Assembly: GCF_009469615.1 (NCBI RefSeq)
Contig: NZ_SSXX01000002.1
Span: 62,001-126,000, forward strand
Direction of reading: 5' to 3'
DNA length: 64,000 bases
Source: Dechloromonas sp. H13
Lineage (GTDB): Bacteria > Pseudomonadota > Gammaproteobacteria > Burkholderiales > Rhodocyclaceae
How positions within the stretch are numbered: the stretch's first letter is position 1; each line of letters begins with the position of its first letter. The translations under genes were made by a program, and so were the position numbers. This document shows, piece after piece, positions 1 to 64,000 of this stretch. The notes below the pieces were generated by a model. The model was given only the letters and a program-made list of their open reading frames with translations, was not told where the DNA came from and made no database searches.

Positions 1-1380
<1,380 letters not shown>

Positions 1381-1429
1381 CTACCATGTTTGGCAGATTA
1401 TTCTGATAAATTTAACTATTGAGCAATTT

Positions 1430-1900
1430 ATGGAACTTGACCGCTACGACCGGCAGATTCTCGCCGTCCTGCAGCAGGACGGCCGCATCAGCAACCAGGA
1501 TCTGGCCGAGCGCATCGGCCTCTCGCCGTCGCCCTGCCTGCGCCGCGTGCGCACGCTGGAGGAGTCGGGCCTGATCACCGGCTACCGCGCCCTGCTCGAC
1601 GCGAAAAAGCTCGGTCTCAGCCTGATGGCGCTGATTGGCATCTCGATGGACCAGCACACGCCGGAACGCTTCGCCAATCTCGAAAGCGCCATCGCCGACA
1701 TCCCGGAGGTGCTCGAATGCCTGCTGATCACCGGCCAGCAGTCGGATTACCAGCTCAAGGTCGTGGTCGGCGACATGGATGCCTACCAGGATCTGCTGCT
1801 CAACAAGATCACGCGCATCCAGGGCGTGACCGGGGTGCATACCAGTTTCGTGCTGCGCAAGGTGGTCGACCGGACGGCGCTGCCGCTCGGCGGAAACTGA
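1430..1900 (+). CDS. Lrp/AsnC family transcriptional regulator
   Basis: Feast/famine DNA-binding regulator of 156 aa. The N-terminal winged helix-turn-helix (about residues 3-60) contains DRQILAVLQQDGR and LSPSPCLRRVR, typical of the family. The C-terminal half is the RAM/AsnC effector domain. The ATG at 1430 starts the protein exactly at the usual family N-terminus, although open frame continues upstream. It is divergent from leuA; the shared 133-bp gap is AT-rich, which would suit an Lrp-type operator, so control of leuA or of itself is possible. No ligand can be assigned from sequence. Confidence 0.92.
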   Translation: MELDRYDRQILAVLQQDGRISNQDLAERIGLSPSPCLRRVRTLEESGLITGYRALLDAKKLGLSLMALIGISMDQHTPERFANLESAIADIPEVLECLLITGQQSDYQLKVVVGDMDAYQDLLLNKITRIQGVTGVHTSFVLRKVVDRTALPLGGN

Positions 1901-1955
1901 GGCGGCAGACACCGGCTTTCCGTATCCGGCGGCAGTGCGACCAGGGGCGGAAGGC

Positions 1956-2216
1956 TCAGTGGCGGCGTCGTTGCGGCGCCGGGCCGCCGCTGCGGGTTTC
2001 GAGATGGCGGAAAGTGATGCGGCCCTTGCTCAGGTCGTAGGGCGAGAGTTCCAGTGTGACCTTGTCGCCGACCAGAATGCGGATGTGGTTTTTCTTCATC
2101 TTGCCGGAGGTGTAGGCAACCAGATTGTGGCCGTTTTCCAGCGTGACGCGGAAGCGGGTGTCGGGAAGGACGTCATTGACGACGCCCTGCATTTCAATCA
2201 GTTCTTCTTTGGCCAA
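1956..2216 (-). CDS. infA: Translation initiation factor IF-1
   Basis: Small S1/OB-fold protein binding the ribosomal A site during initiation. The frame reads [12 protein letters not shown] through [21 protein letters not shown] to KGRITFRH, diagnostic of IF-1. At 86 aa it is longer than the usual 72 because of a basic Pro/Gln/Arg tail ([12 protein letters not shown]), as in the second IF-1 of many betaproteobacteria. The best start is TTG at 2214-2216 (GGAG about 9 nt upstream), because it places AKEEL at the canonical second residue; no ATG is available there. It lies 28 bp downstream of the transglutaminase gene in the same direction and is probably co-transcribed. Confidence 0.93.
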
Positions 2217-2244
2217 GGGGTGTTCTCCAGATAAAAATAGGGGG

Positions 2245-3129
2245 TCAGGCGATGTCGACCGCAGCATCGGTCGATAGCGCTTCCGGCCGGTGGTGGGGCA
2301 GTTGCCAGGGGTGACCAGGTTCGGACAGGGCGCGGACGGAAATGAGCGGGGGTGGCGGCGGCGCCACCACGCTGCCGAAAATGGTTGCGTACGAGACGTC
2401 GGCGGCATCGCGCCCGGTGCCGAGCCGCACGAAGCCCATCGGGATGGCGGTACCGGACGGGTCGAAGAGATACCAGCGGTGGTCGAGAAAGACCTCGACG
2501 TAGGCGTGAAAGTCACTCGGGCCGAGCGCCGGGTCGGCGCCGTAGTCGATGCCGGTGGTGAAGCGCGCCGGAATGTTCAGGGCGCGGCAGATGGCGATCA
2601 TCAGGTGGGCGAAGTCGCGGCAGACGCCGACGCGGTCGGTCAGGGTGTCGAGCGCCGAGGTGGCCGAACTGCTGGTCGCGCTCTTGAAGGTGACCTGCCG
2701 GCGCACCCAGTCCTGGATGGCCTCGACGCGGCGATAGCCTTTCGGCAGGCGGCCGAATTCGTTCATCGCCAGCAGGCTCAGGCGGTCCGACTGGCAGTAG
2801 CGGCTCGGGTAGATGTAGGTCAGGGCCGACAGCGGCAGGCTGGCGACCGGGGTTTCGCCGATGCCGTCGGCCAGCGCGACATGGTGGTCGATGTCCAGCG
2901 TCGCCTGGTAGCTGATGTGCAACGGGCCGCCAGCCGCCGAAAGGCGCAGGTAGCGTGCGCTGGTGAGCGGATCGGTCTGGATCGTCGGCTGCACCGGCTG
3001 GCTGATCTGCAACTGCTCGTCGACGACCGTCTGGCAGGGGGTCCTGGCCGCGTGGATGTTGAAGACGAAATCGGCACCCGGGCCGGCAAGTTCGTAATGG
3101 AGATCGATCGCAAACCGGATGCGGACCAT
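2245..3129 (-). CDS. Transglutaminase-like cysteine protease family protein
   Basis: 294-aa protein with an N-terminal beta-rich region (about 1-150, resembling the bacterial transglutaminase N domain) and a transglutaminase core. The catalytic triad is visible: Cys in GVCRDFAHL, His in DFHAYVEV and Asp in YLFDPSG. No signal peptide is evident, so it is probably cytoplasmic. Such proteins are mostly uncharacterised; cross-linking, deamidation or peptidase activity cannot be told apart here. The proline run (PPPPP) near residue 255 leads into a poorly conserved tail, and the repeated word YTGCGGTCGAC falls within the last few codons (2254-2264). Confidence 0.85.
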
Positions 3130-3385
3130 GAAATTCCCAAGTTGATGGCGCCCGGCCTGCGGGCAAACCCTGGACGCGGTCGGGCGACCAGTCGAACGGC
3201 GCTATGCGGCGGGAAATGTTTGGATCAGCATGCCGCCGGCCCGGTCAGGGGCGCGGCAGGGAAGAAGGGCATTTACGCGGGGCAAAACGATGGTGCTGCG
3301 CTTGTTTTGTGCGGTGCAGCAGGCGAATTTTACGCCCCCGGCTGCCGGCCGGCAAGGCGATCCTGATTCGAAATGGCCGGGGTGA

Positions 3386-3413
3386 CCGCTGCCGTGCGTA
3401 TAATCCGCAGCGG
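3386..3413 (+). promoter_or_regulatory. rnpB promoter with -10 inside an inverted repeat
   Basis: A perfect TATAAT lies at 3399-3404, 7-8 nt before the first base of RNase P RNA. It sits between the arms of a perfect 7-bp inverted repeat, CCGCTGC (3386-3392) and GCAGCGG (3407-3413). No good -35 hexamer is visible at the usual spacing. Confidence 0.7.
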
Positions 3414-3789
3414 AAAGTCGGCCAGGCAATCGCCGGATACGCGAGTATCGGGAGGAAAGTCCGGGCTCCGCAGGGCAGGATGCCAGCTAACGGCTGGGCG
3501 CTATAAGCCGCAAGGCGAAGGCGACGGAAAGTGGAACAGAGAGTAGACCGCCGGTCGGGGCAACCCGGTCGGTAAGGGTGAAACGGCGAGGTAAGAGCTC
3601 ACCGCGTCGGCGGCAACGTTCGACGGCACGCTAAACCCCATCCGGAGCAAGACCAAATAGGGAAGCATGGGCGTGGCCCGCGCTGCTTCCGGGTAGGTTG
3701 CTTGAGCCTGCCGGTGACGGCAGGCCTAGAGGAATGATTGCCGAACCCCGCGAGGGGGGAACAGAACCCGGCTTATCGGCCGGCTTTCC
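3412..3789 (+). ncRNA. rnpB: RNase P RNA, bacterial class A
   Basis: Catalytic RNA that removes 5' leaders from pre-tRNAs. The conserved core is plain: GAGGAAAGTCCGGGCTCC near 3451 (CR I region), the AGGGCAGGATGCCAGCTAACG segment just after, AGAGTAGACCGCCG, GGTAAGGGTGAAACGG, and the 3' ACAGAACCCGGCTTATCGG. The ends are set by helix P1: GGAAAGTCGGCC at the 5' end pairs, with one G-U, with GGCCGGCTTTCC at the 3' end. About 378 nt, normal for class A. A perfect TATAAT lies just upstream. A short hairpin follows at 3806-3820. Confidence 0.97.
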
Positions 3790-3805
3790 AACCGATCTCC
3801 ACTTT

Positions 3806-3820
3806 CCGGCGACTCGCCGG
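3806..3820. terminator. Short hairpin between rnpB and the convergent DsrE gene
   Basis: CCGGC-GACTC-GCCGG forms a 5-bp GC stem immediately after rnpB and directly before the stop of the convergent DsrE-like gene. No T-tract in either direction, so bidirectional termination is only a possibility. Confidence 0.35.
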
Positions 3821-4342
3821 TCACTCGATGATTTCCGGGTGCTTCTGCAGGAAATCGGCGCGCTTGGTCCGATTGATGACGTCGCCCGAAATGTAGGCAT
3901 AGCCGTTCTGCTGCCATTTTGCGAGATCGGTCATCGCGGCCGGTACGACCGTTACCAGATCGTAGAAATCCCCGGGCTTGTAGCCGCGGAAGTTGGCGGC
4001 ATTGCGACAGACGCGCAGGGAGACGCCCTGGTCGGTCAATGCCTTGAGGCGCTCGTAGATGTCGGGGTAGGCGGCGCGATTCAGTCGCGAAAGCATGTGC
4101 AACTCGTTGCCGTGGGCCACCATGACGATGTGCGACTGTCTGACGTTGCCGAATTCCTTCAGGCTGTTCAGGTGGTTGTTCAGATAGCCGAGGGCCTGGT
4201 AGAGATCCTCGGGTTTCTCCAGATTGAACTGGTAAACGGCCTTCTGGGCGCCAAGTGGCGTGCCGTCGAATTTCGACGGATCGTCCGGGCCGGCCCAGGC
4301 GACACCGGCGCACAGCAGGGCACCCAACAGCAATCGTTGCAT
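3821..4342 (-). CDS. Periplasmic DsrE/DsrF-like protein
   Basis: 173-aa protein with an N-terminal signal peptide (LLLGALLCAGVAWA, cleavage near residue 18) followed by a DsrE/F fold. Recognisable parts are the SHIVMVAHGNELHML strand-loop and the C-terminal VCRNAANFRG...VTVVPAAMTDLAKWQQNGYAYI region, which carries the single conserved-type Cys of the fold. Cytoplasmic DsrE proteins move sulfur as persulfides; this exported relative has no established role that I know. AGGAG precedes the ATG. It converges on rnpB and stands alone on its strand. Confidence 0.8.
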   Translation of the reverse strand: MQRLLLGALLCAGVAWAGPDDPSKFDGTPLGAQKAVYQFNLEKPEDLYQALGYLNNHLNSLKEFGNVRQSHIVMVAHGNELHMLSRLNRAAYPDIYERLKALTDQGVSLRVCRNAANFRGYKPGDFYDLVTVVPAAMTDLAKWQQNGYAYISGDVINRTKRADFLQKHPEIIE

Positions 4343-4485
4343 TTTCGTCTCCTAGGGGAAGTGTCGTCTGTCGTCATGAGCGGAAGTGGCACGCGACACT
4401 ATATTAGAAAAATCATGGATGCTAACCGAGTCCGGGGTAATTGCCGGCAGTGAAGTTGCCAGTCCCTTCTCCCCTACAATGCCGC

Positions 4486-5637
4486 ATGACCATCGCACCG
4501 CACCCCACCATCCGCTGGCAGGAGGCAGCTGCCGGGCATGTCGCCCGCTGGCGCTCCGAAGCCGGCGTCGCGCCGCCGGTTGCGGTCGACGTCGTTGATG
4601 ACCGGATTTCCGCCGACGCCGCCTGGCGCCTGCTGGAATCCGGCACGGCGCTGCTCTGGCGCGGCGACTGGGTCAATGCCCGTCACCTGCTGCAGGCGCT
4701 GACCCGGCGCGCCGACCGCCGCTTCGGGGCGGAGCGCGGCAAGCCGCCGGCGACGCCGGCCGCGGCCTTCGCCCGCCATCGCGAACGCCAGGGCCGGCGC
4801 GCCGCGCTGCTCGGCCGCCTACTGGTGCCGGTGCGTGCCGATTACGCGCTGCCGCTGCGCCGCGCGCAGGACGTCCGCCAGGCTTGCGTGGAGGCCTGGG
4901 GGGCGCCGGACGGCGAGGATGCCGTCGTCGCCCTGCGCGAACTGCTGGCCGTGGTCAGCGCCCACGAGTGGCGCAAGAAGGGCGTGCCGGTGCCGGCGGT
5001 CGCGGGGCGCATCCATCCGCATTACGGCGTGTTTTCACCGGTGCGCGGCGAATATGTCGATCTGGTGGCCACGGCGCCGCTACCGGCGGATTGTGAACTG
5101 GCGTTCGATATCGGCACCGGTTCCGGCATCCTCGCCGCCGTGCTGGCGCGGCGCGGCGTCCGCCGGGTCGTCGCCACCGACCAGGATCCGCGGGCGCTGG
5201 CCTGCGCCACGGAAAATGCCCGAAATCTCGGGTTGACCGCAGCGATCGAGGTGATCGCCGCCGACCTCTTTCCGCACGGCCGGGCGCCGCTGGTGGTGTG
5301 CAATCCGCCGTGGGTGCCGGCGCAGCCGAGTTCGCCGGTCGAATACGCGGTCTATGATCCCGATTCACGCATGCTGCGCGGCTTTCTCGGCGGCCTGGCG
5401 GCGCATCTGGAAGCCGGCGGCGAGGGCTGGCTGATCATTTCCGACTTCGCCGAACACCTCGGCCTGCGTTCGCGGGCCGAACTGCTGGGCTGGATCGCGG
5501 CGGGCGGCCTGCAGGTGCTGGGGCGCCTCGACACCCGGCCACAGCACCCGAAGGCGCGCGATGCCGGCGACCCGCTGCACGTGGCGCGGGCGGCCGAGGT
5601 GACGTCGTTGTGGCGGCTCGGCGCGGCGCCGAAATAA
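4486..5637 (+). CDS. Class I SAM-dependent methyltransferase (PrmC/HemK-like)
   Basis: About 383 aa. A C-terminal Rossmann methyltransferase domain has motif I LAFDIGTGSGILAAVLA near residue 205, an acidic motif II (ATDQDP) and the N6/glutamine-type catalytic motif NPPW (VVCNPPWVP near 270). The N-terminal 190 residues are a separate region rich in Arg and Ala. NPPW is typical of enzymes methylating amide or exocyclic nitrogens; the substrate is unknown. Start is uncertain: ATG at 4486 lies 6 nt after a TACAAT box (4475-4480), which would give a nearly leaderless mRNA; an in-frame ATG at 4441 would add 15 residues. A copy of YTGCGGTCGAC is at 4580-4590. Confidence 0.8.
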   Translation: MTIAPHPTIRWQEAAAGHVARWRSEAGVAPPVAVDVVDDRISADAAWRLLESGTALLWRGDWVNARHLLQALTRRADRRFGAERGKPPATPAAAFARHRERQGRRAALLGRLLVPVRADYALPLRRAQDVRQACVEAWGAPDGEDAVVALRELLAVVSAHEWRKKGVPVPAVAGRIHPHYGVFSPVRGEYVDLVATAPLPADCELAFDIGTGSGILAAVLARRGVRRVVATDQDPRALACATENARNLGLTAAIEVIAADLFPHGRAPLVVCNPPWVPAQPSSPVEYAVYDPDSRMLRGFLGGLAAHLEAGGEGWLIISDFAEHLGLRSRAELLGWIAAGGLQVLGRLDTRPQHPKARDAGDPLHVARAAEVTSLWRLGAAPK

Positions 5638-5652
5638 ATTTTTGCGGCGGAT

Positions 5653-5680
5653 GGAATAAAGGCGGGTCGCCTTCCGTTCA
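5653..5680 (+). promoter_or_regulatory. Candidate ECF sigma-dependent promoter
   Basis: GGAATAA (5653-5659) and CGTTCA (5675-5680), 15 bp apart, resemble the GGAA...CGTT pattern used by many ECF sigma factors. It lies 40 bp before the first gene of an operon that itself encodes an ECF sigma factor, so autoregulation is likely. Inferred from motif and context. Confidence 0.5.
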
Positions 5681-5719
5681 TTCCGGTGTAGCACCCGAAT
5701 AACACCAACGGAGATCACC

Positions 5720-6115
5720 ATGAATGCACCCAGATACGCGCCAAAACTCGCGCTCGCCCTGCTCGTGTCGACGACCCTCGCCGCTTGTTCCTCCTACTCA
5801 ACCCGCGCCGCGGCGCCGGCGACGGAGTCCGGCGGCGTACTCACCGGCGCCAACGGCATGACACTCTATACCTTCGACAAGGATGCGCCCGGCAAGAGCA
5901 ATTGCAACGGCCCCTGCGCTACCAACTGGCCGCCGCTCTACGCGGCGGACGGCGACAGCGGCAGCGGCGACTACAGCGTGATCAACCGCGACGACGGCAA
6001 GAAGCAGTGGGCGTTCAAGGGCAAGCCGCTGTACTACTGGACCAAGGACCAGAAGCCGGGCGACAGGACCGGTGACGGCTTCCTCAACAACGCCTGGCAC
6101 GTCGCCAAGCCCTGA
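5720..6115 (+). CDS. Lipoprotein with Yx(F/W)xxD repeats (COG4315 / Lipoprotein_15)
   Basis: 131-aa predicted lipoprotein. The signal peptide ends in a lipobox LAAC (Cys 23), so it should be lipidated and membrane-anchored. The mature part has two copies of the family repeat: GMTLYTFDKD near residue 50 and PLYYWTKD near 108, with a CNGPCATNWPP segment between them. The molecular function of the family is not established. It is first in a four-gene operon (6 bp before the sigma-factor gene) with an ECF sigma, an anti-sigma and a catalase-like protein, which suggests an envelope or oxidative-stress role. Confidence 0.85.
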   Translation: MNAPRYAPKLALALLVSTTLAACSSYSTRAAAPATESGGVLTGANGMTLYTFDKDAPGKSNCNGPCATNWPPLYAADGDSGSGDYSVINRDDGKKQWAFKGKPLYYWTKDQKPGDRTGDGFLNNAWHVAKP

Positions 6116-6121
6116 GCCAGC

Positions 6122-6622
6122 GTGGACAGCGCGGCGATCCTGGCCGAGATTCCCCGCCTGCGCCGCTATGCGCGGGCGCTGCTCGGCGATCGCGCGGCGG
6201 CCGACGATCTCGTGCAGGACACGCTGGAGCGCGCGTGGTCGCGCGCTTCGCTGTGGCAGGCCGGCAGCGACCTGCGCGCCTGGCTGTTCAGCATCATGCA
6301 CAACCTGCGCGTCGACCAGTTGCGCCGGCCGGAGGTGGCGACCCGCGCCATCGCCGCGGACGAAGCCGAGTTGCCGACGCGCGCCACGCAAAGCGACCGC
6401 CTCGAGGTGCGTGATCTCGAAGCCGCCCTGCGCCAGCTGCCGGAAGAACAGCGCGAGGTGCTGCTGCTGGTCGCGCTGGAGGGCAGCAGCTATGCCGAAA
6501 TCGCCGCGGCGCTCGGCATTCCCACCGGCACCGTCATGTCGCGCCTGGCGCGCGGGCGGGAGCGCCTGCGCCTGCTGCTGGACGGCCGGCAGCCGGGGGC
6601 CAACCTGAGAGTCGTGCGATGA
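6122..6622 (+). CDS. ECF-family RNA polymerase sigma factor
   Basis: 166 aa. Sigma region 2 spans about residues 10-75 (ARALLGDRAAADDLVQDTLERAW, with -10 recognition and core binding). Region 4 spans about 105-155 (LPEEQREVLLLVALEGSSY, then the HTH ending TVMSRLARGRERLR). Regions 1 and 3 are absent, as in ECF factors. GTG start at 6122. The stop overlaps the next start (ATGA), the usual arrangement of a sigma with its anti-sigma. A matching promoter candidate lies upstream of the operon at 5653-5680. Confidence 0.93.
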   Translation: MDSAAILAEIPRLRRYARALLGDRAAADDLVQDTLERAWSRASLWQAGSDLRAWLFSIMHNLRVDQLRRPEVATRAIAADEAELPTRATQSDRLEVRDLEAALRQLPEEQREVLLLVALEGSSYAEIAAALGIPTGTVMSRLARGRERLRLLLDGRQPGANLRVVR

Positions 6623-7422
6623 GCAAACTGCCGATCACCGAAGCCGACCTGCACGCCTATCTCGATGCCGAGCTGCCCGCGGCGCGGCGGGCCGAGGTCG
6701 AGGACTACCTGGCGGCCAATCCGGCGGAAGCCGAGCGCGTGCGCGCCTGGCAGGCCCAGAAGCTGGAACTCGCTGCCCTGTTCGCCCCGGTCCTCGACGA
6801 GCCGCTGCCGGAAAACCTGCGCGCCCTGGCCGCGCCGCCGCCAGCTGCGGTCGACGTGCAAAAACGGCCGTTTTTGCCGGGCTGGTCGCTGCAGCGCCTG
6901 GCAGCCGGCCTGCTCGTCGCGCTGCTCGGCGGCGTCGGCGGCTGGTTCGTCCATGCCCGCTTCGAGGCCGCCGACCGCCAGGCGCAGATGATGCCGTTGC
7001 CGCGCCAGGCGGCGGTGGCACACGTCGTCTTCAGCCCCGACGTGCGGCGCCCGGTCGAGATCAGCGCCGAGCAGGAAGACCAGCTCGTCGCCTGGCTCTC
7101 CAAGCGCCTCGGCACGCCGGTGCGCCCGCCGCGGCTGGGGGCGCTCGGCTACGAGCTGATCGGCGGCCGCCTGCTGCCGGGCAACAGCGGCCCGGTCGCC
7201 CAGTTCATGTATCACGACGCCAGCGGCCAGCGCCTGACCCTCTACGTGACGACCGAGAACGCGGCCAACCGCGACACCGGTTTCCGCTTCGCCCGGGAAG
7301 GCCCGGTCAATGTCTTCTACTGGATCGACGGCCGCTTCGGCTACGCCCTGTCGGCCGGCATCGACAAGGGCGAACTGGCGCGCGTCGCGAGCGCAGTCTA
7401 CGACCAGCTCGAACACCAATAG
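6619..7422 (+). CDS. Transmembrane anti-sigma factor (COG5662-like)
   Basis: 267 aa. An N-terminal cytoplasmic anti-sigma domain (residues 1-75; ITEADLHAYLDAELP, then an ARR-x-EVE helix) is followed by a Pro/Ala linker, one membrane helix (about 93-112) and a periplasmic domain of about 150 residues. The protein contains no cysteine, so it lacks the zinc HxxxCxxC motif and cannot sense oxidants by disulfide formation; the signal must reach it another way. Translationally coupled to the sigma gene by a 4-bp overlap. The linker contains the YTGCGGTCGAC word at 6845-6855. Confidence 0.88.
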   Translation: MSKLPITEADLHAYLDAELPAARRAEVEDYLAANPAEAERVRAWQAQKLELAALFAPVLDEPLPENLRALAAPPPAAVDVQKRPFLPGWSLQRLAAGLLVALLGGVGGWFVHARFEAADRQAQMMPLPRQAAVAHVVFSPDVRRPVEISAEQEDQLVAWLSKRLGTPVRPPRLGALGYELIGGRLLPGNSGPVAQFMYHDASGQRLTLYVTTENAANRDTGFRFAREGPVNVFYWIDGRFGYALSAGIDKGELARVASAVYDQLEHQ

Positions 7423-7451
7423 CTTTCCCAACCCCACAAGGAAACCCCATC

Positions 7452-8453
7452 ATGCGCACGAAGACGTTGCCGTATTTCGCTTTCGCCGGCCTGCTCGGCC
7501 TCGCCCCCCAGCTTGCCGGCGCCGCCGAGCCGGAAGTCACTGCGCCGCAGGTGGTCGGCGCCATCGAGGGGGTGTTCGGCGTCACCCCCGGCGAACGGCG
7601 CAACCATATCAAGGGCACTTGCGCCGTCGGCGAATTCGTCGGCAGCAAGGAGGCTGCGGTCTACAGCCGTTCGGCGCTGTTTTCCGGCAAGCCGGTGCCG
7701 GTCGTCGCCCGCTTCTCGGTCACCGGTGGCAACCCCAAGGTGCCGGACACGGCGAAGAACGTGCGCGGCATGGCGCTGCAGTTCAAGCTGCCGGACGGCC
7801 AGCTGCACCAGATGGCGATGCTCAACACGCCGATGTTCGGCGCCGCCAGCCCGCAGACCTTCCTCGACCTGATGCTCGCGCTGCAACCCGATCCGGCGAC
7901 CGGCAAGCCCGACCCGGAAAAGATGAAGGCCTTCAAGGCCAGCCATCCGGACAACCTGGCGCAGGCGCAGTACCTGGCCAGCCACAACCCGCCGGCCAGC
8001 TATGCCAGCAGCGCCTTCTGGGGCATCCATACCTTCCGGTTCATCGACCGCCAGGACAAGGTGACCCTCGTGCGCTGGCGCTTCGTGCCGCAGGACGGGG
8101 AGAAGCGCCTGAGCGACGACGAACTGAAAACGGCGGGCGCGAATTTCCTCGAGCCGACGCTGATCGCCCGCACCCAGCAGGGGCCGGTGCGCTGGGACAT
8201 GCTGCTGACCATCGGCCAGCCGGGCGACCCGGAAGACAACCCGACCCTGAGCTGGCCGGCGGAGCGCCGGGAGGTGAAGGTCGGCACGTTGACCATCACG
8301 GCCGCCATGCCGCAGAAGGGGGCGGCGTGTGAAGGGATCAATTTCGATCCGCTGGTGATGGCCGACGGCATCGCCGCGACCAACGACCCGGTGCTGAAGT
8401 TCCGCTCGCCGGCCTACGCGGTGTCGTTCGGCAAGCGCCTGAGCGGCCAGTAA
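7452..8453 (+). CDS. Exported catalase-family peroxidase (SrpA-like)
   Basis: 333-aa short catalase-fold haem protein with a signal peptide (cleavage after AQLAGA-A near residue 24), so periplasmic. Family features: the distal region RRNHIKGTCAVGEF with His, FSVTGGNP, the VRGMALQF strand, and the proximal haem-ligand motif RSPAYAVSFGKR with Tyr near the C-terminus. Full-size catalases are about 480 aa or more; the short exported type usually acts as a peroxidase rather than a strong catalase. Last gene of the ECF sigma operon, 29 bp after the anti-sigma gene, so it is a plausible effector of that stress response. Confidence 0.88.
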   Translation: MRTKTLPYFAFAGLLGLAPQLAGAAEPEVTAPQVVGAIEGVFGVTPGERRNHIKGTCAVGEFVGSKEAAVYSRSALFSGKPVPVVARFSVTGGNPKVPDTAKNVRGMALQFKLPDGQLHQMAMLNTPMFGAASPQTFLDLMLALQPDPATGKPDPEKMKAFKASHPDNLAQAQYLASHNPPASYASSAFWGIHTFRFIDRQDKVTLVRWRFVPQDGEKRLSDDELKTAGANFLEPTLIARTQQGPVRWDMLLTIGQPGDPEDNPTLSWPAERREVKVGTLTITAAMPQKGAACEGINFDPLVMADGIAATNDPVLKFRSPAYAVSFGKRLSGQ

Positions 8454-8462
8454 TCGCAGGGA

Positions 8463-8491
8463 CGCCTGCCGATGTGTGGCATCGGCAGGCG
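8463..8491. terminator. Bidirectional hairpin between catalase gene and ahpF
   Basis: A perfect 12-bp stem, CGCCTGCCGATG and its complement around a TGTGG loop. It starts 9 bp after the catalase-like stop and ends 17 bp before the ahpF stop, so it can serve both converging transcripts. The T-tract is poor. Confidence 0.6.
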
Positions 8492-8508
8492 GGGTTCGCG
8501 GGGTGGCG

Positions 8509-10062
8509 TCAGGCCGGGGCCGAGGTGCGGATCAGGTGGTCGAAGGCGCTGAGCGCGGCGGTGGCGCCGGCGCCCATGGCGATGACGATCTGCTTGTAGG
8601 GCACCGTCGTGCAGTCGCCGGCGGCGAAGACCCCGGGTACCGAGGTCTGGCCCTTGGCGTCGATCTCGATTTCGCCGAATTTCGACAGGTTGACCGCACC
8701 CTTCAGCCAGTCGGTGTTGGGCAGCAGGCCGATCTGGACGAAGATGCCTTCGAGGTCGATGCGCTTGATCTCGTCGGTATTGCGATCCTTGTACAGCAGG
8801 CCGTTGACCTTGTTGCCGTCGCCGGTGACTTCGGTGGTCAACGCCATGGTGTGCACCTCGACGTTCGGCAGGCTGGCCAGCTTGCGCTGCAGTACGGCGT
8901 CAGCGCGCAGCTTGCTGTCGAATTCGAGCAGCGTCACGTGGCCGACGATGCCGGCGAGGTCGATCGCCGCCTCGACGCCCGAGTTGCCGCCGCCGATCAC
9001 CGCCACGCGCTTGCCCTTGAACAGCGGGCCGTCGCAGTGCGGGCAGTAGGCGACGCCCTTGCCGCGGTATTCCTTCTCGCCGGGCACGTTCATTTCGCGC
9101 CAGCGGGCGCCGGTGGCGAGGATGACCGACTTGCTCCTGAGCACGGCGCCGTTCTCCAGCGTCACCTCGATCTGGTCACCCGCCTTGAGTTGCGTGGCGC
9201 GCTGCAGATTCATGATGTCGACGTCGTAGTCCTTGACGTGTTCCTCCAGGCCGGCGACCAGTTTCGGACCGTCGGTTTCCCTGACCGAGATGAAGTTCTC
9301 GATGGCCAGCGTGTCCATCACCTGGCCGCCGAAACGCTCGGCCAGCAGGCCGGTGCGGATTCCCTTGCGCGCCGCGTAGATGGCGGCCGCGGCGCCGGCC
9401 GGGCCGCCGCCGACGACGAGGACGTCGAAGGCTTCCTTGGCGCCCAGTTTCGCGGCGTCGCGTGCGGCGGCCCCGGTGTCGAGCTTGGCGACGATTTCCT
9501 CGACGCTCATCCGCCCGGCGCCGAACTCGACGCCGTTCAGGAAGACGGTGGGCACGGCCATGATCTGGAGCCGTTCGACTTCGGCCTGGAACAGTCCACC
9601 GTCGACCATCGTGTGGCTGACGCCGGGGTTGAGCACGGCCATCAGGTTGAGCGCCTGCACGACGTCCGGGCAGTTGTGGCAGGACAGCGAGATGTAGGTC
9701 TCGAAACGGAACTCGCCGGGCAGCGCCCTGATCTGCTCGATCACGGCCGCGTCGACCTTGGGCGGGTGGCCACCGGTCTGCAGCAGGGCGAGGATCAGCG
9801 AGGTGAATTCGTGGCCCATCGGCAGGCCGGCGAAGCTGATCCGGGCCGCTTCGCCGGGGCGGCCGATGGCGAAGGAGGGACGCCGTGCGGCGTCGCCGTC
9901 GTCGCGCAGGCTGACCTTGTCCGACAGGCCGGCGATATCGGTCAGCAGGCCGTGCATCTCCTGCGCCGCGGCGCTGTCGTCGAGCGAGGCGACGAGTTCG
10001 ATCGGCGTCTGCAGCTTTTCGAGGTAGGCCTTGAGTTGGGTCTTGATGTTTGCGTCGAGCAT
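8509..10062 (-). CDS. ahpF: Alkyl hydroperoxide reductase subunit F
   Basis: NADH-dependent FAD flavoprotein (517 aa) that re-reduces AhpC. The N-terminal double-thioredoxin-like domain carries a CxxC (CHNCP, about 129-132) that passes electrons to AhpC. The C-terminal thioredoxin-reductase-like part has the FAD motif [19 protein letters not shown] near residue 215, the redox CPHCDG near 339-342, the NAD motif [19 protein letters not shown] and the closing FAAGDCT motif. Length is normal. It follows ahpC with a 108-bp gap that contains strong hairpins. Confidence 0.97.
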
Positions 10063-10083
10063 GCTGTTCTCCGGTGATTGAGA

Positions 10084-10125
10084 ATTTCAGTGAAAAGGGG
10101 CTCGCCGGCCCCTTTGCGCTGAAAT
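10084..10125 (-). terminator. Intercistronic hairpin between ahpC and ahpF
   Basis: Two-tier stem: outer arms ATTTCAG/CTGAAAT, a symmetric 3x3 internal loop, then inner arms AAAGGGGC/GCCCCTTT around a 6-nt loop, ending on the minus strand in TTTT. A second hairpin, CCGCTCCC/GGGAGCGG, lies at 10131-10151. In the ahpC-to-ahpF direction these could act as a partial terminator or protect the ahpC 3' end, giving more AhpC than AhpF. Confidence 0.5.
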
Positions 10126-10170
10126 CCGCACCGCTCCCGTGCCGGGAGCGGTTTGGGGTTGGCGTGGCGC

Positions 10171-10734
10171 TTAGATCTTGCCGACCAGGTCGATCGACGG
10201 GGCCAGGGTCTTGGCGCCTTCCTGCCACTTGGCCGGGCACACTTCGTTCGGGTGTGCGGCCACGTACTGGGCGGCCTTCAGCTTGCGCAGGGTTTCCTTG
10301 ACGTCGCGGGCGATCGCGTTGTCATGGACTTCCATGGTCTTGATGATGCCGTCCGGGTTGATAACGAAGGTGCCGCGCAGGGCCAGGCCGGCGTCGTCGA
10401 TATGCACGTCGAAGGCGCGGGTCAGCTGGTGCGTCGGGTCGCCGACCAGCGGGAACTGGGCCTTGCCGACGGCCGGCGAGGTTTCGTGCCAGACCTTGTG
10501 GGAGAAGTGGGTGTCGGTCGTCACGATGTAGACCTCGGCACCGGCCTTCTGGAACTCGGCGTAGTTGTCGGCGGCATCCTCGATTTCGGTCGGGCAGTTG
10601 AAGGTGAAGGCGGCTGGCATGAAGATCAGGACGGACCACTTGCCCTTCAGGTTGGCTTCGGTCACTTCGACGAACTTGCCATTGTGGAAGGCCTGGGTCT
10701 TGAACGGCTGGATCTGGGTGTTGATGAGCGACAT
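10171..10734 (-). CDS. ahpC: Alkyl hydroperoxide reductase subunit C (2-Cys peroxiredoxin)
   Basis: 187-aa typical 2-Cys peroxiredoxin reducing H2O2, organic peroxides and peroxynitrite. The peroxidatic Cys lies in FTFNCPTE (near residue 47; the more common form is FTFVCPTE) and the resolving Cys in NEVCPAKW (near 166). Start at 10734 (MSLINTQ) is chosen over an in-frame ATG 19 codons upstream because AAGGAG lies just before it and the protein then matches the family length. The upstream gap to napD contains an OxyR-like element. Confidence 0.97.
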   Translation of the reverse strand: MSLINTQIQPFKTQAFHNGKFVEVTEANLKGKWSVLIFMPAAFTFNCPTEIEDAADNYAEFQKAGAEVYIVTTDTHFSHKVWHETSPAVGKAQFPLVGDPTHQLTRAFDVHIDDAGLALRGTFVINPDGIIKTMEVHDNAIARDVKETLRKLKAAQYVAAHPNEVCPAKWQEGAKTLAPSIDLVGKI

Positions 10735-10824
10735 GGGGTTTTCTCCTTGGTTGAGGTTGAAGACAACGTATGAATGATAGATCGTCGCCATTCATTGAGC
10801 CAATTGAATCGGGAAATATCTTTC

Positions 10825-10861
10825 ATAGGCAACTGCTATTGCCTTGCATGATCCGCAACAT
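10825..10861 (-). promoter_or_regulatory. Possible OxyR-binding element upstream of ahpC
   Basis: ATAG-N7-CTAT at 10825-10839 is a perfect half of the OxyR pattern (ATAG-N7-CTAT-N7-ATAG-N7-CTAT). The second half, at the right spacing, is degenerate (CATG-N7-ACAT). It lies about 90 bp upstream of the ahpC start. Inferred from sequence alone. Confidence 0.4.
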
Positions 10862-10923
10862 AGTCTAAAAGTAGTAGTTGGCATCATGCATTGGTAGTGC
10901 CCGGGGAGCTAGGTCTGCACTAA

Positions 10924-10937
10924 TTGACTCAAATCAA
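10924..10937 (+). promoter_or_regulatory. FNR/ANR-type box before napD
   Basis: TTGAC-TCAA-ATCAA matches the TTGAT-N4-ATCAA consensus at 9 of 10 positions. It lies 84 bp before the napD ATG. Centred at -41.5 it would place the start site near 10972. Suggests induction of nap under oxygen limitation. Confidence 0.65.
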
Positions 10938-11020
10938 CGGAATCGCCCTCCGGATCAGGATCATTGCAACCGATATGGCGCCTGTTCCGGGCGATCTATA
11001 CGTTTTGAGGATTGGACCAG

Positions 11021-11278
11021 ATGAATATTTCCAGTGCCATCGTGCACATCGTTCCAGCGCGTCTCGACGAAGCCTGCGCAATCCTGGCCGGGATGGACGG
11101 CGTGGAAATTCATGCGCGCACCCCGGAAGGCAAGGTCGTCGTCACGCTCGAGGACGACGATACGGAATCGGCCGCAAATCGATACGTGGCTCTCCATGGC
11201 GTTCCCGGAGTCGCGGCGGTGGCCATGGTTTATCAATATAGCGACGAAGAGTCAGATAGCGAGGAGGTAGAGGCGTGA
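11021..11278 (+). CDS. napD: Periplasmic nitrate reductase assembly chaperone NapD
   Basis: 85-aa cytoplasmic chaperone that binds the twin-arginine signal of NapA and holds back export until the molybdenum cofactor is in. The N-terminal [19 protein letters not shown] and central [14 protein letters not shown] match the ferredoxin-like NapD fold; the tail is acidic. ATG at 11021 with GAGG 10 nt upstream. First gene of napDABC; its stop overlaps the napA GTG by 4 bp. Confidence 0.93.
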
Positions 11279-13788
11279 AACTCAATCGACGGGACTTCAT
11301 CAAGGCCAACGCGGCCGCGGCGGCCATGTCGGTCGCGGGGTTGTCGGCCCCGACGGGCGCGGTAGCGGCCGGCAAGGACGACATTCGCTGGGACAAGGCG
11401 GCATGCCGCTTTTGCGGCACCGGCTGCGGCGTGCTGGTCGGCACCCAGGACGGGCGCGTGGTCGCCACCCAGGGCGACCCGGATGCGCCGGTCAACCGTG
11501 GCCTGAATTGCATCAAGGGCTATTTCCTCTCCAAGATCATGTATGGCGGCGACCGCGTCAAGACGCCGATGCTGCGCATGAAGAACGGCAAGTACGACAA
11601 GACTGGCGAATTCACGCCGATTTCCTGGAAGCAGGCGTTCGACATCATGGAAGCGCAGGCCCGCGAGACCATGAAGAAGAAAGGGCCGAACGGCCTCGCG
11701 ATGTTCGGTTCCGGCCAATGGACGGTCTGGGAGGGCTACGCGGCCGCCAAGCTGATGAAGGCCGGCTTCCGGACCAACAACATCGACCCCAATGCCCGCC
11801 ACTGCATGGCTTCGGCCGTCGCCGGCTTCATGCGCACCTTCGGCATCGACGAGCCGGCGGGTTGCTACGATGACATCGAGCATGCCGACGCCTTCGTTCT
11901 GTGGGGTTCGAACATGGCGGAGATGCACCCCATCCTGTGGACGCGCATCACCGACCGCAAGCTGTCGAGCAAGCACGTCAAGGTGGCGGTACTGTCGACC
12001 TTCGAGCATCGTTCCTACGAGCTGGCCGACATCCCGATCATCTTCACGCCGCAGACCGACCTGGCGATCCTGAACTTCATCTGCAACTACATCATCGAGA
12101 AGGGCAAGGTCAATCAGGACTTCGTCGGCAAGCACGTCAACTTCAAGAAGAGTGTGACCGACATCGGCTATGGCCTGCGTCCGACGCACGCGCTGGAAAA
12201 GGATGCGACCAGCAACGGCTATCCGGGTGCCGACGGCAAGCCGAAGGGCGATACCGGCAAGTCCGAGCCGATCACCTTCGACGAGTTCAAGAAGTTCGTT
12301 TCCGAATACACGGCCGAGAAGGTTTCCAAGCTCTCCGGTGTTTCGGTCAAGGATCTCAACGCCCTCGCCGAGTTGTACGCCGATCCGAAGATCAAGGTGA
12401 CCTCGTACTGGACGATGGGCTTCAACCAGCACACGCGCGGCACCTGGGTCAACAACATGATCTACAACGTGCACCTGCTGGTCGGCAAGATTTCCGAGCC
12501 GGGCAACAGTCCCTTCTCGCTGACCGGTCAGCCCTCGGCCTGCGGCACGGCACGGGAAGTGGGCACCTTCTCGCATCGCCTGCCGGCCGACATGGTGGTG
12601 ACCAATCCCGAGCACCGCAAGCATACCGAGGAGCTGTGGGGGCTGCCCGACGGGACGATTCCCGACAAGCCGGGTCTCCACGCCGTCGCGATGGCGCGCG
12701 CGCTCAAGGACGGCAAGGTCAATTTCTATTGGCAGCAGTGCAACAACAACCTGCAGGCCGGTCCCAACATCAATGAAGAGCTTTACCCCGGCTGGCGCAA
12801 CCCGGAAACCTTCATCGTCATCTCCGATCCCTATCCGACGCTGTCCGCCTCCTACGCCGACCTCGTCCTCCCGACCGCGATGTGGGTGGAGAAGGAAGGC
12901 GCCTATGGCAACGCCGAGCGGCGTACCCAGTTCTGGCGCCAGCAGGTCAAGGCGCCGGGCGAGGCGCGTTCCGACCTGTGGCAGGTCATGGAGTTCTCGA
13001 AGCGCTTTAAGGTCGATGAGGTGTGGCCGGCGGAACTGCTGGCCAAGGCGCCCAAGCTGAAGGGCAAGACCCTCTACGAGGTGCTCTACGCCAACGGTGT
13101 TGCCGACAAGTACAAGGTCAGCGAAATCGCCGCCGGCTTCGACAACGACGAGTCCAAGTATTTCGGCTTTTACGTCCAGAAGGGGTTGTTCGAGGAATAC
13201 GCCCAGTTCGGACGCGGGCATGGCCACGATCTGGCGCCGTTCGAAACCTACCATCAGGCCCGTGGCCTGCGCTGGCCGGTGGTCGATGGCAAGGAAACCC
13301 TGTGGCGTTTCCGCGAAGGCTTCGACCCTTACGTCAAGAAGGGCGAGGGCGTCGCCTTCTACGGCCACAAGGATCGCAAGGCGGTGATTTTCGCCTTGCC
13401 CTACCAGCCGCCGGCGGAATCGCCGGACAAGGAATTCGACATGTGGCTGTGCACCGGGCGTGTCCTCGAGCACTGGCATACCGGCACCATGACCCGGCGC
13501 GTCCCGGAGCTCTACAAGTCGTTCCCGGACGCGGTCGTCTTCATGCATCCGGACGACGCCAAGGCGCGCGGCCTGCAGCGCGGCATGGAGTGCAAGGTGG
13601 CGTCGCGGCGTGGCGAGATCATCCTGCGCGTCGAAACGCGGGGCCGCAACAAGCCGCCGCGCGGGCTGGTCTTCATCCCGTTCTTCGACGCCGGGCGCCT
13701 GGCCAACAAGCTGACGCTGGACGCGACCTGCCCGATTTCCAAGGAAACCGACTACAAGAAATGTGCCGTCAAGGTTACCCGGGCGTAG
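11275..13788 (+). CDS. napA: Periplasmic nitrate reductase, large catalytic subunit
   Basis: 837-aa molybdoenzyme reducing nitrate to nitrite in the periplasm. Tat signal RRDFIK at residues 5-10. One [4Fe-4S] cluster is bound by C44, C47, C51 and C78 (CRFCGTGC...LNC). The Mo-coordinating Cys is in NARHCMAS (about 177), which marks a Nap enzyme rather than the Asp-ligated Nar type. A C-terminal molybdopterin-dinucleotide binding domain is present (from about residue 720). GTG start overlaps the napD stop. Electrons come from NapB and NapC, encoded directly downstream. Length is normal. Confidence 0.98.
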
Positions 13789-13859
13789 ATTCGCCGGATA
13801 ACCGTCACCATGAAAAACGGCCAGGTGGCTGCCTAGCCGTACATTTGGAGGGAAAAACC

Positions 13860-14306
13860 ATGAGATTCATCCCCGCTCTGCTCCTGACGGGCGCCATGCT
13901 CCTGTCGGGGGCGGGTAGCGCCGGTGCGCAGGAGGTCGTCGAGTCGCTACGCGGTGGCGCGCCGATCACGGAAACTTCCCGGCTCGATGCCATGTTCCGT
14001 CCGGAGAAGGACCAGGACCTGATTCCGCGCAATTTCCAGAAGCAGCCGCCGCTGATTCCGCACAGCATCAAGGGCTACAACATCACGCAGAACTTCAACA
14101 AGTGCATGGACTGCCATTCCAGGGAGCGGGCCGAGGAAACCGGCGCCACCAAGGTGGCCAAGTCGCACTATCTGGACCGCGAAGACAAGAAGCTGAGCAA
14201 CATCTCGCCGCGTCGCTATTTCTGCATGCAGTGCCATGTGCCGCAGTTCGACGCCAAGCCTCTGGTGGAAAATACCTATAAACCGGCTGCCAAGAAGGGG
14301 GAATGA
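13860..14306 (+). CDS. napB: Periplasmic nitrate reductase dihaem cytochrome NapB
   Basis: 148-aa small subunit carrying electrons from NapC to NapA. A signal peptide ends near residue 24 (AGSAGA-QE). Two c-type haem sites are visible, CMDCH near 83 and CMQCH near 124. The conserved [10 protein letters not shown] segment precedes the first haem. ATG at 13860 with a GGAGGG ribosome-binding site about 8 nt upstream. A 71-bp gap separates it from napA; the 3' end overlaps the napC start (ATGA). Confidence 0.95.
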
Positions 14307-14944
14307 TGAGTCTCGAAAAATATATGCCTGCCTGGGTCAAGCGTGTCGGCATGGTGACGGTGCTGCTGTTGTTCGTGGCCGGCATCGTCTTCTGGGGGGG
14401 ATTCAACTGGGCGCTGGAAGCGACCAACAAGGAGGAATTCTGCATTTCGTGCCATGAAATGAAGGAAAACGTGTTCAAGGAATATCAGAACACGATCCAC
14501 TACACCAACCGCACCGGCGTGCGTGCCACCTGCCCGGATTGCCACGTGCCCAAGGAGTGGGGGCCGAAGATGGTCCGCAAGATCCAGGCCTCCAACGAGG
14601 TGTGGCACAAGCTGCTGGGCAGCGTCGATACCCCCGAGAAGTTCAATGCCAAGCGCGCCCAACTCGCCCAGAACGAGTGGAAGCGCATGAAGGCGAACGA
14701 CTCCAAGGAGTGCCGCAACTGCCACCGCTACGACTACATGGACTACACCGAACAGGGCAACCGTGCAGCCAAGCAGCATCCGCAGGCTTTCACCGAAGGC
14801 AAGACCTGTATCGACTGCCACAAGGGCATCGCCCACCAGCTGCCGGCGATCGACCAGCATATTGGCAAGCAGAACGAAGGGGCGGTCGAGATCTCGCACG
14901 GCGAAAAGCCGGCGGAAAACGGCAAGGCCGAAGAGAAGAAGTAA
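14303..14944 (+). CDS. napC: Membrane-anchored tetrahaem quinol dehydrogenase NapC
   Basis: NapC/NirT-family cytochrome (213 aa) oxidising membrane quinol and reducing NapB. One N-terminal membrane helix (about residues 15-37) is followed by four haem sites: CISCH, CPDCH, CRNCH and CIDCH. The C-terminus is charged (Glu/Lys). Either of two adjacent ATGs (14303 or 14306) may be used; the first overlaps the napB stop. The operon has no napE, napF, napG or napH in this window, so napDABC is a minimal set. A strong terminator follows. Confidence 0.96.
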
Positions 14945-14961
14945 GTGCTCCTGAGCAAACG

Positions 14962-14995
14962 AAAGACCCCGGCTGCGGCCGGGGTCTTTGCTTGT
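14962..14995 (+). terminator. Terminator after napDABC
   Basis: 12-bp perfect stem AAAGACCCCGGC/GCCGGGGTCTTT with a TGCG loop (14962-14989), then GCTTGT. Classic intrinsic form with a moderate T-tract. Confidence 0.85.
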
Positions 14996-15004
14996 CGGCG
15001 GTGG

Positions 15005-15015
15005 TTGCGGTCGAC
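15005..15015 (+). repeat. Intergenic copy of the YTGCGGTCGAC word
   Basis: TTGCGGTCGAC, 15 bp after the nap terminator stem, followed by GTGCGTGAAAGG and an A-run. One of at least 12 copies in the window. Confidence 0.6.
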
Positions 15016-15161
15016 GTGCGTGAAAGGCACAAAATCAGGGCGTCGGCGTACAAATATCCCTGTTGGCATCAGCACTTATCCGGAAAATGTGCTACTTTTG
15101 TTGTGCTGCCGTGCCAACGGCCAGTTTTCTTTAACACAAGTAGTTAACAGGAGGCACTTAG

Positions 15162-15458
15162 ATGAATAAATCCGAGCTGGTCGAAGTTGCTGCAAAAGAA
15201 GCTGGTATCACCAAGGCCGCTGCCGACAAGGCCTTGTCGGCCATCATCGGTGCGGTCGTCGCGACTGTAGCGAAAGGCGAGTCGGTTACGCTGGTTGGTT
15301 TCGGTACGTTCAAGTCTGCCAAGCGCGCCGCGCGCACGGGCAAAAATCCCAAGACCGGTGCCACCCTGAAGATTCCGGCCACCACGGTGCCGAAGTTCAC
15401 CGCCGGTACGGCGTTCAAGGCATCCGTTGCCGCCAAGAAGCCGGCCAAGAAGAAATAA
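15162..15458 (+). CDS. HU-family nucleoid DNA-binding protein
   Basis: 98-aa histone-like protein. It has the full HU fold: MNKSELVEVAAKEAG at the N-terminus, GFGTF near residue 46, and the DNA-bending arm region (RTGKNPKTGATLKIPA). The tail is Lys/Ala rich (AAKKPAKKK), as in many betaproteobacterial HU copies. A strong AGGAGG lies about 10 nt before the ATG. Monocistronic, with its own terminator just downstream. Confidence 0.96.
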   Translation: MNKSELVEVAAKEAGITKAAADKALSAIIGAVVATVAKGESVTLVGFGTFKSAKRAARTGKNPKTGATLKIPATTVPKFTAGTAFKASVAAKKPAKKK

Positions 15459-15472
15459 TGGCACCATCCAAT

Positions 15473-15505
15473 GCGGGGCCCGCGGCAACCGGGCTCCGCT
15501 TTTAG
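15473..15505 (+). terminator. Terminator after the HU gene
   Basis: 10-bp stem GCGGGGCCCG/CGGGCTCCGC (one G-U) with a GCAACC-type loop at 15473-15499, then TTTTAG. It ends only a few bases before the next ATG (15512). Confidence 0.8.
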
Positions 15506-15511
15506 TTTCCA

Positions 15512-15826
15512 ATGAACGATCAGAATCCAGAAAATCCCCCCGTCACGCCGCCGTCGGCGCCGCCGCCCAACGACAACCGTCGCCGCCTGCGAGAATTACT
15601 GTCCGTTCCCGAGCGGGATCGCTCGGACGAGCAGTGGGATGAAATCATCGAGCTGGAGATCCAGCTGGCGCCGGGCAATCGCGCTTCGCCATCGGAGCAT
15701 GGCAGCGGGCAGGGCAACGCCGGAGGCGGGCACGGCAAGCCTTCAGGCGCGTCCAAGAAACACCGGCCGCGCAGCAACAACAACCGCCGGCCGCGGCCCA
15801 ACAAACCTTCGGGCAATCCGTCCTGA
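15512..15826 (+). CDS. Low-complexity hypothetical protein
   Basis: 104 aa, not recognised. It opens Pro/Asn-rich (residues 1-22), has a short charged helix-like part (RRLRELLSVPERDRSDEQWDEI region, about 24-50, and an acidic ELEIQL), then a Gly/Ser/Asn/Arg tail that is strongly basic and probably disordered. No signal peptide or membrane helix. The only start visible is ATG at 15512 with no clear ribosome-binding site. Its tail composition would suit nucleic acid binding, but that is a guess. Confidence 0.5.
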   Translation: MNDQNPENPPVTPPSAPPPNDNRRRLRELLSVPERDRSDEQWDEIIELEIQLAPGNRASPSEHGSGQGNAGGGHGKPSGASKKHRPRSNNNRRPRPNKPSGNPS

Positions 15827-15868
15827 TTCCCCTGTTTTTCGCCGGACCCCATCGGCGCTTCTGCCGCA

Positions 15869-17032
15869 ATGCAGCATTTTGACCTGATCATCGTCGGCGG
15901 CGGCCTCGCCGGCGCGAGCCTTGCCGTCGCACTGCGCGACGCGCCGCTGCGCATCGCGCTGGTCGAACACCAGGCGCCGCGCCGCCCGGAGGGTTGGGAT
16001 GCCCGCGTCTACGCGATCAGCCCGGCCAATGTCGCCTTCCTCGAGCGGATCGGCGCCTGGAAGCACCTGGCGACCGAGCGCATCGCGCCGATTCGCGGCA
16101 TGGAAATCAGCGGCGATGCCGGCGGCCGGCTGGCCTTCTCGGCCTACGACTCGGGCGTGCCGGAACTGGGCTGGATACTCGAATCGTCGCTGATGGCCTG
16201 CGAGTTCTGGGAAAGCGCCAAGCGGCAGGGCAATCTCACTCTGCACTGTCCGGCAGCGCCGCAGCAACTGACTTTCGGGCCCGACGCCGCACAACTTGTG
16301 CTGGCCGACGGCAGTGCACTTTCCGCGCGCCTCGTGGTCGGTGCCGACGGGCGCGATTCCTGGGTGCGCCAGGCGGCCGGGCTGTCGGCAGTCAATACGC
16401 CCTATGACGAGAAGGGCGTGGTCGCCAATCTCGCCAGCGAAAAGCCGCACCGCAACGTCGCCTTCCAGTGGTTCCGCGACGATGGCGTGCTCGCCTACCT
16501 GCCGCTGCCGGGGAACCGCATCTCGATCGTGTGGTCGACTTCCGATGATCATGCAGATGAACTCTGTGCCCTGCCGGCAGCGACTTTCTGCGAACGCGTC
16601 GCCGAGGCCGGGGGCCACGCTCTCGGGCGGCTCGACTTGCTGACGCCGGCGGCCGCCTTCCCCTTGCGCCTGATGCGCGTTCCGCAAACCGTCGCGCCGC
16701 GCCTGGCGCTGGTCGGGGATGCCGCGCACGGCATCCACCCTCTGTCGGGGCACGGCATCAACCTCGGCTTTCAGGATGCCAGCGAACTCGCTGCGTTGCT
16801 GGCTGGCGCGCCGCAGTGGCAGGACATCGGCAGCGAGCGCTTCCTGCAGCGCTACCAGCGCGCCCGCCGCGAGGAAACGGCGCTGATGCAGACCACCACC
16901 GACGGCCTGCGCCGCCTGTTCAAGGCCTCGCCGCCCGGGTTGCGCACGCTGCGCAACCTCGGCCTGAGCGCCACCGACGGATTACCCTTTGTAAAAAATG
17001 CCCTGGTGCGTTACGCGCTGGGTGCCCTCTAG
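15869..17032 (+). CDS. UbiH/UbiF/VisC-family FAD-dependent hydroxylase
   Basis: 387-aa class A flavin monooxygenase, probably hydroxylating the ring of a ubiquinone precursor. Motifs: GxGxxG in LIIVGGGLAGASLAVAL (residues 6-22), the ARVYAISPAN segment typical of Ubi hydroxylases, the DG motif VVGADGRDSWVR near residue 155, and the GD motif ALVGDAAHGIHPLSGHGINLGFQD near 285. Which ring position it modifies (UbiH, UbiF or UbiI role) cannot be told from sequence. It is directly upstream of dsbC (9-bp gap), so the two may be co-transcribed. Confidence 0.88.
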   Translation: MQHFDLIIVGGGLAGASLAVALRDAPLRIALVEHQAPRRPEGWDARVYAISPANVAFLERIGAWKHLATERIAPIRGMEISGDAGGRLAFSAYDSGVPELGWILESSLMACEFWESAKRQGNLTLHCPAAPQQLTFGPDAAQLVLADGSALSARLVVGADGRDSWVRQAAGLSAVNTPYDEKGVVANLASEKPHRNVAFQWFRDDGVLAYLPLPGNRISIVWSTSDDHADELCALPAATFCERVAEAGGHALGRLDLLTPAAAFPLRLMRVPQTVAPRLALVGDAAHGIHPLSGHGINLGFQDASELAALLAGAPQWQDIGSERFLQRYQRARREETALMQTTTDGLRRLFKASPPGLRTLRNLGLSATDGLPFVKNALVRYALGAL

Positions 17033-17041
17033 GAGAACTGC

Positions 17042-17746
17042 ATGCTGAAAAGAACCGTCCCGCTGGCGCTGGCCGCGCTGTGGACCACGCTGGCGAGCGC
17101 CGACGAGGCCGAGATCAAGAAGGCGATGGAAGCCAAGCTCGGCGCCAAGGTCGAAAGCGTCACCAAGTCGGGCTATCTCGGGCTCTACGAGATCTACGCC
17201 GACGGCAACATCCTCTACACCGATGAAAAGATGACGGCCTTCATCGCCGGCGGCCAGTTGATCGAAGGCAAGACGATGAAGAACGTCACCGAGGAGCGCA
17301 TGCGCAAGCTGACGGCGATCAAGTTCTCGGAACTGCCGCTCGACCGGGCGATCAAGCAGGTGCGTGGCGACGGCAAGCGCGTGCTGGCGACCTTCGAGGA
17401 TCCCAACTGCGGCTACTGCAAGCGGCTGGCCAAGGACCTGCAGAAGCTTGACAACGTGACCATCTATACCTTCCTTTATCCTATCCTGTCCGAGGATTCG
17501 ATCCGCAAATCGAAGCAGATCTGGTGCGCCGCCGACCGTTCCAGGGCCTGGAATGACTGGATGGTCGACGGGCGTGCGCCGGCCGGCAAGGATGATTGCG
17601 ATACCTCGGCGATCGTCAAGAACCAGGAGTTCGGGCGCCGCCTCAACATCAGCGGCACGCCGACCATCTTCTTTGCCGACGGCGAACGCGTCCCGGGCGC
17701 TGTGCCCTTGCCCAAGATCGAGCAAAAGCTCAGCCAGTTGAAGTAA
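17042..17746 (+). CDS. dsbC: Thiol:disulfide interchange protein DsbC
   Basis: Periplasmic disulfide isomerase of 234 aa. Signal peptide ends near residue 20 (TLASA-DE). An N-terminal dimerisation region (about 21-80) precedes a thioredoxin fold with active site CGYC (about 123-126, preceded by TFEDPN) and the cis-Pro loop SGTPTIFF near 205. A second Cys pair (WCA...DDC) matches the structural disulfide of DsbC. It would be kept reduced by DsbD, which is not in the window. Confidence 0.95.
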   Translation: MLKRTVPLALAALWTTLASADEAEIKKAMEAKLGAKVESVTKSGYLGLYEIYADGNILYTDEKMTAFIAGGQLIEGKTMKNVTEERMRKLTAIKFSELPLDRAIKQVRGDGKRVLATFEDPNCGYCKRLAKDLQKLDNVTIYTFLYPILSEDSIRKSKQIWCAADRSRAWNDWMVDGRAPAGKDDCDTSAIVKNQEFGRRLNISGTPTIFFADGERVPGAVPLPKIEQKLSQLK

Positions 17747-17766
17747 CGTCGGCGCTCGCCGTTTGC

Positions 17767-17795
17767 GCCTGCCCGGGGGGCTTGCCCGGGCAGGC
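17767..17795 (+). terminator. Hairpin after dsbC
   Basis: Perfect 11-bp GC-rich stem GCCTGCCCGGG/CCCGGGCAGGC with a 7-nt loop, 20 bp after the dsbC stop. The T-tract is weak. A second small hairpin, CCCGGAT/ATCCGGG, lies at 17827-17844. Confidence 0.6.
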
Positions 17796-17868
17796 TGCTG
17801 TAGTTCCCTGGCCGGCCCGTGCCAACCCCGGATTTGGATCCGGGCGGCTCCTGCGGCTCTGCGGCCTG

Positions 17869-17879
17869 CTGCGGTCGAC
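17869..17879 (+). repeat. Intergenic copy of the YTGCGGTCGAC word
   Basis: CTGCGGTCGAC in the dsbC-mraZ gap, followed 16 nt later by CAAAACCC. Same word as at 15005 and 46331. Confidence 0.6.
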
Positions 17880-18080
17880 CACGCGCCGCGGCCCAAAACC
17901 CTCCTCTGTTTTTACCCCGGCGGCATGGCCTGGCGGTGACGCTCCGATTTTCTCCAAATCCTGACAAGTCACTTTAAGAGTCGTATTTCGCGCATTGATT
18001 ATTAAGGCTTATTTTCTTCTAAAATCCTCTGCGGATTCGCGCCTAAGTCCTTGTTGCGTAAGAAAAATTCCCGATTTTTA
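17880..18080. other. Non-coding, AT-rich stretch upstream of mraZ
   Basis: Part of the longest gene-free stretch in the window (17747-18155). No convincing open frame. From about 17960 it turns AT-rich; TTGATT (17995-18000) and TAAAAT (18020-18025) could form a weak promoter with a long 19-bp spacer. Such AT-rich leaders are usual before dcw clusters. Confidence 0.4.
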
Positions 18081-18082
18081 TA

Positions 18083-18110
18083 TTGACGGGTGACAAATCA
18101 TGTCTTAAAG
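18083..18110 (+). promoter_or_regulatory. Candidate mraZ (dcw) promoter
   Basis: TTGACG (18083-18088) and TTAAAG (18105-18110) with a 16-bp spacer (or TAAAGT at 17 bp). Transcription would begin near 18117, inside the MraZ repeats, which suits repression by MraZ. Confidence 0.55.
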
Positions 18111-18140
18111 TGGGAAAACGTGTTGAATTGTGGGTAAACG
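18111..18140 (+). promoter_or_regulatory. MraZ-binding direct repeats
   Basis: Three 10-bp units in tandem: TGGGAaaacg, TGTTGaattg, TGGGTaaacg. This is the TGGGN-N5 periodic pattern described for MraZ autoregulation; the middle unit is degenerate. It lies 15 bp before the mraZ ATG and overlaps the predicted transcription start. Confidence 0.8.
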
Positions 18141-18155
18141 AGGAGCGAGGCGGGG

Positions 18156-18602
18156 ATGTTCGAGGGGGCTGCGGCACTCAGTCTGGATGCGAAGGGGCGG
18201 CTTGCCATACCGGCAAGGCACCGCGAGACCCTGCTCGCCGCCGGCGAGGGCTCGCTGGTCCTGACCGCCCACCCGCACCGCTGCCTGCTGCTCTACCCGT
18301 CACCGGCCTGGCAGCCGATCCGCGACCAGATACTCAAGGCCTCCAGCCTCGACCCGCGGGCGGCGTCGATCAAGCGCGTGCTGGTCGGCAATGCGCGCAC
18401 CGAGGCGCTGGATTCCGCCGGGCGCCTGCTGGTGGCGCCCGAGCTGCGCGACTACGCTCAGTTCGAAAAGACTGTCTACCTGGTCGGGATGGGCAGCCAT
18501 TTCGAAATCTGGAGCGAAGCCGGCTGGAAACAGCAGAACGATCTGGCCGTGGAGGCGCTGTCCGGCGATCTGCCGCCAGGCTTTGGAGATCTCGTGCTGT
18601 GA
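18156..18602 (+). CDS. mraZ: Transcriptional regulator MraZ
   Basis: 148-aa AbrB/SpoVT-type ring-forming DNA-binding protein that represses its own dcw operon. Two swapped-hairpin repeats are visible, [14 protein letters not shown] near residue 10 and [17 protein letters not shown] near 88, each with the DxxGR motif. First gene of the dcw cluster, just after its own binding repeats. Its stop overlaps the rsmH GTG by 4 bp. Confidence 0.96.
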
Positions 18603-19525
18603 CCGCCGGTGGCACCCACGTCACGGTGCTGCTCGAGGAGGCGGTAGGTTCCCTGGCGATCAAGGCGGATGGCGTTTATATGGACGCCACCTTCGGTCGC
18701 GGCGGGCATAGCCGGCGCATTCTCGCGGCGCTCGGCGAAAAGGGGCGGCTGGTGGCGGTCGACCGCGACCCGCAGGCGATTGTCGCGGGGGCGGCAATCA
18801 ACGATCCGCGTTTCCGGCTGGTGCATCGCGCCTTCGGCGAAATCGCCGAGGCGGCGCACGATGCCGGCGTCCAGGAGGTGGACGGCATCCTCTTCGATAT
18901 CGGCGTTTCATCGCCACAGCTCGACGATGCCGAACGCGGCTTCAGCTTTCGCCACGATGCGCCGCTCGACATGCGCATGGATACCACGCGGGGGGAAACG
19001 GCGGCCGAGTGGCTGGCGCGCGCCGAAACAAGGGAAATAACGGAGGTCATCAGGGATTATGGCGAAGAACGGTTTGCTTTCCAGATTGCAAAGAAGGTTG
19101 TGGCTGCTCGGCTCGAACAGCCCATTGTCACCACAGCGCAATTCGCGGCCCTCGTACGCGCGGCCGTGCGCACCCGTGAGCCAGGGCAGGACGCGGCGAC
19201 GCGCAGCTTTCAAGCTCTACGGATTCATATCAATCAGGAACTCGGCCAGCTGGAAGTAGCGCTGCCGCAGGCGGCCGAACTGCTCAGGCCGGGCGGCCGG
19301 CTGGTGGTGATTTCCTTTCACTCCCTCGAGGACCGCATCGTCAAGAACTTCATGCGCGCGCAATCGACTGCCGACGACCTGCCGAAGAACCTGCCGCTGC
19401 GCGCCGATCAGTTGCCGAAGCCGAAGCTGCGCCTGGTCGGCCGGGCGGTCAAGCCGTCGGCCGCCGAGATCGCCGCCAATCCGCGGGCGCGCAGCGCCGT
19501 GATGCGGGTCGCCGAAAAACTGTAA
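18599..19525 (+). CDS. rsmH: 16S rRNA m4C1402 methyltransferase RsmH (MraW)
   Basis: 308-aa SAM enzyme making N4-methylcytidine at position 1402 of 16S rRNA. Motifs: [10 protein letters not shown] at the start, [11 protein letters not shown] (motif I), [21 protein letters not shown], the [11 protein letters not shown] loop, and the C-terminal [20 protein letters not shown] start chosen because it overlaps the mraZ stop (GTGA) and aligns with the family N-terminus, although the frame is open further upstream. Confidence 0.96.
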
Positions 19526-19818
19526 TGGTTCGCTTCAACATGATCCTCCTTCTCGTCGCCGTCGTTTGTGCGCTGGGTGTGGTGACCTCCCAGCACCGCG
19601 CGCGCAAGCTGTTCCAGGATCTGGAGGGCGAGCAGGAGCGGGTGCGCAAGCTGGATATCGAGTACGGCCAGCTGCAGCTCGAATTGTCCACCTGGGCGAC
19701 GCATCCGCGCATCGAGCAGATCGCCCGCAGCCGGCTGCACATGGTGACCCCGGATGCGGTGGGGCGCGTGGTCGACAAACCGGCCGCCGGCGCGGCCAAA
19801 AAGAAGGCGGTGCGCTGA
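19525..19818 (+). CDS. ftsL: Cell division protein FtsL
   Basis: 97-aa bitopic divisome protein. A short cytoplasmic start is followed by a membrane helix (about residues 5-22) and a coiled-coil periplasmic part (RARKLFQDLEGEQER to about 60). The THPRIEQIARSRLHMVTP segment is typical. Works with FtsB and FtsQ to activate FtsWI. Overlaps rsmH by one base (TAATG) and ftsI by one base (TGATG). Confidence 0.92.
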   Translation: MVRFNMILLLVAVVCALGVVTSQHRARKLFQDLEGEQERVRKLDIEYGQLQLELSTWATHPRIEQIARSRLHMVTPDAVGRVVDKPAAGAAKKKAVR

Positions 19819-21566
19819 TGGTCGTCCGTCGTCGTCCGCAACGCGGCCATCGCTTCGCCGAAAGCCCGGTGCTGCAACTGGCCCTGCAGGGCTGGCGTTC
19901 ACGCACCGTCGGACTGTTGCTGATGGGCGCCTTCGCGGCGCTGGTCGGGCGCGGCTTCTACCTGCAGGTGATCAACAACGATTTTCTGCAGGAGAAGGGC
20001 GAATCGCGCTACCGCCGCGATATCGAGGTGTCGGCCTCGCGCGGCAAGATCATCGACCGCAACGGCGACATGCTGGCCGTGTCGACGCCGATGAAGTCGG
20101 TCTGGGCGATTCCCGGCGACGCGCGGACGATGAGCGCGGTGCAGAAGCAGCAGCTGGCCGCCCTGCTCGACATGAGCGTGCGCGAACTGGACGGCAAGAT
20201 CGCCCCGGAAAAGACCTTCGTCTTCATCAAGCGTCAGGTGCCGCCGGAAACTGCCGACCGCATCGCCGCCCTCAAGCTGCCGGGCGTGCACCAGGAGAAG
20301 GAGTACCGCCGCTACTACCCGACCGGCGACATGACGGCGCATATCGTCGGCTTCACCGGCGTGGACGACAAGGGGCTGGAAGGGGTCGAGCTCGCCTTCC
20401 AGCAAAGCTTGCTGGGTCATCCGGGGAGCCGCAGCGTGATCCGCGACCGCCGCGGCAATATCATCGAGGACGTCGGCGCCCTGAAGCCGCCGCAGGATGG
20501 CAAGGAAATCCGCCTGGCGCTCGATTCGAAGATCCAGTACATCGCGTTCAGCCAGCTCAAGGCGGCGGTCGAAAGCAACAACGCCAAGGCCGGCGGCATC
20601 GTGGTGCTCGACGTCCAGAGCGGCGAGGTTCTGGCGCTGGCGAACTGGCCGACCTACAACCCCAACAATCGCGAAAACCTGTCGGGTGCCCAGTTGCGCA
20701 ACCGCGCCTTTACCGACACCTTCGAGCCGGGTTCCACGTTGAAGCCGTTTACGGCCGCGCTGGCGCTGGAAAAGGGCAAGTTCCGCCCCGACAGCGTGAT
20801 CAACTGCGCGCCGGGGCGTCTGACGATCGGCAACGCGACGATCTCCGACGCCCATCCGCATGGCGCCCTGACCGTCGCCCAGGTGATCCAGAAATCCTCC
20901 AACGTCGGCGTCACCAAGATGGCGCTCACCATTCCGCCGCAGGAAATGTGGCAGATGTTCGATGCCGTCGGCTTCGGGCAGGTGCCGCAGCTCGGCTTCC
21001 CGGGCGAGGTCACCGGCCGCCTGCGGCCGTGGAAGAACTGGCGGCCGATCGAGCAGGCGACGATGTCCTACGGCCACGGCATTTCAGTGAGTTTGATCCA
21101 GCTGGCGCGCGCCTACTCGGTCTTTGCGCGTGACGGCGACCTGATTCCGCTGACCCTGCTCAAGGTCGATCAGCCAGCCGTGCACGGCGTGCCGGTGTTC
21201 ACTGCGCAGACGGCGCGCGAGATGCGCGCCATGCTGGAAATGGCGGCCGGTCCGGAGGGCACGGCGCCCAAGGCGCGCGTGCCGGGCTACCGCGTCGGCG
21301 GCAAGACGGGTACCGCGCACAAGCTGGTCGGCGGTGCCTATGCCAACAAGTACGTGTCGGCCTTCGTCGGCTTCGCGCCGGTTTCGGACCCGCGGCTGAT
21401 CGTCGCGGTGATGATCGACGAACCCAGCGCGGGCAAGCACTACGGCGGCGAGGTCGCAGCGCCGGTGTTTTCGCAGGTGATGGGCGCCTCGCTGCGCACC
21501 CTCGGCATCGTTCCGGACGCGCCGGTCCAGGTGGCCGAGGCGTCGGTCAGGAAGGGTCCGCTGTGA
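19818..21566 (+). CDS. ftsI: Penicillin-binding protein 3, septal transpeptidase FtsI
   Basis: 582-aa monofunctional class B PBP cross-linking septal peptidoglycan. A basic cytoplasmic tip and one membrane helix (about 32-52) precede the pedestal domain (SRGKIIDRNGDMLA) and the transpeptidase domain. Active-site motifs: STLK (about 306), SSN (about 360) and KTGTA (about 496). ATG at 19818 overlaps the ftsL stop by one base; a longer open frame upstream is not needed. Confidence 0.97.
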   Translation: MVVRRRPQRGHRFAESPVLQLALQGWRSRTVGLLLMGAFAALVGRGFYLQVINNDFLQEKGESRYRRDIEVSASRGKIIDRNGDMLAVSTPMKSVWAIPGDARTMSAVQKQQLAALLDMSVRELDGKIAPEKTFVFIKRQVPPETADRIAALKLPGVHQEKEYRRYYPTGDMTAHIVGFTGVDDKGLEGVELAFQQSLLGHPGSRSVIRDRRGNIIEDVGALKPPQDGKEIRLALDSKIQYIAFSQLKAAVESNNAKAGGIVVLDVQSGEVLALANWPTYNPNNRENLSGAQLRNRAFTDTFEPGSTLKPFTAALALEKGKFRPDSVINCAPGRLTIGNATISDAHPHGALTVAQVIQKSSNVGVTKMALTIPPQEMWQMFDAVGFGQVPQLGFPGEVTGRLRPWKNWRPIEQATMSYGHGISVSLIQLARAYSVFARDGDLIPLTLLKVDQPAVHGVPVFTAQTAREMRAMLEMAAGPEGTAPKARVPGYRVGGKTGTAHKLVGGAYANKYVSAFVGFAPVSDPRLIVAVMIDEPSAGKHYGGEVAAPVFSQVMGASLRTLGIVPDAPVQVAEASVRKGPL

Positions 21567-23029
21567 ATACGCCGCGCGAGATTCTCGACCGCCTGGCAGC
21601 ACTCGGCGTGAAGGCCGCCGGCGTCGCCGACGACAGCCGCCAGGTCGCGCCCGGCGACCTCTTCCTCGCCTATCCCGGCGATCTCGCCGATGGCCGCCGC
21701 TACATCGGCGATGCGCTGGCGCGCGGGGCGGCGGCCGTCCTCTGGCAGGCGGGCGGCGATTTTGCCTGGAACCCGGCGTGGACCGCAGCCAACCTGCAGG
21801 TCGACGCTCTGCGCGCGCTGGCCGGCCCGCTCGCCCATGCCGTGCATGGTGCGCCGAGTGAGGGGCTGTCGCTGATCGCCATCACCGGCACCAACGGCAA
21901 GACGACGGTCAGCCAGTTCATCGCCCAGGTACACGTGCGCCGCTGCGCGGTGATCGGGACGCTGGGCGCCGGCTTCCCCGGGGCGCTGGCCGAAACCGGG
22001 TTCACGACCCCGGAGGCGACGACGCTGATGCGCCTGCTCGCCGGTTTCCGGCGCGCCGGCGCCGAAGCCTGCGCGCTCGAAGCCAGTTCGATCGGCATCG
22101 AGGAGGGGCGCATGAACGGCGCCCGCGTCGATGTCGCGGTGTTCACCAATTTCACCCGCGACCATCTCGACTACCACGGCAGCATGGAAGCCTACGCGGC
22201 GGCCAAGCGAAAACTGTTCATCTGGCCGGGGCTGCGCACGGCGATCGTCAATCTCGACGACGCGCTCGGCCGCCAGCTGGCCGGCGCGACGACCGCCGCC
22301 ACGGTGCTCGGCTACGCGATTGGCGACACGGGCGCGGCGGTACGCGCCGAGCAGTTGTGCGAGACGCCGCAAGGGCAGCGCTTCACGCTGGTCCTGCCGG
22401 ACGGCAGTGCAGTGGTCGAGACCCCGCTGCTCGGGCGCTACAACGTCTCCAACCTGCTCGCCGTTGCCGCGGTGCTGCATGATGCCGGCGTTGTCGCGGA
22501 CGATGTGGCGCGCCGGCTGTCCAACGTGCATGCACCGGCCGGTCGCCTGGAGCGTCTGGGTTGCGTCGGCGAACCGCTGGTCGTCGTCGACTACGCGCAT
22601 ACGCCGGATGCCCTGGAGAACGTGCTGCTCACCCTTCGCGCCGTCGCGAATGCACGGGGCGGCCGCCTCGAGGTCGTCTTCGGTTGCGGCGGCGACCGCG
22701 ACCCGGGCAAGCGGCCGCAGATGGGCGAAGTGGCGGTCCGCCTTGCCGATCGTGTGCTGCTGACCAGCGACAACCCGCGCGGCGAGGATCCCGAGCGGAT
22801 AATCGCCGACATCCGCGCCGGTGCAGGCACGGCGGAATCCGAAGTCGACCGCGCGGAGGCGATTCGCCGCGCCATCTGCCGGGCGGCGGTTACCGACGTC
22901 GTGCTGCTGGCCGGTAAGGGCCACGAAGCCTACCAGGAGCGCGCCGGCGTGCGGACGCCGTTTTCCGATCTCGAACAGGCGCGGCTCGCACTTGATCTGC
23001 GCCGTCACGGCAAGCGGGAGGTCGCATGA
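21563..23029 (+). CDS. murE: UDP-MurNAc-tripeptide synthetase (meso-DAP adding)
   Basis: 488-aa cytoplasmic Mur ligase adding the third stem residue. ATP-binding TGTNGKTT near 109, the carbamylated-Lys region, and the motif DNPR (SDNPRGEDPERI near 405), which selects meso-diaminopimelate over lysine. GTG start overlaps the ftsI stop by 4 bp; its own stop overlaps the murF start. Confidence 0.96.
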   Translation: MNTPREILDRLAALGVKAAGVADDSRQVAPGDLFLAYPGDLADGRRYIGDALARGAAAVLWQAGGDFAWNPAWTAANLQVDALRALAGPLAHAVHGAPSEGLSLIAITGTNGKTTVSQFIAQVHVRRCAVIGTLGAGFPGALAETGFTTPEATTLMRLLAGFRRAGAEACALEASSIGIEEGRMNGARVDVAVFTNFTRDHLDYHGSMEAYAAAKRKLFIWPGLRTAIVNLDDALGRQLAGATTAATVLGYAIGDTGAAVRAEQLCETPQGQRFTLVLPDGSAVVETPLLGRYNVSNLLAVAAVLHDAGVVADDVARRLSNVHAPAGRLERLGCVGEPLVVVDYAHTPDALENVLLTLRAVANARGGRLEVVFGCGGDRDPGKRPQMGEVAVRLADRVLLTSDNPRGEDPERIIADIRAGAGTAESEVDRAEAIRRAICRAAVTDVVLLAGKGHEAYQERAGVRTPFSDLEQARLALDLRRHGKREVA

Positions 23030-24387
23030 TGAACTGGCTGCTCTCCGATATTCGCGACGCCATCGGCGGCCGGCTGGTCGGCGCCGACCTGGCGATCGCC
23101 GGCGTGTCGACCGATACGCGCGCCATCGGGGCCGGGCAGTTGTTCGTCGCGCTGCGCGGCGAGCGCTTCGATGCCCATGATTTCCTCGATCAGGCGGCCG
23201 CGGCGGGTGCCGCCGCATTGCTGGTCAGCGATGCGGCCCGCCTGCCGGCCGGTGTCCCGGCGCTGGTGGTCGATGATACGCGGCTCGCCCTCGGCAGGCT
23301 GGCCGCCGCCTGGCGCGCCCGTTTCGCCGTACCGGTGATCGCCGTCACCGGCTCGAACGGCAAGACGACGACCAAGGAAATGATCGCCACCATTCTCCGG
23401 GCGCATTTCGGCGACGCCGTGCTGGCTACCCGCGGCAACCTGAACAACGATATCGGCCTGCCGCTGACCCTGCTCGGCCTCCACGCCGGCCATCGTGCGG
23501 CGGTCATCGAGATGGGCATGAACCATCCCGGCGAGATCGCCTATCTGGCGCCCCTCGGCGCGCCGACCGTGGCGGTGATCACCAACGCCCAGCGCGCTCA
23601 TCTCGAAGGCATGGGCGCCATGGACGAGGTGGCGCGCGAGAAGGGCAGCATCTTCAGCGGCCTGGCGGCCGACGGCGTCGCCGTGGTCAATGCCGACGAC
23701 CGCTATGCGGCGCTCTGGCGGCAGATGGCCGGTGCGCATGCGGTGCGCAGCTTCGGCATCGAGCAGGCCGCCGACGTGCATGCGGCGGTCCACCAGCACG
23801 GGCTGGAAACACGGCTGGCGCTGACGGCGCCCGAAGGCAGCGCGGAGTTCCGGCTGCCGGTGCCCGGCCGCCATAACGCCCGCAACGCGGTCGCCGCTGC
23901 GGCTTCCTGTCTGGCTGCCGGCGTCCCGCTGGCGGCGGTGGTCGCCGGGCTGGAAGGGTTCGCCGGCGTCAAGGGGCGCTTGCAGAAACGCCGCGGCGTT
24001 GCCGGCGCCGTGGTGCTCGACGATACCTACAACGCCAATCCGGACTCGGTGCGTGCCGGCATCGATGTGCTGGCCGCGACCATCGGCCACAAGGTGCTGG
24101 TGCTCGGCGACATGGGCGAGATCGGCGAAGCCAGCGGCCAGTACCACGACGAGATCGGCGGCTACGCCAAGAGCCAGGGCATCGATCGCCTGTTCGCGCT
24201 CGGCGACGCCAGCCAGCAGGCGGTGCGCAACTTCGGCGACGGCGCGCGGCATTTCTGCAATGTCGACAAGCTGATCGCTGCGGTCAACAAGGAACTGGGG
24301 CCGGAAACCACCGTGCTGGTGAAGGGATCCCGCTTCATGAAGATGGAGCGGGTGGCCGACGCCATCAGCACCGAGGAGGAAATCTGA
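23026..24387 (+). CDS. murF: UDP-MurNAc-tripeptide:D-Ala-D-Ala ligase
   Basis: 453-aa Mur ligase attaching D-Ala-D-Ala to complete the UDP-MurNAc-pentapeptide. ATP motif [12 protein letters not shown] near 109, [26 protein letters not shown] and [11 protein letters not shown] (near 335) identify MurF. Overlaps murE by 4 bp and shares one base with mraY (TGATG). Confidence 0.96.
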
Positions 24388-25490
24388 TGCTGCTCGCATT
24401 GGCACAGTGGCTCGCCCAGGACGTGCGCTTCTTCAACGTCTTCAATTACATCACGCTGCGCACCGTGCTGGCGGCGATGACGGCGCTGCTGCTTTCGTTC
24501 GCCATCGGGCCGCGCGTCATCCGCTGGCTGGCAGAAAAGAAGATCGGTCAGGCGGTGCGCACCGACGGCCCTCAGACCCATCTGGTCAAGTCCGGCACGC
24601 CGACCATGGGCGGCGTGCTGATCCTCATCGCCATCGGCATCACGACGCTGCTCTGGGGCGACCTGACCAACAAGTACGTGTGGACGGTGCTGGTCGTCAC
24701 CCTCGGCTTCGGCATCGTCGGCTGGTACGACGACTGGAAGAAGGTCGTCTATCGCGACCCGAAGGGGTTGTCGGCCGGCTGGAAGTATTTCTGGCAGTCG
24801 CTGCTCGGTCTCGGTGCCGCACTGTTCCTCGCCTTCTCGGCCAAGTCCGGGGCGCAGACCGAACTGATCGTGCCCTTCTTCAAGACCGTCGCCTATCCGC
24901 TGGGCGTCGTCGGCTTCATCACCCTGACCTATTTCGTCATCGTCGGCACCAGCAATGCGGTCAACCTGACCGACGGCCTCGACGGCCTGGCGATCATGCC
25001 GACGGTGATGATCGCCTCCGCCTTCGTCGTCTTCGCCTACGTGACCGGCCACGCGGTCTACGCCAAGTATTTGTTCATCCCCTACGTGCCGGGGGCCGGC
25101 GAGCTGTGCATCCTGCTCGGCGCCATCGCCGGGGCCGGGCTCGGCTTCCTGTGGTTCAACGCCTATCCGGCCGAGGTCTTCATGGGTGATGTCGGCGCGC
25201 TGGCGCTCGGGGCCGCGCTCGGTACCGTGGCGGTGATCCTGCGCCAGGAAATCGTCCTGCTGATCATGGGCGGCGTTTTCGTCGTCGAGACGCTGTCGGT
25301 GATGCTGCAGGTCAGCTACTTCAAATACACCAAGAAGAAGTTCGGCGAGGGCCGGCGCATCCTGCGCATGGCGCCGCTGCACCACCACTTCGAACAAACG
25401 GGCTGGAAGGAGACGCAGGTCGTCGTCCGCTTCTGGATAATCACCATCATGCTCGTGCTGATCGGGCTGTCTTCGCTGAAGCTGCGCTAA
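24387..25490 (+). CDS. mraY: Phospho-MurNAc-pentapeptide transferase MraY
   Basis: Integral membrane enzyme (367 aa, about ten helices) making lipid I from UDP-MurNAc-pentapeptide and undecaprenyl phosphate. Signature GTPTMGG near 72, [18 protein letters not shown] near 192 (Mg-binding Asp residues) and the HHHFE loop (about 331) are all present. Followed by murD after 3 bp. Confidence 0.97.
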
Positions 25491-25493
25491 AAC

Positions 25494-26846
25494 ATGGAAC
25501 TTCGGGGCAAACGCGTTGTGGTCGTCGGGCTCGGGGAGTCCGGGCTGGCGATGGCCAGGTGGCTGCAGCGCCAGGGCGCCAGGGTGCGCGTCGCCGATTC
25601 GCGCGACAACCCGCCGAACGTCGAGGCGCTGCGTGATGCCGCGCCGGATGCCGAATTGGTCGCCGGACCGTTCGTCGCCGCGACCTTCGCCGGTAGCGAT
25701 TTCGTCGCGCTGTCGCCGGGCGTGCCGAAGGCGACGCCGGCGATCGCTGCGGTCGACGTGCCGGTGATCTCGGAAATCGAATTGTTCGCCGCCGGCGTGC
25801 GCGAGCTGGCGCCTGCCTCGAAGATCGTCGCCATCACCGGCAGCAACGGCAAGACGACGACCACCGCGCTGACCGCCCATCTGCTGAACGGCGCCGGGGT
25901 GCCGGCGATCGCCTGCGGCAACATCTCGCCGTCGGCCCTCGACGCGCTGATGGATGCGCTGGATGCCGGCACGCTACCGCAGGTCTGGGTGGTCGAGCTG
26001 TCGAGCTTCCAGCTCGAAACGACACATCACCTGAAGGCCGACGCGGCGACCGTACTCAACGTCTCGGAGGACCACCTCGACCGCTATGACGGCAGCCTGG
26101 CCAACTACGCCGCCGCCAAGTCGCGCGTCTTCCAGGGCAAGGGTGCGATGATCCTCAATCGCGACGACGACTGGTCGATGGCCAACGGCCGTTGCGGGCG
26201 CAAGATGCTGACCTTCGGCCTCGACGCTGCGCCGCGCGGGGTCGATTACGGGCTGGCCGGCGGGGCGATCTGCAAGGGCAGCCGGCCGCTGGTTGCGGTC
26301 GACGCCCTGCAACTGGCCGGATTGCACAATGCCGCCAACGCGATGGCGGCGCTCGCCCTGTGCGACGCCATCGGCGTCGCCCCGGAACGTCTGGTCGCCC
26401 CGCTGAAGTCGTTCGCCGGCCTGCCGCACCGGGTCGAGACGGTGGCCGAGATTGCCGGCGTACTCTACGTCGACGACTCCAAGGGCACCAACGTCGGCGC
26501 CACGCTGGCCGCCATCCGCGGCATGGGACGCAAGGTCGCCATCGTGCTCGGCGGCGACGGCAAGGGCCAGGATTTCGCACCGCTGCAGGCCGCGCTCAAG
26601 GAACACGGCCGCGCCGTGGCGCTGATCGGCCGCGATGCCGACTCCATTGCACGGGCGATCGCCGGCTGCGGCCTGCCGGTCGAGCGCGCCGCCAACATGG
26701 ACGCCGCCGTGCGCTGGCTGGCCGGCCAGGCCAAGGCAGGCGACTGCGTGCTGTTGTCGCCGGCCTGCGCCAGTCTCGACATGTACCGTGACTACGCGCA
26801 GCGGGCCGAGGCGTTCATCGTCGCGGTCAGGAGTCTGTCGGCATGA
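25494..26846 (+). CDS. murD: UDP-MurNAc-L-alanine:D-glutamate ligase
   Basis: 450-aa Mur ligase adding D-Glu. N-terminal Rossmann [20 protein letters not shown] motif [12 protein letters not shown] near 117, ELSSFQLE near 165, [11 protein letters not shown], and DDSKGTN near 327. Two in-frame copies of the YTGCGGTCGAC word fall here (25747-25757 and 26293-26303). The stop overlaps the ftsW start. Confidence 0.96.
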
Positions 26847-28006
26847 TGCTCAACGCCCTCGAAACCCCGCGCCGCCAGCTGGCCGAAATCGACTACGCGC
26901 TGTTGTGGAGTGTGCTGCTGCTGCTGTTCACCGGCATGGTCATGGTCTATTCGGCGTCGATCGCCATCGCCGAGGCTGGACGCACCACCGGCTACCAGCC
27001 GACCTACTACCTGACGCGCCATGCGGTGTTCCTGAGCATCGGCCTGATCGCCGCCGCGGTCGCCTTCCAGGTGCCGCTCAGCCTGTGGCAGCGCTACGCG
27101 CCGCTGCTCTTCATGGTCGGCGTCGCGCTGCTGGCGATCGTGCTGATTCCCGGTATCGGCAAGGACGTGAACGGCGCCCGCCGCTGGCTGCCGCTCGGCT
27201 TCGCCAACCTGCAGCCGTCGGAACTGATGAAGCTGTTCGCCGTGCTTTACGCCGCCGACTACACGGTGCGCAAGATCAACGTCATGCACGACCTCAAGCA
27301 GGCATTCCTGCCGATGTTCGGCGCCATGGCCGTGGTCGGCATGCTGCTGCTCAAGGAGCCGGACTTCGGCGCCTTCGTCGTCATCATCGCGATCGCCATG
27401 GGCATCCTCTTCCTCGGCGGCCTCAAGGCGCGCCTGTTCGCGCTGCTCATCGTCGGCCTGCTGGCGGCCTTCGCGGTGCTGATCATCGTCTCGCCCTACC
27501 GCCGCGACCGCGTGTTCGGCTTCATGGACCCGTGGGCCGATGCCTTCGGCCGCGGCTACCAGCTCTCGCATTCGCTGATCGCCTTCGGGCGCGGCGAACT
27601 GTTCGGCGTCGGGCTCGGCGCCAGCGTCGAAAAGCTCTTCTACCTGCCGGAAGCGCATACCGACTTCCTGCTCGCGGTGATCGCCGAGGAACTAGGCTTC
27701 TTCGGCGTGCTGGCGGTCATCGCGCTGTTCGCGCTGGTCGTCCAGCGCGCCTTCGCCATCGGCCGCCAGTCGGTGCAACTCGACCGCCTCTACCCGGCAC
27801 TGGTCGCCATGGGCATCGGCATCTGGATCGGCGTCCAGTCCTTCATCAACATGGGCGTCAATATGGGCCTGCTGCCCACCAAGGGGCTGACGCTGCCGCT
27901 GATGAGCTTCGGCGGGTCGGGGATCCTGGCCAACTGCGTGGCGCTGGCGATCCTGCTGCGGGTCGACTGGGAGAATAGGCAGTTGATGCGGGGTGGGAAG
28001 CTATGA
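26843..28006 (+). CDS. ftsW: Septal peptidoglycan glycosyltransferase FtsW
   Basis: SEDS-family polymerase (387 aa, about ten membrane helices) that makes septal glycan with FtsI. Conserved pieces: [25 protein letters not shown] (near 110), [11 protein letters not shown] (catalytic-region Asp of SEDS proteins is in this neighbourhood to [12 protein letters not shown]), [16 protein letters not shown] and the closing [10 protein letters not shown]. Start ATG at 26843 overlaps the murD stop. Confidence 0.96.
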
Positions 28007-29061
28007 GCCGGACCATCCTGATCATGGCCGGCGGCACCGGCGGCCACATTTTCCCGGCCCTCGCCGTCGCAGAGAAAATGCGCGAACGCGGCTGGCGCGT
28101 CGTCTGGCTGGGCAATCCGGAGGGCATGGAGGCCCGTCTGGTGCCACAGCACGGCTTCGAGATGGTCTGGGTCAAGTTCGCCGCGCTGCGCGGCAAAGGC
28201 CTCCTGCGCAAGCTGTTGTTGCCGCTCAACCTGCTGCGCGGGTTCTGGCAGGCGCAGAAGGCCATCCGCCATGTGCAGCCGAACGTCGTGCTCGGCATGG
28301 GCGGCTACATCACCTTCCCCGGCGGCATGATGGCGGCGCTGCTCGGCAGGCCGCTGGTGGTGCATGAGCAGAATTCGGTCGCCGGGCTGGCCAACCGCGT
28401 GCTGGCCGGCGTCGCCGACCGTATCGCGACCGGTTTCCCGGAGGTGCTGAAAAAGGGTGTCTGGGCCGGCAACCCGGTGCGTCCGGAGATCGCCCGTCTG
28501 GCGCCGCCGGCCGAACGCCTCGCCGGGCGCGGCGGCGCCCTGCGCCTGCTGGTCATCGGCGGCAGCCTGGGCGCGCAGGCGCTCAACGAAGTTATCCCGC
28601 AGGGCATGGCCTTGCTCGGCGAGAACGAGTTGCCGCAAATCGTCCATCAGGCCGGCGAGAAGCATCTCGAGGCGCTCAAGGCCAACTACGCGGCGGCCGG
28701 CGTGCCGGCGCATTGCGTTGCCTTCATCGAGGACATGGCCGGCGCCTACGAATGGGCCGATCTGGTCATCTGCCGGGCCGGCGCGTTGACCGTGGCGGAA
28801 CTGGCGGCGGCCGGCGTCGCGAGCATCCTGGTGCCGTTCCCGCACGCGGTCGACGACCACCAGACCGGGAACGCACGCTTCCTGGTCCATGCCGGCGGCG
28901 CCTTCCTGCTGCCGCAGGGCGAACTTACGCCGGAGGCCATCGCGCTAATCCGCAACTACAGCCGCGGTCAACTGCTGGAAATGGCCGAAAAAGCCCGCAG
29001 CCTGGCCAAGCCCGATGCCACCGAAGAAGTGGCGAACATCTGCGCGGAGAGTGCGAAATGA
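28003..29061 (+). CDS. murG: UDP-GlcNAc transferase MurG
   Basis: 352-aa GT-B glycosyltransferase converting lipid I to lipid II at the inner membrane face. G-loops [17 protein letters not shown] (residues 4-20), [10 protein letters not shown] and [12 protein letters not shown] (near 187), plus the acceptor/UDP site [16 protein letters not shown] (near 255). Overlaps both neighbours by 4 bp. Confidence 0.97.
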
Positions 29062-30449
29062 AACACAAGGTCAAACACATCCACTTCGTCGGCGTCGGCG
29101 GCTCGGGGATGAGCGGCATCGCCGAAGTGCTGGTCCACCTCGGTTACACGGTCAGCGGTTCCGATCTCGCGGCGAGCGCGACGACGCGCCGCCTCGAAGG
29201 CGAGGGGGTCAGCGTGATGATCGGCCATGCCGCCGCCAATATCACAGGTGCCCAGGCGGTCGTCGTGTCTACCGCCGTCAGGGCCGACAATCCGGAAGTC
29301 GTCGCCGCCCGCGAGGGCAAGATCCCGGTCGTTCCGCGCGCCCAGATGCTGGCCGAGCTGATGCGCCTCAAACGCGGCATCGCCATCGCGGGCACGCACG
29401 GCAAGACGACGACGACCAGCCTGGTCACCAGCATCCTGGCCGAGGGCGGCATCGATCCGACCTTCGTCATCGGCGGCCGGCTGAACGCCGCCGGCGCCAA
29501 CGCCCGCCTGGGTAGCGGCGATTTCCTGGTGGCCGAAGCCGACGAATCCGACGCCTCCTTCCTCTTCCTGTCGCCGGTCATCTCGGTGGTCACCAACATC
29601 GACGCCGACCACATGGAAACCTACGGCCACGATTTCGAGCGGCTGAAGGGGGCCTTCGTCGATTTCCTCAGCCGACTGCCGTTCTACGGCGTCGCCGTGC
29701 TCTGTGCCGACGATCCCAACGTGCGCGCCATCATGCCGCAGGTATCACGGCAGATCGTCACCTACGGCCTGACGCCGGGATGCAATTTCTACGCCGAGAA
29801 CATCGTCGCCGCCGAAGGCCAGATGCGCTTCGACTGCGTGCGCGTCAACGGCACGACGACGCGGCTGTCGATCACGCTTAACACGCCGGGCCTGCACAAC
29901 GTCCTCAACGCGCTGGCGGCGATCGCCGTGGCGACCGAACTGCAGGTCGCCGATGCCGCCATCGTCAAGGCGCTGGCCGAGTTCAAGGGCGTCGGCCGCC
30001 GATTCCAGCGCTATGGAGAAGTGGTCCTGCCAGCCGGCGGCAGCTTCACGCTGGTCGACGACTACGGCCACCATCCGGTCGAGATGGCGGCGACGCTGGC
30101 CGCCGCTCGCGGTGCCTTCCCCGGCCGCCGCCTGGTGCTCGCCTTCCAGCCGCACCGCTACACGCGGACGCGCGACTGCTTCGAGGACTTCGTCAAGGTG
30201 TTGTCCACGGTCGACGCACTGTTGCTGGCCGAGATCTATGCCGCCGGCGAGGCGCCCATCGTCGCCGCCGACGGCCGATCGCTGGCCCGCGCGCTGCGCG
30301 TCGCCGGCAAGGTGGAGCCGGTGTTCGTCGAGGACATTGCGGTGATGCCGCAAACGATCATGGAGGTCGCCCGCGACGGCGACGTGGTGTTGTGCATGGG
30401 CGCCGGTTCGATCGGCGCCGTGCCGGGCAAGGTGGTGGAGTTCAAATGA
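29058..30449 (+). CDS. murC: UDP-MurNAc:L-alanine ligase
   Basis: 463-aa first Mur ligase. ATG at 29058 overlaps the murG stop; it opens with [19 protein letters not shown], the MurC N-terminus. ATP motif [13 protein letters not shown] near 114, [12 protein letters not shown] near 172, [11 protein letters not shown] and YGHHPVEM near 336. The longer open frame upstream is a shadow of murG. Confidence 0.97.
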
Positions 30450-31363
30450 GCGGCTTCGGCAAGGTGGCAGTCCTCTTCGGCGGCACGTCCGCCGAACGTG
30501 AGGTTTCCCTCAACAGCGGCTCGCGGGTGCTGGCCGCGCTGCAGGGACAGGGCATCGACGCCCATCCCTTCGATCCCGCCGAGCAGCCGCTCGACGCGCT
30601 GAAGGGCTACGACCGCGCCTTCATCGCACTGCACGGCCGGCATGGCGAGGACGGCACGATCCAGGGCGCGCTGGAGGTCATGCACATTCCCTACACCGGC
30701 TCCGGCGTGCTGGCCTCGGCACTGGCGATGGACAAGTTCCGCACCAAGCTGATGTGGCAGGCGGCGGGTCTGCCGATTCCCGAATACGCCCTGCTGACGG
30801 CCGATTCCGACTTCGCCGACGTCGAGGACGAACTCGGCCTGCCGCTCTTCGTCAAGCCGGCGCACGAGGGGTCGTCGATCGGCATCAGCAAGGTCAAGGA
30901 ACACGGCGCCCTGCAACTCGCCTACGCCGAAGCGGCGAAATACGACCCACTGGTGATCGCCGAACGGGGCGTCATGGGCGGCGAATACACGGTCGGCATC
31001 ATCGGCCGCGGCGACGACATGGTGGCCCTGCCGATCATCAAGATTGAACCGGCGACCGAGTTCTACGACTACGAGGCCAAGTACAACCGCGACGACACGC
31101 GCTACCTGTGCCCGTGCGGCCTGCCGGAAGCCAAGGAGATGGAGATCCGCCAGGGCGCGCTGGAGGCCTTCCGCATTCTCGGCGGGCGCGGCTGGGGGCG
31201 GGTCGATTTCCTGATGGACGAGGAGGGCAATCATTATTTCCTCGAGGTGAACACAGCGCCCGGCATGACCGACCACTCGCTGGTGCCGATGGCGGCGCGC
31301 GTGGCCGGCATGGACTACCCGACGCTGGTGCGTCGCGTGCTCGAACTGGCCGCCAACGACTGA
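30446..31363 (+). CDS. ddl: D-alanine:D-alanine ligase
   Basis: 305-aa ATP-grasp enzyme supplying D-Ala-D-Ala for MurF. ATG at 30446 (overlapping the murC stop) starts with [29 protein letters not shown] near 64, [16 protein letters not shown] near 140, and the Mg/ATP site [25 protein letters not shown] split across residues about 250-275. The tight dcw location matches DdlB. Confidence 0.96.
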
Positions 31364-31371
31364 GACGATGA

Positions 31372-32112
31372 ATGTGGAACAAACCGCACCTGCTCAACGC
31401 CTTGGCCGATCTGCTGATGCTGGTCGCAGCGGCGGCGCTGCTCGCCGCCGGCGCCGTCTGGCTGGTGCGCGTGCCGACCTTGCCGGTGCGGCACGTGGAG
31501 TTCCTGCAGGAACTGCCCCATACGCAGCGGGCCGATATCGAGCAGACGCTGGCGGGTGCCTTGCGCGGCAACTTCTTCAGCCTCGACCTGGAAGCGGTGC
31601 GCGGGGCGCTGGAGAAGATGCCCTGGGTGCGCAAGGTGGAGCTGCGCCGCGTCTGGCCGGCGCGCCTGGAAGTGAAGATCGAGGAACACCGTCCGGTGGC
31701 GCGTTGGGGCGAGGGGCGCGGCGAACTGGTCAACAGCTTCGGCGAGGTCTTCGCCGCGACGCCGCCGGAAGCGGAGCTGGCGGCCCTGCCCTTGCTGTAC
31801 GGCCCGCCGGGCACGGCGCCGGAAGTGCTCAAGCGCTACGCCGAGTTCGTCGGCAACTTTCAGCCGCTGGCGCAGAAGCCGGTGCAGGTCGCGCTGTCGC
31901 CGCGCCTGGCCTGGCAGCTGAAACTGGACAACGGGATGCTCGTGGACATCGGCCGCGAACAGCCCAAGTCGCCGGTGGGGGTGCGTCTGGCGCGTTTCAT
32001 CGAGGTTTATCCGGAGCTGATCGGCAAACGGACGGTCAGGCCGGCGGTGGTCGATTTGCGGTATCCGAACGGCTTTGCGATGCGAGTCGCTGGGGAAGGG
32101 AAGGGAAAGTAG
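31372..32112 (+). CDS. ftsQ: Cell division protein FtsQ
   Basis: 246-aa bitopic divisome protein. One membrane helix (about residues 10-30) precedes a POTRA domain (about 40-110, LPVRHVEFLQELPHTQRADIEQ region) and the beta domain (LPLLYGPPGTAPEVL onward). Binds FtsBL. A second ATG at 31368 opens a different, meaningless frame; the 31372 start is correct by homology. Located 8 bp after ddl. Confidence 0.94.
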   Translation: MWNKPHLLNALADLLMLVAAAALLAAGAVWLVRVPTLPVRHVEFLQELPHTQRADIEQTLAGALRGNFFSLDLEAVRGALEKMPWVRKVELRRVWPARLEVKIEEHRPVARWGEGRGELVNSFGEVFAATPPEAELAALPLLYGPPGTAPEVLKRYAEFVGNFQPLAQKPVQVALSPRLAWQLKLDNGMLVDIGREQPKSPVGVRLARFIEVYPELIGKRTVRPAVVDLRYPNGFAMRVAGEGKGK

Positions 32113-32116
32113 GCAT

Positions 32117-33346
32117 ATGAGCAGGGATAACAAGGATCTGGTCGTCGGGCTCGACATCGGGACGTCGAAAATCGTCGCGCTGGTCGCCGAGATCAACCAG
32201 GAGGGGCGGCTTAACGTCATCGGCATGGGCTCGCAGGATTCGCGAGGCTTGAAGAAGGGCGTCGTGGTCAACATCGAGGAAACGGTACATACCATCAGCC
32301 GCGTCGTGCAGGAGGTAGAGCTGATGGCCGACTGCAAGGTGAAGGACGTGTACACGGGGATCGCCGGCAGCCACATCAAGAGCTTCAATTCGAACGGCAT
32401 GGTGGCGATCAAGGACAAGGAAGTGACGCCTTCCGACGTCGAGCGCGTCATCGAGACGGCCAAGGCGATGCCGATCCCGGCCGACCAGGAAATCCTGCAC
32501 ATCCTCACCCAGGAATTCGTCATCGACGGCCAGGACGGCATTCGCGAGCCGATCGGCATGAGCGGCATGCGCCTAGAAGTGAAGACGCACATCGTCACTG
32601 GCGCCGTCTCGGCCGCCCAGAACATCGTCAAGTGCGTGCGCCGCTGCGGGCTGGAGGTGAACGACCTGGTGCTGCAGCCGCTGGCTTCGAGCTACGCCGT
32701 GCTGTCGGAGGACGAGAAGGATCTCGGCGTCTGCCTGATCGACATCGGCGGTGGCACGACCGACCTCGCGGTCTGGACGCAGGGGGCGATCCGCCATACC
32801 TCGGTGATCCCCATCGCCGGCGACCAGATCACCAACGACATCGCCATGGCGCTGCGCACGCCGACCCGCGAGGCCGAGGACATCAAGTGCAAGTACGGCT
32901 GCGCGCTGGCGCAACTGGCCGATGCTTCGGCGAGCATGGAGGTCGCCGGGGTCGACGACCGTCCGAGCCGCAAATTGAGCCGCCGCGCGCTGGCCGACGT
33001 CATCCAGCCGCGCGTCGAGGAACTCTACGAACTGATCCAGCACGAGCTGCGCCGTGCCGGTTTCGAGGAGGTGCTGTCGTCCGGCATCGTGCTGACCGGC
33101 GGCGCCAGCGTCATGCCTGGCATGGTCGAGCTGGGCGAGGAAATCTTCCACATGCCGGTCCGTCTGGGGAGTCCGAAATACACCGGCAGTCTGGCGGACG
33201 TCGTCCAGAGTCCGCGCTTTTCAACGTCGTTCGGCCTGCTGCTGGAAGCCCAGGCGCAGCGCAAGCGGGGCCAGAAGATCAAGGAAAAACAGGGCGTCAA
33301 GGATGTCTTCGACGGCATGAAATCCTGGTTCTCCAAGAATTTTTGA
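32117..33346 (+). CDS. ftsA: Cell division protein FtsA
   Basis: 409-aa actin-like protein tethering FtsZ to the membrane. Nucleotide-binding pieces VVGLDIGTSKIVALV near 9, CLIDIGGGTTDLAVW near 205 and LTGGASVMPGM near 330. The extreme C-terminus (VFDGMKSWFSKNF) is the amphipathic membrane-targeting helix. ATG at 32117; open frame upstream belongs to an ftsQ shadow. Confidence 0.97.
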   Translation: MSRDNKDLVVGLDIGTSKIVALVAEINQEGRLNVIGMGSQDSRGLKKGVVVNIEETVHTISRVVQEVELMADCKVKDVYTGIAGSHIKSFNSNGMVAIKDKEVTPSDVERVIETAKAMPIPADQEILHILTQEFVIDGQDGIREPIGMSGMRLEVKTHIVTGAVSAAQNIVKCVRRCGLEVNDLVLQPLASSYAVLSEDEKDLGVCLIDIGGGTTDLAVWTQGAIRHTSVIPIAGDQITNDIAMALRTPTREAEDIKCKYGCALAQLADASASMEVAGVDDRPSRKLSRRALADVIQPRVEELYELIQHELRRAGFEEVLSSGIVLTGGASVMPGMVELGEEIFHMPVRLGSPKYTGSLADVVQSPRFSTSFGLLLEAQAQRKRGQKIKEKQGVKDVFDGMKSWFSKNF

Positions 33347-33383
33347 TTGTTAGTCCAACGGTTTTTCAGAGGAGGTAGTCACC

Positions 33384-34568
33384 ATGTTTGAGATCATCGA
33401 GAAGGAAGAAGAGTGCGGCACGATCATCAAGGTGTTTGGTGTCGGCGGTGCGGGCGGCAATGCCATCGAGCACATGATCAACGAGGGCGTTAACGGCGTC
33501 GAATTCATCGCCGCCAACACCGACGCCCAAGCACTCAAGCGCAACGCGGCACCGTCCAAGCTGTCGCTCGGCAAGACCGGCCTCGGCGCCGGTGCCAAGC
33601 CGGAAGCTGGCCAGGCCGCGGCCGAGTCGCACCGCGAGGACATCCGAGCCTCGCTGGAAGGCGCCCACATGGCCTTCATCACCGCCGGAATGGGCGGCGG
33701 CACGGGTACCGGCGCCGCCCCTGTGGTCGCCGAAATCGCCCGCGAAATGGGCATCCTGACCGTCGGCGTCGTCACCAAGCCGTTCGGCTTCGAGGGCGGC
33801 AAGCGGATGAAGGCGGCCGAAGCCGGCATCGCCGAGTTCTCCAAGCACGTCGATTCGCTGATCGTCATCCTCAACGACAAGCTGATGGAAGTCATGGGCG
33901 ACGACGCCGATGTCGACCATTGCTTCAAGGCGGCCGACGACGTGCTGAAGAACGCCGTCGGCGGCATCGCCGAAATCATCACCTACCCGGGCCTGGTCAA
34001 CGTCGACTTCGAGGACGTGCGCACGGTGATGGGCGAGATGGGCCGCGCCATGATGGGCTCGTCGTCGGCCGCCGGCGTCGACCGCGCGCGCATCGCCGCC
34101 GAACAGGCCGTCGCCTCGCCGCTGCTTGAAGGCGTCAACCTGTCCGGCGCCAAGGGCGTGCTAGTCAATATCACGGCAGCACGCAGCGGCCTCAAGATGA
34201 AGGAAGTCAACGAGGTGATGAACACCGTCAAGGCGTTCGCCGCCGAAGACGCCCATATCATCTTCGGTGCCGTTTACGACGAGTCGATGGGTGACGCCCT
34301 GCGCGTGACGGTGGTGGCGACCGGCCTCGGCCAGGTGGCACGCGCCCGCCAGACCTTCGAGGTGGTCAATACGCCGGTCGTTCAGGCGATGGCGACCGGC
34401 ACCAGTGACGCCGTGGCGTTTGCACCGACCTCGGCGGTTAACTACGCGGATCTCGAGGTGCCGTCGGTCGTCCGTCGCGGGCAGCGCAACGTGACGGTCG
34501 AGGCACTGGCCAACAGCGGCGTCGATCGCTACGACATCCCGGCCTTCCTGCGCAAACAGGCGGATTGA
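33384..34568 (+). CDS. ftsZ: Cell division GTPase FtsZ
   Basis: 394-aa tubulin homologue forming the Z ring. GTP-binding GVGGAGGNAIEHM near 21, the tubulin signature GGGTGTGAAP (about 105-114) and the T7 loop NVDFEDVRTVM near 208. After a short variable linker the C-terminal peptide DRYDIPAFLRKQ is the FtsA/ZipA binding tail. AGGAGG precedes the ATG. Last gene of the division set; lpxC follows behind its own promoter. Confidence 0.98.
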   Translation: MFEIIEKEEECGTIIKVFGVGGAGGNAIEHMINEGVNGVEFIAANTDAQALKRNAAPSKLSLGKTGLGAGAKPEAGQAAAESHREDIRASLEGAHMAFITAGMGGGTGTGAAPVVAEIAREMGILTVGVVTKPFGFEGGKRMKAAEAGIAEFSKHVDSLIVILNDKLMEVMGDDADVDHCFKAADDVLKNAVGGIAEIITYPGLVNVDFEDVRTVMGEMGRAMMGSSSAAGVDRARIAAEQAVASPLLEGVNLSGAKGVLVNITAARSGLKMKEVNEVMNTVKAFAAEDAHIIFGAVYDESMGDALRVTVVATGLGQVARARQTFEVVNTPVVQAMATGTSDAVAFAPTSAVNYADLEVPSVVRRGQRNVTVEALANSGVDRYDIPAFLRKQAD

Positions 34569-34597
34569 CCGGCGCTTCACCTCTCTGAAAAAGGGCG

Positions 34598-34624
34598 GCG
34601 TCACGTTGTGTTATAATGTGACGC
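34598..34624 (+). promoter_or_regulatory. lpxC promoter: TATAAT inside an inverted repeat
   Basis: TATAAT at 34612-34617 lies in the 13-bp spacer of a perfect inverted repeat, GCGTCAC (34598-34604) and GTGACGC (34618-34624). 25 bp before the lpxC ATG. No clear -35. The repeat could be an operator or a terminator remnant of ftsZ. Confidence 0.6.
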
Positions 34625-34648
34625 TCCCCCGATTATTCAAGCACTTGC

Positions 34649-35563
34649 ATGCTCAAGCAACGCACGCTCAAGACTGTCATCCGCGCCTCCGGCGTCGGGC
34701 TGCATGGCGGCATCAAGGTCAACATGATCCTGCGCCCGGCCGCTCCCGATACCGGCATCGTCTTCCGTCGCGTCGACCTGCCCGAGCCGCTGGACATTCC
34801 CGCTGCCGCCTTCATGGTCGGCGACACCCGCATGTGTTCCTGTCTGGAAAAGGACGGGGTCAAGGTCGGCACCATCGAGCACCTGATGTCGGCCTTCGCC
34901 GGTCTCGGCATCGACAACGCCTGGGTCGACCTGGATGCGCCGGAAGTGCCCATCCTCGACGGTTCGGCGGCACCGTTCATCTTCCTGATCCAGTCGGCCG
35001 GGATCGAGGAACAGAACGCGGCCAAGAAATTCATCCGCGTCACCAAGCCGGTCGAGGTTCGCGACGGCGACAAGTGGGCGCGTTTCGAGCCCTACGACGG
35101 CTATCGGCTGTCGTTCTCGATCGTCTTCAATCACCCGGCCATCGACAAATCGGCGCAAATGGCCGAGATGGATTTTGCCGAACACTCCTACGTGCGCGAA
35201 ATTTCCCGCGCCCGCACCTTCGGCTTCATGCAGGAAGTGGAATACCTGCGCGAGAACGGTCTCGCCCTCGGCGGCGGGCTGGAAAACGCCATCGTCCTCG
35301 ACGAGTTCCGCGTCCTCAACCAGGACGGTCTGCGCTACGGCGACGAATTCGTCAAACACAAGATCCTCGACGCGGTCGGCGACCTCTACCTGCTCGGTCA
35401 TCCGCTGCTCGCCGCCTACTCGTCGCACAAGGGCGGCCACGCGCTGAACAATCAGTTGGCCCGCGAACTGCTGACCCGCCAGGACGCCTGGGAACTGGTC
35501 ACCTTCGAGGAAGCCGACCGGGCGCCGCTCGGCGTCACGCGCTGGCTCGAACAGCCGGCGTAA
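34649..35563 (+). CDS. lpxC: UDP-3-O-acyl-N-acetylglucosamine deacetylase LpxC
   Basis: 304-aa zinc deacetylase, the committed step of lipid A synthesis. Opens with [16 protein letters not shown]; zinc ligands are in [14 protein letters not shown] (His near 78) and [14 protein letters not shown] (His near 237 and Asp near 241); the catalytic His is in [11 protein letters not shown] near 264. Length is the usual 300-305. The standard gene after ftsZ in many proteobacteria. Confidence 0.97.
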
Positions 35564-35567
35564 CACG

Positions 35568-35756
35568 ATGTGGCTGTTGCGCCTGCTGGCGGTCCTGCTG
35601 GTCGTCGCCATCGGCGCCGGCCTGCTGCTCCACGTCGTCACCGGCAACCGCAACTACCTCGCCTTCGCCTGGCGGCTTTTCCGCTACGGAATCGTCTTCG
35701 CGCTGATCATCTTTGCGCTGATGATCATCGAGCGCGTCGCCGTCATTCCTGCCTAG
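35568..35756 (+). CDS. Small two-helix membrane protein
   Basis: 62 aa, starting 4 bp after the lpxC stop. Two hydrophobic helices (about residues 3-22 and 41-58) are separated by a polar loop with VTGNRNYLAFAWRLFRYG. No ribosome-binding site is obvious, so it may be translated by coupling to lpxC. The hydrophobic pattern and tight spacing argue it is real. Its 3' end overlaps the convergent dciA gene by 14 bp. Function unknown. Confidence 0.65.
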   Translation: MWLLRLLAVLLVVAIGAGLLLHVVTGNRNYLAFAWRLFRYGIVFALIIFALMIIERVAVIPA

Positions 35757-36177
35757 CGACGCGCTCAAGCAGCGTTTCCAGGGCGTCCCGCAGGGGGCCT
35801 TTCGGCAGGTTTTCCGAGGTCGACCGCAACACCCCGCAAGCCCTTGCTGAGAGCGGCTTCTGGAGTGAACTCATTGATTGGCAAGGGATTTGGCGGGGTT
35901 GAACTTTGACCTCGATGTCGTTACACTCCGGTCCGCCCTTCGATAACTCGTCGCACAGGCGCCGGCTCATCTGGCGAATCTTGGCGGCGACTGCGCCGTT
36001 GTCGGCGTGGATAACGACTTTCCCCGACTTGTAGTTGGCAACCCGCGCCGCGTGGCGAAAAGCCGCCGGAGCCACCGCTTCGAAGCGGCGCGCCAGCTTG
36101 AGCAACAGCCGGGCATGGGCCATCACCCGGCCGGCCGCGGCATCGTTGTCGAGGTAGTGCTCAAGCCCGTTGGTCAT
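35743..36177 (-). CDS. dciA: DciA-like DUF721 protein (helicase loader candidate)
   Basis: 144 aa. Residues about 20-95 match the DUF721/DciA domain (VMAHARLLLKLARRFEAV, then VANYKSGKVVIHADNGAVAAKIRQM). DciA interacts with the replicative helicase DnaB in bacteria lacking DnaC/DnaI, and often lies beside secA, as here. The C-terminal 45 residues (after EVKVQPRQ) are not part of the domain I know and contain the YTGCGGTCGAC word (35819-35829). Its ATG is only 11 bp from the divergent M23 peptidase start. Confidence 0.75.
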   Translation of the reverse strand: MTNGLEHYLDNDAAAGRVMAHARLLLKLARRFEAVAPAAFRHAARVANYKSGKVVIHADNGAVAAKIRQMSRRLCDELSKGGPECNDIEVKVQPRQIPCQSMSSLQKPLSARACGVLRSTSENLPKGPLRDALETLLERVARQE

Positions 36178-36188
36178 AGGAGATTTTT

Positions 36189-37097
36189 GTGCAGATTATT
36201 CTGGTTTCGCGCCACCTCAAGGCGGCACGGACGATCACCATTATGCCTCGCCATCTGATGATCGCGGGCTTCGTCTTTCTGGCGCTGGTCGTCGGCAGCT
36301 CGGCCACGCTTTCCTGGCTGTCCGGCCAGCTGGGCGCCTTCGGCAAACGCGACGACGCGCTGTCGCAGCATGCGGCGAGCCAGCAGTACGTCAGCAACAA
36401 CCTGCAACTGATGGCGACCCGCCTCGGCGCACTGCAGGCGCAGGTGCTGCACCTCGACAGCCTCGGCGAGCGGCTGGCCGGCCTCGCCGGCGTCAAGCGC
36501 GAAGCGCCGGCGCGCGACAAGCCAGCCGGGCAGGGTGGTGCCTTCGTGCCGGCGCCGTTGACGGCCGGCGAACTGCAACGCGAAATCGACCGTCTGGCGC
36601 TCGAAGTCGATGTCCGAACCGACGAGTTGGCGGTGCTCGAGTCGCGCTTCCTGGAGCAGCGGGTCAAGGAGCGCCTGCTGCCGACGACGCTGCCGGTCAA
36701 GGAGGCCTTTCTCGGCTCGCCCTTCGGCCAGCGCAGCGATCCGATTGCCGGCCTGCGCGCAATGCACGAGGGGATCGATTTCAACGCCGAAACTGGCACC
36801 CCGGTCGTCGCCGCGTCCGATGGCGTAGTGCTGACAGCCGCCTATCGCAGCGATTTCGGCAACATGATCGAGGTCGACCACGGCGCCGGCCTGACCACCC
36901 GCTACGCCCACCTGTCGCGCATGGACGTCAAGCCCGGCGCCCTCGTCAAGCGCGGCGAAGCGCTCGGCGCGGTCGGGAGCACCGGACGCTCGACCGGCCC
37001 GCACCTGCATTTCGAGGTGCGCATGCTGGGCGTCGCCCAGAACCCGGCGCAGTTCCTGAAGCAGGGCGAGGAATACGCCTTCGTCAAGCGGCGCTAG
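36189..37097 (+). CDS. M23-family (LytM) peptidoglycan peptidase
   Basis: 302 aa. A short N-terminal part (QIILVSRHLKAARTITI) precedes one membrane helix (about 23-42), a coiled-coil-like middle (about 50-165) and a C-terminal M23 zinc endopeptidase domain. Zinc and catalytic residues are seen in HEGIDF near 194, YAHLSRM near 239 and GPHLHFEV near 275, so it appears active rather than a degenerate activator. GTG start with GGAG upstream is preferred over ATG at 36243, because the QIILVS opening is typical of the betaproteobacterial family. Upstream of secA, divergent from dciA. Confidence 0.88.
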   Translation: MQIILVSRHLKAARTITIMPRHLMIAGFVFLALVVGSSATLSWLSGQLGAFGKRDDALSQHAASQQYVSNNLQLMATRLGALQAQVLHLDSLGERLAGLAGVKREAPARDKPAGQGGAFVPAPLTAGELQREIDRLALEVDVRTDELAVLESRFLEQRVKERLLPTTLPVKEAFLGSPFGQRSDPIAGLRAMHEGIDFNAETGTPVVAASDGVVLTAAYRSDFGNMIEVDHGAGLTTRYAHLSRMDVKPGALVKRGEALGAVGSTGRSTGPHLHFEVRMLGVAQNPAQFLKQGEEYAFVKRR

Positions 37098-37138
37098 GCG
37101 ATGCCGAAAGCTTGATCCAGGTCGCCATCGTCGCTTCA

Positions 37139-37161
37139 GGGCGGCATGCTAGAATCCGCCC
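37139..37161 (+). promoter_or_regulatory. secA promoter candidate: TAGAAT inside an inverted repeat
   Basis: TAGAAT (37150-37155) sits between GGGCGG (37139-37144) and CCGCCC (37156-37161), the latter followed by TTT. The same hairpin could terminate the M23 gene. 35 bp before the secA ATG. Confidence 0.5.
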
Positions 37162-37195
37162 TTTGCCGCGCCTTGCGCCACCACTATAGATCGCG

Positions 37196-39907
<2,712 letters not shown>

Positions 39908-39916
39908 TCTGATCCC

Positions 39917-39948
39917 AAGGCACCCGACGCGGTGCCTTGATGCTTTTG
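39917..39948 (+). terminator. Terminator after secA
   Basis: AAGGCACC/GGTGCCTT 8-bp stem with a 6-nt loop (39917-39938), then GATGCTTTT. It sits 12 bp before the argJ ATG. Confidence 0.7.
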
Positions 39949-39959
39949 GAGCCACGAGA

Positions 39960-41186
39960 ATGCCTGTCAATTACGCCACGCCCGCTGCCGACCAACTCCT
40001 GCCGGTGGCCGGTGTCCGCCTCGGCACCGCCGAAGCCGAGATCCGCAAGAAGAACCGCCGCGACCTGACCCTGCTCGCGCTCGACCCCGGCTGCACGGTC
40101 GCCGGCGTATTTACGCAGAACCGCTTCTGCGCGGCGCCGGTGCAGCTGTGCCGCAACCATCTCGCCGGCGGCCGGGAAATCCGCGCGCTGGTCATCAATA
40201 CCGGCATCGCCAATGCCGGCACCGGCGAGCCGGGCCGCCAGGCGGCGCAGGCCACCTGCGACGCGGTGGCGGCCCGGCTCGGCATCGCCGCCGAACAGGT
40301 ATTGCCGTTCTCGACCGGCGTCATCCTCGAACCGCTGCCCGTCGACCGTATCCGCGACGGCCTGCCGGCCGCCCAGGCTGACCTCAAGGCCGACAACTGG
40401 CATGCCGCAGCACACGCCATCATGACCACCGACACCGTCGCCAAGGCCGCGTCGCGGACGGTTGCGGTCGACGGCAAAAAAGTGACCATTTCCGGCATCT
40501 CCAAGGGCGCCGGCATGATCAAACCTAACATGGCGACCATGCTCGGCTTCCTCGCCACCGATGCCGGCATCGCCCAGCCGCTGCTCGACCGGCTGGTCAG
40601 GGAGGCGGCCGACCAGTCGTTCAACTGCATCACCGTCGATGGCGACACCTCGACCAACGACTCCTTCGTGATGATCGCCAGCGGCCAGTCCGGCGTCGTT
40701 TTCACCGGCGAGTCCGATGCCGGCTGGGCCGAGGTCAGGGCCGCCATCGTCGCCGTATCCGTCGAGCTGGCGCAGGCCATCGTGCGCGACGGCGAGGGCG
40801 CCACCAAATTCATCACCATCGCCGTGGAGGGCGGCCGGGATGCGGAGGAATGCCGCAAGGTCGGCTACGCCATCGGCCATTCGCCACTGGTCAAGACCGC
40901 CTTCTTCGCCTCCGACCCCAACCTCGGCCGCATCCTGGCGGCGGTCGGCTATGCCGGCATCGCCAACCTCGACGTCGACGGCGTCAAGGTCTGGCTCGAC
41001 GACGTGCTGGTCGCCGAGCGTGGTGGCCGGGCGGCAGCCTATCGGGAAGATGATGGCGCGCGTGTCATGCGCCAGGCGGAAATCACGGTGCGCGTCAATC
41101 TCGGGCGCGGCGACGCGGCGGCCAAGGTTTACACCTGCGACTTTTCCTATGACTATGTCAAGATAAACGCCGACTACCGCAGTTGA
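39960..41186 (+). CDS. argJ: Bifunctional ornithine acetyltransferase / N-acetylglutamate synthase
   Basis: 408-aa arginine-pathway enzyme that recycles the acetyl group from N-acetylornithine to glutamate. It is made as a precursor that cleaves itself before the nucleophile Thr in [10 protein letters not shown] (about 192), giving alpha and beta chains. [14 protein letters not shown] segment ([15 protein letters not shown] near 82), [10 protein letters not shown] near 222 and [15 protein letters not shown] near 320 are typical. ATG at 39960 with GAG upstream; the earlier open frame is a secA shadow. Contains YTGCGGTCGAC at 40462-40472. Confidence 0.96.
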
Positions 41187-41196
41187 GGATTTCCAA

Positions 41197-42264
41197 ATGA
41201 GCGCCGTCCGTCAGGATCTGACCCGCACCACGCTGGCCGTCGTCTGCATTTTCGCGCTGATCGCCGCCTCGTTCTGGGTGCTGCGCCCCTTCCTGGCGGC
41301 GACGGTGTGGGCGACCATGCTGGTGGTTGCCACCTGGCCGCTGCTGAAATCGCTCGAGGCGCGCTTCGGCGGCCGCCGCGGCCCGGCGGTCGCGGTGATG
41401 ACGCTGGCCATGCTGCTCCTGCTGATCCTCCCGCTGTGGGGGGCGATCGAAACCATCGCCGATCACGCCGATCAGCTGACCGAGGCGGTGAAGAAGGTCG
41501 CCGTCACCGCGGTGCCGCAGCCGCCGGATTGGGTCGCCACCGTGCCGCTGGTCGGCGAGAAGCTGGCGGCGAACTGGCGCCAGGTGGCGGAGGACGGAAC
41601 GGCGGGGCTGATGTCGCGCGCCTCCCCCTACGTGACCGGTGCCGCCAAGTGGGTGCTCGGCCAAGCCGGCAGCCTCGGCGGCATGCTGGTCCAGTTCCTG
41701 CTGATTGTGATTCTTTCGGCGATCATGTACAGCAGCGGCGAGGGGGCGGCACGCAGCGTGCGCCGCTTCGGCCGCCGTCTTGCCGGCGAACGCGGCGAAA
41801 ACTCGGTCATCCTCGCCGGGCAGGCGATCCGCGGCGTCGCGCTCGGCGTGGGCGTGACCGCCATCGTCCAGACGGTGCTCGGCGGCCTCGGCCTGGCCAT
41901 CGCCGGCGTGCCCTTCGCCTCGCTGCTGTCGGCGGTCATGCTGATGCTGTGCATCGCCCAGCTCGGGCCGGCGCTGGTGCTGTTCCCGGCCGTCGGCTGG
42001 ATGTACTGGACGGGCGACAACGCCTGGGCGACCTTCCTGCTGGTGTGGAGCCTGATCGTCGGCAGCCTCGACAATTTCCTGCGTCCGGTGCTGATCAAGA
42101 AGGGCGCCGACCTGCCGCTGCTCCTGATCTTTGCAGGCGTCATCGGCGGCATGCTGGGCTTCGGCCTGATCGGCATCTTCGTCGGCCCGGTCGTGCTGGC
42201 CGTGACCTACACGCTGCTCGAAGCCTGGATCGAGGACGCGCTGGGCAAGGCTGACGCCGACTAG
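41197..42264 (+). CDS. AI-2E-family (PerM/YdiK-like) membrane permease
   Basis: 355-aa polytopic protein with about seven to eight helices: a pair at residues 12-55, one at 66-85, a long soluble middle (about 90-150) and a C-terminal bundle. The family marker LGFGLIGIFVGPVVLAVTYTLLEAW is at the C-terminus and DNFLRPVLIKKGADLPLLLIF near 290. Members export various small solutes; the substrate here is unknown. The stop overlaps the stop of the convergent methyltransferase by 3 bases. Confidence 0.85.
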   Translation: MSAVRQDLTRTTLAVVCIFALIAASFWVLRPFLAATVWATMLVVATWPLLKSLEARFGGRRGPAVAVMTLAMLLLLILPLWGAIETIADHADQLTEAVKKVAVTAVPQPPDWVATVPLVGEKLAANWRQVAEDGTAGLMSRASPYVTGAAKWVLGQAGSLGGMLVQFLLIVILSAIMYSSGEGAARSVRRFGRRLAGERGENSVILAGQAIRGVALGVGVTAIVQTVLGGLGLAIAGVPFASLLSAVMLMLCIAQLGPALVLFPAVGWMYWTGDNAWATFLLVWSLIVGSLDNFLRPVLIKKGADLPLLLIFAGVIGGMLGFGLIGIFVGPVVLAVTYTLLEAWIEDALGKADAD

Positions 42265-42857
42265 GCGATTTTACGCAGCCGGATCATCCGGAACCAGCCG
42301 CCGACCAGTGCCGGCTGGTCGTGCTCCACTTGCAGGGCAGGCGCCGAGGCCAGCAGGGCCTCGAAGACGACGTCGAGCCGCGTCGCCACCCGGCGCAGCA
42401 GCGGGTTGGCCAGGCGTCGCAGCAATGCGGTCTGGCCGTGGCGCAGGAACTTGTCGAACACCAGCACCTGCCCGCCCGGCCGCAAGATCCGCGCGACCTC
42501 GGCGAAGCAGTCGGCCGGCTCGGGCACGACAGCGAGAATCAGGTGCAGCACCGCCAGGTCGAAGCTGGCATCGGCGAACGGCAGGCGCTGGGCATCGCCC
42601 TGCACCGGCGCGAAGTCGACATCCCCGGCGCGCGGCAGGGCGCGGCGCAGCATGGCCCGGTTGAGGTCGAGTCCGACGTAGTGATGTTGCGGCGGTAGAT
42701 GCGGCAGGTCGAGTCCGGTGCCGACGCCGGCCAGCAGCACGCGGCCGGGTTCGGCGGGCAGGGTGGCCAGGCTTCGCCGGCGTGCCGCCAGCGTCGCCCG
42801 GGCGATCGCCGCGTCGTAGAAGGGGGCGATCAGCGTGTAGCTGTGCTTGAGGCTCAG
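42261..42857 (-). CDS. Class I SAM-dependent methyltransferase, probable CTG start
   Basis: 198 aa from the proposed start. Motif [17 protein letters not shown] near 41, motif [12 protein letters not shown], the [21 protein letters not shown] segment and [18 protein letters not shown] identify a UbiE/Methyltransf_11-type enzyme; the substrate is unknown. A GTG at 42740 would give 160 aa but cuts off the helix that normally precedes motif I ([21 protein letters not shown]). That helix is in frame, without stops, back to a CTG at 42857-42855 that overlaps the apaG stop TGA (CTGA). No ATG, GTG or TTG lies in the right place, so a coupled CTG start is proposed. Confidence 0.75.
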
Positions 42858-43237
42858 TGCAGCACCCGCGGCATGGCCAGCGTGAATTCGGGAATCTCGG
42901 CGTCGAAGTGGGTGCCGTCCTCGGCCACCATCTGGTAGCTGCCCTTCATGGTGCCGACCGGCGTGCTCAGCGCCGAACCGCTGGTGTACTGGAAGCTTTC
43001 GCCGGGCTTGAGCAGCGGCTGCTTGCCGACGACGCCGAGGCCGCGCACTTCCTGCACCTCGTCGTGGGCGTCGGTGATGATCCAGTGGCGCGAAATCAGT
43101 TGCGCCGGCACTGCGCCGACGTTCCTGATGGTGATGGTGTAGGCGAACAGGTAGCGGTTCTCGTCCGGGTCGGACTGGTCGGGAATGAACTGCGCCACCG
43201 GCAGGACTTCGATCTGGTATTTGTTGGCGTCGGGCAT
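42854..43237 (-). CDS. apaG: ApaG / DUF525 protein
   Basis: 127-aa single fibronectin-III-like domain protein. Conserved features: [22 protein letters not shown] near 50, [22 protein letters not shown] and [10 protein letters not shown]. In enterobacteria it affects cobalt resistance and magnesium efflux; the biochemical role is unclear. Divergent from rpe with a 36-bp gap. Translationally linked to the methyltransferase gene downstream. Confidence 0.95.
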
Positions 43238-43273
43238 GGGATAATTTCGTCTGTTCTTGTTGAGGGAAGCATC

Positions 43274-43975
43274 ATGTCAGCCAGAGATTACATCATCGCC
43301 CCGAGCATCCTGTCCGCGAATTTTGCGAAGCTGGGCGAGGAAGTCAGCAACGTCATCGCCTCGGGGGCCGACTGGATCCACTTCGACGTGATGGACAACC
43401 ATTATGTTCCCAACCTAACCATCGGCCCCCTCGTCTGCGAAGCCATTCGCCCGTGCACCGCCGCCCCGATCGATGTGCACCTGATGGTCAAGCCGCTCGA
43501 CCGCATCATCCCCGACTTCGCCAAGGCCGGCGCCAACATCATCACCTTCCACCCCGAAGCCAGCGAGCACATCGACCGCAGCCTGGCGCTGATCCGCGAC
43601 CACGGCTGCCAGGGCGGCCTCGTCTTCAACCCGGCCACCCCGCTCGATTACATGGACTATGTCCTCGACAAGATCGACGTCGTGCTCCTGATGAGCGTCA
43701 ACCCCGGCTTCGGCGGCCAGAAATTCATTCCCGGCACGCTGGCCAAGGCGCGCCAGGCAAGGGCGAAACTGGATGCCTACGAGAAGGAAAGCGGCCGGCG
43801 CATCCGCCTGGAGATCGATGGCGGCGTGAATACGGCGAACATTGCCGAGATCGCCCGCGCCGGGGTCGATGCCTTCGTTGCCGGTTCGGCCGTCTACGGC
43901 GCCGGCAAGGACAGCGATCCGCAGCGCTACAACAGCATCATCGATGCCCTGCGCGCTGAACTGGCGAAAGTCTGA
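43274..43975 (+). CDS. rpe: Ribulose-phosphate 3-epimerase
   Basis: 233-aa TIM-barrel enzyme interconverting ribulose-5-P and xylulose-5-[18 protein letters not shown] at the N-terminus, [17 protein letters not shown] (metal-binding His/Asp, near 35), DVHLMVKP near 65, [14 protein letters not shown] near 140 and [12 protein letters not shown] near 177. ATG at 43274; GATAAT at 43239-43244 may be its -10. Start of the rpe-gph-trpE gene run. Confidence 0.97.
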
Positions 43976-43978
43976 GCC

Positions 43979-44659
43979 ATGCACTTCCAGTCCGTCACCT
44001 TCGATCTCGACGGCACGCTGCTCGACACCATTGCCGACCTCGCCGAGGGCTGTCGCCTGATGCTCGAAGAAGTCGGCGCGCCGCCGCGCACGCAGGCCGA
44101 AGTCCACAGCTTCGTCGGCAAGGGCATGGCCGTCCTCGTCGAACGTTGCCTGACCCACGAGCAGCCACCGAGCGCCGAAAAGCTGCACGCCGCCATCGAA
44201 TCATTCAAGCGCCACTATGCTGCGGTCAACGGCAAATTCACCCTGATTTACCCCGGCGTCCGCGAAGGCCTGCAGGCGTGGCAGGCCAGTGGCGTGAAGA
44301 TGGGCGTCGTCACCAACAAGCCGGGCATGTTTACCGAGGCGCTGCTCGAGCGCATGGGCCTCGCCGACTATTTCGACCTCGTCGTCTCCGGCGACACCAC
44401 GCCGAACAAGAAGCCGCATCCGGAGCCCATCCTCCATGCCTGCCGCATCTTCAACGTGCGGCCCGACCGCAACCTGCATGTCGGCGATTCGGAAAACGAC
44501 ATCCACGCCGCCCGCGCCGCCGGCTGTCCGGCCTTCTGCGTGCCCTACGGCTACAACGAGGGCAAGCCGGTGGACAGTGCCGATTGCGATGCGCTAGTAT
44601 CCGATCTGCTTGCCGCCTACCGGCAGGCCCTCACCTTCAAAGACCTCAAGCACAAATGA
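43979..44659 (+). CDS. gph: Phosphoglycolate phosphatase
   Basis: 226-aa HAD-superfamily phosphatase clearing 2-phosphoglycolate. Motif I FDLDGTLLDT (residues 6-15), motif II VVTNKPG near 110, motif III lysine in TTPNKKPHP near 143, and motif IV GDSENDIHAARAAG near 168. 3 bp after rpe. Its TGA overlaps the ATG of the Trp-rich leader peptide, linking it to trpE. Confidence 0.95.
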   Translation: MHFQSVTFDLDGTLLDTIADLAEGCRLMLEEVGAPPRTQAEVHSFVGKGMAVLVERCLTHEQPPSAEKLHAAIESFKRHYAAVNGKFTLIYPGVREGLQAWQASGVKMGVVTNKPGMFTEALLERMGLADYFDLVVSGDTTPNKKPHPEPILHACRIFNVRPDRNLHVGDSENDIHAARAAGCPAFCVPYGYNEGKPVDSADCDALVSDLLAAYRQALTFKDLKHK

Positions 44660-44712
44660 CAACGCTGCGACTCTGGAACGAATGGCAAGGTTGGCGTCGC
44701 TGGCGCCCCTGA
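44656..44712 (+). CDS. trpL: Trp-rich leader peptide (candidate trpL)
   Basis: 18-residue open frame [18 protein letters not shown]. Four Trp codons at positions 7, 10, 13 and 16 are spaced exactly every third residue; the stop is TGA at 44710-44712, 70 bp before the trpE ATG. Its ATG overlaps the gph stop (ATGA), so ribosomes finishing gph could re-initiate; there is no strong ribosome-binding site. This is what a tryptophan attenuation leader looks like. A mixed stem is possible (GCGT 44694-44697 with ACGC 44740-44743, and GCGCC 44703-44707 with GGCGC 44734-44738), covering the last Trp codons, but no clear U-tract terminator is visible before trpE, so the mechanism is open. Confidence 0.75.
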
Positions 44713-44782
44713 TCTCCCTTCGCGCGCCCGCCCGGCGCAACGCACCAGACCGCGACACCCCCGTCATTTTCGAGGCTTCCCC

Positions 44783-46270
44783 ATGACCGAAACCGAATTC
44801 AACGCGCTTGCCGCGCAAGGCTACAACCGTATTCCCGTCACGCTGGAAACGTTCGCCGACCTCGACACGCCGCTTTCCATCTACCTCAAGCTGACCAGCG
44901 GCGCCAACGGCGGCCACTATTCCTACCTGCTCGAATCGGTGCAGGGCGGCGAACGCTTCGGCCGCTACTCGATCATCGGCCTCGCCGCGTCGACGCGCAT
45001 CGTCGTCAATGGCCACCAGGTACTGGTGCTGACCGGCAACCGCATCGCCGAGCGCGAGGACGACACCAATCCGCTCGACTTCATCGGCAAGTTCATGCAG
45101 CGCTTCCGGGCGCCGCCGACGTCGGGCCTGCCACGCTTCTGCGGTGGCCTGGTCGGCTGCTTCGGCTACGACACCGTGCGCTACGTCGAGACGCGGCTGA
45201 CCCGCACCCACAAGCCGGACGAAATCGGCACGCCCGACATCGGCCTCCTGCTGTCCGAGGAAATCGCCGTCGTCGACAACCTGTCCGGCAAGCTGACGCT
45301 GATCGTCTATGCCGAACCCGGCTTCCCCGGCGCCTGGCACAAGGCGCGGGCGCGGCTCAAGGAATTGCTCGGCAAGCTGCGCACGCCGGTCGTCATCCAG
45401 GCCGAACAGCCGGTGCCGTCGGAAGCCGCCGTCTCCATCTTCGGTGAAGGCGCCTTCAAGCAGGCGGTCAGGAAGGCCAAGGAGTACATCACCGAGGGCG
45501 ACATCATGCAGGTCGTCCTGTCGCAGCGCATGACCAAGCCGTTCAACGCCAGCCCGCTGGCGCTCTACCGGACGCTGCGCAGCCTCAACCCGTCGCCCTA
45601 CATGTTCTATTTCGACTTCGAGGATTTCCACGTCGTCGGCGCCTCGCCGGAGATCCTGGTCCGCCTCGAAGGCGAGCGCGTCACCGTCCGGCCGATCGCC
45701 GGCACCCGCAAGCGCGGCGCCTCGCCGGAAGAAGATGCGGCGCTGGCCGCCGAACTGCTGGCCGACGAGAAGGAGCGTGCCGAGCACACTCAGCTGCTCG
45801 ACCTCGGGCGCAACGACTGCGGCCGCGTCGCGCGGGTCGGCACGGTCAAGCTGACCGAGAACATGATCGTCGAGCGTTACTCGCACGTGATGCACATCGT
45901 CTCCAACGTCGAAGGCAAGCTGCAGCCGGGGCTCGACGCGCTCGACGTGCTGAAGGCGACCTTCCCGGCCGGCACCGTGTCCGGCGCGCCGAAGGTGCGG
46001 GCGATGGAGATCATCGACGAGCTGGAGCCGGTCAAGCGCGGCATCTACGCCGGCGCCGTCGGCTACCTGGGGTTCAACGGCGACATGGACCTGGCGATCG
46101 CCATCCGCACCGCCGTCGTCAAGGACCGCAAGCTGCACGTCCAGGCCGGCGCCGGCATCGTCGCCGACTCCGACCCCAATTCGGAATGGACCGAAACCCA
46201 GAACAAGGCCCGTGCCGTCCTGCGGGCCGCCGAACTCGCCGAGCAGGGGCTGGATACTCGGATCGACTGA
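44783..46270 (+). CDS. trpE: Anthranilate synthase component I
   Basis: 495-aa chorismate-using enzyme making anthranilate with TrpG ammonia. The N-terminal regulatory part includes a Trp feedback-site element [15 protein letters not shown] (near 50). Catalytic segment: [11 protein letters not shown] near 238, [21 protein letters not shown] near 310, [11 protein letters not shown] near 345 and [17 protein letters not shown] near 393. The partner genes trpGDC lie 13.9 kb downstream behind a separate promoter. Preceded by the Trp-rich leader. Confidence 0.97.
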
Positions 46271-46299
46271 TCCCCAACCAGCGCCGCGCGTAAATGAAG

Positions 46300-46328
46300 A
46301 ACCGCCCGTGAAAATGGGCGGTTTTTTT
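46300..46328 (+). terminator. Terminator after trpE
   Basis: AACCGCCC/GGGCGGTT 8-bp stem, 8-nt loop, followed by a run of T. Strong intrinsic terminator. The next bases (46331) begin a copy of the repeated word. Confidence 0.92.
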
Positions 46329-46330
46329 AC

Positions 46331-46341
46331 GTCGACCGCAG
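46331..46341 (-). repeat. Intergenic copy of the YTGCGGTCGAC word
   Basis: Plus strand reads GTCGACCGCAG, directly after the T-run of the trpE terminator. On the minus strand the word is followed by GT and seven A. Confidence 0.6.
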
Positions 46342-46354
46342 CAGGCGGCAGGTG

Positions 46355-46398
46355 TCGGAAATCCGAGGGCAGGATCCGGCCGGCAGTCGGAAATCCGG
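46355..46398 (+). promoter_or_regulatory. Two inverted-repeat activator sites before gltI
   Basis: TCGGAAATCCGA (46355-46366) and TCGGAAATCCGG (46387-46398), starts 32 bp apart (about three helical turns). Both fit the core of TTCGG-N4-CCGAA, which I recall as the AauR site for acidic amino acid genes in Pseudomonas. They lie 75-120 bp upstream of the sigma-54 promoter, the usual enhancer distance. Confidence 0.6.
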
Positions 46399-46472
46399 CG
46401 CCTTGCGCCGGGTGGTCGAAATAAATCGTTGAAAAATCAATCGCCTGGGTTTTTTTGTGCGGCCGATTTTCC

Positions 46473-46488
46473 TGGCATGCCCCCTGCA
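46473..46488 (+). promoter_or_regulatory. Sigma-54 promoter before gltI
   Basis: TGGCATG-N4-CTGCA matches TGGCACR-N4-TTGCW, with the invariant GG (46474-46475) and GC (46486-46487) exactly 10 bp apart. Predicted start near 46499, 42 bp before the gltI ATG. Confidence 0.8.
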
Positions 46489-46540
46489 ATGTATTTCCCG
46501 TCGAAGCCGACCGCCGGCTTCCTTACTGACTGGAGATGAC

Positions 46541-48536
<1,996 letters not shown>

Positions 48537-48606
48537 GCGCAAACGCAACGCCGGGGCGGGCCAGCGGCGCGCCCCGGACCGATCACAACAATCGAGGGAT
48601 CCCTCC

Positions 48607-49344
48607 ATGAGCTATCAATGGAACTGGGGCGTCTTCCTGCAGCCTAGCGCGAGCGGCGACGACACCTATCTGGGCTGGATGCTGGCCGGCTTCAAAATGA
48701 CCATCGGGCTGTCGTTGACCGCCTGGGTGCTGGCGCTGCTGCTCGGCGCGCTGATCGGCGTGCTGCGCACGGTGCCGAACAGGGCGCTGGCCGGTTTTGC
48801 CACCGGCTACGTCGAACTGTTCCGCAACATACCGCTGCTGGTGCAGTTGTTCATCTGGTATTTCGTGTTGCCGGAACTGCTGCCGGAAAGCCTCGGCAAC
48901 CTCTACAAGCAGTCGAATCCGCTGCTGCAGCAATTCCTCGCCTCGATGATCTGCCTCGCGCTGTTTACCAGTGCCCGGGTCGCCGAGCAGGTGCGCGCCG
49001 GCATCAACTCGCTGCCCAAGGGCCAGAAGAACGCTGGCCTGGCCCTCGGCTTCACGCTGCCGCAGACCTACCGCTTCGTCCTGCTGCCGATGGCCTTCCG
49101 CCTCGTCGTCCCGCCGCTGACCTCGGAATTCCTGAATATCTTCAAGAATTCCGCCGTCTGCTCGACCATCGGCCTCCTCGAACTCGCAGCCCAGGGCCGC
49201 CAACTGGTCGATTACACGGCGCAGCCCTACGAATCCTTCATCGCCGTGACCCTGGCCTACCTGCTGATCAACGTCACCGTGATGTTCCTGATGCATCGCT
49301 TCGAGCGCCGCATCGTGGTGCCCGGCTACATCGGAGGCAAATAA
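48607..49344 (+). CDS. gltJ: Glutamate/aspartate ABC transporter permease GltJ
   Basis: 245-aa inner-membrane permease of the His/Glu/Gln class, about five helices. Starts [23 protein letters not shown], typical of GltJ. The ABC-interacting EAA-like loop is [26 protein letters not shown] in parts (about residues 120-150). Stop is 1 bp before the gltK ATG. Confidence 0.93.
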
Positions 49345-49345
49345 C

Positions 49346-50026
49346 ATGTACGAATTCGACTGGTCCTCCATCCCCGGGGCGCTGCCCTTCCTCTGGGAAG
49401 GCATGAAAATCTCCCTCGAAATCACGTTGACCGCAGTCGTCATCGGCATCGTCTGGGGCACGCTGCTGGCCATGATGCGGCTGTCGTCGTTCCGGCCGCT
49501 GTCGTGGTTCGCCGCCGGCTACGTCAACCTGTTCCGCGCCGTGCCGCTGGTCATGGTGCTGCTCTGGTTCTTCCTGATCGTTCCCAAGTTCATCGAGCAG
49601 CTGTTCGGCCTGCCGCCCGGCAGCGACCTGCGCCTGACCTCGGCGATGATCGGTTTCGCGCTGTTCGAGTCGGCCTACTACTCCGAGATCATCCGCGCCG
49701 GCATCCAGAGCGTGCCCAAGGGCCAGATGGCCGCCTGCTCGGCGCTCGGCATGACCTACGGCCAGGCCATGCGCCTCGTCATCCTGCCGCAGGCCTTCCG
49801 CAACATGGTGCCGCTGCTGCTGACCCAGGCCATCATCCTGTTCCAGGACACCTCGCTGGTCTATGTCTCGGCGCTGGCCGACTTCTTCGGCGCCGCCTAC
49901 AAGGTCGGCGACCGCGACGGCCGCCTGGTCGAGATGCTGCTGTTCGCCGGCGCCGTCTATTTCGTCATCTGCTACACCGCTTCGCAGATCGTGAAGCGCC
50001 TCCAGAAAAAATACCACCCGGCCTGA
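49346..50026 (+). CDS. gltK: Glutamate/aspartate ABC transporter permease GltK
   Basis: 226-aa second permease half. Opens [19 protein letters not shown], typical of GltK. EAA-type loop: [16 protein letters not shown] then [14 protein letters not shown] (about 112-140). Forms the channel with GltJ. Confidence 0.93.
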
Positions 50027-50051
50027 TTGCCCGCCTTCAAGGAGAAATTCC

Positions 50052-50780
50052 ATGATCCAGATTTCCAACGTCAGCAAGCACTACGGCGCCTTCCAGGTGC
50101 TCACCGACTGCACGACCTCAGTCAGCAAGGGCGAGGTGATCGTCGTCTGCGGTCCCTCCGGTTCCGGCAAGTCGACCCTGATCAAGTGCGTCAATGGCCT
50201 CGAACCCTTCCAGTCCGGCGAAATCATCGTCAACGGCACCTCGGTCGGCGACCCGAAAACCAATCTGTCCAAGCTGCGCGCCCACGTCGGCATGGTCTTC
50301 CAGAACTTCGAGCTGTTCCCGCACATGAGTATCACCGAGAACCTGACCATCGCCCAGACCAAGGTGCTCGGGCGCGGCAAGGAGGAGGCGATGGACAAGG
50401 GCCTCAAACTGCTCGACCGCGTCGGCCTCAAGGCGCATGCCCACAAGTTCCCCGGCCAGCTGTCCGGCGGCCAGCAGCAGCGCGTGGCGATCGCCCGGGC
50501 GCTGGCGATGGACCCGATCTGCATGCTGTTCGACGAACCGACCTCGGCCCTCGACCCGGAAATGGTCAACGAAGTGCTCGACGTGATGACCGAACTGGCG
50601 CGTGAAGGCATGACCATGATGTGCGTGACACACGAAATGGGATTCGCCAAACGCGTCGCCAACCGGGTCATCTTCATGGACCAGGGGCGCATCGTCGAGG
50701 ACGACAGCAAGGAGGCCTTCTTCGCCAACCCGCGCTCGGAGCGGGCGCAGCAGTTCCTGGCGAAGATCCTTCACCATTGA
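50052..50780 (+). CDS. gltL: Glutamate/aspartate ABC transporter ATPase GltL
   Basis: 242-aa ATP-binding subunit. Walker A GPSGSGKS (34-41), Q-loop [11 protein letters not shown], signature LSGGQQQR (137-144), Walker [15 protein letters not shown] and the H-loop His in CVTHEMGFA. Imperfect stem GCCCCTG/CAGGGGC (50789-50823) follows and might end the operon. Confidence 0.95.
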
Positions 50781-50856
50781 TTCATCCGGCCCCTGGCCTC
50801 ACCGTTCGCGGCGCGGCAGGGGCATCATCCGGACTCTCATCAGGAAGCACCCGACC

Positions 50857-51501
50857 ATGGACGACAGCCTGAACCGGCTGGCCATCAGCTTTTTTCTCGG
50901 CGGATTGATCAGTCTGAGCACGATCACCAATCCGCTCTCGAAAATCCCCGTCTTCCTGACCCTGGCCGCCGATCTGGATGCCGTGACTTCCTCGCATGAG
51001 GCACGGCGGGCCTGCTTCTACGGCTTTCTGCTGCTGGCCGTCGGGCTGTTCGCCGGCGTCTTCATCCTTGAGGTGTTCGGTATTTCCTTCGGCGCCTTGC
51101 GCATCGCCGGCGGGCTGACCGTGGCCCTGATCGGCTACCGCATGCTGTTCGGCAGCAGCGATGCCGCGCTGATCGGCGGCGACGGCAGCTTTGCCTTCTT
51201 CCCGTTGGCGATGCCGGGTATCGCCGGGCCGGGCGCGCTGGCGACGGTGATCGGCATCTCGTCGGAAATTGCCGAGCTCTCGGGCGGCCTGCGCCGCCTG
51301 CTGGCCTATGCCGCCACCGTCGCCAGCATCGCCGCGACCTGCCTGTTGATCTGGCTGGTCCTGCGTTCCGCGCGCTGGGTGTCGCGCCGCCTGGGCAGCG
51401 AAGGCATCAACGTCATCACCCGCCTGACCGGCTTTCTGCTCATCTGTATCGGTGTGCAGTTCGTCGCGTCGGGCACCCGCAGTTTCGTGGCCGGCACCTG
51501 A
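50857..51501 (+). CDS. MarC-family (UPF0056) membrane protein
   Basis: 214-aa protein with about six helices. Family markers: ISTITNPLSKIPVFLTL near 24, the central FPLAMPGIAGPGALATVIG near 113, and the C-terminal RLTGFLLICIGVQFVASG. Despite the name, members are not proven antibiotic-resistance transporters. It lies between gltL and aspA on the same strand, but nothing links it functionally to them. Confidence 0.88.
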   Translation: MDDSLNRLAISFFLGGLISLSTITNPLSKIPVFLTLAADLDAVTSSHEARRACFYGFLLLAVGLFAGVFILEVFGISFGALRIAGGLTVALIGYRMLFGSSDAALIGGDGSFAFFPLAMPGIAGPGALATVIGISSEIAELSGGLRRLLAYAATVASIAATCLLIWLVLRSARWVSRRLGSEGINVITRLTGFLLICIGVQFVASGTRSFVAGT

Positions 51502-51540
51502 CCGGCTACGCCAACCATGAGTATTCAACAAGGAGACAGC

Positions 51541-52941
<1,401 letters not shown>

Positions 52942-53009
52942 CGCGGTCGACCGTCAAAAAGGGGCGATTTTCAGCGGTTACAATGCGCCGTCCGCCCCGC
53001 CGCCAAACC

Positions 53010-54928
53010 ATGCCCGAAACCCGCCAGACGATCCCGGTTGCCTTGCCCCGCCCGCATCGGCCGCTGGCGGTCGCGCTGGTGCTGCTGCTCCTGCTGGCGG
53101 TCGGGCTGCTTGCCTACCGCGCCTCGGAGCGTGCCGGGTTGCGCCAAATGCGGGCCGAGGCCAGCCACCAGCTCGACATCCTGGCCGCGGCCATCGACAG
53201 CGAGGTGACGCGGCATGCCTCGATTCCCAGTGCCGTCGAGCTGAATCCTGACGTGCTGGCCCTGCTGCGCGCCCCGGCCGAGCGCCAGGACACGCTGCAG
53301 CCGGCAGCCAACCGCTTCCTGCAGCAGCTCAACGACCATCTCGGCGGGCCGGCCATCTTCGTGCTCGATACCCGCGGCCAGGTCGTCGCGTCGAGCGACT
53401 GGATCTTTTCCGACAACCTGCTCGGCTCCGACGTCTCCTACATGCCCTTTTTCCGCAGCGCGGTTGGCGGCACGCCGGCGCGCCACTACGCGGTCGACAA
53501 GGTGCGCCACGAGCCCGGTTATTTCTTCGCGCTGCCGATCCGCGACGAGCGGCAGGAGTGGAAGGTGATCGGCGTCGCCGTCGTCAAGTCCAGCCTGCGC
53601 GAGATCGAGCGGCGCTGGCTGGGCCAGGAAGCGCCGGCGCTGATCGTCGACCGTAATGGCATCGTCCTCCTCGCTTCGCCGCCGGAATGGCGCTACGCGA
53701 CGCTGCAGGCGCCGGGCAGGGAAGCGCTGGCGCGGATCAGCCGCGAGCAGTTCGCCGGCCAGCCGGTCGGTGCAGTCAGCCTCGACATCGCGCTCGAAGG
53801 CGCCGACGAGGGCGTCATCGTCCGCCTGCCCAGGCATCTGCGCGAGGACATGAATCCACTGCCCGGCGCCCGCCCCTATCTGGCGCTGTCGCGCAATCTG
53901 CCGGGGACGGCGTGGCGCATCGTCGTCTTCTCCGACCTGCGGCCGGTGGCCGTGCAGGCGGCGACGCACGCCGCGCTGGCGACCGCCGCCATCGGCTGTC
54001 TGCTGCTCGGCCTGCTTTACCTGAACCAGCGCCGGCGGCTGGCGCGCGGGCGCGAGGAAGCGCGGGCGATGCTGGAGCGGGCCAATCAGGAGCTGGAGCG
54101 CAACGTCGCCGAACGCACCGCCGACCTTTCCGAGGCGGTGACCCGCCTGCAGCGCGAAGTCGGCGAGCGCCAGCGCGCCGAGCAGACGCTGCGCGCCGCC
54201 CAGGACGAACTGGTGCAGGCGGCCAAGCTGGCGGTGCTCGGCCAGATGGCGACCGGCATCACGCACGAGCTGAGCCAGCCGCTCGGCGCCATCCGCACGC
54301 TGTCGGCCAACGCCGCCGAGTTCATGCGGCGCGGCGACCTAGCGACGGCGGAAAAGAATCTCGCCATCGTCGGCCAGCTGTCCGAGCAGATGGGCGGCAT
54401 CATCGGGCCGCTCAAGACCTTCGCGCGCAAGTCGCCGGCGGTGCCGGCGGCGGTCGACGTCGCGCAGGCGGTCGACGCCGCGCTGTTCCTCTTCGAGCAG
54501 CGGCTGCGCAAGCAGTCGATTGTGGTCGACCGGCAAATCGCGGCCAATTCCTGGATCGCCTGGTGCGACCGCAACCGCCTGCAGCAGGTGCTGGTCAACC
54601 TGATCGGCAACGCCATCGACGCGATGGCCGACGAGCCGGAACGGCGGCTGACGTTTTCCGTGGAGCGCGCCAGTTCGGGGCAGGTGGCCCTGGCCGTCAG
54701 CGATAGCGGTGCCGGCTTCACAGAGGCGGCGCTCGAACATTTGTTCGAGCCTTTCTTCACGACCAAGCAGCCGGGCGAAGGCCTGGGCCTCGGGCTGACC
54801 ATTTCGCGCGACATCCTGCGCGATTTCGGCGGCGACCTGCTGGCCGGTCCGGCCCCCGGTGGCGGGGCGCGTTTTGTTATCCTGTTGCCGCCCGTGCCAT
54901 CGACTTCTCCTGCCGAAAAAGATCCGCC

Positions 54929-54932
<4 letters not shown>
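53010..54932 (+). CDS. DctB/AauS-type sensor histidine kinase
   Basis: 640-aa membrane sensor. Helix 1 (about 16-34), a large periplasmic double-sensor (dCACHE-like) domain (about 35-305), helix 2 (about 310-330), coiled coil (about 335-400), then the kinase. The phospho-acceptor His is in GITHELSQPLGAIR (about 418); N-box NLIGNAIDAM, G1 DSGAGF and G2 GEGLGLGLTI follow. TACAAT at 52979-52984 is a likely -10, 26 bp before the ATG at 53010; upstream open frame is an aspA shadow. Class is that of C4-dicarboxylate/acidic amino acid sensors. Neighbouring gltI/ansB/aspA suggest acidic amino acids or their amides as signal. Confidence 0.9.
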
Positions 54933-56245
<1,313 letters not shown>

Positions 56246-56261
56246 GCCGCCGGTATCGGCG

Positions 56262-56882
56262 TCAGCGGGTCGCTGTTGATGGCGACGTTGCCAGCCGGCG
56301 CACGATGTCGTCGAGGACGGCGCGGGAATTCATGATGAAGGTGTGGCTTGCGGCGACCTCGACCCGCTCGCCGCTTTCGCTCGCGACCTCGTCGAGCGTC
56401 AGGATGCCGTCGTTGGCCTGGTTGCCGAACGGCAGCCAGCGGGCGCGCGGACCGGCGGTGCCGGCATAGATGACGGTATTTGGCGGCAGCGGCAGGCTGT
56501 GCATGAACGCCTCGTCGGCGAGCAGGCTGCCCATCTCGCCGGTCAGCGCCCGGTAGAGCCCGTAGCGCGAGAAAAACCGCGCCGCCTTGCAGGCGCGCAT
56601 CGGCGGCGCCAGCAGAAAGGTATGGCGCGGCGGATTCGTCAGCTTGGCCAGCGCCCGGCGCAGGATCACCGAGCCCAGCGAGTGGCCGATGACTGCGTAA
56701 GGAAGCGAGCCGACCTGTTGCTCGATCTTGCGCACCACCCGGGCGCTGACGCCGTCCAGATTCTCGGCCCATGCCGCATAGCCGAACAGGTACGTGCCGT
56801 ACCCCAGCTTTGCCAGACGCCGTTTCAGGATCAGCATGGAAGCCGGCGTACGCCCCATGCCGTGGATCAGGATGATGTCCAT
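56262..56882 (-). CDS. Alpha/beta-fold hydrolase
   Basis: 206 aa. Begins IILIHGMGRTP (oxyanion-region HG), has the nucleophile elbow GHSLGS (Ser near 67) and a late His in ASHTFIMN. The fold resembles small lipase/esterase-like hydrolases that act on lipids or thioesters; substrate unknown. Last gene of the minus-strand envelope cassette, 10 bp after the PAP2 gene. Confidence 0.82.
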   Translation of the reverse strand: MDIILIHGMGRTPASMLILKRRLAKLGYGTYLFGYAAWAENLDGVSARVVRKIEQQVGSLPYAVIGHSLGSVILRRALAKLTNPPRHTFLLAPPMRACKAARFFSRYGLYRALTGEMGSLLADEAFMHSLPLPPNTVIYAGTAGPRARWLPFGNQANDGILTLDEVASESGERVEVAASHTFIMNSRAVLDDIVRRLATSPSTATR

Positions 56883-56892
56883 CGGCCGGGGT

Positions 56893-57585
56893 TCAGGCTT
56901 GCTGCGCCGTCGGTAGCCAGCCTGCCTTGCGGAACAGCCATTCGGTGACCCACAGGCTGAAGTAGGTGGCGAACCAGGCGAAGATGGTGTCGGACAGGAA
57001 GTGGCCGCCCGGCACCATGCGCACCAGCGCGAAGAGGCCGCCGAAGGCGATGCTGGCGAGCAGCCAGCGGCGGCGCACGGCCGGCGCGCCGAGCCAGCCG
57101 AAGGCCATGATGAAGGAGGCGGTGGCGACGTGGCCGCTGACGAAGGAGCAGTTCTTGGCGCACTGGTCGGCCGGGATGAAGGCCGGCGTGAACTGCTTGC
57201 TGCCGCCGAAATTCACCGTATTGACCGGGCGCGTCCGCCCCGAATGTTCCTTCAGCGTCGCGTCGACCAGCAGGATCGGGCCAAGCAGCCCGCCGGCGAG
57301 CATGAAGCCGATCACCGCGCGGCGCGCCTTGAGCCCGGGGAAACGGTGCCAGAAGCTGAGCAGCAGGAGCGCCAGCAGCACGACCAGCAACCCCTGGCCG
57401 ACGCGCGGCAGGCCGCGGTAGGGGATTTTCAGCCACCACGATTCGTTGTTCAGCAGCCACTGCCCGTCACCCCGGTAGAACAGGCCGCTGGCCGCCAGGT
57501 CGAGCTGCGGGAAGGCGACGAAGAGCACGGCCAGCAGGCCGAACGCGAGCAGCGCGAGGCGAAATTCAGTAGCCCTTGAAGTCAC
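56893..57585 (-). CDS. PAP2-family membrane phosphatase
   Basis: 230-aa protein with about six helices. All three PAP2 motifs are intact: KEHSGRTRP (KX6RP, near 105), VSGH (near 145) and RMVPGGHFLSD (R-X5-H-X3-D, near 193). Likely removes phosphate from a lipid such as undecaprenyl pyrophosphate or lipid A, on the periplasmic side. Start overlaps the preceding glycosyltransferase by 20 bp, so the genes are coupled. Confidence 0.9.
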   Translation of the reverse strand: MTSRATEFRLALLAFGLLAVLFVAFPQLDLAASGLFYRGDGQWLLNNESWWLKIPYRGLPRVGQGLLVVLLALLLLSFWHRFPGLKARRAVIGFMLAGGLLGPILLVDATLKEHSGRTRPVNTVNFGGSKQFTPAFIPADQCAKNCSFVSGHVATASFIMAFGWLGAPAVRRRWLLASIAFGGLFALVRMVPGGHFLSDTIFAWFATYFSLWVTEWLFRKAGWLPTAQQA

Positions 57586-59041
57586 GGAGCAGATAGACGT
57601 TCATGGTGCGCGACTGTTCGCCCGGCAGCGGCGCCTGCAGCGCGGCGAGTTGTTCGCTGCTGGCGAAACGGCGGGTGAACTCCTCGTCGATCGGGTCTTC
57701 GCGGATCAGGATGGCGTCGCGGCCGAGCCACGGGCGCAGGTCGGTGGTCAGTTTGTAGTGGTCGCTGGCGATGCCGGCCGGGTTCCAGCTGGCGGCCGGT
57801 CGCCGCAGGTCGCGCACTTCGTAGAGCATGTGGGCGAGGAGGGTGCGGTTGTCGGCGATCAGCACGGCGTCGGGGTAGGCCTGCAGCAGCGGCGTCAGTT
57901 GCCGGCCGAGGTCGTCCCAGCCCTGGGCGCGGGCGTAGAAATTCATTTTTGCCTGTTTTTGGCCGTCGACCGCCGCAAGCACCAGCGGCCAATGGTAGGC
58001 GACGCCGATCAGGGCGATGTTGAGCGCGATGCCGGCGATCAGCAGCCGCTGCCTGCCGCGCTGCAGCAGCCAGGCGACTACAGCGATGGCGGCCGGCGCG
58101 AAGGCCGGCGCCGCCCAGTTGGCGTTGGCGGTGCTCTTGAAGGCCTGCGCCGAGACGACCGCCCACAGCGGCAGGGCGAACCACAGCAGGAGCCGCGTGC
58201 GCTCGTCGGACCAGCTCTTGCGCACCTGAAAGAGCAGGATGAAAAAAACGCTGCCGAGCACCGGTCCGAAGGCGCCCCATTGCGCCGCCCAGAATTCGCC
58301 TAGCGCCTTCAGGCCGCCGCCGGCCTTGCGGTTCACGGTGATGTCAGCGGTGTGCTTCAGGGTCGGGAAATCGTGGGCGACGTTCCACCCCAGGTTCGGT
58401 CCGAGGATGAGCAGCGCCACCCCGGTGGCCAGCCACGGTTTGGGCGATGCCAGGCGGCGGCGGTGGAAGGCCAGCAGGTGCAGGAAGGCGGCACCCAGCC
58501 AGGCGGCCATCGTGTATTTGGAGAGCAGGCCGAGGCCGCAGATGGCGCCGAGCAGCAGCCAGTCGCCCCAGGCGTCGCTGTCCAGCGCACGCAGGTAGGC
58601 CCACAGCGCCAGCGCCCAGAACAGGGTGAGCAGGGCGTCGGTCGAGACGAAGAGGCCGAGCCAGGCGAAGATCGGCAGGGTCAGCACGGCCAGTGCCGAC
58701 CAGAAGGCGACGCGCGCGTCGTAGAGGCGGCGGGCGATGGCCCAGCAGGCGGCGGCGGCGAGCGGGTAGCAGAGCATGGCCAGCGCCTTGACGCCGAGCA
58801 GGCCGTCGCCGAACAGCGTGGTGGACAGGGCGATCAGCGCCGCGACGCCGGGTGGCTTGGAGAAATAGCCCCAGTCGAGGTGCTGCGCCCAGGTCCAGTA
58901 TTGCGCCTCGTCGACGTAGAGCGTGACGCCCATGCGCGGAACGACCCAGAAGCGCCAGGCGAGCAGGAGGGCCGTCAGGCCGAGCAGGATCTTGCCGCCG
59001 GATTTCTCGTAAATTCCGGCGTCGACCGCAACAGCCGTCAC
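57566..59041 (-). CDS. GT39/GT83-type membrane glycosyltransferase (ArnT-like)
   Basis: 491-aa polytopic protein (about eleven helices). The acidic loop with YVDEAQYWTWAQHL and YFSKPPGVAAL (about 43-70) is typical of polyprenyl-phosphate-sugar-using enzymes. The C-terminal periplasmic part (about 345-491) would bind the acceptor. It probably moves a sugar from undecaprenyl phosphate to lipid A, LPS or protein. GTG start overlaps the GT2 stop (GTGA). The word YTGCGGTCGAC encodes residues 4-7. Confidence 0.87.
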   Translation of the reverse strand: MTAVAVDAGIYEKSGGKILLGLTALLLAWRFWVVPRMGVTLYVDEAQYWTWAQHLDWGYFSKPPGVAALIALSTTLFGDGLLGVKALAMLCYPLAAAACWAIARRLYDARVAFWSALAVLTLPIFAWLGLFVSTDALLTLFWALALWAYLRALDSDAWGDWLLLGAICGLGLLSKYTMAAWLGAAFLHLLAFHRRRLASPKPWLATGVALLILGPNLGWNVAHDFPTLKHTADITVNRKAGGGLKALGEFWAAQWGAFGPVLGSVFFILLFQVRKSWSDERTRLLLWFALPLWAVVSAQAFKSTANANWAAPAFAPAAIAVVAWLLQRGRQRLLIAGIALNIALIGVAYHWPLVLAAVDGQKQAKMNFYARAQGWDDLGRQLTPLLQAYPDAVLIADNRTLLAHMLYEVRDLRRPAASWNPAGIASDHYKLTTDLRPWLGRDAILIREDPIDEEFTRRFASSEQLAALQAPLPGEQSRTMNVYLLRDFKGY

Positions 59042-60048
59042 GCCGGCCTGTGCCAGCCTTCATCGGCGGCCAGCGGGGTCTCCGGGCGCGCCGAATAGGA
59101 GCGGATGGTGCCGGACTCGAAGTAGATGCGGGCGAGCAGTTCGGCGAGCACGCCGGTGGTGATGAAATGGACGCCGGCGATCAGGCCGCCGATGCCGACG
59201 ATCAGCGCCGGGCGGCCGCCGATCGGATTGCCGAGGCCGAACTTTACCCACGCCAGCCAGGCCAACACGAGGCCGGAAAGCGCGGTCAGGGCCAGCCCGA
59301 TGCTGCCGAAGAAATGCCCGGGGCGGGCACGGAAGCGCATGAAGAAGAACACCGCGATGAGGTCGAGGATGACGCGGAAGGTGCGCGAGATGCCGTACTT
59401 GGAGACGCCGGCAGTGCGCGCGTGGTGCGTCGTCGGTTCCTGCGCGATGCGGCGCGGCGTCGTCACGGTGGCCAGCCAGGCCGGGATGAAGCGGTGCATT
59501 TCACCATACAGGCGGACGCGCTTGATGACGTCGCCGCGGAAGGCCTTGAGGCTGCAGCCGTAGTCGCGCAGCTTGACGCCGGTCATGCGGGCGATCAGCT
59601 TGTTGGCGATCTTCGAGGGGATCTTGCGCAGCACCAGGCCGTCCTGGCGGTTCTGGCGCCAGCCGGCGACCAGGTCGAGGTCTTCGTTCAACAGGCGGGC
59701 GACCATGCGCGGAATGTCGATCGGGTCGTTCTGCAGGTCGCCGTCCATGGTCACGATCACATCGCCGCGCGCCGCGTCGATGCCGGCCTGCATGGCGGCG
59801 GTCTGCTTGAAGTTGCGCGTCAGCTCGACGATGCGCACATGCGGGCCGTATTCCTTCGCCGACTGCAGGGCGCGCTCGACCGTCGCGTCGCTGCTGCCGT
59901 CGTCGACCAGCACCAGTTCCCACGGATTCTCGTAGCCGGTCAACGCTTCATGCACGCGCTTGACCAGCGGCGCGATGTTGTCTTCCTCGTTGTAGAACGG
60001 GACGACGATGGAAAGCGCGTGCGGCGGGACGGTATGGGCGGCGTTCAT
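59038..60048 (-). CDS. Family 2 glycosyltransferase (polyprenyl-phosphate type, ArnC/DPM1-like)
   Basis: 336 aa. GT-A domain: ALSIVVPFYNEEDNI near 12, LVDDGSSDAT near 47, TMDGDLQNDP near 100 (DxD-like). Two C-terminal helices (about 240-262 and 272-295) anchor it. Expected to make undecaprenyl-phosphate-sugar at the inner face for the ArnT-like enzyme. ATG at 60048 is preferred; an ATG at 60075 would add nine residues. TAAAAT just upstream may be the -10. First gene of the cassette. Confidence 0.88.
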   Translation of the reverse strand: MNAAHTVPPHALSIVVPFYNEEDNIAPLVKRVHEALTGYENPWELVLVDDGSSDATVERALQSAKEYGPHVRIVELTRNFKQTAAMQAGIDAARGDVIVTMDGDLQNDPIDIPRMVARLLNEDLDLVAGWRQNRQDGLVLRKIPSKIANKLIARMTGVKLRDYGCSLKAFRGDVIKRVRLYGEMHRFIPAWLATVTTPRRIAQEPTTHHARTAGVSKYGISRTFRVILDLIAVFFFMRFRARPGHFFGSIGLALTALSGLVLAWLAWVKFGLGNPIGGRPALIVGIGGLIAGVHFITTGVLAELLARIYFESGTIRSYSARPETPLAADEGWHRPA

Positions 60049-60106
60049 AAGCGAATCCGGCGGTAAAGGCGGCATTTTAATCGAAAAGCCCCCGCCCGGC
60101 TGTGCA

Positions 60107-60137
60107 GTGGGCCTTTAATGTAGAATCAGGGGCTCAC
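60107..60137 (+). promoter_or_regulatory. trpGDC promoter candidate
   Basis: TAGAAT at 60121-60126, 35 bp before trpG. It lies between GTGGGCC (60107-60113) and GGCTCAC (60131-60137), an inverted repeat with one G-U pair. Confidence 0.45.
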
Positions 60138-60160
60138 GAAACAGGCAAGGAATCAACAGC

Positions 60161-60733
60161 ATGCTGCTGATGATCGACAATTACGACAGCTTCACCTACA
60201 ACATCGTCCAGTATTTCGGCGAGTTGGGGCAGGAGGTGCAGGTTTACCGCAACGATGCCATCGGCGTCGCCGACATCGCCCGCCTCAAACCCGAGTATCT
60301 GGTGATTTCGCCCGGCCCCTGCGCCCCGGCTCAGGCCGGCATCTCGCTGGCGGCGATCCGCGAGTTCGCCGGCAAGATTCCGCTGCTTGGCGTCTGCCTC
60401 GGCCACCAGGCGATCGGCGAAGCCTTCGGCGGCAGGATCGTGCACGCCAAGCAACTGATGCACGGCAAGGTGTCGCCGGTGCGCCACAAGGATGTCGGCG
60501 TCTTCAAGGGCCTGCCCAACCCGCTGACCTGTACCCGCTACCACTCGCTGGCCATCGAGCGCGAGACACTGCCCGACTGCCTCGACATCACCGCCTGGAC
60601 CGACGACGGCGAGATCATGGGCGTCCGCCACAAGACGCTGGCCGTCGAGGGCGTGCAGTTCCACCCCGAATCCATCCTGACCGAACGCGGTCACGACCTG
60701 CTCAAGAACTTCCTGGACGAATTCAAGAAATGA
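60161..60733 (+). CDS. trpG: Anthranilate synthase component II (glutamine amidotransferase)
   Basis: 190-aa class I amidotransferase supplying ammonia to Trp[19 protein letters not shown] at the start, [11 protein letters not shown] near 50, nucleophile Cys in [15 protein letters not shown] (near 79) and catalytic His/Glu in VQFHPESIL (near 168). Its stop overlaps the trpD start (ATGA). Confidence 0.97.
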
Positions 60734-61755
60734 CCCCCCAAGCCGCCCTTCAGCGTGTCATCGAACACCGCGAAATTTTCCATGACGAAATGGTCTCGCT
60801 GATGCGCCAGATCATGGGCGGCGAAGTGACGCCGGTCATGATCGCTGCCATCGTCACCGGGTTGCGCGTCAAGAAGGAAACCATCGGCGAGATCGCCGCT
60901 GCCGCCAGCGTCATGCGCGAGCTGTCCACCAAGGTGGATGTGCCTTACGACAACCGTTTCGTCGACATCGTCGGCACCGGCGGCGATTCGGCGCACAGCT
61001 TCAACATCTCGACCACCTCGATCTTCGTCGCCGCGGCCGCCGGCGCCAAGGTGGCCAAGCACGGCGGGCGCAGCGTGTCGTCGAGTTCGGGCAGCGCCGA
61101 CGTGCTGGAAGCGCTCGGCGCCAACATCATGCTGTCGCCGGAACAGGTCGCCGCCTGCATCGCCGAAACCGGCATCGGCTTCATGTTCGCGCCGAGCCAT
61201 CACAGCGCGATGAAGCACGTCGCGCCGGTGCGCCGTGAAATGGGGGTGCGCACCATCTTCAACATCCTCGGACCGCTGACCAACCCGGCGAGCGCGCCGA
61301 ACACGCTGATGGGCGTCTTCCATCCCGATCTTGTCGGCATCCAGGTCCGCGTCATGCAGCGCCTCGGCGCCGAGCGCGTGCTGGTCGTGCACGGCAAGGA
61401 CAACCTCGACGAGATCTCGCTCGGCGCGGCGACCCTGGTCGGTGAGCTGAAGGATGGCGAGGTGCGCGAATACGAGGTGCATCCCGAGGACTTCGGCCTG
61501 CAGATGCTGTCGCTGCGCAACCTGCGCGTCGGCAGCGCCGAGGAGTCGAAGGCCATGCTGCTCGGCGCCCTCGACAACAAGCCGGGCGCCGCGCGCGAGA
61601 TCGTCTGCCTGAACGCCGGCGCCGCGCTCTACGTCGCCAACGTCGCCGCCAGCATCGGCGACGGCATCGTCCGGGCGCGCGAAGCCATTGCCAGCGGCGC
61701 CGCGCGCGCCAAGCTGGCGCAGTTCGTCGAATGCACGCAGCGGCTGGCGAAGTAA
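60730..61755 (+). CDS. trpD: Anthranilate phosphoribosyltransferase
   Basis: 341-aa enzyme joining anthranilate and [20 protein letters not shown] near 80 (PRPP/phosphate loop), [21 protein letters not shown] near 106 and [10 protein letters not shown] near 178. One-base overlap with trpC (TAATG). Confidence 0.97.
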
Positions 61756-62543
61756 TGGCCGACATTCTCGACCGGATCGTCGCCACCAAGCGCGAGGAAA
61801 TCGCTGCCGCACAAGCCGTCAAGCCGCTCGCCGCCGTCGAGGCCGAAGCCGCGACCCAGCCGGCGCCGCGCGATTTCGTCGGCGCCATCCGCCGCAAGAT
61901 CGGTTGCGGTCGGCCGGCCGTCATTGCCGAAATCAAGAAGGCGAGCCCGTCGAAAGGCGTCATCCGCCCCGACTTCCAGCCGGCCGAAATCGCCCGCAGC
62001 TATGCCGCGCACGGTGCTGCCTGCCTGTCGGTGCTGACCGACCGCCAGTATTTCCAGGGCTGCCCGGACTACTTGCAGGCCGCCCGCGCCGCATGCGAAC
62101 TGCCGGTGCTACGCAAGGACTTCATGGTCGATGCTTACCAGGTCGCCGAGGCGCGGGCGATGGGCGCCGACTGCATCCTGCTCATCGCCGCCTGCCTGTC
62201 GCTCGCTGAAATGCAGGCGCTGGAAGCGCAGGCGCATGGCTACGGCATGGCAGTGCTGGTCGAGGTCCATGACGGCGAGGAACTCGATGTCGCGCTACAG
62301 TTGCAGACGCCGCTGCTCGGCATCAACAACCGCAACCTGCGCACCTTCGAGGTCACGCTGCAGACGACGCTCGACCTGCTGCCACGCATCCCGGCCGAGC
62401 GCATCGTGGTTGCCGAAAGCGGTATCCTGAAGCCGGAAGACGTGGCGCTGATGCGCGCCAACCAGGTCGAAACCTTCCTGGTCGGCGAGGCCTTCATGCG
62501 CGCCCCGTCGCCCGGCGAAGAGCTGGCGCGCCTGTTTTCCTGA
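61755..62543 (+). CDS. trpC: Indole-3-glycerol phosphate synthase
   Basis: 262-aa TIM-barrel enzyme. [14 protein letters not shown] at the start, [19 protein letters not shown] (catalytic Lys, near 60), [13 protein letters not shown] near 118 and [12 protein letters not shown] near 193, VAESGI near 220. Standalone, not fused to TrpF. ATG at 61755; an upstream in-frame start lies inside trpD. Confidence 0.97.
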
Positions 62544-62630
62544 CCTCCCGGTCATGTCGGCGGCTTATTGACGGCGCCGTTGACGACTGCCAAACTGATT
62601 GCGTACCGTCGTTCCGACGGCAGGGATGCC

Positions 62631-63944
62631 ATGAACCAGCCTCAGCCTACCTTGTTTCGCGCGCTCAGTACCGCGGGTTTCAACCCGGATGACGACGCCG
62701 AAACACGCCTGAAGAAATCGCTGCTGATCTTCGCCACCGGTCTCGTCTCGCTCGGGTCGATGCTGTGGCTTTTCCTCTACTGGCAGATGGGGCCGCAATT
62801 TTCGTCCACGGCGCCGTTCGTTTTCCAGCTGCTGCTGGTTTCCAACCTGGTGTTCTTCCTCAAGAGCGGCAACTTCAGCTTCTTTCGCTATTCGCAGCTG
62901 GCGTTGTTTCTCTTCATGCCTTTCGTCGTGCAGTGGAGCATCGGCAACTTCATCACGGCCAGCGGCATCAGCCTGTGGGGCCTGCTGGCGCCGATCGGCG
63001 CCGTGCTGTTCTTTGGCGTGCGCGAATCCGCCGCATGGTTCTTCGCCTACCTCTTTCTGACCGCGCTCTCCGGCTTCTTCGACTACTTCCTGGCCGACAG
63101 TTTTGCGGCCACCGCGTCGCGCGTGCCGATTCGCGTCAGCGTCTTCTTCTTCGCGCTCAATTTCGCCGCGGTGTCGACCATCGTCTATCTGTTGCTGCGC
63201 TATTCGACGCAGGAGAAGGCCAAGGCCCAGGCCAGCCTGGAGGAGACGCACCGCCTGTTGCAGGACGAGCAGGAGCGCTCCGAGCGCCTGTTGCTCAACA
63301 TCCTGCCCGGCCCGATCGCCGAACGCCTGAAGTACGAGAAGCAGACCATCGCCGACGGCTTCGCCGACGTGACGGTGATGTTCGTAGACATCGTCAATTT
63401 CACCAAGCTGGCCGAGGGCATGTCGCCGCAGCAGGTCTTCGCCATGCTCAACCGCATATTTTCCTCCTTCGACGAGCTGGCCGAACAGTTCGGCATGGAA
63501 AAGATCAAGACCATCGGCGACGCCTACATGGTGGCCGGCGGGCTGAACAACGAGCAGGGCGGCTACACGCAGGCGATCGCCGAGCTGGCGCTCGCCATGC
63601 GCGACTTGCTGCGTACCGACTTCGAGGTCAATAGCCTGCACCTTGAAGTGCGCATCGGCATCGGCACCGGGCCCGTGGTGGCCGGCGTCGTCGGCAAGAA
63701 GAAATTCATCTACGACCTGTGGGGCGATACCGTCAATCTGGCCAGCCGCATCACCAGCGAAGGGGTACCGGGCATGGTCCACGTGGACGAGACGACCTAT
63801 CGGCGGCTGGCGGAGTGCTTCGAGTTCAAGGCACCGCAGATCATCCACCTGAAGGGCAAGGGCAACACCCCGGTCTATTGCCTGCTCGGGCCGCGCGCCG
63901 ACCCGTCGCCGGTCGCCGCAGTCAGCTCCGCGGCGTCAGCGTGA
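62631..63944 (+). CDS. Membrane-bound class III adenylate cyclase
   Basis: 437 aa. Six N-terminal helices (about residues 30-190, no large loops), a coiled-coil linker (about 195-235, ending LLLNILPGPIAERLK) and a cyclase domain. Metal-binding Asp in FVDIVNF near 253 and in KTIGDAYM near 294; the adenine-selecting Lys (KIKTIGD) and Asp (YDLWGD) fit an adenylate rather than guanylate cyclase; NLASR carries the transition-state Asn and Arg. ATG at 62631 is favoured over TTG at 62568, which lacks a ribosome-binding site. The six-helix region may sense a membrane signal. Confidence 0.9.
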   Translation: MNQPQPTLFRALSTAGFNPDDDAETRLKKSLLIFATGLVSLGSMLWLFLYWQMGPQFSSTAPFVFQLLLVSNLVFFLKSGNFSFFRYSQLALFLFMPFVVQWSIGNFITASGISLWGLLAPIGAVLFFGVRESAAWFFAYLFLTALSGFFDYFLADSFAATASRVPIRVSVFFFALNFAAVSTIVYLLLRYSTQEKAKAQASLEETHRLLQDEQERSERLLLNILPGPIAERLKYEKQTIADGFADVTVMFVDIVNFTKLAEGMSPQQVFAMLNRIFSSFDELAEQFGMEKIKTIGDAYMVAGGLNNEQGGYTQAIAELALAMRDLLRTDFEVNSLHLEVRIGIGTGPVVAGVVGKKKFIYDLWGDTVNLASRITSEGVPGMVHVDETTYRRLAECFEFKAPQIIHLKGKGNTPVYCLLGPRADPSPVAAVSSAASA

Positions 63945-64000
63945 AGCACACCGCGCCCGGCTGGTTCTCGGCCAGGCGAAGCGAATAACCCGTTTCCTCG
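63922..64000 (-). CDS. C-terminal end of a minus-strand gene (possibly a sensor kinase)
   Basis: 26 codons read from the window edge to a TGA at 63924-63922: EETGYSLRLAENQPGAVCFT then LTPRS. The pattern (hydrophobic strand, PGA, FTL) resembles the last strands of a histidine kinase ATPase domain, but this is too short to be sure. It overlaps the adenylate cyclase 3' end by 23 bp on the opposite strand. Confidence 0.35.
   Translation of the reverse strand, partial: EETGYSLRLAENQPGAVCFTLTPRS

Follow-up and report, generated by a model that had tools for sequence, protein, structure and literature searches.

In enteric bacteria, the control of trpE by a leader peptide is the textbook case of transcription attenuation; the Escherichia coli trpL attenuator is represented in Rfam by RF00513 (Trp_leader). 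Translational attenuators of the erm and cat type rely on a ribosome stalled on a leader open reading frame (ORF), which exposes a sequestered Shine-Dalgarno (SD) sequence, while in Bacillus subtilis rtpA (anti-TRAP) the leader peptide contains Trp codons and the adjacent SD is covered by the ribosome that occupies the stop codon of the leader. The LEU element upstream of leuA in Actinobacteria contains a run of Leu codons in its leader that pairs with the leuA SD to give a base stem, accompanied by a pseudoknot (PMC1262725). Its authors preferred to see it as a protein-binding site, with reference to evidence that regulation was unaffected by mutation of the Leu codons (PMC1262725). Among the literature matches listed, which come from a collection lacking most subscription journals and were judged by title and opening of the abstract, no trpE leader was described for Betaproteobacteria or Burkholderiales.

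The trpE gene of Dechloromonas sp. H13 is preceded by a Trp-rich leader which, judged from sequence comparison and modelling, probably (about 70 %) serves as a translational attenuator of trpE. As in E. coli trpL, a short Trp-rich leader stands before trpE, and ribosome stalling would be the sensor; in contrast to trpL, there is no terminator in the window and no SD in front of the leader, no antiterminator-like pairing was found, and the selected pairing connects the leader start with the trpE SD. The exposure of an SD by a ribosome stalled on the leader, as proposed here, would be shared with erm and cat, but an amino acid would take the place of the drug as signal, and there is a single direct sequestor whose arm is the leader start, with no competing helix detected. 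With rtpA the locus would share Trp codons in a leader peptide governing downstream translation initiation, whereas its SD would be shut by RNA pairing about 60 nt past the leader stop. The nearest published parallel encountered is the LEU element: codons of a leader ORF are paired with the SD of a biosynthetic gene. The pairing arm here is, however, the leader start, mostly 5' of the Trp codons, and phylum and pathway are different.

The window, i.e. the whole stretch of 64,000 nucleotides analysed, harbours the following elements around the leader:

43979..44659, + strand, gph, phosphoglycolate phosphatase (TIGR01449, 219.4 bits, cut-off 180); its 3' end contains the promoter and the 5' arm of P1a
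44571..44600, + strand, probable internal promoter for leader and trpE, TGGACA-18-TAGTAT, inside gph (single promoter-like site found)
44640..44647, + strand, 5' arm of helix P1a, AAGACCTC, last gph codons, anti-SD for trpE (RNAalifold, 46 genus loci)
44654..44660, + strand, 5' arm of helix P1b, AAATGAC, gph stop and leader start codon (RNAalifold; order-wide swap tests)
44656..44712, + strand, leader ORF of 18 codons, Trp codons 7, 10, 13 and 16, no SD (translation, shuffles, genus alignment)
44667..44676, + strand, 5' arm of helix P2, GCGACTCTGG, leader codons 4-7, the last being Trp7 (genus swap test)
44693..44707, + strand, hairpin spanning Trp13-Trp16, GGCGTC-GCT-GGCGCC (RNAalifold)
44724..44738, + strand, hairpin following the leader stop, GCGCC/GGCGC, without U-tract (RNAalifold)
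44745..44753, + strand, 3' arm of P2, CCAGACCGC (genus swap test)
44763..44769, + strand, 3' arm of P1b, GTCATTT, just 5' of the trpE SD (RNAalifold)
44772..44778, + strand, 3' arm of P1a, GAGGCTT, containing the trpE SD GAGG at 44772-44775 (RNAalifold)
44783..46270, + strand, trpE, anthranilate synthase component I (TIGR00564, 572.3 bits, cut-off 517.7)

Translation bore out the frame described in the initial annotation, with 18 residues, Trp at positions 7, 10, 13 and 16, a start on the gph stop (ATG at 44656-44658 overlapping TGA at 44657-44659, as ATGA) and an end 70 nt before the trpE ATG at 44783. Its Trp clustering had been judged strong evidence for a regulatory leader. When 44641-44782 was shuffled by mononucleotides 20,000 times, four Trp were never reached in ORFs no longer than 30 aa, the maximum being three (4 shuffles). 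Taking the two strands of the whole window together, 362 ORFs of 10-30 aa start with ATG, and only two of them contain at least four Trp, the second of which is located in another frame inside the asparaginase gene. For comparison beyond the window, 146 distinct leaders with a score of at least 6 were condensed to 103 non-redundant loci; four of these (L088, L099, L148 and L162) were judged to be ORFs inside gph and were kept in the 103-locus tests and dropped from the 99-locus sets. The suspected lack of a strong leader ribosome-binding site (RBS) holds in general, since SD:anti-SD energies of -5 or better were found for 4 % of leaders versus 75 % of trpE genes (103 loci). An ATCATG context without SD is found at the leaders of L128, L152, L154 and L155, which belong to several families.

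The genus, inferred to be Azonexus/Dechloromonas, is represented by 55 trpE loci including the window's own; among 80 named loci fetched with TrpE sequence, the protein of Dechloromonas hortensis is 94 % identical to that of the window. Trp-containing leaders were identified in 53 of the 55 genus loci, the other two being interrupted by contig ends. Across 46 eighteen-codon leaders, which were chosen by Trp score with L033 (W7 and W16 only) falling outside the set, W7, W13 and W16 are each invariant (46/46), and W10 is present in 36, Glu taking its place in the other 10. Variability in these 46 leaders increases over codon positions 1-3 (0.106, 0.164 and 0.241, respectively), and insertions of 24 or 27 nt in genus loci L015, L023 and L035 are in frame. 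In L049, one base is lost before the leader stop, rendering the leader 24 codons longer with a stop that overlaps the trpE ATG; all Trp codons are retained. Locus L081 (genome G013, placed in the same genus) has a trpE 62 % identical to the window's and a leader identical in 14 of 18 positions; conservation here is higher for the leader than for the enzyme. Left out of the locus sets were genomes whose best trpE match was weak or absent, G019 of the genus (full trpE, upstream stretch absent from the set) and the full-trpE loci of G112, G125, G147, G167, G197, G065, G084 and G088 as well as the second copy in G207.

Among 135 further loci of the GTDB order, 62 (63 before removal of L148) have two or more Trp codons clustered in an ORF. 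The remaining loci include four with weaker Trp ORFs, 20 with ORFs whose Trp stands in an Arg-Trp or comparable context, chance surely accounting for some of them, 18 with trpE abutting gph, two at contig ends and 28 without a Trp ORF despite a gph-trpE gap, the latter counting against an attenuator. With one locus per family (L055-L090 without L081; L088 not counted), clustered-Trp leaders were found in 17 of 35. The order-wide leader peptides have little in common except Trp-Arg motifs, e.g., WRWRR or WRRWRP, and by reading TTGGCGATGG is leader DNA in several families. Comparison thus documents a leader whose Trp codons, frame and position are conserved within the genus and which is found, in altered guise, over a large part of the order, supporting the earlier proposal of a Trp-sensing regulatory leader. 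A single Trp codon in Arg-Trp context occurs in the leader-like ORFs of L063, L066, L070, L125, L126, L139 and L149; in leaders of this type one Trp codon may perhaps suffice.

The leader start region is complementary to the trpE RBS, with sequences that differ from family to family. Examples of such arms (leader start/trpE upstream) are CCCGGATCCTGAA/TTCAGGATCCGGG in L102, ATGAGCTCCGAAG/CTTCGGAGTTCGT in L097 and TGTTTCTC/GAGAAACA in L083. In a swap test, the duplex energy of leader -15..+30 with trpE -40..+3 was determined for native partners and for partners swapped between species. For the 103 non-redundant loci, the mean was -23.2 kcal/mol with native versus -16.4 kcal/mol with swapped partners (z -18.8, 0/5,000 permutations), and the native partner ranked within the best 5 % for 46 % of loci. 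Resolved by leader segment, z amounted to -4.8 (-15..0), -12.3 (0..15) and -7.3 (15..30). Four control regions from the same loci yielded +2.0 (upstream stretch with RBS), +1.1 (leader +30..+75, approximately the Trp-codon stretch, with RBS), +0.4 (leader start with trpE coding sequence) and +0.8 (leader start with -80..-40). Pairing of the sensed-codon run itself with the SD, as in the LEU element, is therefore not what distinguishes these loci (+1.1 versus -18.8 for the start region), although P2 in the genus does include the first Trp codon.

The signal was retained with about one locus per family (23 loci, L088 and L099 among them; z -7.1, 0/20,000; controls -0.7 and +1.0) and in the 67 loci that are left when false leaders, the genus group and the seven cases that were strongest or resembled repeats are taken out (z -14.0, control +0.7). 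A control at gph, in which the RBS of this gene was combined with the stretch 142-97 nt before the gene in 61 loci, gave z -3.6 (1/5,000), which indicates that the swap test is not perfectly calibrated and that a z of this size is untrustworthy; -18.8 is far outside. Taken alone, the arm pairing of the window is within chance (native -21.8, swapped mean -22.2) and the fold energy of its RNA is not unusual (z +0.72); the evidence for structure is comparative. In L059, L065, L121 and L123, the arms of leader start and trpE RBS resemble a dispersed palindromic repeat of the CACAGAGACACAGAGG or CGCAAAGGACGCAAAGG type, contiguous over 27 bp in L059; L121, with such repeat-like arms, has no Trp ORF. 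In loci of this kind, the role of the sequestor may have passed to a palindromic repeat.

Within the genus, RNAalifold predicted four helices unprompted from the 46 loci, i.e. P1a, P1b, the hairpin spanning Trp13-Trp16 and a second hairpin located between the stop of the leader and trpE. Overall, 98.9 % of helix cells are paired as compared to 30-53 % when slid, and the CCTC:GAGG core of P1a is paired in 99.5 % of cells with hardly any variation. Changes on both sides were detected at four pairs, in one sequence each, with three of the five pairs of the stop-trpE hairpin involved. Alignment of related gph-trpE gaps, the check advised in the initial annotation, showed the Trp codons to be conserved; P1 is too invariant in the genus for more than weak covariation. 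P2 is absent from the RNAalifold consensus but emerged clearly when partners were swapped among 48 genus loci (z -6.3, 0/20,000; neighbouring leader segment, z 0.5). The trpE SD is thus embedded in a conserved helix, as expected for a translational attenuator. Pairing of the Trp-codon region with the region after the stop also reached a swap z of -4.8; this pairing and the Trp13-Trp16 hairpin are without an evident role in the proposed switch, which counts against it. A covariance model of the genus element (R1) detected the trpE leader as the sole copy in its own genome (E 1) and, in the family sample, matched in 10 of 121 genomes (E 0.01), too few for order-wide use.

The effect of ribosomes on this pairing was computed by placing them in silico on the leader, a queued one 28 nt behind, and counting the remaining leader:RBS pairs (99 loci). 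From 17.8 pairs in free RNA, the number fell to 11.0 with a ribosome at the first Trp codon and to 2.5 with a queued one added; the respective values were 16.6 and 7.2 for the last Trp codon and 17.4 and 12.5 for the stop. Since a queued ribosome lowers the pairs at the stop as well (17.8 to 12.5), queueing by itself lacks specificity. In 74 of 103 loci, the trpE RBS is predicted to be more accessible with the ribosome at the first Trp codon than at the stop (p 8.5e-8), mean unpaired values being 0.333 (free), 0.341 (stop), 0.394 (first Trp) and 0.499 (leader start). For the window's mRNA from 44607, the calculation gave 17.6 pairs free, 0.3 at W7, 2.6 at W10, 8.8 at W13, 15.6 at W16 and 10.3 at the stop; the SD is unpaired to 0.24 (free), 0.41 (W7) and 0.25 (stop), a modest predicted change in accessibility. 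At other upstream lengths the effect weakens, with a ribosome at W7 leaving 5.3 of 13.1 pairs in one calculation and 7.0 of 16.8 in another; a ribosome at W10 changes little unless a second is queued behind it. A first Trp at codon 14 or earlier lets the pairs fall with a single stalled ribosome in silico, whereas in the 23 of 99 loci with the first Trp at codon 15 or later a single stalled ribosome fails to open the stem (p 0.4), which opens only with a second, queued ribosome. These late-Trp loci are the weakest part of the model.

The proposed attenuator would operate as follows. The leader start region, comprising the start codon, its flanks and the first codons, would pair over about 110 nt with the trpE RBS and thereby shut it, and the leader would be reached by ribosomes arriving from gph or on an mRNA of its own. 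With ample Trp-tRNA, ribosomes would cross the leader fast, the stem would re-form behind them, and trpE would be translated poorly. With Trp-tRNA in short supply, a ribosome halted at the first Trp codons would cover the 5' arm (P2 and P1b in the genus), and ribosomes queued behind it would cover the rest of the arm, exposing the trpE SD. No antisequestor was found, as the single alternative pairing tested, of the region after the stop with the trpE RBS, gave z 0.1 (71 loci); the effect of stalled ribosomes would thus consist in covering the 5' arm. According to these computations, ribosomes at the Trp codons could open the site; presumably the leader is translated, Trp alters trpE expression and queued ribosomes contribute.

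Tentatively, and at rather less than even odds, an order-wide class of amino-acid translational attenuators, with an architecture undescribed among the literature matches listed, may be envisaged in which an SD-less leader uses its own start-codon segment as anti-SD and which, lacking an antisequestor, would read ribosome occupancy and queueing at the leader start. Leader and trpE would be mutually gated in their translation, because one stem holds both start sites. The sequence of the stem could drift, or give way to a palindromic repeat of the dispersed kind, provided that both sites still match. Across much of a second large order, the sensor known from enteric bacteria, i.e. Trp codons, appears to be coupled to a different output, the trpE RBS, in a simpler switch. 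Such loci would allow to test whether a single sequestor together with ribosome stalling or queueing suffices for amino-acid control. Searching for leader starts that match the SD of the next gene might uncover similar fast-evolving attenuators before other biosynthetic genes; those encountered here were missed by Rfam models, with only four weak unrelated matches in the window at a permissive threshold and, among 20 related loci, none that attained the gathering score of a family.

Transcription attenuation as in E. coli trpL, in which the ribosome position would select between a terminator and an antiterminator hairpin, is suggested by a Trp-rich leader 5' of trpE. It is nevertheless unlikely at this locus, as no terminator-like site was detected at 44500-44900 in a terminator scan of the window and by reading no U-run follows either hairpin, in agreement with the earlier remark that a clear U-tract terminator is missing. 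The absent complementarity between the after-stop region and the RBS argues in the same direction, as does the extension of the selected pairing to the trpE SD, superfluous for a terminator; the initial suspicion that classic attenuation may not apply is thereby supported. Across the order, terminator-like sites were found in 13 of 103 loci versus 6.7 ± 2.4 after shuffling, a slight excess that favours this mechanism and implies that some lineages may differ from the window. An equally improbable alternative is Rho-dependent polarity, where a shut trpE RBS and the untranslated stretch would admit Rho and stalled ribosomes would block it, i.e. the same pairing with an output at the RNA level. 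Such polarity would follow from the same closed state, and 44713-44760 is C-rich by reading; SD sequestration, however, is sufficient by itself.

In the probable promoter inside gph, the rare CTA codon of Asp-Ala-Leu-Val forms part of the -10 box (44588-44600 region). At this codon (Leu/Ile of Asp-Ala-Leu/Ile-Val), ATA or CTA is used in 52 of 72 loci, as opposed to a background of 3.4 % for ATA, CTA and TTA among the L/I/V/M codons of the same gph genes, and the codon is located 44-80 nt upstream of the leader ATG in 56 of 72 loci. Sigma-70-like scores of at least 9 of 12 upstream of the leader were obtained for 33 of 99 loci versus 0/99 in a control stretch and 0/99 in shuffled sequence, so that the signal, too, emerges from comparison. 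A trpE promoter embedded in gph is probable, and its mRNA would begin near 44607, some 49 nt ahead of the leader; a promoter is apparently written into coding sequence across an order.

For 64 of the 86 non-redundant loci that possess gph, its stop was computed to lie between -4 and +31 nt relative to the leader ATG, which renders coupling plausible on read-through mRNA. The assumed dependence of the leader on gph termination is only partly borne out, as mRNA from the probable internal promoter would bypass gph translation. A mere linkage by leader and stem of trpE translation to ribosomes passing the gph end, with Trp codons of little importance, would fit this proximity, the SD-less leader and the higher RBS accessibility with a ribosome on the leader start than at the first Trp, but is the least probable explanation, since the Trp codons are among the most conserved leader positions (in a set picked by Trp score) and recur before trpE in changed peptides across the order, and since the internal promoter signal would uncouple the leader from gph.

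For the translational attenuator, the genomic scope appears narrow. The genes trpG, trpD and trpC are located 14 kb downstream of trpE (60161-62543; trpG assigned by position and sequence), and no Trp-rich ORF was seen before trpG when this stretch was inspected by eye. Given this and the single R1 copy in the genome, the switch would act on the first committed enzyme only. The region between trpE and trpGDC (46270-60161) begins with genes for a glutamate/aspartate ABC transporter protein and asparaginase.
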